37,745 nucleotides of DNA from Lachnospiraceae bacterium (GTDB taxonomy: Bacteria; Bacillota; Clostridia; Lachnospirales; Lachnospiraceae): contig JAFSXN010000010.1 in assembly GCA_017444015.1 (NCBI GenBank), positions 1 to 37,745 of the forward strand, written 5' to 3'. Shown in pieces: positions 1 to 37,745 of this stretch. Within the stretch, counting starts at the first letter, position 1, and every line of letters begins with the position of its first letter. A program made the translations under genes and the position numbers. The notes beneath the pieces were generated by a model, which did not search any database, had not been told where the DNA came from, and saw only the letters and a list, made by a program, of their open reading frames with translations.

Positions 1-36
1 AAACCCAACCGCACAGGTGGCAATGTTTTCTTGCAT
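1..36 (-). CDS. possible start of the next ABC-operon gene (partial, runs off the left edge)
   Basis: On the minus strand an ATG lies at 36, eight bases after the stop codon of the MalG-like permease gene, and stays open for 12 codons (MQENIATCAVGF) to the window edge. A purine-rich GGGGTGA lies about 7 bases upstream. Carbohydrate ABC operons often continue with a glycosidase, phosphorylase or regulator, but 12 codons do not identify a product. It could be chance. Confidence 0.3.
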   Translation of the reverse strand, partial: MQENIATCAVGF

Positions 37-43
37 CTTCCGG

Positions 44-1645
44 TCACCCCTTCACGCCGCCCGAGGTCAGTCCCGAAACCAGATACTTTTCTATGAACAT
101 AAACAGGATCACTACCGGGATCGTTGCAAGCAGCGAGGCAGCAAACAGATACTGCCACTCGATCATATTAAAGGACGAGAACTGGGTGATGCCGACGGTG
201 ATCGGACGGTTTTCCGCCGTTGAAATCAGGACCGTTGAGATCGTATATTCATTCCACGCATTGATAAAGACAAAGATCAGGACCGTTACGATCCCCGGCG
301 CCGACATGGGGATCAGGACCTTTAAAAGACTCTGCATCATCGTACAGCCGTCGATCCTTGCGGCCTCCTCCATTTCCGGTGAGATCGAGACAAAGGTCCC
401 CCGAAGCAGCCAGATCGCAAAGGCCTGGTTGAAGGCGGCATTGATAAACATCAATCCCATGATAGAATCACTTAAGCCGAGGGTACTCATCAGCTGGGCG
501 ATACCGATCAACAAAACCACCGGCGAAAACATCTGGCTCATGATTACAAAGCCCAGAAAGGCTTTCTTCCCTTTAAATTCCATTCTCGCAAGCGCATAAG
601 CCGCAGGCACCCCGCAGAGCAGGGAAATGACCGTCGCGCCGCCCGCGATCATCACGGAATTCATCAGATATCTCGGCACGCCCCGGTTGATGATATCCGT
701 AAGATTCCCCCACTCCCACTTTGTCGGCAGCAGATGCAGAAAATACATATCTGTCGTTTCCGCGTTGGAGCGGAAGGCCGTGATCAGCATGACATAGTAC
801 GGATATAGGACAAACACGCTGAGGACGATCGCAAAAGCGTATAAAAATCCCCGGGCTAACGGACGCTTCAGCTCTCCATAGCGTAAGCTGACGCATGCCA
901 TAAGGATCAAAAAGATACAGGGAAGAAGCAGCCAGAGCTTTCCGGAAGCAGAGAAGCCCAGCTGTTTTACCGCTGTTTCAATGGAATCCCCCATGGTCCC
1001 GTCAAAGAGAAAGCTGTCCAGAGAAGCAAGGAATTCCTCCCTCCCCTCCGTGATCAGGTCCTCCATATAAAGGGACAGCTTCCTGGAAAACGTATAGGTA
1101 TTTGTCATAACAAAGACCGGAACACTGAGTAAGGAGATCAGTGAACAGGCGCAGGCTCCACAAAGCAGGAGTCTTCCTGTTTTATGGCCGTTTCCGCCCC
1201 CCTTTGAGCTGATAAGTGAGAACACGGTAAGGATCAGGCAGAGCGCAAGGCCTCCGAAAAGAACGTCCGCCACATAACCCCCGGGCAGGGGCTTTCCCGG
1301 AAACGAAAAAATATTCTTTGTAAAAGTACTGCTCAAGGAAAAGCTGATCAGAGAGGTGGTTTCCCCCTTGGAATTCGTCCTTAGGGTCTCCTCCTCGTTA
1401 AGCTCTACCGCAAAGCCCTGGGCCCGGTATTCCTCCGCTGCCTCCTCGACCTCCTTAAGAGCCGTCTGATACTTTTCGTCGCCCTTGAAGGTATTGGAGG
1501 ATTTCTTTGTATACACTCTCGCCTCAAAGGTAAAAAGCGGAAGGCTTGAGAGAACGACAGTCAGGATCAGTCCCGCAAAGAACAGGCATATCGCGCCGAT
1601 CCCCGCCCGTTTTGTATCTGCCCGGTTGCCTCTTTTGTCACTCAT
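44..1645 (-). CDS. MalG-like carbohydrate ABC transporter permease with a long N-terminal membrane extension
   Basis: Inner-membrane permease of a carbohydrate-uptake ABC transporter (CUT1-type, MalG side). The C-terminal part, about residues 257-533, is a standard binding-protein-dependent permease domain: several hydrophobic helices and the cytoplasmic EAA loop near residue 425 (EEAARIDG), which docks on the ATPase. MalG-type proteins are usually about 270-300 residues. This one has about 250 extra N-terminal residues with a first membrane helix at about 16-38, a charged segment at about 40-115 that would lie outside the cell, two more helices near 125-180, a second outside segment, and a helix near 235-253. 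The start codon overlaps the stop of the MalF-like gene by 4 bases (ATGA), so translation is probably coupled. No ATPase gene is visible; a shared MsmK-type ATPase elsewhere would be normal. The substrate is unknown. Confidence 0.9.
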   Translation of the reverse strand: MSDKRGNRADTKRAGIGAICLFFAGLILTVVLSSLPLFTFEARVYTKKSSNTFKGDEKYQTALKEVEEAAEEYRAQGFAVELNEEETLRTNSKGETTSLISFSLSSTFTKNIFSFPGKPLPGGYVADVLFGGLALCLILTVFSLISSKGGGNGHKTGRLLLCGACACSLISLLSVPVFVMTNTYTFSRKLSLYMEDLITEGREEFLASLDSFLFDGTMGDSIETAVKQLGFSASGKLWLLLPCIFLILMACVSLRYGELKRPLARGFLYAFAIVLSVFVLYPYYVMLITAFRSNAETTDMYFLHLLPTKWEWGNLTDIINRGVPRYLMNSVMIAGGATVISLLCGVPAAYALARMEFKGKKAFLGFVIMSQMFSPVVLLIGIAQLMSTLGLSDSIMGLMFINAAFNQAFAIWLLRGTFVSISPEMEEAARIDGCTMMQSLLKVLIPMSAPGIVTVLIFVFINAWNEYTISTVLISTAENRPITVGITQFSSFNMIEWQYLFAASLLATIPVVILFMFIEKYLVSGLTSGGVKG

Positions 1646-2523
1646 AGGGATTCCTCCTTCCGCATCACCGTCATCATATAAATCCCGGCGCAGATACAGA
1701 GGATCACAAAGCCTATGACCGAAAGAGCGGTGGCCGGGCCCTTCTTCCTGTCATAGAAGCTCAGCATATAGAGGTAGGTGATCATGGTATCCGTCTTGTT
1801 CGCCGGTGCCCCCTTCGTCATGGTATAGACGATGGGGAAGGAATTGAAGACATAGATGATATTCAATACGGTACTGACCGTAAGCGACGGTTTGACAAGC
1901 GGCAGCGTGATACGGAACAGGCTGTTGAAAAAGCCCGAGCCGTCTACCCTGGCCGATTCGTAGAGGGATTCGTCGATGGACTGCAGCCCCGACAGAACGC
2001 AGAAGGTCACAAAGGGGATCGTTACAAAGATGCCTACTCCGCATTCCCAGATAAACTCCACCTGATAGGAGGAGCGCCAGTTGATGGCCTGTTTGATGAT
2101 CCCGAGGTTCAGGAGGACATTGTTCAGATTTCCGTATTCGTACTTTATGATATAGTTCCAGACCGAGGCCTGTATGACAAGGGAGGTCGCCCAGGGAAAA
2201 ATCAAGATCGCCCGGACGATCTTTCTGCCCCGGAATTTTTCATTTAACTCCAGAGCGATAATGATCCCAAGCAGGGTCGAAAGCCCGACCACGGAAACGA
2301 CCCAGAAGAAGGTATTCTTCATCACGGTCTTAAAGGCCGGAAGCGCAACCGCGTCCGTATAGTTCTTAAACCCGATAAAGCCGCCGACGACTCCGGATTT
2401 GGAGATCTCGCTGAAGGACATACGAAATACGATGATGATCGGATAGACCACGAAGACCGCGATCAGGATAATGCTTGGCAGCAGCCATAGATACGGCGCC
2501 CATTTTCGTCTGTTCCTCTGCAT
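1642..2523 (-). CDS. MalF-like carbohydrate ABC transporter permease
   Basis: Inner-membrane permease that pairs with the MalG-like protein to form the channel of a sugar importer. It has 293 residues, the usual length for Gram-positive MalF/LplB/UgpA-type permeases, with about six hydrophobic helices. The first follows a basic N-terminus (MQRNRRKW). The EAA-type loop lies near residue 188 (YESARVDGSG). It starts 104 bases after the binding-protein stop codon, beyond an intrinsic terminator, and overlaps the next permease gene by 4 bases. With no obvious promoter between the terminator and its start, expression probably depends on read-through, giving fewer permeases than binding protein. The substrate cannot be read from the sequence. 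Confidence 0.92.
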   Translation of the reverse strand: MQRNRRKWAPYLWLLPSIILIAVFVVYPIIIVFRMSFSEISKSGVVGGFIGFKNYTDAVALPAFKTVMKNTFFWVVSVVGLSTLLGIIIALELNEKFRGRKIVRAILIFPWATSLVIQASVWNYIIKYEYGNLNNVLLNLGIIKQAINWRSSYQVEFIWECGVGIFVTIPFVTFCVLSGLQSIDESLYESARVDGSGFFNSLFRITLPLVKPSLTVSTVLNIIYVFNSFPIVYTMTKGAPANKTDTMITYLYMLSFYDRKKGPATALSVIGFVILCICAGIYMMTVMRKEESL

Positions 2524-2540
2524 GATGATCCCCCTTTGCC

Positions 2541-2576
2541 TAAAAAATACGGCAGGGAAGATGATCCCCCCTGCCG
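2541..2576 (-). terminator. intrinsic terminator between binding protein and permease genes
   Basis: In the minus-strand direction an 8-bp perfect stem (CGGCAGGG at 2550-2557 with CCCTGCCG at 2569-2576, loop of 11) is followed by TATTTTTTA. It lies inside the operon, after the binding-protein gene and before the permeases. Partial terminators in this position are a known way to make the binding protein in excess. Confidence 0.8.
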
Positions 2577-2595
2577 CCTGAATTCTTATCTTTTA

Positions 2596-2609
2596 TAAAG
2601 TATACTTTA
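2596..2609. repeat. 14-bp perfect palindrome TAAAGTATACTTTA
   Basis: A perfect 14-bp palindrome sits between the binding-protein stop codon and the operon-internal terminator. It could be a protein-binding site or chance in an AT-rich spacer. A TATACT within it has no plausible -35 partner at the right distance. Confidence 0.4.
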
Positions 2610-2626
2610 CCATTCCGCCGTTTTGC

Positions 2627-3985
2627 TTACGGAAGCTGCTCCTGAAGAGCATCCAGCTCATCCTGGATATCAGCGCCTGCTAAAGCGTTCTGCTCCGCAG
2701 CGATAACGCCCTGCTTAACCTGATCCCATTCCGCCTTGGCTGCCGGATAGAACTGGCAGGAATCCAAAACGCCAAGCCATGCTTCAAAGCTCGGATCGGA
2801 GGCCACCAGAGCCTCTACTGCGGAATTCACAGCGGGAAGGAAGCCCTCCATGCTGACCCAGCCGACGTAGTTCTCCGGATCGTAGAAAAACTTTAAGAAA
2901 CGGCCAATTGCTTCGTTTCTGGCTGCCTGATCGGGAGCGCTGTCGTCCTTGAAGGCCATAACTCTGTCCATAACGCCTACGGAAGAGGAGGTCTTGCCGT
3001 CGTTTGCGGGAAGAGCCGCCGTCGCCATATTGATATCTCCGCCCTTATCCGATACATAGGTAGGAAGCTGGTTCGGAGCGATGATCATCGCCAGCTTTCC
3101 GGCCGCGAACATATCCTGCAGATCGTAACGGGTCTGGGTCGCGGGATTCGGATTCGTATAGCCGTCATTAATCAGATCCAGCGCAAAGTTGATCGCTTCC
3201 GCGTTCTCGGGAGTATTGACCGCCCAGTTGCCGTCCGCGTCAACAAAGCCGCCGCCGTTGCCCCAGGTATAATAAGCAAACGCCGCCTGTCCTTCGTCGG
3301 TCGTCATATCAATTCCCCAGGGATATACGTCGCCGTCATAGTAGTCGATGATTGCCTGGCTGACATCCCGAAGCTCCGACCATGTCGTCGGAACCTCTAC
3401 GCCAACCTCTTCCAGCATATCCACGTTATAGAACAACGCCCTCGCGCTGGCCAGATCCGGAACCGCCCATACCGTATCGTCGATCACAGACTGATCGATG
3501 AAGGAAGGGAAGAAATCATTGAAGAGATCATCCGGGCAGTAGTCCTTGACGGGCATCAGAAGACCTTCGTTCGCGTAGTTCGCGAAAACGTCGATGTTCA
3601 GAATATCCGGCGCGTTATTGTTGGCGATCCTGGTATCAACTACCGTATAGACATCATTCCACGACACGACCTCAAGATTCAGCTTGATATCCGGGTTCTC
3701 GGCCTCGAACTTATCAACAAAGCTCGTACCGTTCATTCCCGTGCTGCCTCTTAAGAACCAGTCGTTGGTATTCGGACCGTACTGGCAGATAATGACATCC
3801 AGCTCGATCGCGTCACCGCTCGCCTCAGCGGGAGCAGCAGCTTCTGTCGTTTCCGCGGGTGCTTCGCTTTCCGCAGCCGTATCCGGCGCAGCGGTCGTCG
3901 TAGTCGCAGGGGCTGCCGCGCAGGCTGTCATCGTAACCGCCATAGCGGAAACCAGAAGTAAAGAAATTAGCTTCTTCATAATCAT
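2627..3985 (-). CDS. sugar ABC transporter substrate-binding lipoprotein
   Basis: Extracellular binding protein that captures a sugar or oligosaccharide for the permeases downstream. The N-terminus is a lipoprotein signal: MKK, a hydrophobic core and MTAC with the acylated Cys at residue 22. An Ala/Thr/Glu-rich linker (about residues 23-58) follows, typical of surface lipoproteins in Clostridia. The rest has the length and general pattern of solute-binding protein family 1, including a W/Y-rich second half that may contact the ligand. Two start codons are possible (3985 or 3979); AAGGAG lies 4 bases before the first and 10 before the second, so the second is also credible. It is the first gene of its transcript, with a near-consensus promoter at 4027-4055. 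Ligand unknown. Confidence 0.93.
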   Translation of the reverse strand: MIMKKLISLLLVSAMAVTMTACAAAPATTTTAAPDTAAESEAPAETTEAAAPAEASGDAIELDVIICQYGPNTNDWFLRGSTGMNGTSFVDKFEAENPDIKLNLEVVSWNDVYTVVDTRIANNNAPDILNIDVFANYANEGLLMPVKDYCPDDLFNDFFPSFIDQSVIDDTVWAVPDLASARALFYNVDMLEEVGVEVPTTWSELRDVSQAIIDYYDGDVYPWGIDMTTDEGQAAFAYYTWGNGGGFVDADGNWAVNTPENAEAINFALDLINDGYTNPNPATQTRYDLQDMFAAGKLAMIIAPNQLPTYVSDKGGDINMATAALPANDGKTSSSVGVMDRVMAFKDDSAPDQAARNEAIGRFLKFFYDPENYVGWVSMEGFLPAVNSAVEALVASDPSFEAWLGVLDSCQFYPAAKAEWDQVKQGVIAAEQNALAGADIQDELDALQEQLP

Positions 3986-4010
3986 ACCTCTCCTTTTCTA
4001 TAAAAAGTTC

Positions 4011-4052
4011 ACAAAATGATAAGAATATTTTAGATTTTTTTATTCATTTTGT
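4011..4052. repeat. 9-bp inverted repeat spanning the binding-protein promoter (operator candidate)
   Basis: ACAAAATGA at 4011-4019 and its exact reverse complement TCATTTTGT at 4044-4052 are separated by 24 bases. One arm overlaps the -35 box and the start of the promoter spacer; the other lies near the expected transcription start. This suits a repressor or activator site for the transporter operon. Alternatively it is a weak AT-rich terminator hairpin for the MATE gene, which ends at 4056. Confidence 0.5.
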
Positions 4053-4055
4053 CAA
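4027..4055 (-). promoter_or_regulatory. sigma-A-type promoter of the ABC transporter operon
   Basis: TTGACA (4055-4050), a 17-base spacer and TAAAAT (4032-4027) on the minus strand: perfect -35, one mismatch in -10, ideal spacing. It begins directly after the MATE stop codon and lies about 40 bases upstream of the binding-protein start. Confidence 0.8.
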
Positions 4056-5444
4056 CTACTCATACTTCTTCCCCAACTGTTTTCGGACATACCGCCAGGC
4101 GGGGAAGAGAAACGCGTCGGCAAAGATCCAGGCTAAGGGCGAGGCAAAGCAGGCTCCGATAAACCCAAAAAGCGGGACGAGAACAAGTCCCGCGATCGCC
4201 CTTGCCACCATTTCAAGGACTCCGGCAAGGATCGCAAGATAGGGGAAGCCTACTCCCTGGATCAGAAAGCGCACAATATTGACAAAGGCCAACGGAATAT
4301 AGAAGGCACTGATGATGAACAAAAGCTGTCCGGCGTTATCAAGCATCGCTGTATTGGAGGCGGCGTCATCGATAAAGAGCGCCACCAGCTTAAACCGGAA
4401 CACAAGCAGAATCAGAAAGGCAAAGATCGAATACCCGATCCCAAGCATGCTGCAGGCCTTCAGTCCCTGATCCACCCGGCTTAGCTTCTTTGCGCCGACA
4501 TTCTGCCCTCCGTAGGTCGCCATGGTCGCCCCCATCGCGTCAAAGGGGCAGCTCATGAACATACTGACCTTATTCGCCGCAGTGATGGCGGCAACCGCGG
4601 TAGCGCCCAGCGTATTGACACTGGCCTGCAAAATGACGGAGCCGATGGCGGTAATGGAATACTGCAGCCCCATGGGAACCCCCATCTGACAGAGACGGTT
4701 CATTGAATGGCGGTCCGGACGCATTTCTTCCTTTTTAATATGAAGCAGCGGAAACCTCTTTATAACGACAAAAACACAGAGGATCCCCGAAATCAGCTGG
4801 GACAGGACCGTTGCCAGCGCGGCGCCGGAGACTCCGAGCTTAAACTGTACGATAAACAGAATATCCAGCCCGATATTCAAAAAAGAGGAGATCACAAGAA
4901 AGACCAGGGGAGTCCTGCTGTCGCCGATGGCCCGGATCATGCTGGAAAGGATATTATAGAGGAAAGTCGCCGGGATCCCCAGGAAAATGATCAGGATATA
5001 GGAATACGCGTACTCCAAGACATCCTCCGGCGTCCGAAGAAGGATCAGCATCGGACGGCAGAACAGGGCTACGATGATCGTGATTACGACGGCAAACACG
5101 GCAGAAAGATAATAGGCATTGATGAGGTCCCTGTGGAGCCCCCGTTCATCCTTCGCGCCGAAGCGGTGGGATACCGGAATGGCAAAGCCGCTGCAGACTC
5201 CCATACAGAAGCCGATGATCAGAAAGTTGATACAGCCCGTCGAACCGACTCCGGCTAAAGCGTTCATCCCGAGAAAACGGCCTACGATCATGGTATCCAC
5301 CAGATTGTAGAACTGCTGAAAAAGATTGCCGAATAAAAGCGGCAGAGAAAAACCAAGGATCAGCCGCATCGGATTCCCGTCGGTCAGATCCTTTACTGAG
5401 GAAGCGGCCCCGGTTTTCCGAAGCCGCGCAGAACCTGTATTCAT
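4056..5444 (-). CDS. MATE family multidrug/lipid-type exporter
   Basis: Polytopic inner-membrane exporter of the MATE family, which uses an ion gradient to move organic compounds outward. The 462 residues fit the usual 440-480 and about twelve hydrophobic helices. The first helix region carries the family pattern GNLFQQFYNLVDTMIVGRFL, and the second half repeats the fold near residue 265. It follows the upstream membrane-protein gene by 20 bases and so ends the probable glycan operon. MATE belongs to the same superfamily as polysaccharide flippases (MOP), so a role in moving an envelope intermediate is possible, but the sequence looks like ordinary MATE drug/metabolite exporters. An AGGGGTC ribosome-binding site precedes the ATG. 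Confidence 0.93.
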   Translation of the reverse strand: MNTGSARLRKTGAASSVKDLTDGNPMRLILGFSLPLLFGNLFQQFYNLVDTMIVGRFLGMNALAGVGSTGCINFLIIGFCMGVCSGFAIPVSHRFGAKDERGLHRDLINAYYLSAVFAVVITIIVALFCRPMLILLRTPEDVLEYAYSYILIIFLGIPATFLYNILSSMIRAIGDSRTPLVFLVISSFLNIGLDILFIVQFKLGVSGAALATVLSQLISGILCVFVVIKRFPLLHIKKEEMRPDRHSMNRLCQMGVPMGLQYSITAIGSVILQASVNTLGATAVAAITAANKVSMFMSCPFDAMGATMATYGGQNVGAKKLSRVDQGLKACSMLGIGYSIFAFLILLVFRFKLVALFIDDAASNTAMLDNAGQLLFIISAFYIPLAFVNIVRFLIQGVGFPYLAILAGVLEMVARAIAGLVLVPLFGFIGACFASPLAWIFADAFLFPAWRYVRKQLGKKYE

Positions 5445-5464
5445 ATTGACCCCTATACTAACTG

Positions 5465-6475
5465 TTAATATATAAATTTATACAAAATATACTGCCCATA
5501 AGTACCGGCATATTCCATATCGAAATCCGACAGATCCCAGAACTTATCCCCCTTACGGTTTCGCATCGTAACATCCTTCGCCGCCTCGATGCCCGCTTCG
5601 GTCGGGGCCCTGTCCCCCGCAAAATCAGGGTTTTCCTGGTATCCGTCAAAATTCAGAGAGATATCTCCGAACCGATGGTAGACAGAATCAAAGACAATAT
5701 AATCCACCCCGTACTTTTTTGCAACCTCTTTTACAAAATTCAGATCCGGGGTCGACCTGGCCATATCGGCACACAGCGCCCGAAGCTCTGACGAGGTCTG
5801 TGAGATCCTTGCAAACGTGGCATCCTCCCCATAGAGAAGATTGAGCTTTGTCGAGTACTGGCGAAATACGTGCGCTGTTTCATAGGGCACAAGGAGCAGG
5901 ACCTCTCCCTCGCCTGCTGCCCTTTTCCGCTTCGAAACCTCCGTCTTCTCCCTTGCCGCCGCCTCGGAAAGCACATCGTCTGAAAGCGTGAGCAGGGACT
6001 GGGGCAGCTTGTACAGGTTCTCCGCCTTGGGAAAGACGTGATCGTTCAGCTTGAATTCGCCGCAGAGCGCGAGGATTACGCAGACCGCAAGGATCGCGAT
6101 AAGACGTTCTCTGACATTTTTCAGCTCCGAAACAAGGATCGAAAGGCCTGAGGCCGTAACAGCAGAGATCATCAGGGCCCAGAAGACCCGGGGCAGCTCA
6201 TCGCTGCCAAAGCCCTTATGCTTCAGAAGCTGAGGCAGAAAGATATATCCGAGAAAAAGAGGAATCAATGCAGGATAAACAATATCTCTCCTGTAGTTTA
6301 AAGTAAATTTAACTTTACTGAATTTTTCTCCCTCCGTTGCCGAGCTTTCGGCAAAGACTGTCCGGTTGAAAAAGAACGCGAAAAAAACCAGCATCAGGAA
6401 ATACAGGCCCATATACATTCCTGTCGCGGTGATCTCGTTATGTAGATGAATGACATCCAGTATGAATTCCTTCAT
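5465..6475 (-). CDS. polytopic membrane protein with soluble C-terminal domain, unknown function
   Basis: Not recognised as a named family. The 336 residues comprise several hydrophobic helices in the first half (about residues 14-150), separated by a short basic loop, then a soluble mainly alpha/beta tail of about 170 residues (for example VDYIVFDSVYHRF) of the kind that ends GT-C and YfhO-type membrane proteins. I chose the ATG at 6475: AAGGA lies 10 bases upstream and the hydrophobic segment begins soon after. The open frame continues back to 6658, but that part merely translates the hairpin-rich spacer. It lies 231 bases after the preceding membrane-protein gene and 20 bases before the MATE gene. 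It could act with the neighbour as a split glycosyltransferase-like unit (inference). Confidence 0.75.
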   Translation of the reverse strand: MKEFILDVIHLHNEITATGMYMGLYFLMLVFFAFFFNRTVFAESSATEGEKFSKVKFTLNYRRDIVYPALIPLFLGYIFLPQLLKHKGFGSDELPRVFWALMISAVTASGLSILVSELKNVRERLIAILAVCVILALCGEFKLNDHVFPKAENLYKLPQSLLTLSDDVLSEAAAREKTEVSKRKRAAGEGEVLLLVPYETAHVFRQYSTKLNLLYGEDATFARISQTSSELRALCADMARSTPDLNFVKEVAKKYGVDYIVFDSVYHRFGDISLNFDGYQENPDFAGDRAPTEAGIEAAKDVTMRNRKGDKFWDLSDFDMEYAGTYGQYILYKFIY

Positions 6476-6525
6476 AATATTTCTATCCTTCGGAGTCGAG
6501 CTTATCTTATACGTATTAAATGATG

Positions 6526-6703
6526 TCGGAACCAAAACCCGATATCCGGAATGCTCCGCACTTCGTGCTCTCACGCTCCTCCCACATTCCGCTCTTTCGT
6601 GGCGCTTACGCCCCACTTCGCGCTCCATGTGGGGCGGGTCATAAAGTCTCTCGCCCACTTTCGTGCAAGCACGAAGTGGTCTCGGACTTTTGACCCTGAT
6701 ATC
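6526..6703. repeat. hairpin-rich intergenic element flanked by imperfect direct repeats
   Basis: The spacer between two membrane-protein genes holds an 8-bp perfect stem (CGCCCCAC 6609-6616 with GTGGGGCG 6629-6636) and a 10-bp stem with one bulge (CACTT-CGTGC 6656-6666 with GCACG-AAGTG 6669-6678). A weaker GGAATG...CATTCC pairing and several CACTTCG/CGAAGTG copies are also present. A similar block of about 21 bases (TCGGA...ACCC..GATATC) stands at 6526-6546 and 6682-6703, on both sides of the hairpins. No T-run follows the stems, so these are not standard terminators. Likely a repetitive extragenic or MITE-like element. Confidence 0.6.
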
Positions 6704-6706
6704 ATA

Positions 6707-7855
6707 TTAATAGAACAGCTTCCGGGCAAATTCTCCGTATCCGATGCAGAACAGAACCGGAAGCATACCAAAGCCGATAACTAAAAACAAGCGCAGACTC
6801 TTATTCCAGATCCCCTTCACGATCGCGTAAGAGGCAGACAGGATCACGGCAATTATGGCTGCTGTCCCGCTCAGGCAGGCACAGGCAAGATTGATAACGA
6901 ATAAAACAGCCAGACCCTCGATATAAGGATGCTTGAAATCTTTCACAGAAGCATCGGAAGCGTCAGCCGTCTTCTCTCCGCGAAAGTCCTTCAACCGCAT
7001 CAGAGCCGTCCACAAAAGCGGCAGTACGATCATCGCTGCGATGGACCGTCCGTGCCAGATCACGTTAAGCAGCGTATATCCAGGCGCAAAGGTCGTCTCA
7101 AAGGAAAAGAGATGGATCACCGAAAGAAACAGCAGATAGATCCCAAGTCTCCTCTTATCCTCCCCCAAAATACAGACTCCCGCCAGATAAAAGCTCAGAT
7201 AGGAAAGCGGGATCAGAAGAGCGGGAAGCACCGTATGGGCAACGATCGCGGGATTCAGCCCGAAGAGATCGCTTAAAAGGCCCAAAAAGATCGGATAGGG
7301 AGAGGCCATATCCTTATACATTTCCCCCACCGGCATCCCCGGCATTTTTTCATTTACCTCATTCGCGTCGTACTCTCCCGTGACCGGGTTATACGCGAGC
7401 ATGGTATTCCGCTCGATCGGCTCCAATGCCTCTGCCACAAACCTCGCGTCATCGGTATCCATATGCATCCTGACCGTTAAGAGCCCTGTCTGGAAGGCTG
7501 CCATAAGAAGAAAGAGGATCCAGATCGCGACCGTAAGGCGGTCCTCCCCCTCACCCCGATGGAATTGGAATACCGATATCCTCCTTTTGTATACAAAGAA
7601 CACCGCCGCCAGAAATAACAGCGCGATACAGGAAATCCAGACGTTTTTCAACAGCGTATAAGAGGTCCGAAGGTAGATCATAGGAACCGAAAGCAGATAA
7701 AAGACCGCAAGCTCGGTCACAAATCCAAAGCAGAGGTTTTCCGCAACAGAAATCCCCTCTCTCCTTCCGAAAAGACAGCTGCAAAAAAACCCCAGTATAA
7801 AGGGACAGACGATCCCCCATATCAAAATAAGAAAAAGATTACCTGCTGTTATCAT
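6707..7855 (-). CDS. polytopic membrane protein, GT-C-like, unknown function
   Basis: A 382-residue protein with about eight or nine hydrophobic helices. It resembles large Lachnospiraceae membrane proteins of the DUF6077 type, though I cannot confirm that assignment. After the fourth helix there is an acidic outside loop near residue 130 (DTDDARFVAEAL). This placement is typical of GT-C-fold glycosyltransferases, where such Asp/Glu residues contact the polyprenyl-phosphate sugar donor. The C-terminus is short and ends in a helix (ARKLFY), without the soluble tail seen in its neighbours, so the next gene may supply it. The start overlaps the end of the upstream gene by 17 bases, which implies one transcript. 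GT-C activity is inferred. Confidence 0.75.
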   Translation of the reverse strand: MITAGNLFLILIWGIVCPFILGFFCSCLFGRREGISVAENLCFGFVTELAVFYLLSVPMIYLRTSYTLLKNVWISCIALLFLAAVFFVYKRRISVFQFHRGEGEDRLTVAIWILFLLMAAFQTGLLTVRMHMDTDDARFVAEALEPIERNTMLAYNPVTGEYDANEVNEKMPGMPVGEMYKDMASPYPIFLGLLSDLFGLNPAIVAHTVLPALLIPLSYLSFYLAGVCILGEDKRRLGIYLLFLSVIHLFSFETTFAPGYTLLNVIWHGRSIAAMIVLPLLWTALMRLKDFRGEKTADASDASVKDFKHPYIEGLAVLFVINLACACLSGTAAIIAVILSASYAIVKGIWNKSLRLFLVIGFGMLPVLFCIGYGEFARKLFY

Positions 7856-9641
7856 TTTTTACGATCTTATACTCATCATATCCGCACTTTGTATCGAGAT
7901 ACTCCGCGTCATATCCGCCGCCGTAATGCTCGTTCAGATAGGTCAGCTTCTCCCTGATAAAGATATTATCCGCGACGATAACGTTCTCATCCGCTCCCGC
8001 AAGCGTCCGGAAAGGGTTTTCATAACCGAAACGGTTCACGACTCCGTCGGTGATCGGCGAATTCACATACCAGCTCGAGATAAAGACCAGATTGTCAAGG
8101 CTTCCCTCCGGACAGGGCCTTAGAACATCATATTTCCAGGCATTCTGAAAGGTAAAGGAATCGATCACAAACAGCTTGTCCTTATGCTCCGCCGTATAGG
8201 CAATATATCCGTTATAGTCATTCTCCGTCCGCTTATGGCTTTCGTAGTCCAGCCGATCCTTCATCAGAACCGGGCAGACGGAGATCGCAATCAGAAAGGC
8301 TGCAAGTAAGAGCTCTCCCGTATAGGAGGGGGCCGTCCTTTCCTCAGACCCTGTTTCAGAATCAAAGGTCCGGCAGCTGCTGTCTTGCTCCGATGCAGTT
8401 ACCGCGAATTCATAGATAAAGCAGAACAGCATCGCGATCAGCGTCGCGTATACGATCCGATGGGTCCAGCGGCCGCTGTACTGATAATAGGTAAGGATAG
8501 CAAAAAGCGCGGCCAGGCTGAGCGCCAGATACAGAAGGGCAGTTTTATCCAGAGGCTTATGAGCCCGGCAAACCGCCAGCAAGACCAGCAGAAAGAAAAA
8601 GACCGCCGCTCCCAGAAAAACCGGGTTCATGATCAGGATATCGTCATAAATATGCTTCCCATAGGCCTTGAGCATCGTCAGATCAAAGGCTCTGGGCTCT
8701 GCCGCCGCAAGGATCGCCTTCATCTTCTCGACCGTAAGGATCGTATTGTCCGAAAACTGCCAGGTCATATAGATCAGAGCGTCGTTTTCGGAGATATCCC
8801 ATACCTCCGACAGCCAGTCCGCCACCTGCTCATTGTTGTAGTCCATCAGGTCATAGCGGTAATCGATCAGTTTCGTCCTGGTCTCGCTGTAATCCATATA
8901 GGCAGACCAGACCGGATCATTCCCGTAGAGCTTCGCATTATAAATAAGGAAGCAAAGGATAATGACAAAGGCCGACGCAAAGGCACGGACATACAAAAAA
9001 AGTACCCGGAAAAAACGCGAGGACCCACCGAAGGCAGCCTCCTCCCCTTCCTGCGCTGACTCTTTCCGAAGCTTTCTGTAAAATTCCGAAAGAAACAGCA
9101 CAAAGGCAAAGATACTCGCCAAGAAGAAGGAATTATCCCGAAGCAGCGCCCCGAAGATCAGGAGGATACTTCCAAAAATGAGATAGCCCCTGCTTTTTTT
9201 CCGTACATAATGCAGGATCCCGATATATCCCGCTATGCTCGCTGCAACCGCCGTCTTCGTATACTGAAGCGAGACGTAGAGCTCAAAAAACGAGGCCAGA
9301 ACCGTAAGGAAAGCGATCAGCCTTCCGTTTTTGTAATCGCAGAGGACCCTTGTAATCAGGCAGAGCGCCGCAAAGCTCAGGATATACTGTAACAGACAGT
9401 ACCACCGAAATCCGGGCAGCAGCCCATACAAAAGCCGCAGCAGACACCCATAGGCGTAATTGATATACATTAAATGCGGCTCTCTCTGTCCGAAAGCCCC
9501 CTCCGCGATCATCGCCAGGTAGGTATCATCGTTTTCCTCAAAGTACGGCTGAAACAGCGTAAAGGATAAAATAAGCGCGCAGAGATTTACCACAAGAGTA
9601 TAAACCGCCGGTTTTTTCAGCCATTCAAGGACCCGCTTCAT
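7839..9641 (-). CDS. large polytopic membrane protein, GT-C-like glycosyltransferase candidate
   Basis: A 600-residue protein with about ten to twelve hydrophobic helices and a soluble C-terminal tail of about 130 residues. The first outside loop follows the first helix directly and carries an acidic motif at residues 36-39 (ENDD), followed by TYLAMIAEG. This is the position of the catalytic Asp/Glu in GT-C-fold membrane glycosyltransferases. No exact family is recognised, and sugar and acceptor are unknown. The ATG overlaps the stop codon of the YfhO-type gene (ATGA), and its own end overlaps the next gene by 17 bases, so these genes are translated as a coupled block. Alternative: a polymerase- or ligase-like protein of surface polysaccharide assembly. 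Confidence 0.78.
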   Translation of the reverse strand: MKRVLEWLKKPAVYTLVVNLCALILSFTLFQPYFEENDDTYLAMIAEGAFGQREPHLMYINYAYGCLLRLLYGLLPGFRWYCLLQYILSFAALCLITRVLCDYKNGRLIAFLTVLASFFELYVSLQYTKTAVAASIAGYIGILHYVRKKSRGYLIFGSILLIFGALLRDNSFFLASIFAFVLFLSEFYRKLRKESAQEGEEAAFGGSSRFFRVLFLYVRAFASAFVIILCFLIYNAKLYGNDPVWSAYMDYSETRTKLIDYRYDLMDYNNEQVADWLSEVWDISENDALIYMTWQFSDNTILTVEKMKAILAAAEPRAFDLTMLKAYGKHIYDDILIMNPVFLGAAVFFFLLVLLAVCRAHKPLDKTALLYLALSLAALFAILTYYQYSGRWTHRIVYATLIAMLFCFIYEFAVTASEQDSSCRTFDSETGSEERTAPSYTGELLLAAFLIAISVCPVLMKDRLDYESHKRTENDYNGYIAYTAEHKDKLFVIDSFTFQNAWKYDVLRPCPEGSLDNLVFISSWYVNSPITDGVVNRFGYENPFRTLAGADENVIVADNIFIREKLTYLNEHYGGGYDAEYLDTKCGYDEYKIVKNDNSR

Positions 9642-12559
9642 CGATAGACCACCGCCGCTATGAGAGGGATCAGGTACATCGCAAGGAAGACCACCGCAAA
9701 GAGCGCCAGATAAAGAGGTGTCATGAAACCTTCGGCTTTCCTGCTCACCTGATCTACTTCGTCTTCTATGATCTTTATATTCTGCTTCCGGATGATCAGA
9801 TTCGCGATATATACCGCAAGACTCATCAAGGAGATCACAATCCCGATCCCCATCCCGCTCGGGAAAAACTTCAGTGTATAGGTATTTATGCCGCTGTAGA
9901 GCGGGATCGCCGTAAACAGTCCGCTGTACGAATAAAGGATATCCGACTTCTTATTATTGACCCGAAGGCTCCATCCGTCGTCATAGGCGACAGGGAGCAG
10001 CATGACCGTACTTCCCGCGGCCTCCGGAACATCCGCCGTAAACGTCAGTGTATTCTTTCCCGCTTTTACAAAATCCCCGGGATAATCCGCGTAGCTGTCA
10101 CAGAGGGCGTTAAGCTTCCCCAGGTCGAGCTCGGAGATATTGACGGGATATTCCTCCCCCAGCTCGAAATAGGTATCAACGACCACCGTCACGCTCTCGT
10201 CCTCGAAGGTCCCAAGGCAGACCAGATTATTGTTGAAATGCGCGGGGTAAAGGATATTGAGGGGATCTCCGATGGTCGGGACCGGGACAGCCCTGCTCTC
10301 CTCGCCGATGACCGTGATCGTCATATCCGCGTCTTCCTTGTCATAGTTTCCCGTATTCAGGTAGAGCGCCTTTTTCCCCGTGACCGTTTTATTTAAGACC
10401 GAACGCTTGACGATAACTCCCTGCGCGTCCAGCGCGACATCCGTGATAAACTGCGCCGTCTCGTCGACCAGCTGCCCCTTTCGGACGATAAAGCTGCTGA
10501 TCTCCTGCTCATATTCGGTATCCGCCCCGGTCAGAGAACGGTACATCTGATTCTGAAGGTTCACGACATCCCGGTTCTCCAGCTCCGAGTCAAACATGGC
10601 ACTGGCATAGACCGGGACCCCAAAGGGCAGCGTATAGCGGCATTTATACCAGGTATAATCCATCGTCTCCCCGGTCAGATGATTGATCACGATCGGAGCG
10701 GTATCTACCGGCTCATACAGCTCCTCATCTAAAGGTACGGCGCTCACGACATCCCGGATCCCAAGCAGAGCGTCGGTAAAGGCTGTTCCCCCCGCATCCA
10801 GGATCCTGGTATACTCCGTCGTATAGCCCCACTCCCCCGCCGACTTCTGTAAAGAGGGCGAGATCATATGCGTCCAGTTTGTCAAAGCGGAGCGCTCCAG
10901 AACAAAACCATAGTTGGAATTCAGGCTTTCATCCGGATTCTTGATCCGGACCAGTACCCCCTCCTCAAGCTCAAAGGCCTTTCTTAACTGCCTGCAGATC
11001 CGGATATACTCTCCCTCCTGCTCCGGCTCCTCTCCGTAGCCGGTCACAAAATCCGGCTCCCCATACATCAGAAAGCCGTAGCTTAAGAGCTCAAAGCAGA
11101 GCAGGATCAGACAGAGGGAATAATGGATTCCCTTTTTCCACAGCAGGATCAGGGTATAGCCGATAAAGCAGAGGACCATCAAAAGCGCTGTGATATGAAA
11201 AACCGTACGCAGCTGCATCCCCGGGTGCCTCTTGTACAAAAGGGCAAAAGCGCCAAACAGGATCACGGAAACAACGATCCCGGGCAGGGCTGACGGTTCG
11301 ATGCCCATGATCATCCCGCTCCCGTTACTTTCCGTACTGTGACTACGGTCAGCATCTGAAGGTATCTCTTTCGTATCCTCTTTTTCGGGAGCAGGATCCT
11401 CCGTTATGGTTATCATGACCGGTTTTGCTTCCGCTTCTTTCTTTCTCGTAAATAGCCTCTCCGCATACATTCCCGCCAGACTTGCCACAGAAAAAGAGAT
11501 GATAAATCCGTTTCGTATCGGATATTGAACATAAGAGCCGAAGTGCCATATCAGATTGACGCTCTCCAACACCAGCTCTAAGAGCATCAAAAACAGCAGC
11601 CCTACGGAAAAGAAGCGAAGTCTTCTGCTCCGTACGCGGATCCATCCGACAAAGATGACCGCGGCCGCAAAGGACAGATTGAACAGGGAAAACCATCTCG
11701 TCGTATAAGCCGGCGTCACCGTCTTTATGATCGAAAGATACTGCCCGACTGCCCCCATTCCACCGCTTCCGTTCTCAAACCGGGCGGAGGAAAGGGTCTG
11801 GATCAGCTGAGGGACGACGATAAAGGAGGACAGCGTAATCCCCAGTACCGTCGCAAAGCCAAATTCCAGGATATAATGCCGCTTCCGCTTTTTGGGAGCA
11901 ACGAAGATCTTTTCCGTCACGAGTCTGAGCCCTGTATACAAAAACAGGAACAGTAGGATCATGATCCCCAGATAATAGCTGTTGATCAGGGTAAGAGCCA
12001 GAGCGATCACGTATCCTTTCGTATTTCCGCTCTCCATCATCCGGTCGTAAAAAAACATGATGACCGGAAGCATAACAGCGATATCCATCCACTGATTCGT
12101 AATATAGAGCATCAGCACAAAACCTGAAAAGGCATATCCGACAGACAGAAACAGTTCAAAGAAGTACGGGGTCTCATAGGTCTTATGCAGATAAAAATAC
12201 ATGGTAAAGGTCATTGCGAGGAGCTTTATGAGATGAAAGATTGAAAGGCTCTCCAGCAGATAATTTCTCGGAATGAATAAAAAGAAAAGGTTGAAGAGGC
12301 TGAAATTGCTGCAGCCGGAGGTGGACATCGTCATATTTACGCCGAGGGCGGAATAGAAGCTGTAGAAAAAGCCGGTCTTAGCGTGCAGCATATCATAGAC
12401 ATGGTAGTAAAACGCCGCGATCTGCTGCGCCATGTCATAGTAATCGATCGTATTGCTGCCAAACGGAAAAATGCGTTTCACGCACAGGATGCTCAGATAG
12501 ATCACAAGCGTGACAAACATCGGGATCAGATATTTTTGCTGTTCCTTATTAATCTTCAT
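9638..12559 (-). CDS. YfhO family membrane protein (probable GT-C glycosyltransferase)
   Basis: Large integral membrane protein of the YfhO type. Known members in Firmicutes decorate lipoteichoic or wall polymers with sugars taken from a lipid carrier outside the cell. It has 973 residues, in the family range of 850-1000. Hydrophobic helices fill about residues 10-500, interrupted by a charged cytoplasmic loop near 380-410. Residues 500-890 form a large soluble extracytoplasmic region, and helices return at the C-terminus (about 900-970). The first outside loop holds acidic residues D39 and D42 (NTIDYYDMAQQ), a YfhO hallmark. GGGAAGAG lies just before the ATG. It follows the deacetylase gene by 22 bases. 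The transferred sugar is unknown. Confidence 0.88.
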   Translation of the reverse strand: MKINKEQQKYLIPMFVTLVIYLSILCVKRIFPFGSNTIDYYDMAQQIAAFYYHVYDMLHAKTGFFYSFYSALGVNMTMSTSGCSNFSLFNLFFLFIPRNYLLESLSIFHLIKLLAMTFTMYFYLHKTYETPYFFELFLSVGYAFSGFVLMLYITNQWMDIAVMLPVIMFFYDRMMESGNTKGYVIALALTLINSYYLGIMILLFLFLYTGLRLVTEKIFVAPKKRKRHYILEFGFATVLGITLSSFIVVPQLIQTLSSARFENGSGGMGAVGQYLSIIKTVTPAYTTRWFSLFNLSFAAAVIFVGWIRVRSRRLRFFSVGLLFLMLLELVLESVNLIWHFGSYVQYPIRNGFIISFSVASLAGMYAERLFTRKKEAEAKPVMITITEDPAPEKEDTKEIPSDADRSHSTESNGSGMIMGIEPSALPGIVVSVILFGAFALLYKRHPGMQLRTVFHITALLMVLCFIGYTLILLWKKGIHYSLCLILLCFELLSYGFLMYGEPDFVTGYGEEPEQEGEYIRICRQLRKAFELEEGVLVRIKNPDESLNSNYGFVLERSALTNWTHMISPSLQKSAGEWGYTTEYTRILDAGGTAFTDALLGIRDVVSAVPLDEELYEPVDTAPIVINHLTGETMDYTWYKCRYTLPFGVPVYASAMFDSELENRDVVNLQNQMYRSLTGADTEYEQEISSFIVRKGQLVDETAQFITDVALDAQGVIVKRSVLNKTVTGKKALYLNTGNYDKEDADMTITVIGEESRAVPVPTIGDPLNILYPAHFNNNLVCLGTFEDESVTVVVDTYFELGEEYPVNISELDLGKLNALCDSYADYPGDFVKAGKNTLTFTADVPEAAGSTVMLLPVAYDDGWSLRVNNKKSDILYSYSGLFTAIPLYSGINTYTLKFFPSGMGIGIVISLMSLAVYIANLIIRKQNIKIIEDEVDQVSRKAEGFMTPLYLALFAVVFLAMYLIPLIAAVVYR

Positions 12560-12581
12560 ACTCTTCCCACGAATTATTTTT

Positions 12582-13325
12582 TCACGATCTCAACAGAAGC
12601 TCCTCTTCCATCGGAACCTCCGTATCCGTAAGTACCCCCTCCCGATACATCGGATGGACCATGATCTCGACCTCTTTTTCTTCAAAGAGCGCCCTGCAGA
12701 CCTTCGGATCGCCGCCGGTATAACCGACAAGATCGGCATATCCGCCAAACAGCTCGGAGGTCTGTTTGCAGAGCTTTTTTATACTCCTATTATACCAGAG
12801 CTTATACGCCCTGTTCAAAACATTTCCGCCCCGGTAAAGGTTTCTGCTGAGACGGATATAGGAAAACCGGTATTCTCTGCCAAGGACCTTAAGCGCCTGA
12901 TAGACCGGAAGATTCGTATGTACATGATGATGCGAATCAATATGCAGCTTAAAGAAACCCAGTTCAAGATATCTGGTAAGCTGCGCCCGAAACTCTTCGG
13001 TGATCTGCTCGATCGTCAGAGAATCCATATACAGCCGGTATTTTGTATTGTGATAAAAGGCCTGATTGAAGCTCCCGTCCGCGGAGCAGATCAGGGGATT
13101 TTGGCGGATCGGCTGACTCAAGGGCATTCCCTCCGTCAGATTCAGATGCAGCCCGACCTGCCCCGCAAATCCTTTTTTCTTCGCAAGCTCCGCCGCCTCC
13201 GTCGCCCTCGGCATATTTGCCATCAGCGTCGTATGCGTGACATACCCCTTTTCAAAGGCTTCCGCGATGGCAAGATTGATTTCTCTGTCCTTGCCGAAGT
13301 CATCCGCATTAATTAATACTGCCAT
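12582..13325 (-). CDS. YdjC/ChbG family carbohydrate deacetylase
   Basis: Metal-dependent deacetylase of the YdjC/ChbG/HpnK type, which removes N-acetyl groups from amino sugars such as chito-oligosaccharides or lipid-linked GlcNAc. Evidence: NADDFG at residues 6-11 (metal-binding Asp), GLHLNLTEG near residue 60, and the histidine-rich HIDSHHHVH near 127 (metal and catalytic His). The 247 residues fit the family. No signal peptide, so it acts in the cytoplasm. Between a nucleotide-sugar dehydrogenase and a YfhO protein, a job in making or tailoring a lipid-linked amino sugar for an envelope polymer fits better than chitin use (inference). The short AT-rich gap before the ATG shows no clear ribosome-binding site, so it may depend on translation of the upstream gene. 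Confidence 0.88.
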   Translation of the reverse strand: MAVLINADDFGKDREINLAIAEAFEKGYVTHTTLMANMPRATEAAELAKKKGFAGQVGLHLNLTEGMPLSQPIRQNPLICSADGSFNQAFYHNTKYRLYMDSLTIEQITEEFRAQLTRYLELGFFKLHIDSHHHVHTNLPVYQALKVLGREYRFSYIRLSRNLYRGGNVLNRAYKLWYNRSIKKLCKQTSELFGGYADLVGYTGGDPKVCRALFEEKEVEIMVHPMYREGVLTDTEVPMEEELLLRS

Positions 13326-13347
13326 TATTATATAACTTTATACTTAT

Positions 13348-14667
13348 TTATAATCTCCAATAGAGATACCCTGCCGTTTCGACCTCTCTCCGGTCTAAGA
13401 TCGACTTGACATCTATGATCACCTTTCCGGAATTCTCCCCGGCTGTAAAAAAGCCGTCCCAGGCGGCAAGGGTCCGCTCCCTGTACTCCTTGTGGGCGAC
13501 GCTTAGAACGATACAGTCTGCGTCAAAGCCCTCTTCCTCTTTTGAAAGTTCATATCCGTAGGCCCTGGTCAGCTCCTCAGGATCGGCGTGACTGTCTAAG
13601 AGCACCGGCCGGATACCGTATTCCTCAAGGAACCGTACGATCTCGATCACCTTTGTATTTCTGACATCCGGGCAGTTTTCCTTGAAGGTCACTCCGAAGA
13701 AGACGACCTTTGCGTCCCGAACGTTCTTCCCGGACAATACCAGCTGTTTTACGATATTTTCCCCGACGAAATCCGGCATATCATCGTTGATCTGGCGGCC
13801 CGAGCTGATCAGCCTGGAATGATACCCGAGCCTCTCCGCCTCATAGATGAAATAGTAGGGATCCACGCCGATGCAGTGGCCTCCCACCAGACCCGGCCGA
13901 AAGCCTAAGGCGTTCCACTTGGTATCCATAGCATCGATGACCTCTCCGGTATCGATGCCCATTTTATCAAAGGCCATAGCCAGCTCGTTGATAAAGGCGA
14001 TATTGATATCCCTCTGGGAATTCTCGACGACCTTGGCCGCCTCCGCTACCTTGATCGAGGAAGCCCTGTGGACACCCGCCTCGATCACCAGCTCGTAGAT
14101 CGCCGCGATCTCCTCAAGGCTTTCCGGATCGCAGCCCGAAACGATCTTTTTGATGTTCTCCAGCCGATGAAGCTTATCCCCGGGATTGATCCGCTCCGGC
14201 GAATAGCCGATCTTAAAATCCCTGCCGCACGTTAAACCCGACTCTTTTTCAAGGATCGGGACGCAGATATCCTCGGTCACGCCGGGATATACGGTAGATT
14301 CGTAGACGACGATGGAGCCTTTTGACATATTCTGTCCGAGCAGCCTGCTCGCGCTCTCGACAGGATCAAGATCCGGCGTTTTATCCTGATTGACCGGCGT
14401 CGGAACGGCAACAATATAGAAATCCGCCTCTGAAAGCCTCGCAGGATCCGAGGTAAAGTCTACCGTCGTCTCCCGGATCGCCTCATCCCCGACCTCTCCC
14501 GTCGGGTCTATCCCGGCTTTATACTTTTTTATCTTTTCCTCATTCAGATCAAAGCCGATCACCTCAACCTTTTTCGCGAACGCCACAGCAATCGGCATTC
14601 CGACATAGCCCAAGCCTACCAGGGCCAGCTTCTTTTTTCTGTTTCTGATATCTTCAAATAAGCTCAT
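13348..14667 (-). CDS. nucleotide-sugar dehydrogenase (UDP-HexNAc dehydrogenase type, WbpO/TviB-like)
   Basis: Cytoplasmic NAD-dependent enzyme that oxidises C6 of a UDP-sugar to a uronic acid in two steps, giving an acidic precursor for surface polysaccharide. The N-terminus has the Rossmann motif GLGYVG (about residues 18-23) and family signatures such as PTPVNQDKTPDLDPV and STVYPG. The catalytic Cys is C265 in GGHCIGVDPYY. The HCIGVDPYY form points to the group acting on UDP-GlcNAc/GalNAc (or UDP-ManNAc) more than on UDP-glucose. I chose the ATG at 14667, which gives the family N-terminus MSLFEDI; GGGAGG lies 15 bases upstream, a little far. The open frame extends to 14730, but that leader looks unlike the family. 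First gene of the minus-strand glycan series. Confidence 0.9.
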   Translation of the reverse strand: MSLFEDIRNRKKKLALVGLGYVGMPIAVAFAKKVEVIGFDLNEEKIKKYKAGIDPTGEVGDEAIRETTVDFTSDPARLSEADFYIVAVPTPVNQDKTPDLDPVESASRLLGQNMSKGSIVVYESTVYPGVTEDICVPILEKESGLTCGRDFKIGYSPERINPGDKLHRLENIKKIVSGCDPESLEEIAAIYELVIEAGVHRASSIKVAEAAKVVENSQRDINIAFINELAMAFDKMGIDTGEVIDAMDTKWNALGFRPGLVGGHCIGVDPYYFIYEAERLGYHSRLISSGRQINDDMPDFVGENIVKQLVLSGKNVRDAKVVFFGVTFKENCPDVRNTKVIEIVRFLEEYGIRPVLLDSHADPEELTRAYGYELSKEEEGFDADCIVLSVAHKEYRERTLAAWDGFFTAGENSGKVIIDVKSILDRREVETAGYLYWRL

Positions 14668-14860
14668 GTGATCGCAAAGATTCCTCCCGATTCGTTGAAA
14701 AGTACCTTCAATTACGATATACTGGATCAATGTACGGAATTAAGGACTGAGTCAACCCTATTCTCTCTGATCCGGACATTTGAAAAATATCATACCATGA
14801 ATTCAGGGATTTTTCCATGTTTTCCATCCCGGGAACAATGATCCCTATGAAAAAACTATG

Positions 14861-14977
14861 TATCTGCCCAGTTACCCTGGGCAGATACGGCAGCCAGGGC
14901 AGCTTGCGCATTGGAAATGCCCTGGCTGCTTGGCCCCGATACTTCATTGGCACGCCACTCGCAAGTCTGCGAGCGGC
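14861..14977. repeat. three consecutive strong hairpins in the divergent intergenic region
   Basis: The 331-base spacer between the dehydrogenase gene (minus) and the next membrane-protein gene (plus) holds three perfect stems in a row. They are 11 bp at 14861-14871/14877-14887 (TATCTGCCCAG, loop 5), 12 bp at 14890-14901/14918-14929 (GCAGCCAGGGCA, loop 16), and 6 bp at 14958-14963/14968-14973 (CTCGCA, loop 4), the last extendable by GCC/GGC past one mismatch. No T-run follows on either strand, so terminators are unlikely. Candidates are a repetitive extragenic element, a structured leader of the plus-strand gene, or a MITE remnant. The rest of the spacer (14668-14860) shows no convincing promoter. 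Confidence 0.65.
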
Positions 14978-14998
14978 TGACTGAGCAGTTACAAAACT

Positions 14999-16873
14999 AT
15001 GCAGATTTTAAAAAAGAGCTTACCTTATATACTATTGCTTGCTGGAGCTTTCCTGCTAGGCGTTCGGGCGTTTTACAGCTTCTGCTGGTCCGACGAGTCC
15101 TTTTATTTTTCGACGGCCTACCGTTTCTATCAGGGAGACAGCATTTTTCAGCATGACTGGTTCCCAACGCAGCTGTCCGGCGTGATCCTTTTGCCCTTTC
15201 TGTCGGCCTATCTTGGGATTCACGGATCGATCGACGGGCTATTACTGTATTTCAGGCTGCTTTATCTGCTATTTTCCTTCTGCTCCTCCATCGCGGCCTA
15301 CCGGCTCTTAAAGGAGCATTTTGGGGAGCTTCCGGCTCTTTCCTCCGCTCTCTGCGTTCTGTTTTACGCTCATCTGAATATCGCGACCCTTTCCTACTAT
15401 ACGATCTCCGTTCAGTGCTTCTTTTTAGCCATGCTGCTGATCTATTACTGGGAAAAGCTCGGGTCCTGGAATAAAAAGGCTTCGAAAAACATACTGATCC
15501 TTGCGGGCTTCTTCTACGCCCTTTCCGTACTGGCCCTGCCGACCATGGCCGTGGGCTATGTACTGACCTCACTGCTTTTCGGGATCCTCCTTCTGTTTGC
15601 GGGACTTCGTCCCTCTGCTCAGCTTTCCGCCCGGATCAAAAAAGCAGAGCTTCTCTGGCTGTGGAAACATACTCTTCTCGGGATCCTGATCCCAGCGGTC
15701 TTGTTCTTTATATTTCTGCTTTTCAATGTTTCAATATCTGATTTCATACAAAATATTCCGTATGTACTTACCGATGAGGAGCATGGGACCAGCTTCGTCT
15801 ACCCGATGAAGAAATTTTTTATCGGTATCAATGAGGTCTATGGGAAATTCGCTTATCTTGGATACCTTCTGATCCTGATCTGTCCAGGGCTTGCTGTATG
15901 GAAGACGGCGCATGAGAAAAAGAAGCTGAAGCTCATACTGTTTGCTGTTGATATGCTCTTATTTGTCAGTTACTTTATCCTTGGCTTCGGACATACCGGC
16001 TATATCCAGACCGCGCTCTGCCTGACAGCTCTCCCGCTGTTCTTTCTGACAGAAAAACGGGATTACGCCGCCTTTTTTACCTTTTTTGTAAACGGAATGA
16101 TCTTTTCGTTAGTTTACAGCTATTCCTCCAATGGCTATCTCTATATCCTTGCCATGGGGCATTTCATCGCGAGTATCGCGGGAATAAAGTTTATCGTGGA
16201 TTTTTCAGGAGAATTCCGGGAAGAACAGGCAGCATACAGGGGAGCGGTAATCGCTGCCCGGCTGTTTTGCGCCCTGATCCTTCTGTCGGTGACGCTTACG
16301 ACCATGACGCTTCGGATCGTCAACATCTACCGGGATGCCCCCCTTTCCGCGCTCACCGGGAAAATAGAGGCCGGGCCGGCAAAGGGCCTGTATACAACAG
16401 AAAAACATCTGACGCAGTATAAAGAAGTCTACGAGACTCTGCTTGCTTACTGTCAGAGCGAAGACCTCCCGGATCCTGCTGCCAAAGACGATGAGCCTGT
16501 ATCCACTGAGGGCATGGCAGCTTCCCGGGAAGAGGAAGCAGGCGTCGGCTTGAATACTATCTTTATTTCAAAATTACTGCCCTGGGGATACTTATGCACA
16601 GACCTGCGCGTCGGCGCTCCGACCACCTGGCGGACCGAATTAGGGAGCGAGCGTCTGCGGGAATACTATGAGCTGAATCCCGACCGGATCCCGGAGCTGG
16701 TTCTTGTTCTGAACGATGAGTACGGGACCTACGATACCTGCGGCGACGTCGAGGCCGATCCGAACCCCAACGCGAAGGAGCTGCCCGAGGGCTTCCTGAC
16801 GGAATATATGAGGGAAAACAATTATGAAACGCAGGAGACTGCCTGCGGGATCCTATATAGAAAACCGCGGTAA
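14999..16873 (+). CDS. polytopic membrane protein, GT-C-like, unknown function
   Basis: A 624-residue protein with about eleven or twelve hydrophobic helices up to residue 450, then a soluble C-terminal domain of about 170 residues. The first outside loop after the first helix bears D32 and E33 (SDESFYFSTAYRFYQGD), the layout of GT-C membrane glycosyltransferases. The tail ends with a short motif (ETACGILYRK) of the type closing such proteins. No named family recognised. The ATG at 14999 is the first in frame after a stop; no clear ribosome-binding site precedes it. It is the only plus-strand gene in this membrane-protein region and converges with the next gene. It probably joins the same glycan pathway (inference). 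Confidence 0.75.
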   Translation: MQILKKSLPYILLLAGAFLLGVRAFYSFCWSDESFYFSTAYRFYQGDSIFQHDWFPTQLSGVILLPFLSAYLGIHGSIDGLLLYFRLLYLLFSFCSSIAAYRLLKEHFGELPALSSALCVLFYAHLNIATLSYYTISVQCFFLAMLLIYYWEKLGSWNKKASKNILILAGFFYALSVLALPTMAVGYVLTSLLFGILLLFAGLRPSAQLSARIKKAELLWLWKHTLLGILIPAVLFFIFLLFNVSISDFIQNIPYVLTDEEHGTSFVYPMKKFFIGINEVYGKFAYLGYLLILICPGLAVWKTAHEKKKLKLILFAVDMLLFVSYFILGFGHTGYIQTALCLTALPLFFLTEKRDYAAFFTFFVNGMIFSLVYSYSSNGYLYILAMGHFIASIAGIKFIVDFSGEFREEQAAYRGAVIAARLFCALILLSVTLTTMTLRIVNIYRDAPLSALTGKIEAGPAKGLYTTEKHLTQYKEVYETLLAYCQSEDLPDPAAKDDEPVSTEGMAASREEEAGVGLNTIFISKLLPWGYLCTDLRVGAPTTWRTELGSERLREYYELNPDRIPELVLVLNDEYGTYDTCGDVEADPNPNAKELPEGFLTEYMRENNYETQETACGILYRKPR

Positions 16874-16930
16874 GCTGTCAACGGTGGATCCCCGGATTGC
16901 TCATTCTGCGTGCTCCCAGGGCCTCCGAAA

Positions 16931-18643
16931 TCATAATATCTCATCCACCCGCTCACTCAGCGCAAACACCAGAAGCGGCGCGATCTGCATCAGAACCCGG
17001 TTGCCTGAATCCCCGAAGCTCTCCTGCATCGGGTCCCCTCTGGCAAAGCTCACGGCAAGCGTAATCAGCAGATATCCCAAAACGATAAATTCCATATAGG
17101 ACATAGCTGGTGACGGACCCTTAGATGTCGACTCAGACTCCGAGGCAGGCAGCAACGTCTGATCCTGTCTTCGGTTCAGCAGTCTGCAGACCAGGATCAG
17201 AACGACCGCACCGAGGACCACGATCGGAAATACCCCCCAGCCCGATTGATGCGTCAGATTTCTGCCGAAAGCTTTCAGGTTTTCGATATACAGGGCACGG
17301 TCCAAAAATAGTAAAACAAGATTTACTAAAGTTAACATTACCAAAACCATTTTCCAGACCAGCTGCGTTGTATCCCTGTCTGTTATAAGCCGGTAGACAA
17401 GTCCGGATTGCCCTGTTTTAGCGGCTTTAAATACATTAGTAATTTTAACTTTACTAATCAGAAATACATATAAAAGCACCAAAACCAAAAGCTCCAGAGC
17501 AGCTTTTCCTTTGCTTAGAAACGTATAAGCCGCTATGATTTCCATCTGAATAAAGATCCGGTAAAAATACAAACCGTGGATCAGGATACAGGGCAGGACG
17601 ATCAGATTCGCGATCCACAGCACTCCGGACGACCCGGATCCCTCTCTCCGCCCTCCGGGAAACGCATAGGCAAAGACCACAAAGATGACAAAGACCATTC
17701 CCTCCATGCGTAGGGTCGAGAGAGCGACCGTAAGCACCGACAGCACGATCCTTTCTCCCAATCCCTCGTTTCGTGGGACCTGTTCTCTTTCGTCCGCCTC
17801 CTCCGATAAAAGCTCCTCTGCTGTCAGAACACAAATAAACAGATATTCCATAAAATAGAAGTTTGACATTGCCCATCTGGACAGAATAAAGAAAGGCATC
17901 GCTGTGACAAGCAGCAGGAACGAAAAAATAACGGAATAGATAGATTTTGTTCTTCTTCGGATCATATAGACATAGAATATCAGGAAATCAATATTAAATG
18001 CCCACTGGATCCCGAAGGTTTCATTGAAGCCGAAGAAATACGGCAGAGTCCCGATCAGCGCCGAACCCAGACCCACATCCGTCAGAAAAACGTTATACTG
18101 CTTTCGAAGCTCCCCATAGGTCGCAAGGGCCCTGGGATACAGCGAATAATAATACATGGAATCATTGGAGAGGCTGATCGGAAGAAAACCGGAGCAGGAA
18201 ATGACAGCGACCAGAAGAACGATCCCTGCGACAAACAAGAGTCTTCCGGCACCCATCCCCTTCTTCTGCTGACCAGGCGCATCCTCAGTCTGTACCGGAT
18301 GCGCGAAAGGCTGTCCCGGGTTCACGAAACGCTGTATCCTGGCAGTTATAAAATGCGTCTCGAATCTTCGCCAGGCAAAGGCTGTCACCAGAAACAGAAG
18401 AAGGACGATTGCAAGATGCCTGACCGAAAGCCCAAGCCTTCCGATCAACAGAAGCATTCCCGAAATGACATAGAGGGAGAGCCCTGTCGGATAGGCAAGC
18501 AGAACTAAGAACAGATCTGCTTTTCCAAGACAAAGCCATATAAAGAAAAGCCCCAGCAGAAACAGTAAAATCACCGTCACCGTCTGGGCGAGGAAGAATT
18601 CCCACCGGAATCCTGCCAGATAATCAAGGATCCATTCCTGCAA
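16931..18643 (-). CDS. large polytopic membrane protein, GT-C-like, unknown function
   Basis: A 570-residue, almost wholly hydrophobic protein with about twelve to fourteen helices. A cytoplasmic charged loop lies near 115-140, and an outside loop near residue 160 carries SNDSMYYYSLYPRAL, an Asp-bearing motif reminiscent of GT-C enzymes. No named family recognised; general style matches the polytopic protein at 6707-7855. It lacks a soluble tail, and the upstream gene, whose end overlaps its start by 20 bases, encodes a mostly soluble protein on a membrane anchor. The pair may form one functional unit, as may the genes at 5465-7855. Alternative: a polysaccharide polymerase. Confidence 0.72.
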   Translation of the reverse strand: MQEWILDYLAGFRWEFFLAQTVTVILLFLLGLFFIWLCLGKADLFLVLLAYPTGLSLYVISGMLLLIGRLGLSVRHLAIVLLLFLVTAFAWRRFETHFITARIQRFVNPGQPFAHPVQTEDAPGQQKKGMGAGRLLFVAGIVLLVAVISCSGFLPISLSNDSMYYYSLYPRALATYGELRKQYNVFLTDVGLGSALIGTLPYFFGFNETFGIQWAFNIDFLIFYVYMIRRRTKSIYSVIFSFLLLVTAMPFFILSRWAMSNFYFMEYLFICVLTAEELLSEEADEREQVPRNEGLGERIVLSVLTVALSTLRMEGMVFVIFVVFAYAFPGGRREGSGSSGVLWIANLIVLPCILIHGLYFYRIFIQMEIIAAYTFLSKGKAALELLVLVLLYVFLISKVKITNVFKAAKTGQSGLVYRLITDRDTTQLVWKMVLVMLTLVNLVLLFLDRALYIENLKAFGRNLTHQSGWGVFPIVVLGAVVLILVCRLLNRRQDQTLLPASESESTSKGPSPAMSYMEFIVLGYLLITLAVSFARGDPMQESFGDSGNRVLMQIAPLLVFALSERVDEIL

Positions 18644-19367
18644 GCCTTACATTCTCCTCATAATATCGTTTCGTCATCAGATAGATATCCTCAAGCTCCG
18701 CATCCCCCATAGGCGACGCCCACAAAAGGACCAGCTCCCTGCTCGAAGCGATATCCTCCCCCGCCGAATCCTTAGCCGTATTGATATAGGCGTAAATCTC
18801 CGGCAGATGCTCGTAATAATACCAGTAATAGTAAAAATAGCTCCCCGTCTCATCGAACTGCGGCGTACAGATAAAGGAATAGCGGTACATATCATTTGCC
18901 ATTCCCAGCCGCCCAAATTCCTCCGAGATCTGCTCCTTTGTCAGCATCGTATCATTCATAGAGGCATCCTTTACGGTCTCTCCGCCGATAAAAGGAATAT
19001 AGGAAGCCGAATTGACCGCATGATAGTAGGAATACAGCCAGTCCTTTCCCATATCCTGCGCATCATCGATATCCATCGGGTCGTCCTTCATATAGACGGT
19101 TTTTCCCTTAATCAAAAGCGGCAGCAGACTGTCCGGGTATTCTCCGGTCTCCGCGAATTCCTTTTGATAAAAGGTCTGCGATACCGGCTGATAGGACGCA
19201 ATGATCCCTTTAGTAAAGTATACATTATAATACGCGCTGAAAGCCACACAAAAAAACAGATATCCGGCAACGATATATCTGCGCAGATTTCCCCTGAATT
19301 TATAATGATCTGTGATCAGCAGTATGACGGCAAGTACCGTCAGCCCACCTACAAAAGCAAGTCTCAT
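18624..19367 (-). CDS. membrane-anchored protein of unknown function
   Basis: A 247-residue protein with two N-terminal hydrophobic helices (about residues 3-18 and 32-50), then about 195 residues that should lie outside the cell. That part is rich in Tyr (YFYYYWYYYEHLPEIYAY) and has no recognised domain. Its fold may correspond to the soluble tail found on related GT-C-like proteins. GGAG lies 5 bases before the ATG. Its end overlaps the start of the large membrane-protein gene at 18643 by 20 bases, so the two are probably translated together and may act together. No homologue is recalled. Confidence 0.7.
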   Translation of the reverse strand: MRLAFVGGLTVLAVILLITDHYKFRGNLRRYIVAGYLFFCVAFSAYYNVYFTKGIIASYQPVSQTFYQKEFAETGEYPDSLLPLLIKGKTVYMKDDPMDIDDAQDMGKDWLYSYYHAVNSASYIPFIGGETVKDASMNDTMLTKEQISEEFGRLGMANDMYRYSFICTPQFDETGSYFYYYWYYYEHLPEIYAYINTAKDSAGEDIASSRELVLLWASPMGDAELEDIYLMTKRYYEENVRLAGMDP

Positions 19368-19493
19368 ATGCTCTCCGGCTTCGTACGAGCGTCAAGATAA
19401 GTCGGCCTGTTTTTTTTGATATAACAGAGCAGCTGTCAAAAGCGTATCATCATCCCTGTTTTTTTTCAACCCAAAACGAACGCGGCCCGGATA

Positions 19494-19522
19494 TTGTAGT
19501 AACGACCGTCAAATGGTATACT
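19494..19522 (+). promoter_or_regulatory. probable promoter of the subtilisin-like protease gene
   Basis: TTGTAG (19494-19499), a 17-base spacer and TATACT (19517-19522) lie about 80 bases upstream of the chosen ATG. A second candidate is TTTCAC (19537-19542), an 18-base spacer and TATAAT (19561-19566). The first has the better -35 and spacing, the second a perfect -10; both may be used. The remaining spacer (19368-19493) holds two T-runs and no other clear signal. Confidence 0.55.
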
Positions 19523-19600
19523 GATTTAAGGAGCATTTCACTGTATTACTTGCAAAGCGGTATAATATTATATGTATTTGTACAACACAAGGAGATTTTT

Positions 19601-22600
19601 ATGAAAAGAAAATCAGGTACAAGATTCTTATCGGTATTATTAACGCTCGGGTTAACCGCCGGTCTTGTTTTCCCCGTCAGCGTTTATGCTGCGCAGGAAT
19701 CCGATCAGCCATCCGAAAGCTATGAGGAGGAGCTGCTTCTTGCTTACGGTCTTTCCGGGATGCCGGAGGACTTTGAACTGAGCGGGGAAGAATATGCCCT
19801 GAAAGCGGATTCCGCGGCGCATACGATAGCGGATTCCCTCTCAGAGCTGGAAGAAGGTGTGGATTATGCGGCAAATGAGGTATTTTTTCTGGCTGAGGAT
19901 GAGACTTACGCAAGACAGGTAGCAGCTGCATACAACGCGGAGCTTACCTCATTTGAATACGGGGTCGCGGTCCTTTCCCTGGATCCGGAGAAAACCTCTG
20001 TAGAGCAGGCTGTCAAGGCCGGCGAGGATCTGCGGCTCCCTCTTCCGCACGTCAGTCCCAACTATATAACATATCTGGATGATCCTACGGGGGAAGAGGT
20101 CGTTTCCGATGGATCTGGGCTGGATCAGCTGGGCGCAGGAGAGCTCGTACCGGAAAGCGACCGGGAATACTGGAGCCAGTTTTACGGCGACCCTGCCCTC
20201 GAGCCGGACTATATCTATGACGGTAAAAGCGCATATCAGTGGATGCACGATGCGGTCGGAACCTATAAAGCATGGGGAACGACGACGGGAGATCCGGATA
20301 TTCTGGTAGCGGTAATCGACTCCGGAGTCTATTCAGACCATGAAGAGCTTGCCGGGCGGGTAAGTACAATAGACGTACTCGTGAATGAAGACCCCATAGA
20401 TTATAGCGGCCACGGAACCCATGTCGCAGGGATCATAGCCGCGGACGGAGGAAACGGCGTGGGTGGCGTCGGTATCGCCCCGGACGTTTCTATCTTATCT
20501 TTGCCTGTTTTTATCTACGATGAAGATGAAGGAGTGTCCTACTGTACACAATCGGATGAGGCCAGGGCGATCAATGCCGCGGTCAGCGCCGGAGCCGATA
20601 TAATCAACATGAGTCTGGGCGGACCTCAGTACAGTCCTTATGTGCAAATGGCTGTACTGGACGCATATTATGAAGGAGTGACCATCGTAGCCGCCATGGG
20701 AAATGAAAATTCAAATAACCTGGCTTATCCGGCAGGCTACGATCACGTAATTGCGGTAGGCGCGCTGAATCAGGGAAATATCCGCACCGATTTTTCAACG
20801 TGGGGCAGCTGGGCGGATATTTCCGCTCCCGGCAGTCAGATCTTTTCCACCTGGAACGGACATGCCGATGCCATTGAAAAGAATAATGAAAACTGCGAAA
20901 GCCTATATGCCTCCTGGGACGGGACCTCCATGGCAGCCCCGGTCGTAGCGGGAGCCTGCGCTCTGTATATGAGCGCGAATGGACATGTTTCCCCTGACGT
21001 AATGGAGAGTGTTCTTAAGAAAACCGCTGCAAAGGTCAAGGGCTCCGGAATGGGTGCCGGACTCGTAAATGTCGGTGCCATGCTCCCCGGAGGAGACGAT
21101 ACGGCTCCGATCGTAGATACGGATGGCGACCCCCTTACGAAGCTGTCACCGAACTCCAGCTTACACTTTTATAACGGCACCGATCAGGAGGACAGTGATT
21201 ACAGCGAGGGCTTCGGATATGTTTACACCCTGGATGGAAAGAATCCTGCCGTCAAGGACGGAGCCGTTACACAGGGGTATCTGTCCGGGGATGGCAACGT
21301 CGCTGTATACAATCTGCTGGCAGAGCATATCATTGTTACTGGCCAAAGTTATATTCTGAAGGTCGCAAAGTTATCTCCGCAGGGGAAGCTCGGAAAGGTA
21401 TATCAGACCACTATCCGGGTAGAGTCTGACGACAGCGAGGAGCTCTCTATCGAGGGCCCGGATTATATCGCAAGCGGGAAAACAGCTGTCTATAAGGCTT
21501 TGTATCAGTCCAGCCGGTTTACGAACGCGGGAACAACCTGGTCTATCGATCCCGATACTGCTATACCGGGGGTTTCGATCCAGGAGAAGACCGGAAAGCT
21601 TACCGTCGAAAAGACTGCTCGCGTTCCGTCCGAGATCACGATCTTAGCCGTTTCAGAGATCGATGAGGATGTATATGAAGAAAAAGAAATCCTGCTGGTC
21701 GCACCGGCTTCTGCCGTTGAGATCAATGCTTATGGGGAAGATGACCTAGATCCGGAGATAAATATTCCCGGCTATGGCAAAAAGGGAGAGCTGCAAACAG
21801 TAAGAATCTATAGCTCTGATCTGGGCTCTGAAGAAAATTCTGTCCTGCTTGTGGGAAGAGTAACCGGAAACGATTCTTATCCGGTATTCACCAGCGCAAA
21901 CCCGGGGATCGCGTCCGTGGAGGAGACTGAAATTTACGACGGGGCCGCGGTTGTCAGAATAACGGGGCATAAGGCCGGGAAAACAAAAATTACCTGCCAG
22001 GCGCAGGACGGTTCCGGAAAGAAGACTTTTATTACTGTTCAGGTCATCGTACCGGTCTCAGACATTACTGTTTACGCCAAGGGCGATCAACAGCAGGCAG
22101 TCGCGGCAGGAAAGTCGATCCAGCTGTATGCTGCCCTGGGAACTGCCTACGGCAAGCCGACGTTTTCGAAGGTAGACTGGAGCATCAACGAAGTCGAAGG
22201 ACATAATACAAGTATAGGGGACAGCGCCGCAAAACAGTATCTGACTCTGAAAAACGGAAAGCTCACTGTAAATAAGAATATTCCTCTTTACAGCGACAGC
22301 TGGTATGAGGTGACCGTATCCGCTTCGGCAGCGGACGGAACAGATGTGTCGGGAAGCAAAACGCTCATCGTTACAGCTCCGACGACTGCTCAGAATTCCT
22401 TTGTGGTATATCCTGATTATAAGCAGAAAGCCGGAGCCCTGCCTGCGGGAATAAGTGAATCTCTTATCGTACAGTCAGATTTCTGCCAGGCATATCAGCA
22501 GGAGTCTTTCGAAGATCCGGATCTTAGGCGCATAGGTCCGGTGATCAAAAGCAGTAATCCGCAGGTCGTGTCAGCAACGTATTCCGGCCCTGCGCTTTCC

Positions 22601-22726
22601 GATGATGAAGAAGGTATCGAATACTGGTTTTCAGTAACCACGTATAAAAGGGGAAGCGCCACCCTTACCATCTCCTATCCGGATGGCTCCGGAAAGAAAA
22701 CGACCTTTAAGGTTATAGTATATTAA
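19601..22726 (+). CDS. secreted subtilisin-like serine protease (S8) with C-terminal accessory domains
   Basis: Extracellular endopeptidase of the subtilisin family, 1041 residues. I chose the ATG at 19601 because AAGGAG stands 6 bases upstream and a signal peptide begins there (MKRKSGTRF, then a hydrophobic core, cut near VYAAQ). A propeptide covers about 30-205. The catalytic domain (about 215-500) has D240 in AVIDSGVYSD, H271 in SGHGTHVAG, a GNEN oxyanion region and S443 in GTSMAAP. Next comes a segment like the chitobiase C-terminal domain (YTLDGKNPAVKDG), then Ig-like repeats including Big_2-style stretches near 770-830. No LPXTG sorting signal or final membrane helix, so it is free or held non-covalently. 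Single gene with its own promoter. Substrate unknown; nutrient proteins or surface-protein processing are possible. Confidence 0.93.
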   Translation: MKRKSGTRFLSVLLTLGLTAGLVFPVSVYAAQESDQPSESYEEELLLAYGLSGMPEDFELSGEEYALKADSAAHTIADSLSELEEGVDYAANEVFFLAEDETYARQVAAAYNAELTSFEYGVAVLSLDPEKTSVEQAVKAGEDLRLPLPHVSPNYITYLDDPTGEEVVSDGSGLDQLGAGELVPESDREYWSQFYGDPALEPDYIYDGKSAYQWMHDAVGTYKAWGTTTGDPDILVAVIDSGVYSDHEELAGRVSTIDVLVNEDPIDYSGHGTHVAGIIAADGGNGVGGVGIAPDVSILSLPVFIYDEDEGVSYCTQSDEARAINAAVSAGADIINMSLGGPQYSPYVQMAVLDAYYEGVTIVAAMGNENSNNLAYPAGYDHVIAVGALNQGNIRTDFSTWGSWADISAPGSQIFSTWNGHADAIEKNNENCESLYASWDGTSMAAPVVAGACALYMSANGHVSPDVMESVLKKTAAKVKGSGMGAGLVNVGAMLPGGDDTAPIVDTDGDPLTKLSPNSSLHFYNGTDQEDSDYSEGFGYVYTLDGKNPAVKDGAVTQGYLSGDGNVAVYNLLAEHIIVTGQSYILKVAKLSPQGKLGKVYQTTIRVESDDSEELSIEGPDYIASGKTAVYKALYQSSRFTNAGTTWSIDPDTAIPGVSIQEKTGKLTVEKTARVPSEITILAVSEIDEDVYEEKEILLVAPASAVEINAYGEDDLDPEINIPGYGKKGELQTVRIYSSDLGSEENSVLLVGRVTGNDSYPVFTSANPGIASVEETEIYDGAAVVRITGHKAGKTKITCQAQDGSGKKTFITVQVIVPVSDITVYAKGDQQQAVAAGKSIQLYAALGTAYGKPTFSKVDWSINEVEGHNTSIGDSAAKQYLTLKNGKLTVNKNIPLYSDSWYEVTVSASAADGTDVSGSKTLIVTAPTTAQNSFVVYPDYKQKAGALPAGISESLIVQSDFCQAYQQESFEDPDLRRIGPVIKSSNPQVVSATYSGPALSDDEEGIEYWFSVTTYKRGSATLTISYPDGSGKKTTFKVIVY

Positions 22727-22853
22727 GAAAATCGTAATCAGACGCGGCTCAAAACGAAAGCGGAAACCAGAGTACTCACGAACGGCAGCAATAGCAGGAA
22801 ATGGAAAAGAATTTCGTTATTGAGTATAAAACAGAAGAAATCTGTGTTATACT

Positions 22854-22884
22854 AAGGAAAGGCTGATCATATCGGCCTTTCCTT
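22854..22884 (+). terminator. strong hairpin after the protease gene, possible terminator
   Basis: AAGGAAAGGC (22854-22863) pairs with GCCTTTCCTT (22875-22884), extendable to about 13 bp. It lies 127 bases after the protease stop codon. The following AATTGTTT is a poor U-tract, so termination may be weak. A TATACT just upstream (22848-22853) has no -35 at correct spacing. The rest of the 270-base spacer shows a near repeat (TCTGAATGTTTACG / TCTGAACGTTTGAA at about 22915-22940) that could be a regulator site. Confidence 0.45.
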
Positions 22885-22996
22885 AATTGTTTCAGGCAGG
22901 TTTTTCCCTTCTGAATGTTTACGTCTGAACGTTTGAATCTGTGCTTCCCGGAAATCAACCTCGCCGGAAAATAGTAATAGGGGGCAGCTGCTGTTT

Positions 22997-25093
22997 ATGG
23001 CAAGCGACGAACTGTACAGAAAAGAGCGATATCTGTCGAGTATGCGTCCGATCCTTCGAAGGGACGCTCTTTTTTCCGATTCCTCTCCTAATTTCTTAAG
23101 ACCCTTTGAGCCCAGCGCCTACGGGCAGGTGACTATCCGCTTCCGAACGGCGAAGAATAACGTCGACTACGTTTTTGTGATCGTAAATCACGACCGTTTT
23201 CTGATGGATAAGGCAGAGAGTATCGGGAATTTCGATTATTACGAATACGAGCTTCAGCTGGAAAATGAGACCGTAATCTACTACTTTGAGGTTGTGGTCG
23301 GCAATGTCAAGTGCCGTTACGATATGCGGGGCGCCGTGGATCAGGTGGATATGAACTTCTTCTTCCAGATCCGTCCCGGCTTTGCGACGCCGAACTGGGC
23401 AAAGGGCGCCGTTTTTTACCAGATCTACGTGGACCGCTTCTATAACGGTGATCCAACGAATGATGTTCTGACAAACGAGTATCAGTACATCGGGGACAAA
23501 TCCGTCCGGGTGGAAGACTGGAGCAAATATCCTGCCGCCATGGGCGTTCGGGAATTCTATGGGGGCGATCTTTCGGGAGTTCTTCAGAAGATGGATTATC
23601 TGGCGGAGCTTGGAGTCGACGCGATCTATTTCAATCCGCTCTTTGTCTCCCCCTCCAATCATAAATACGATATTCAGGACTATGACTATATCGATCCGCA
23701 TTTCGGACGGATCGTTGAGGACCGGGGCGAGCTGCTTCGAAACGACCAGAGCGAGAACAGAGAGGCGAGCCGCTATATTAACCGCGTAACGAATAAGGCG
23801 AATCTTGAGGCCTCCAATGAATTGTTCATCCAGGTCGTCGAGGCGGCGCATAAGCGTGGGATCCGGGTAATCCTTGACGGAGTGTTCAATCACTGCGGTT
23901 CCTTTAATAAGTGGCTCGACAGGGAACGGATCTACGAAAACGCGGAAGGCTATGAGAAGGGCGCTTATATTACCAAGGACAGCCCTTATATGGATTTCTT
24001 CCACTTTTTTAATCCGGATGCCTGGCCTTATAACGGAAGCTATGATGGGTGGTGGGGGCACGATACTCTGCCGAAGCTGAATTATGAGGCTTCGAGAAGG
24101 CTCTGCGAATATGTTTTCGGGATCGCGAAAAAATGGGTCTCTCCTCCCTATAACGTGGATGGCTGGCGGCTGGACGTTGCCGCGGATCTGGGGCACAGTC
24201 CGGAATTCAACCACTCCTTCTGGAAGGAATTCCGTAGAGTCGTAAAGGAGGCCAATCCCAACGCGATCATCATCGCGGAGCATTACGGAGACCCCTCCAG
24301 CTGGCTGCATGGCGATGAATGGGACACCGTGATGAACTATGATGCCTTCATGGAGCCCGTGACCTGGTTTCTGACCGGGATGCAGAAGCACAGTGACGAC
24401 TTCCGGCAGGATATGCTCGGAAACGCTGACAGCTTCTTCGGCGCGATGGACTGGAATTCTACGAAGCTTCCTGCTCCCAGCCTGTACGTCGCTATGAACG
24501 AGCTCTCCAATCACGACCATTCCCGCTTCCTTACCAGGACGAATCACGTCGTCGGAAGAGTTGCGGATAAGGGCCCGGAAGCGGCAAATCAGGGAGTCAA
24601 TACCGCAGTTATGCGGGAAGCGGTCCTGATGCAGATGACGTGGCCCGGGGCACCGACGATCTACTACGGCGACGAGGCAGGAGTCTGCGGCTTTACGGAT
24701 CCCGACAATCGACGGACCTATCCCTGGGGGCACGAGGACAAGGAGTTAGTTGCCTTTCACCGGGATGCCATCAAGATGCATAAGGAGAACGAGGAATTTA
24801 TTACAGGCTCCCTCCGTATGCTCTACAAGGATTATAACGTCATCGCCTACGGGCGGTTTACGGATAACGGCCAGAGCCTTGTGATCATAAACAATAACGA
24901 CTGTGAAAAAGAGCTTGAGATCCGCTTCGGCTGGCAGCTCGGCGTGATGCACGAATGCGTTCTGGAAAGTATATTGTATACAGATTATAAGGGCTACAGC
25001 ACCGAGATCTTTATCTATTCCGCTGAAAAGGGAAGGCTAAAGATCAAGCTCAGGAGTTATTGCGGTATCGTTTTGAAGGTTGTGAGAGTCTGA
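22997..25093 (+). CDS. GH13 alpha-glucan hydrolase (neopullulanase/cyclomaltodextrinase type)
   Basis: Cytoplasmic alpha-amylase-family enzyme that cleaves alpha-1,4 (and perhaps alpha-1,6) links in maltodextrins, cyclodextrins or pullulan fragments. The 698 residues begin with a beta-rich N-terminal domain (about 1-125) resembling CBM34, which in this subfamily helps form dimers. The catalytic barrel follows: region I DGVFNHCG near 295, region V LPKLNYEA near 355, region II GWRLDVAAD with nucleophile D393, region III IIAEHYGD with acid E428, and region IV LSNHDHSRF with D507. LPKLN is close to the MPKLN typical of neopullulanases. No signal peptide, so its substrate must be imported; the ABC importer at 44-3985 is a candidate, but the distance is large. 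GGGGGC lies 12 bases before the ATG. Confidence 0.93.
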   Translation: MASDELYRKERYLSSMRPILRRDALFSDSSPNFLRPFEPSAYGQVTIRFRTAKNNVDYVFVIVNHDRFLMDKAESIGNFDYYEYELQLENETVIYYFEVVVGNVKCRYDMRGAVDQVDMNFFFQIRPGFATPNWAKGAVFYQIYVDRFYNGDPTNDVLTNEYQYIGDKSVRVEDWSKYPAAMGVREFYGGDLSGVLQKMDYLAELGVDAIYFNPLFVSPSNHKYDIQDYDYIDPHFGRIVEDRGELLRNDQSENREASRYINRVTNKANLEASNELFIQVVEAAHKRGIRVILDGVFNHCGSFNKWLDRERIYENAEGYEKGAYITKDSPYMDFFHFFNPDAWPYNGSYDGWWGHDTLPKLNYEASRRLCEYVFGIAKKWVSPPYNVDGWRLDVAADLGHSPEFNHSFWKEFRRVVKEANPNAIIIAEHYGDPSSWLHGDEWDTVMNYDAFMEPVTWFLTGMQKHSDDFRQDMLGNADSFFGAMDWNSTKLPAPSLYVAMNELSNHDHSRFLTRTNHVVGRVADKGPEAANQGVNTAVMREAVLMQMTWPGAPTIYYGDEAGVCGFTDPDNRRTYPWGHEDKELVAFHRDAIKMHKENEEFITGSLRMLYKDYNVIAYGRFTDNGQSLVIINNNDCEKELEIRFGWQLGVMHECVLESILYTDYKGYSTEIFIYSAEKGRLKIKLRSYCGIVLKVVRV

Positions 25094-25198
25094 GCAAGCC
25101 CATAGCAGCAGCTGAGATTCAAAGGAGCTCAGCAGCTCAGCAGTAAACGTCGTAATGACAAGGATCGTGTCGTTTGCTATATAATAAGGAAGCAAAAA

Positions 25199-25429
25199 AT
25201 GAGAGAAATGGAATTTAAAATGGAGCGGCAGGGGCTGCTTACGGTGGGAGAAAAAATCACAATAAGCGAAGGAGTCCTGCCGACCAGCTTTTATTATACG
25301 ATCAATCCCTCCCTCGCCATGTCGGGAAACTATACTCAGAGAGAACGCCTGAAAAGCAGAGAGGGCGTTGTAAAAAGCATCGAAGAGCGTCCGCAGGGCT
25401 ATTATGTGATTGCGGAGTTTAATGAATAA
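25199..25429 (+). CDS. small protein of unknown function
   Basis: A 76-residue soluble protein preceded by AAGGAAG six bases before the ATG. It has no signal peptide or membrane helix. Predicted mostly beta, with a charged middle (TQRERLKSREGVVKSIEERP) and a final YYVIAEFNE; the layout suggests a small beta-barrel of SH3-like or OB-like type, which is only a guess. It follows the GH13 gene by 105 bases on the same strand. I recognise no family. Good initiation signals and balanced composition support it as real. Confidence 0.65.
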   Translation: MREMEFKMERQGLLTVGEKITISEGVLPTSFYYTINPSLAMSGNYTQRERLKSREGVVKSIEERPQGYYVIAEFNE

Positions 25430-25527
25430 TAATTGATCCGTTTAAAATTAAATTGATTCGAGGATTTCTGTCGCGCTCATTAAATGAAGCTTTGCCGATA
25501 TTGCCGGATTATTATCTGAAACCTCTA

Positions 25528-26817
25528 CTATTGATTCTTTCGGAATTGAGAAAGCGCGCTTCTGATTTCTTCCTCCGGCGCGGCAATGCTACCCTGGATC
25601 ATTTCCTTCGAGCCGCCGCATTTTGCCGAAAACCGGTTCTTTAACAGCTCTGAAGCTTCCCTGGCATCTCCGCAGTTATAGGAGAGGATGAAACGATAGC
25701 CATTTTGCTCACTCCCGACAAAAACCGCGTTGATCCCCGTATGCTTCTCATTCAGCCGGTTTACGATCTTACGCTGGGCATTTGGATCTAGCTCATCGCC
25801 GATAAACAGGAGCTGAGAATCCAGCGTCTTAAGCTTCAGCTCCCAAAGCTCTTCCAGCGTTTCCTTGTATTTCAGCTTATAATCATTTCCTTCCTTCACC
25901 AGCTTTTCTACCGATTCCTTCAGCCGGTCCGTACCTGTCGTAAGCTTCAGCGCCAGCTCGTCCGCAATATCCTGAAGCTCTGAGATATAGGCAAAGGCAC
26001 GTTTTCCCGCAAGAATCGTCAGCCTCGTCCCGCCCTTGTAATTAATAAAGCGAACGACCTTGATCAGTCCGACCTCCCCGGTATACTTTACGTGCGGCGC
26101 GCAGCAGGCGCAGACATCGATCCCCGGGATCGTCACCAGACGAATATCGTCTGATAGCTCCTTCTTACTGCGGTATTCGATATCCTTCAACTCCTCGGGC
26201 CTATAGTACCGGCAGGTCACGGGGATGTTCTGATAAACGGCTGCGTTGGCTTTCTCCTCTAACTCCCTGATATCGTCTTTTTTGAGCTGCTTTGAGGTAT
26301 CAAGCGTCACGATATGCTCCGAAAGATGAAAGCCGACATTTTCCGAGTCCCAGTATTTATGAAGAAGCCCGGACAAAATATGCTCTCCTGTATGATTCTG
26401 CATATTGGAAAAGCGCTTTGCAAAGTCGATCCTGCCGCTCACTCTGTCCCCGGGGTGAAACATAAGGGGCAAAGCCTCGGATCCAGGTGAGCTTTCCGCT
26501 GCTTCTGCCAAAAGCTCCTGAACAGGGGTTTGAAGGGCTGCATCCGTGGCAGATTGGTGCGCAAATTTTGTCTGCCAATCTATTTCATGATAAATAACGC
26601 TGTTATCTTCAATCACGTGAGAGACAATGAATTCCTCTGTGCTGTTCTCATGCCGCAATATCCCGGTATCGGAGGACTGTCCTCCCTCCTCCGGAAAGAA
26701 CATCGTCCGGTCCAATTCAACCAAAAGCACCGTACCGCCCACTTTCTCAACGGATAATACGGTCGCGGCAAATTCAGTTTCGTATGGAGTTTCGTCAAAT
26801 AAGCGGATGGTTTTCAT
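25528..26817 (-). CDS. alanyl-tRNA editing protein (AlaX type with C-terminal DHHA1-like domain)
   Basis: Free-standing editing enzyme that hydrolyses Ser-tRNA(Ala) or Gly-tRNA(Ala), protecting translation from mischarging. The N-terminal part resembles the AlaRS beta-barrel (TMFFPEEGGQSSDTG). The editing zinc site is present as H142xxxH146 (NHTGEHILSGLLH) and CACCAPH near 234-240. A coiled segment near 290-330 leads into a C-terminal DHHA1-like domain (KCGGSKEMIQGSI). The 429 residues fit the long AlaX class. It begins 14 bases after the AAA-ATPase gene, and no ribosome-binding site precedes its only sensible ATG, so translation may be coupled to that gene. Functional link to the neighbour unlikely. 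Confidence 0.92.
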   Translation of the reverse strand: MKTIRLFDETPYETEFAATVLSVEKVGGTVLLVELDRTMFFPEEGGQSSDTGILRHENSTEEFIVSHVIEDNSVIYHEIDWQTKFAHQSATDAALQTPVQELLAEAAESSPGSEALPLMFHPGDRVSGRIDFAKRFSNMQNHTGEHILSGLLHKYWDSENVGFHLSEHIVTLDTSKQLKKDDIRELEEKANAAVYQNIPVTCRYYRPEELKDIEYRSKKELSDDIRLVTIPGIDVCACCAPHVKYTGEVGLIKVVRFINYKGGTRLTILAGKRAFAYISELQDIADELALKLTTGTDRLKESVEKLVKEGNDYKLKYKETLEELWELKLKTLDSQLLFIGDELDPNAQRKIVNRLNEKHTGINAVFVGSEQNGYRFILSYNCGDAREASELLKNRFSAKCGGSKEMIQGSIAAPEEEIRSALSQFRKNQ

Positions 26818-26831
26818 GTGATTTCAGATTT

Positions 26832-28412
26832 TTAGCGTACAGATGATACTCTCTCAATAATACATTCATGCTTTTTCTCAGCACTGTCCTTATCATAAGC
26901 TATTCCTACCAGCAGAAGCTCTCCGCCGTAGTCCTTTATTGACGCGGGATAATTTCTTTTCTTTATCTGGGCTATCGCTCCTTCTGCGGACTCATTCCAT
27001 TTAAGCTCCACCAAGAGGGCAGGAACATCCTTGCCTTTTTTAGGAAAGTAAACTATATCAGCATAACCGGTTCCCCCCGAAAGCTCTTCAAACTGGATAT
27101 ATAGATCCTTATATGCGAAATAAGCAAGCTTGATTACTGCTCTGAGCGATTGTTCATTATTATAATGCAACGGTCCGTATTCCTCGGAATGGATTTTCTC
27201 GATCTGTCTGGCTACAGCCTCAGATCTTAGGCAGATTGTATCCTCTATCAGTCTGTCACTTTCTTTAACGCGCTCCAGAGTATCCTTATGCGACGTTTTT
27301 CTTATGCTCCTGGCAAATTCCAGCCTGATCTCCTCGTTCGGTATTCTTGCCGTCCCTGTCAGATTATTATATGACAGATATCCAAAATGGATAAGGAGAG
27401 TTAGAACATCATCCATAGAATATACGGATCTGACATCATTATTAAAGCCATCCGTGTCAACAGAAATCTCTATCCCCGCCATAAGTCTCTCAACTGCTTT
27501 CGACAAACCGTCATAATCCATATTTACGTATTGCAGCAAGCTGTCTGCCGCGGAGGACATTTTCCAGTAAGACTTAAAATCATTCTTTTTTACAGCACTC
27601 ATCACAGAATTGGGATTATATACGGAACCTATCTCCGGCATAGAGTATCCGTCATACCATTTTTTCATTTCTGAAAATACCGCGCTGTTTTCCTCACAGA
27701 GCGTCCTCACCTCCTCTTCGGTAAAACCGACAAATTCAGCAAGCTCCCCGGCATCCAACATATTGTATTCCTGGAATTCTGAAACAGCAGACTGGGAGCC
27801 ATCCTTTTTTATAGGAAGAATTCCTGTCATATAGGCTGCCGCAAATATCCTGTCCGTTTTGACACTACTTTTAAATAAAGTTCTTAAAAATTCAAGAAAA
27901 GCCTTTTGCTCCTCTGCTGCAGCGGAACTGTCACGGATGATAGCATCCCATTCATCAATGACAGCAATAAACTTTCTTCCTGTCTTATGAACAGCATTTA
28001 CAAGCATATCCGTCAGAGCCTCTTCCTTTATATCCGGGCAAAGCTCAGTGATCTCTTCCGATAATTTCCTTTTTATATAGGCAACAGCATCTTTACATGA
28101 TGAATTTCCTATGATGTCTGTCATATCAAGACATATAACATTATATTTGTTTAAATGCTCAATATAGCTTGCATCCCGGGCAATTCTAAAATCCTTGAAT
28201 AATTCAGAGGAATCACAGGTTCTGTCATAATAGGCGCAGAGCATCTGGGCAGCAAAGGACTTGCCAAATCGCCTTGGTCGACTTATACAAAACAGCTTCT
28301 CCTTTGTATCGATCTTCTTATTTACCTCGGAGATCAGCCCCGTTTTATCCACATATTTACTTCTGCGAATCGTCGCAAAACCTTCATTACCGGGGTTTAT
28401 ATAGCTTCCCAT
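26832..28412 (-). CDS. AAA-ATPase with PD-(D/E)XK nuclease-like C-terminal domain
   Basis: A 526-residue protein of the AAA-ATPase_like/PDDEXK_9 type (PF09820 plus PF08011), very common in gut Bacteroidetes and Clostridia, often in many copies; its function is not established. Residues 1-25 carry the family N-terminus (NPGNEGFATIRRSKYVDKT). The P-loop is CISRPRRFGKS with K51, and Walker B is AVIDEWDAI near residue 155. The C-terminal nuclease-like core shows ADIVYF, VELKW and a following QI, matching the D, ExK and Q positions. GAGG lies 7 bases before the ATG. It sits 63 bases after the surface-protein gene, but a promoter and palindrome in that gap suggest separate control. Suggested roles (defence, mobile-element biology) are unproven. 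Confidence 0.9.
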   Translation of the reverse strand: MGSYINPGNEGFATIRRSKYVDKTGLISEVNKKIDTKEKLFCISRPRRFGKSFAAQMLCAYYDRTCDSSELFKDFRIARDASYIEHLNKYNVICLDMTDIIGNSSCKDAVAYIKRKLSEEITELCPDIKEEALTDMLVNAVHKTGRKFIAVIDEWDAIIRDSSAAAEEQKAFLEFLRTLFKSSVKTDRIFAAAYMTGILPIKKDGSQSAVSEFQEYNMLDAGELAEFVGFTEEEVRTLCEENSAVFSEMKKWYDGYSMPEIGSVYNPNSVMSAVKKNDFKSYWKMSSAADSLLQYVNMDYDGLSKAVERLMAGIEISVDTDGFNNDVRSVYSMDDVLTLLIHFGYLSYNNLTGTARIPNEEIRLEFARSIRKTSHKDTLERVKESDRLIEDTICLRSEAVARQIEKIHSEEYGPLHYNNEQSLRAVIKLAYFAYKDLYIQFEELSGGTGYADIVYFPKKGKDVPALLVELKWNESAEGAIAQIKKRNYPASIKDYGGELLLVGIAYDKDSAEKKHECIIERVSSVR

Positions 28413-28424
28413 AAAACAACCTCA

Positions 28425-28437
28425 TATGTCGGACATA
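28425..28437. promoter_or_regulatory. 13-bp palindrome just upstream of the AAA-ATPase gene (operator candidate)
   Basis: TATGTC-G-GACATA, a perfect 6+6 dyad around one central base, lies 12 bases upstream of the start codon and just downstream of a predicted -10 box. It would cover the transcription start, as repressor sites often do. Confidence 0.45.
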
Positions 28438-28439
28438 AT

Positions 28440-28468
28440 ACTATAAAGCAACCTCTAACAGATTGTAA
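28440..28468 (-). promoter_or_regulatory. possible promoter of the AAA-ATPase/AlaX pair
   Basis: TTACAA (28468-28463), a 17-base spacer and TATAGT (28445-28440) on the minus strand: spacing ideal, -35 moderate, -10 one mismatch. It lies in the short gap after the upstream surface-protein gene, with a palindrome directly after it. Confidence 0.45.
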
Positions 28469-28475
28469 ATGCAAA

Positions 28476-31400
28476 TCAGGGAGATACTATGACCTTGCAG
28501 CTGTTATGCTTGCCTCCCGTCTCCGTATATATTACTGTTTCCCCCACGCCGATTCCGGTTATCACCCCGTTGTCATCGACCATAGCGATCTCTTCTTTCT
28601 CAGATTTCCAGTCTACTGTCTTTATTTTCGTGTTCGACAGCGTAATCTTCTTCTTTTTACCTGTCTTCAGCTTGACCTGCTGAATTCTAAGTACCGGTTC
28701 CTTGACCTCAACATAGCATCTATAATCTACGCCGTCAATATTTGCAGTTATGACCGCCTCCCCACATTCCTTCGCCTCAAATTCTGCCTTTTTATTATAA
28801 AGATCACCTGTCTCTTTCAAGGTGAGCTTACCCGGGGTACAACTCCAGTCTGCTTCCTGCTTGATATTAGATAAGGACAACTTTAGCATACCTCCCGTAA
28901 GCAGTGAAACCTTGGACTTGTTCAATTTAGGAACTGTAACTTTGATGCTGTACTGATACTTTGCAGCCTGACTTCCTTCCCCATAGAATGCTGTAATCCT
29001 TACATTTCCGGTTTTCTTTCCCACTGCCATCCAGGTCCCGGTATCGTTCTGATATACGCTCACCATCTTCTCATTTGAACTGGTCCAACCAGTCGGCTCT
29101 TCAACCCCTGTTATATTCTCATTTAGCTGATATACTGCTCCTACCCTGAGAAGTTCAACCTGTTTTTGCTTTATTTCCGGCTTAAATAATTCAAACTCGA
29201 CTCCTGTATCACTTTTTTCTGTCCAACCCTTCCCCTCTTTTTCCAGTCCGGTCACCGTAACCGTTGCTGCCTTTTTTGCAGTCATCACACCCTTGGCGCT
29301 AACGACTGCCGCTCCTTTTATTTCTGAAGACACGGCGTATTTTTGAAAAGTCGTTCCAAACAACTCCTCAAATACTGTATTTAAATCTGTCTTCTGGTTC
29401 AATGCAAGGTAAAGTTTATCGTCACAGGACACAAAAACCGTACAATACGCAGTATATCCACCATCGACCGTCTTTGCCTCTATTACAGCCTTCCCTTTTC
29501 TGATCGCCCTTACCTTTCCATTCTCAATTTCCACGATATCCGGCTGAAGGCTTTTCCATATAATATCCTTGACTTCTGCTGTTTCGGGGGTGATCACAGC
29601 CTCAATCTCTGCAGTAGCCCCGATTTCAAGAGACAACCTGTTTGTTTTGAGCGTAATCCCTTTAACCGAATAATCGTCAGCGATGCTCTTTTTCGCATGG
29701 GTCAATTGAAAACTGACCTCTGAGAACCCTTTCTTCCCACTTTTCAATGTATCCGACATAAGGTCACTGTAAAAATCCAGAAAGTCGTAAGTATTGTCAT
29801 AGCCATTGTCCGTTGCGGAGTGAACCGACTCATACCCGGAAACTCCCATTGAACTGGAATTCGTCTCAATATCATGGAGCATTTCATGGATCAATACCGC
29901 AATACTCGAATCAAATAATCTTCCTTTATAGCTTAGGGTCTGCTCCCCGGCATGAAGACTTCGGGCCACATTGATTATCACCCGATAGATACGTTGACCC
30001 TTATATGTATAATAGTCGCCTCCCAGACCCTGCCAGCCACCTTCATAATAACTGCCATTTAAAGGGTGTTTCAGCAAAGGGGCATAGATAACAACCAGAT
30101 CATAGTTATTATTCTCAAGACATCTGTCAAAATCAATATCTTTTCCGGGACCAACCGTCAAGTTAGCGCTTAATCCTGTAACCGAAGTAACCGGAGTATC
30201 AATTATCTCAACATCAACATTACTGATCTTCATCCTCCCCTCCGACATATACTGTACAGTATACGGAAGGATCCTTGTAACTCTGTCCTCAATTATCTGA
30301 ACATCGCTATCGTTGAACGTATCATAATAATTATTCGCTGCATCAGAAATATTCGTATATATCAAAGTCAAAACGTTCCAATAATTATCCGTGACTATTT
30401 CATTTTGCGGATAAGCCCTCACCAAGCAAGTATCCTGCAGGGTGCCGTCCGCAGAAACGGCAGTTATCGTTACCTCACCTGGTTTAAGCGCTCTTGCTCT
30501 TCCGCTCGTTTCATTTATCCGGACCGTTTCAGGATCAGAACTCTTCCAGTGTACTGTTTTTCTTTCGCCGTTTTCTGTAAGATCTGTTGCTTTCAGATTT
30601 CTCGATTCACCGACAGTCATCGTGAAATCTTCGTTATGGATATGGAAGCCAAAATCTTTGACCAGGCAGGATGCTGCAGTATTTTGTGTAAGTGCACTGA
30701 CAGCATTACCTTTTGCATCAGAAAACACAGACGGAAGCTTGATAACCGCTGAGCCGGAGATTACAGGCGCGGTTATATGATCCAGTAAATTGCAACCGGA
30801 GAGCATTCCTTCTGAATTGATATTCCCGGTGATTATGATGCTGCCTAAATCCAGATTTGCCAGCGACGAGCATGCGGCAAACATATATGAAGCATTTTCT
30901 ACCTTTGAAATACTCTTGCTTCCAAGCCTCACTTCCTTCAGATCAAGGCATCCACTGAACATCTGACTAAAATCTCTTATATTTGACAACTCAAGGGAAC
31001 TCAGATCCATAGATTCGATTCCGCTGCTGCCGAACAGCCAACTAACATTCTCTACTCTTGACGTATCCAAAGCACTTATATCGACACTCTTTAAAAGCGG
31101 GCAATTATAAAACACCCCGTTCAAGTTGACTACGGAAGAAGTATCAAGCCCTGAAATATCTACACTCTTAAGCGAGGTACAGTTATTAAACAGAAACGAT
31201 ATATTACCAGCGGAAACTCCCTTTTCCACCTGAAAACTCTCCGTTTTTTCAGGGACAAAGTAATCCCCATATGTTCCTGCAAAATCTATCTTCGTCTTAT
31301 AAGCGATACCATTAATGCTAATGGAAGCCGGAACTACTATATTCACACTGTCCCCTTCGTACTTCAACAGCTTGATATAATCTCCGGATATATTATATTG

Positions 31401-31601
31401 CCACCCATTCCAGTAGTCGGTATCGACCCCTCCTAGTGGCTCTTCACCGGCATACTCCCCGCTGGATGGATACGTAATGATTTCTGCTAAATCATCCGTG
31501 ATTCCCGTCAGCGCATAAACATCGCTTTGAAAGAAAAAGAACGAGAATACTATAAAGATACATACTATATGCAAGAAATCTCTAAGCTTTTTCATCGCCA
31601 T
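28476..31601 (-). CDS. secreted BspA-like/Ig-like surface protein with HExxH metallopeptidase motif
   Basis: A 1041-residue exported protein. A signal peptide covers about 1-31. Residues about 95-280 contain BspA/DUF285-like repeats (LFNNCTSLKSVDIS, MFSGCLDLKEVRLG). An Ig-like Big_2 segment lies near 310-390. A globular region of about 400-650 contains LIHEMLHDIE, with H572, E573 and H576 forming HExxH; H594 or E591 could be the third zinc ligand. Another Big_2 domain (about 650-725) and a C-terminal run of Ig-like units (727-1041) end the protein. That last part is homologous to the end of the upstream giant protein. No LPXTG or final membrane helix. The first ATG has GGAGG 6 bases upstream; a second ATG two codons on is possible. 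It begins 10 bases after the giant gene, so it shares the c-di-GMP-controlled transcript. Protease activity is inferred from the motif alone. Confidence 0.85.
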   Translation of the reverse strand: MAMKKLRDFLHIVCIFIVFSFFFFQSDVYALTGITDDLAEIITYPSSGEYAGEEPLGGVDTDYWNGWQYNISGDYIKLLKYEGDSVNIVVPASISINGIAYKTKIDFAGTYGDYFVPEKTESFQVEKGVSAGNISFLFNNCTSLKSVDISGLDTSSVVNLNGVFYNCPLLKSVDISALDTSRVENVSWLFGSSGIESMDLSSLELSNIRDFSQMFSGCLDLKEVRLGSKSISKVENASYMFAACSSLANLDLGSIIITGNINSEGMLSGCNLLDHITAPVISGSAVIKLPSVFSDAKGNAVSALTQNTAASCLVKDFGFHIHNEDFTMTVGESRNLKATDLTENGERKTVHWKSSDPETVRINETSGRARALKPGEVTITAVSADGTLQDTCLVRAYPQNEIVTDNYWNVLTLIYTNISDAANNYYDTFNDSDVQIIEDRVTRILPYTVQYMSEGRMKISNVDVEIIDTPVTSVTGLSANLTVGPGKDIDFDRCLENNNYDLVVIYAPLLKHPLNGSYYEGGWQGLGGDYYTYKGQRIYRVIINVARSLHAGEQTLSYKGRLFDSSIAVLIHEMLHDIETNSSSMGVSGYESVHSATDNGYDNTYDFLDFYSDLMSDTLKSGKKGFSEVSFQLTHAKKSIADDYSVKGITLKTNRLSLEIGATAEIEAVITPETAEVKDIIWKSLQPDIVEIENGKVRAIRKGKAVIEAKTVDGGYTAYCTVFVSCDDKLYLALNQKTDLNTVFEELFGTTFQKYAVSSEIKGAAVVSAKGVMTAKKAATVTVTGLEKEGKGWTEKSDTGVEFELFKPEIKQKQVELLRVGAVYQLNENITGVEEPTGWTSSNEKMVSVYQNDTGTWMAVGKKTGNVRITAFYGEGSQAAKYQYSIKVTVPKLNKSKVSLLTGGMLKLSLSNIKQEADWSCTPGKLTLKETGDLYNKKAEFEAKECGEAVITANIDGVDYRCYVEVKEPVLRIQQVKLKTGKKKKITLSNTKIKTVDWKSEKEEIAMVDDNGVITGIGVGETVIYTETGGKHNSCKVIVSP

Positions 31602-31611
31602 CTACCCCCTC

Positions 31612-34600
31612 CTACGGCTTCACGGTAACCTGACAGCTGTTATAAACGCCGCCGGTATTTGTATAGATCGTCACTGTTCCGGGCAGGATACCATAAACCA
31701 GACCGGTAGAATCAACAACTGCGATCCCTTCATTCTCAGATTTCCAATCCACCGATTTAAGACTCATATTTTTCATACCTACTGTGATTTTACGCCCCAC
31801 CCTGACGGTATACTCGCTTTTTTTCATTTCCGGCTTCTTTACACTGACCTGACAGGTATAACTCACGCCATCCAAGACAGCGCTTATCATGGCTTCTCCG
31901 TAACCCGTCGCCGTGATAACCCCATTCTCCACAACAGCAACCGATTCATTCGAGCTTCGCCAGGTCGGTGCCAGCTTCGTATTGTTCAGCTTTACTTTCT
32001 GCTGCTTCCCCGTGATCATCGTCAGGCTCTTTTTGCTGATGACTGGGATATTTACTTTAACTGTAAATGAATATTTGGCAGCGTTTTTCCCTTCTCCATA
32101 TACTGCTGTTATTTTTGTTGAGCCCTTACCAACCGTAGAAATAAGACCATTTTTTTCGTCAACTAACGCGACCTTTTTATTTGAAGAAGTCCATAGTGTA
32201 GGAGTTATTGTACAATTTTCAATATTATCAATTCCAAAGATACTTTTTCCTGTTTTTGTCGCATTTATAGTTTTATTGATAAAAACTGGCTTTTCAACCT
32301 TTATTTTTATAGCATTTACATTATCAACAACCCATTTCTTTCCTGATTTTATATATCCAGTAATAGTAATCTCTCCTGGTTTCTTTGCTGTAACCAACCC
32401 TTTGTTTGTTATAACAGCACTATTTTTTGGATTTATTGCATACTTTCCATAGGATTGATCAAAATATGGCGTTATATCTATTTTTTGATTTACAACAATA
32501 TAAGATATAAATTGCGTTTTTATTTCTCCGGATTCATCACTGTCTACAATATTGAATAATACTTTCCTATCTCCATAATAATAATTATTTGGTCCCTCTA
32601 TACTTGAAATAGTAATAACAGCAATACCGACATTCACGTTGTTATCATATTTTAAAACATAATTAATATCTTCCTGTAATAACCCCACATCGAAACAGGA
32701 TAGTGAAATTTGTGGCTTGATTTCTTGGCCTGTATACTCATATTCATTATTTATAGGACTTACATTGACTAAATGATTATTTAAATTACAAACAATATCA
32801 TAAGATGCTGATTTACTACCATAGTAATTATTAATACCTTCCACAGATATTGTTTTTCTTCCAGGGTGAGAATAATCTAAATCTGGATAAGAAATAATAT
32901 AGTCCGATCCATAATTTAAAATACTTCCATCTTTACCACGAACAACAACGTTTTCAATTTTAACTTTGTTTATAGAAGCCGAATATTCTAATCGAGAGGT
33001 TAATATAGTTATACTAGCATCCGTCAAATCATGGCTTTCATCTTTTATATCATCTTCATAGCCGATAAGAATATTCCAGCACGGGTTAGGATCAAATTCA
33101 TAATTACTCAAATTGTGGCTGATTTGTAATTCATTAAAATAATTACCTCTATGGTCCCCGTAATCAAAAATTATTGTTTGTTTATTTTCTCCACTTAGAA
33201 TTACACGATTACTTCCCGAAAATGGATTACACGTATAACCAAAATGTGAGTAATCAATTTTACAATTCCCTTTCACCTCTAAAATTCCGGCACTTAGATT
33301 CCATATAGGCGAATGCTGCGGACAAATAATATTTATATTCTCACCAACACAAAAATAATCCTCCTTATTATTCATAGTAACACAAGCATGGGCCGTTGGG
33401 TTTTGATATTCTAATGCATCATAGTTTTTATTTACTTTAAACTGTCCCTCATTAAATAATATCTGACCATAGTAATGATTTACATTTCCATTAATATCAA
33501 TAATACCCTTATTGATATTTATATCACTTCTAAATATAACATCTCCGTTAACTTTGAATTTTCCGCTATTTATATCAACATCGCCTATTAGCACGATATC
33601 ACCTGTTACTTCTACAATATGTTTATTCAGATCAAGTACGCCATTCCCTGTATGTTTTCCATTCATACTTATATTATTCGGAGACCAAATTTTTCCACCT
33701 TTACTTTTGAAAACCAAATCACTATCTAATCGGGTTAAACCAATCCCTTCGATTATAATCTTATCATTATCGAATAATACTGTACCTAGATAACTTTTAC
33801 AATACCATGTCGTATATTCATTAGATACACTAAGTAAGCTGATAATTTGTTCATCTGATCCATTAAAAACAGTTTTATGATTAACGCCGCAATGAATCCC
33901 TCCTCCATATGCATTGCCTGTTTCAATCGCTGTATCTGGATCAGCATCCGATGTTTCAATTAGACTCCCCTCAAAATAGGTGGTTCCAGCTTCCCAACAT
34001 AAAGAATTTCGATTTGACGTAATGTATGTATTACCATGTACACGAAAGATGTCATTTTCATTTGCCATTTCAAAATTACCCACATAATCATTATTATTTA
34101 AATAATCTTCATCAATATATAACTCCCCTTTATTTATAAATATTCTACCGTCGGAATGATGTAAATCGCCATAAACGCCTACATAACCAGAATTAATATC
34201 TAAGTCACAAACATGCCCATTGAAATCTGTTGTAAATACATTTCCATATATATTTAATTCACCATGATTTACATTGACAGAACTTGTTAATGTCACGTCT
34301 CCAATTAAATCAAGTTTTTTCCCCCCTAGATCAATTCCTCTTATAATCGAATTATCAACCAAGCACTGAGCATCTGACTTTAATGATTTAAAAGCCAACT
34401 TATGACAAAGTGCATTATTATTCTTTATTTCAAGTGTACCAAAAGAGGCAATTTTTTCGAATGTTTCAGCCAAATTTACCTCTTGATAGTTTGATCCGTC
34501 TAGTACTGTCAGATGCTCAATGTTTGATTTAGTACTAACATCCTCCAAGCTAACATTTCCTTTTAAAATAAGCTGTCCACTTAATAGTTCCGCATAGGAA

Positions 34601-37287
34601 AACGATGCATTCCCATCAATGCAAATTATATTTTCTGGAGATGTCATATATAACTTCCCGCCAAAATTTCCGGAAATATTGGCAGAGCCGTTTTTGATAA
34701 AACTATATGAATATTTCTTTGTAAAATCATCGACATCACCATGAAAATTTGCTTTTCCATTATCTAAATCAATTTTTAGTTGTTTTATATTTCCATCTAC
34801 ATTTAGATTATAACCATTCAGGTTCTCTATTGTTAAAGATATGTCATTTGTGCAGTTAATACTGATATCAGACAACATTTTTTTGGCCGAAAATTTATTA
34901 TTGACTGTTACCGTTTCTTTTAATAGTTTTACAGTACCGAAATCACCATTAATAATATGGTTATTCCCCTCCATAGTCACAATACAGTTTTCACTAATTG
35001 AGTTTCCGCCAAACCACTCCGGGACGGCCCCATAGAGATAGATATTACCATTAAGATAAACATCCTTCGGTTTACTATAACTATACCCTTCAGATGTATT
35101 TATTATTGATTCTGCATCTCCATGTACAATAAAAGTGTCTCTATTATCTTTCATAGATATAGAACAATCCTCATCCCACATTACATTAACATCATTAAAT
35201 TGTTTAGTATAATTGCCTTTTATATCAAAGATACCGTTTTCAAAGAAAATTGTACCTCTAATATGTTCAACATCCCCTGTTACTTTTAATTCTCCTCCAT
35301 TAAGTTTAACATTTCCTTGTATTACCCCATTGCCGCCAATTCGAAGCATATATCCGTTCAAATCTAATGTGCATCGAGGATTAATTATTAAATCCCCCAA
35401 AGTGTCAAAATCCCCCTCAAGGATAACATCACTATCTATTATATAATCAACATAATGAGAAGTTACTTCAGTGTTTTCCTCTAGTTTATCTTGATAATCT
35501 AACACCGTAATGTTTGGTATAATGATTTTTTCTGGATCCTCGGCTATTACTTCATCATAATCATCAATAGGAACCACTATTACATCATCTGCATGCAGTT
35601 CTTCATTATAATCCACAAAACCATTATAGGCTATTTCTCCTGCATTATTAAAATAGTCTTTGATTATTTTTTGTATAAACTTACAATCAGCATTGTACTT
35701 ATCGTATTCTTCTTTATCTAATGCTTTGTATATTACATTAACCATTCCAGATTTATAAACTGCATCATTAAATTTTATAGCATAATCAATACCGACTTGA
35801 TGTAGTCTGCCCAAGACAATCATCGAAGTAGAATATTTTCTAGCACTGGTAATATCCATATTTTTTTCAAAATCTTTTTTATATTCACGTATTTGTGATT
35901 TTAAAGCATCTTCAAAGTTATATAACGTCTTGAGCGTATAATAAGTATCGATTATTTTATCAGTCCCAAAGAATAAATTGCTACCGAATTTCCCTATCCC
36001 TTGACCCGCTTGAATCATCAAACCTACCGAACCACAAATAGAAGTAACCCCTGTCCAAGCTTCTTTAAAAATCAATTTTGCAATTTCTCCTGTTGCTGAT
36101 TCGCTAGAGAATAATAAAGCTAATTGATCAGAATTTAAACTTCCTGAGCATATGGTGGAGAATTCTCTAAGTGCATATCTTAATGCTAAATTATCCGTAT
36201 GATCACTCATATCATAAAGAAGAATAGCCACCTCTTCCGACATCTCTGACAGAGCTTGAGCTTTTGAGAATTTTTCCATAACCTCTTGAGCCGTTGTGCA
36301 TGTACTAATAAAATCTCCAATATTATCAATTCTTTTTAAAACACTTGAAAAAGTATCAATTCTCGTCAAATGTTTTCCTAGTAGTTCAATATTATCAGGC
36401 TCAACAACCAATTCTTTAGTAATGGATGAATCCAATTCGGCAAGCTTTTTCCATCCGGATATACCAAGTTTTTTATATGTATTATTTATTTTATCAAATA
36501 TATTTGACGTGTCAGATTGATAGAGTACATCAAATAATATCGCTTGGCATGCTGCAACCTCTTTTTGAGAATACTTTGCTTCACTAGATAAATCAAAAGT
36601 TAGCGTTCTATATGCTCCTAGCTGGTTTTGAAAAGAACTATCCTCATTAAGATTTTCGACAAACTGACGATATATACCTTTATACCTGTTCATATAATAG
36701 TCATCGCCTTGGTCAAAATAATTTGCTAGCCACAATTCAAAATCTGATGCCGCAATATCATCATCTATTCCCTTGGAATATGCTAAAATCAGATCATCAT
36801 AAATATTATGGTTAGGCGATGATGTTCTACTGTTTAATACAATATTTGCTGAATCCTCAAATAATACATCTTCATCCACAAAAACATAGATACTTGGAAT
36901 ATCAAATAGATTAACAGATTCAAGGAGGAAGACATCCTCTTTAAAAATGGGATTGAACATATATTCACCCAAACACTCTTCGGCATAATCCGAAATACAT
37001 TCCCACTCTACTTCTACACTAATCATCTTATCCTTTTCGTCTAAAGCGTTGATTGTTTTGGGAAATCTAGTAATTAATTCATTTAATGGTATCTTTTTTT
37101 CTATATTAATATGGCTGCTCTCCCAACTTAATTCAACAAATGCTGAGACAGTTTTACCGACTTCCTCATGATTTGTTGATCCTATTTCAGTCGAATTGAT
37201 GTTTTGTGCATTAGAAGCATAAATACATCTAGGCTGAAATAATACTAACATTATAATAGATGCAAGGATGATAATACTCTTTTTCAC
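31612..37287 (-). CDS. giant secreted beta-repeat surface protein (adhesin-like)
   Basis: A 1891-residue exported protein, probably an adhesin or matrix protein. I chose the GTG start at 37287: AAGGAGG stands 7 bases upstream and a signal peptide begins there (VKKSIIILAS, cut near IYAS). An in-frame ATG at 37332 is too early and lies in the terminator. Residues about 40-600 are mixed, largely helical and unrecognised. About 605-1415 consist of short beta motifs (GELKVTGDV, GELNIYGNV, GKFKVNGDV), suggesting a beta-helix. About 1425-1585 hold two Ig-like repeats of the YxGxxxKP...DYxxxY...GxNNYYG type. The last 306 residues are Big_2-like units shared with the next gene. No LPXTG. Most of the gene is near 30% G+C, but the last 430 bases are much richer. 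Expression is governed by the c-di-GMP-I riboswitch upstream. Confidence 0.88.
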   Translation of the reverse strand: MKKSIIILASIIMLVLFQPRCIYASNAQNINSTEIGSTNHEEVGKTVSAFVELSWESSHINIEKKIPLNELITRFPKTINALDEKDKMISVEVEWECISDYAEECLGEYMFNPIFKEDVFLLESVNLFDIPSIYVFVDEDVLFEDSANIVLNSRTSSPNHNIYDDLILAYSKGIDDDIAASDFELWLANYFDQGDDYYMNRYKGIYRQFVENLNEDSSFQNQLGAYRTLTFDLSSEAKYSQKEVAACQAILFDVLYQSDTSNIFDKINNTYKKLGISGWKKLAELDSSITKELVVEPDNIELLGKHLTRIDTFSSVLKRIDNIGDFISTCTTAQEVMEKFSKAQALSEMSEEVAILLYDMSDHTDNLALRYALREFSTICSGSLNSDQLALLFSSESATGEIAKLIFKEAWTGVTSICGSVGLMIQAGQGIGKFGSNLFFGTDKIIDTYYTLKTLYNFEDALKSQIREYKKDFEKNMDITSARKYSTSMIVLGRLHQVGIDYAIKFNDAVYKSGMVNVIYKALDKEEYDKYNADCKFIQKIIKDYFNNAGEIAYNGFVDYNEELHADDVIVVPIDDYDEVIAEDPEKIIIPNITVLDYQDKLEENTEVTSHYVDYIIDSDVILEGDFDTLGDLIINPRCTLDLNGYMLRIGGNGVIQGNVKLNGGELKVTGDVEHIRGTIFFENGIFDIKGNYTKQFNDVNVMWDEDCSISMKDNRDTFIVHGDAESIINTSEGYSYSKPKDVYLNGNIYLYGAVPEWFGGNSISENCIVTMEGNNHIINGDFGTVKLLKETVTVNNKFSAKKMLSDISINCTNDISLTIENLNGYNLNVDGNIKQLKIDLDNGKANFHGDVDDFTKKYSYSFIKNGSANISGNFGGKLYMTSPENIICIDGNASFSYAELLSGQLILKGNVSLEDVSTKSNIEHLTVLDGSNYQEVNLAETFEKIASFGTLEIKNNNALCHKLAFKSLKSDAQCLVDNSIIRGIDLGGKKLDLIGDVTLTSSVNVNHGELNIYGNVFTTDFNGHVCDLDINSGYVGVYGDLHHSDGRIFINKGELYIDEDYLNNNDYVGNFEMANENDIFRVHGNTYITSNRNSLCWEAGTTYFEGSLIETSDADPDTAIETGNAYGGGIHCGVNHKTVFNGSDEQIISLLSVSNEYTTWYCKSYLGTVLFDNDKIIIEGIGLTRLDSDLVFKSKGGKIWSPNNISMNGKHTGNGVLDLNKHIVEVTGDIVLIGDVDINSGKFKVNGDVIFRSDININKGIIDINGNVNHYYGQILFNEGQFKVNKNYDALEYQNPTAHACVTMNNKEDYFCVGENINIICPQHSPIWNLSAGILEVKGNCKIDYSHFGYTCNPFSGSNRVILSGENKQTIIFDYGDHRGNYFNELQISHNLSNYEFDPNPCWNILIGYEDDIKDESHDLTDASITILTSRLEYSASINKVKIENVVVRGKDGSILNYGSDYIISYPDLDYSHPGRKTISVEGINNYYGSKSASYDIVCNLNNHLVNVSPINNEYEYTGQEIKPQISLSCFDVGLLQEDINYVLKYDNNVNVGIAVITISSIEGPNNYYYGDRKVLFNIVDSDESGEIKTQFISYIVVNQKIDITPYFDQSYGKYAINPKNSAVITNKGLVTAKKPGEITITGYIKSGKKWVVDNVNAIKIKVEKPVFINKTINATKTGKSIFGIDNIENCTITPTLWTSSNKKVALVDEKNGLISTVGKGSTKITAVYGEGKNAAKYSFTVKVNIPVISKKSLTMITGKQQKVKLNNTKLAPTWRSSNESVAVVENGVITATGYGEAMISAVLDGVSYTCQVSVKKPEMKKSEYTVRVGRKITVGMKNMSLKSVDWKSENEGIAVVDSTGLVYGILPGTVTIYTNTGGVYNSCQVTVKP

Positions 37288-37330
37288 TTTGCTTCCTCCT
37301 TCGAATATTATTATTAATATCCTATTTATC

Positions 37331-37370
37331 AAAAAATCAGACGTGAGCCATCATAACAGCCTAGTCTGAT
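37331..37370 (-). terminator. riboswitch-associated intrinsic terminator
   Basis: On the minus strand ATCAGAC (37370-37364) pairs with GTCTGAT (37342-37336), followed at once by TTTTTT (37336-37331). It lies between the c-di-GMP aptamer and the ribosome-binding site of the giant surface-protein gene. This is the position of the expression platform in transcription-controlling riboswitches. Confidence 0.85.
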
Positions 37371-37373
37371 CAT

Positions 37374-37458
37374 TAAAATACCTTGCAACTGGCAACCATT
37401 TTAAAGGCCCTATAGCTTTGCGTCACAGGATTTCCCCTGCTTTGCTGATATAAAGGAA
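37374..37458 (-). promoter_or_regulatory. c-di-GMP-I riboswitch (GEMM motif) aptamer
   Basis: The minus-strand RNA carries the conserved GEMM pieces in order: AGCAAAGCAGG, a GGAAA loop closing CAGG/CCTG, then TGACGCAAAGC (about 37424-37414), GGGCCT, AATGGTTGCCAG and a 3' strand GGTAT that can pair with ATATC at the 5' side (P1). GACGCAAAGC with GGxxGCCAG is diagnostic of the class I c-di-GMP riboswitch (Rfam GEMM_RNA_motif). A consensus promoter lies just upstream and a terminator just downstream, so it should set transcription of the two surface-protein genes according to c-di-GMP. Whether ligand turns them on or off cannot be read from the sequence. Confidence 0.92.
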
Positions 37459-37485
37459 ACGGCTTTATTCGTTTCACTTATGATT

Positions 37486-37514
37486 ATTGTATACAAGCGT
37501 AAGCACCGTGTCAA
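37486..37514 (-). promoter_or_regulatory. sigma-A-type promoter of the riboswitch-controlled surface-protein operon
   Basis: TTGACA (37514-37509), a 17-base spacer and TACAAT (37491-37486) on the minus strand: perfect -35, one mismatch in -10, ideal spacing. Transcription would begin near 37479, about 20 bases before the aptamer, giving a leader of about 190 bases. Confidence 0.82.
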
Positions 37515-37613
37515 GAATCCATTCCCCTTCCAATAACGGAATAAAGCGGAGGAATTCTGTACACTTTCTTATTTCCATGACATTTCCAGCTTTCTCCCTG
37601 TATTTGTGCATAT

Positions 37614-37704
37614 TGCGACCGCAAACGGTCGCATTTGCGGAGCTTAAAGACCGCGGAGCGGTCTACATCGGTCGTGAGGCGAAGCCGAACGGTCGAAAGC
37701 GATA
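37614..37704. repeat. hairpin cluster built on GACCG/CGGTC
   Basis: Two perfect stems stand close together: TGCGACCG (37614-37621) with CGGTCGCA (37626-37633), loop CAAA; and AGACCGC (37648-37654) with GCGGTCT (37658-37664), loop GGA. Two more CGGTC copies follow at 37669 and 37690, making six GACCG/CGGTC copies within about 80 bases. No T-run follows, so it is not a standard terminator. I see no gene between 37515 and the window end; short open frames here only translate this element. Confidence 0.55.
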
Positions 37705-37745
37705 AAAGCAACTTATAAAGTATCTCAAGCTACCTCATAATGAAA

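Follow-up and report, generated by a model that had tools for sequence, protein, structure and literature searches.

The class I cyclic di-GMP riboswitches (GEMM-I) best comparable to the control region described here come from Clostridioides difficile and Geobacter. The Cd1-type c-di-GMP-I riboswitch of the C. difficile flagellar genes controls transcription through a separate terminator downstream of the aptamer, and in this OFF switch the terminator is compatible with the bound aptamer (PMC9262584). The C. difficile class I switches that were tested worked as OFF switches, and one class I gene was raised by c-di-GMP in RNA-seq, as reported in PMC6200980. The same source describes the Cdi-1-2 (putative adhesin) and Cdi-1-12 (metalloprotease ZmpI) loci, both lowered by c-di-GMP (PMC6200980). 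ON switches of the class include Bc3-5 of Bacillus thuringiensis (PMC4759541) and the cGAMP-responsive pilM (PMC9262584); the terminator of Bc4 uses the ligand-contacting C and bases of P1 and P3 (PMC4759541), and that of pilM likewise draws on aptamer bases (PMC9262584). PMC8835794 describes the cGAMP riboswitch as a relative of the c-di-GMP riboswitch and notes naturally occurring pocket variation.

The window analysed here is a stretch of 37,745 nucleotides, the whole of one contig in a 3.77-Mb Lachnospiraceae assembly (94.1% complete, 5.5% contaminated). Its control region has the aptamer fold and core, the separate downstream terminator and the transcriptional mode of the Cd1 type but differs from it in carrying A at the G20 position, in preceding an operon of large secreted-type proteins and in having no antiterminator that is convincing by folding. 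The Geobacter cGAMP riboswitch (GEMM-Ib) likewise has A at the pocket position, which we take to correspond to A20 of the window, and keeps the C92 equivalent. Unlike Geobacter, however, the genome of the window yielded no Hypr GGDEF, a surface-type protein takes the place of cytochromes or pilus genes as the target, and RF01051 matches number at least one, compared with the 17 GEMM-I switches given for G. sulfurreducens in PMC8835794. Cdi-1-2 and Cdi-1-12 are likewise class I switches that stand before surface or secreted proteins. Our preferred reading, with a probability of roughly 55%, is that of an A20-subtype GEMM-I riboswitch with its own sigma-70-type promoter that would exert c-di-GMP-responsive OFF control over a two-gene operon by premature termination.

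Architecture of the control region

The sequence contains a promoter, an aptamer, a separate terminator, a ribosome-binding site and two adjacent genes. Checked letter by letter on the minus strand from 37514 to 37285, the order is promoter, leader hairpin, GEMM-I aptamer, terminator, Shine-Dalgarno sequence and GTG (Table 1), the span between -35 box and start codon being 230 bases, in agreement with the first-pass annotation, which had placed these parts, apart from the leader hairpin, in the right order within about 230 bases. The promoter that it proposed was borne out: it matches 11 of 12 consensus bases, and among 1000 dinucleotide shuffles of 37281..37745 there were 10 with a match as good. 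Its GEMM aptamer, for which it had suggested a comparison with Rfam, matched the RF01051 covariance model over its full length (1-87 of 87) with 51.6 bits and an E value of 2e-7, against a gathering score of 35 bits, and the core is intact, with GCAAA, GACGCAAAG and a GNRA-capped P2 all present. The terminator with six Ts was also recovered and provides an expression platform between aptamer and gene; the stretch 37369..37331 folds with -11.3 kcal/mol, a value equalled by 3 of 200 shuffles. The ribosome-binding site and GTG are present as described but lie outside the interval 37331..37514 to which the region had been assigned, the remaining parts being inside it. Together, the ordered parts, the RF01051 score and the shuffle controls for promoter and terminator indicate that the control region is real and beyond chance. 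Judged from these sequence features, the element is a GEMM-I riboswitch with a transcription terminator.

Table 1. Positions in the window of the control region, the operon and further features named in the text
Feature	Position	Strand	Basis or remarks
Sigma-70-type promoter TTGACA-17-TACAAT	37486..37514	-	11/12 consensus bases, 17-base spacer
Short 5' leader hairpin, directly 5' of aptamer	37456..37475	-	
GEMM-I (c-di-GMP-I) aptamer; GAAA tetraloop on P2, core GACGCAAAG, 3' strand GCCAGUUGC	37381..37456	-	RF01051
Pocket base A, Vc2 G20 position (model position 11)	37446	-	RF01051 alignment, sequence
Pocket base C, Vc2 C92 position, kept	37385	-	RF01051 alignment, sequence
Intrinsic terminator, six Us; 7-bp lower stem AUCAGAC/GUCUGAU	37331..37370	-	Folding, sequence
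Shine-Dalgarno AGGAGG, 7 bases 5' of GTG	37295..37300	-	Sequence
GTG start codon	37287..37285	-	Sequence
1891-aa protein	31612..37287	-	Signal-peptide-like N-terminus (by eye), long repeat region, C-terminal Big_2 domains
C-terminal Big_2 part of 1891-aa protein	31615..32502	-	About 296 residues
1041-aa surface-type protein	28476..31601	-	PARCEL/DUF285 repeats, HEMLH motif, C-terminal Big_2 module
HEMLH motif of 1041-aa protein	29874..29888	-	Residue 572
Clostridiales-1 RNA	6540..6704	-	RF01699, 103.3 bits

The c-di-GMP-II riboswitch (RF01786) had no match in the window at the gathering score and none in the whole genome, where a positive control was equally silent. A plus-strand regular-expression match at window position 8921 was rejected as chance, Rfam having no match there. 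Elsewhere in the window, a Clostridiales-1 RNA extends over the GTG (6658) that was called mechanically as the start of a 397-aa open reading frame, so that the true start of this frame is probably further in.

The pocket base and its distribution

The first-pass annotation had called the element a c-di-GMP-I riboswitch. The class was upheld by the RF01051 match, but the named ligand was not settled by it, the annotation having missed the A at pocket position 37446. We take model position 11 to be Vc2 G20 and the pocket base at 37385 to be Vc2 C92. The window aptamer was aligned with 25 relatives, picked from 30 fetched loci out of 82 RF01051 matches; G occupies the G20 position in 24 of the 26 aptamers and A only in the window and one relative (L026); the five fetched loci outside the alignment (L030, L036, L037, L044 and L045) all have G. 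The aptamer therefore lacks the GEMM-Ia hallmark, G at position 20, and has that of GEMM-Ib, A at position 20 with C92 kept. On this ground A20 would count against an unchanged c-di-GMP selectivity, and the Rfam label c-di-GMP-I appears doubtful for this aptamer given its pocket. The U before GCC (GGUUGCC) was considered as a second pocket change and dropped, this position being variable in the alignment.

RF01051 is present in 42 of 99 genomes searched, including that of the window, and in 12 of the 36 other genomes of the same genus. An exact scan of named genomes from a species-level collection found A20 aptamers in no fewer than 120 stretches, mostly from Firmicutes as read from the 80 titles listed, with some from elsewhere. 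Of 125 A20 matches from these stretches, 123 have at least five of the six P2 positions paired, compared with about 3% of cases by chance (our own arithmetic, assuming equal base frequencies), which indicates that they are genuine aptamers. Among 114 distinct matches, the 3' strand could be located in 79, and 77 of these retain C92. Aptamers with A20 are common elsewhere, and the switch in the window belongs to an already known kind.

Folding, sign of control and competing readings

The terminator begins 9 bases past the aptamer match and shares no bases with it, which by analogy with the described switches suggests OFF-switch topology. Terminators were found in 31 of 33 surveyed loci (all except L029 and L041); they are separate from the aptamer, as in the window, in 26 and touch or overlap it in 5, according to a crude finder that did not pick the obvious hairpins of L066 and L068. 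When the growing chain was folded without ligand, the 5' arm of the terminator paired upstream at about 0.5 between 122 and 142 nt, its partner in the minimum free energy structure being partly the aptamer P3 strand. With the aptamer forced, upstream pairing of the arm dropped from 0.51 (122 nt) to 0.07 (142 nt), and at 142 nt downstream pairing was 0.64, versus 0.02 unforced; full-length equilibrium folding predicted the terminator in both states. The bound-minus-free difference was unusual at one of four lengths, where 8 of 250 permuted hairpins reached it, and ordinary at the other three, where 75, 86 and 136 of 250 did so. Upstream pairing of the arm was no stronger than in shuffles at five lengths (145 to 436 of 500 reached it), the duplex between the 3' strand of the window aptamer and the terminator arm gave p = 0.33, and duplex energies at 10 short-P3 loci showed no significant excess indicative of a conserved antiterminator (Stouffer p 0.14; best single locus L071, p = 0.03), the value for all loci being not computable owing to rows with p = 1. 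No antiterminator convincingly beats shuffled controls. The sign of control, which the first-pass annotation had left open, is narrowed only a little by these results, with a separate terminator of OFF topology on one side and a statistically unconvincing antiterminator on the other.

The pocket points to cGAMP or mixed sensing, whereas the genome points to c-di-GMP. A GEMM-Ib-like riboswitch for 3',3'-cyclic AMP-GMP, in which A20 and C92 would read one adenine and one guanine, accords with both pocket bases of the window and with the retention of C92 among A20 aptamers elsewhere, and GEMM-I with the G20A change is given as the sensing element in a biosensor for cyclic AMP-GMP (PMC11352751) and as a crystal structure with cGAMP bound (PMC6274999). 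We nevertheless regard it as unlikely in view of the enzymes encoded. Enzymes of the Hypr GGDEF type produce cGAMP and have serine in place of the aspartate of cyclases (PMC6456294). The search for GGDEF and EAL genes that the first-pass annotation had proposed returned 49 rows for GGDEF and 20 for EAL, with 19 of the EAL rows exceeding the cut-off. The 48 aligned GGDEF domains, which cover all 49 rows as two rows are halves of one domain, have 39 D, 7 N, 1 E, one domain without the residue and no S, although this column is possibly off in some degenerate domains; the Hypr serine was thus seen in 0 of 47 readable domains of this approximately 94% complete genome. SMODS, the sole CD-NTase family covered, also had 0 matches in the genome, with a positive control. 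Three domains of the genome (L019, L195 and L199) have an intact GGDEF motif with N replacing the guanine-reading D. The RF01051 search of the same genome, in which 150 of 321 first-look candidates were scored, gave at least one match, the one in the window. We consider c-di-GMP the likelier ligand because neither of the two kinds of cGAMP synthase sought, Hypr GGDEF and SMODS, was found. It seems improbable that the switch reads cGAMP, alone or alongside c-di-GMP, with no recognisable enzyme of these two kinds in the bacterium. If it did, this lineage would have cGAMP signalling that relies on an unrecognised synthase and is coupled to a surface-protein operon, and many Firmicutes A20 aptamers would become candidates for the same ligand.

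Induction of adhesins is the usual logic of c-di-GMP, and an ON switch, in which the ligand would suppress the terminator and induce the surface proteins, would fit it as well as the precedents of Bc3-5 (PMC4759541) and pilM (PMC9262584). These ON switches, however, put aptamer bases into the terminator and the terminator found in the window does not use them, which makes this reading rather unlikely; we infer an OFF switch over an ON switch at odds of about two to one. The aptamer might also be decaying and sense nothing, with the gene merely attenuated by the terminator. Its score ranks 65th of the 82 RF01051 matches, its pocket base is unlike that of the short-P3 relatives (L053, L058 and L066-L071), and the terminator is predicted in both states. 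We hold such decay to be decidedly unlikely, as the remaining core motifs are intact and A20 aptamers recur elsewhere in at least 125 matches, nearly all with a well-paired P2.

In the preferred reading of a c-di-GMP-responsive OFF switch, transcription from the sigma-70-type promoter would make a leader with the A20 GEMM-I aptamer, and ligand binding would fold the P3 and junction strands and keep them off the terminator's 5' arm as the polymerase moves through. The terminator would then form and neither of the large secreted-type proteins would be made. The physiological ligand would be c-di-GMP, because the genome encodes many GGDEF and EAL proteins and neither kind of cGAMP synthase sought was found; affinity or selectivity would probably be altered because of A20. 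As the target consists of two large secreted-type proteins with related C-termini, the switch would link the signal directly to the cell surface.

The operon and GEMM-I elements of the genus

The link to an operon of secreted-type proteins drawn by the first-pass annotation agrees with the gene arrangement. The 1041-aa gene begins 10 bases past the stop of the 1891-aa gene and has its own AGGAGG-like site, and a scan of 25300..31800 found no minus-strand terminator-like site at the junction. The larger protein matches Pfam Big_2 (1.1e-18), the repeats of the smaller match TIGR02167 (PARCEL, 1.1e-13) and DUF285 (3e-15), and the Big_2 C-termini of the two are related, with 39% identity over 296 residues. 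Both proteins look secreted or surface-type from their predicted sequences, and neither has an LPxTG motif. The HEMLH motif of the smaller protein, which we take to resemble a zinc metallopeptidase motif, suggests a metallopeptidase domain in a PARCEL-repeat protein; no Pfam family matched this region at E 0.001 among the best stretches listed. Other large proteins of the genome share this related C-terminal Big_2 part with the two operon proteins, and it may serve surface retention.

No relatives of the 1891-aa protein were found in named genomes, and among the matches listed for 37 genomes of the genus, its own included, no other genome had a full-length match. The matches listed within the genus fall in the C-terminal Big_2 part or in segments of the repeats; some portion of the protein is matched in 25 of the 36 other genomes, and many of the listed matches concern the Big_2 part. 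Short aptamers like that of the window, but with G20, stand upstream of a terminator, recognised by eye, at eight loci (L053, L058 and L066-L071), and several of the genes downstream look secreted, also by eye. At L058 the first open reading frame of at least 80 aa encodes 1453 aa and has a match to the C-terminal portion of the 1891-aa protein.

Eleven of the 37 genomes of the genus contain a standalone RNA gene organised around a GEMM-I aptamer (L052, L054-L057, L059-L063 and L065), measuring 334 to 545 bases from aptamer start to terminator. Genomes with this element have it instead of the short switch, with the exception of one that has both (G018). The 3' half of the aptamer follows 100 to 315 bases past the aptamer start, leaving a variable P3 insert, and the element contains a 37-base block that is identical in all 11 copies and ends in a terminator with a C-rich loop. 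Ten of the eleven have a promoter-like TTGAC-TATAAT stretch on the 5' side, the eleventh being cut by a contig end, and a further promoter-like stretch lies 3' of the element. A second match in one genome (G036), at a contig end (L064), was excluded from the alignment. By eye, nine loci lie before a branched-chain amino acid transporter operon and two before rnr-like and smpB-like genes, followed by tmRNA. With up to 3 mismatches allowed, the 37-base block had no match in any of 397 genomes sampled from 334 genera of the family, the window's own genome and one other of the genus being among them. With Rfam at E up to 5, the L059 copy gave the aptamer and a weak RT-6 match of 16.3 bits, below the gathering score of 46.7, and RNAalifold of the 3' part gave 38 pairs, 4 of them with compensatory changes, which is little. 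The element is possibly a trans-acting RNA gated by a cyclic dinucleotide, or a sink like merRNA of Bdellovibrio, the nearest precedent seen, which is given as 445 nt in PMC3627812.
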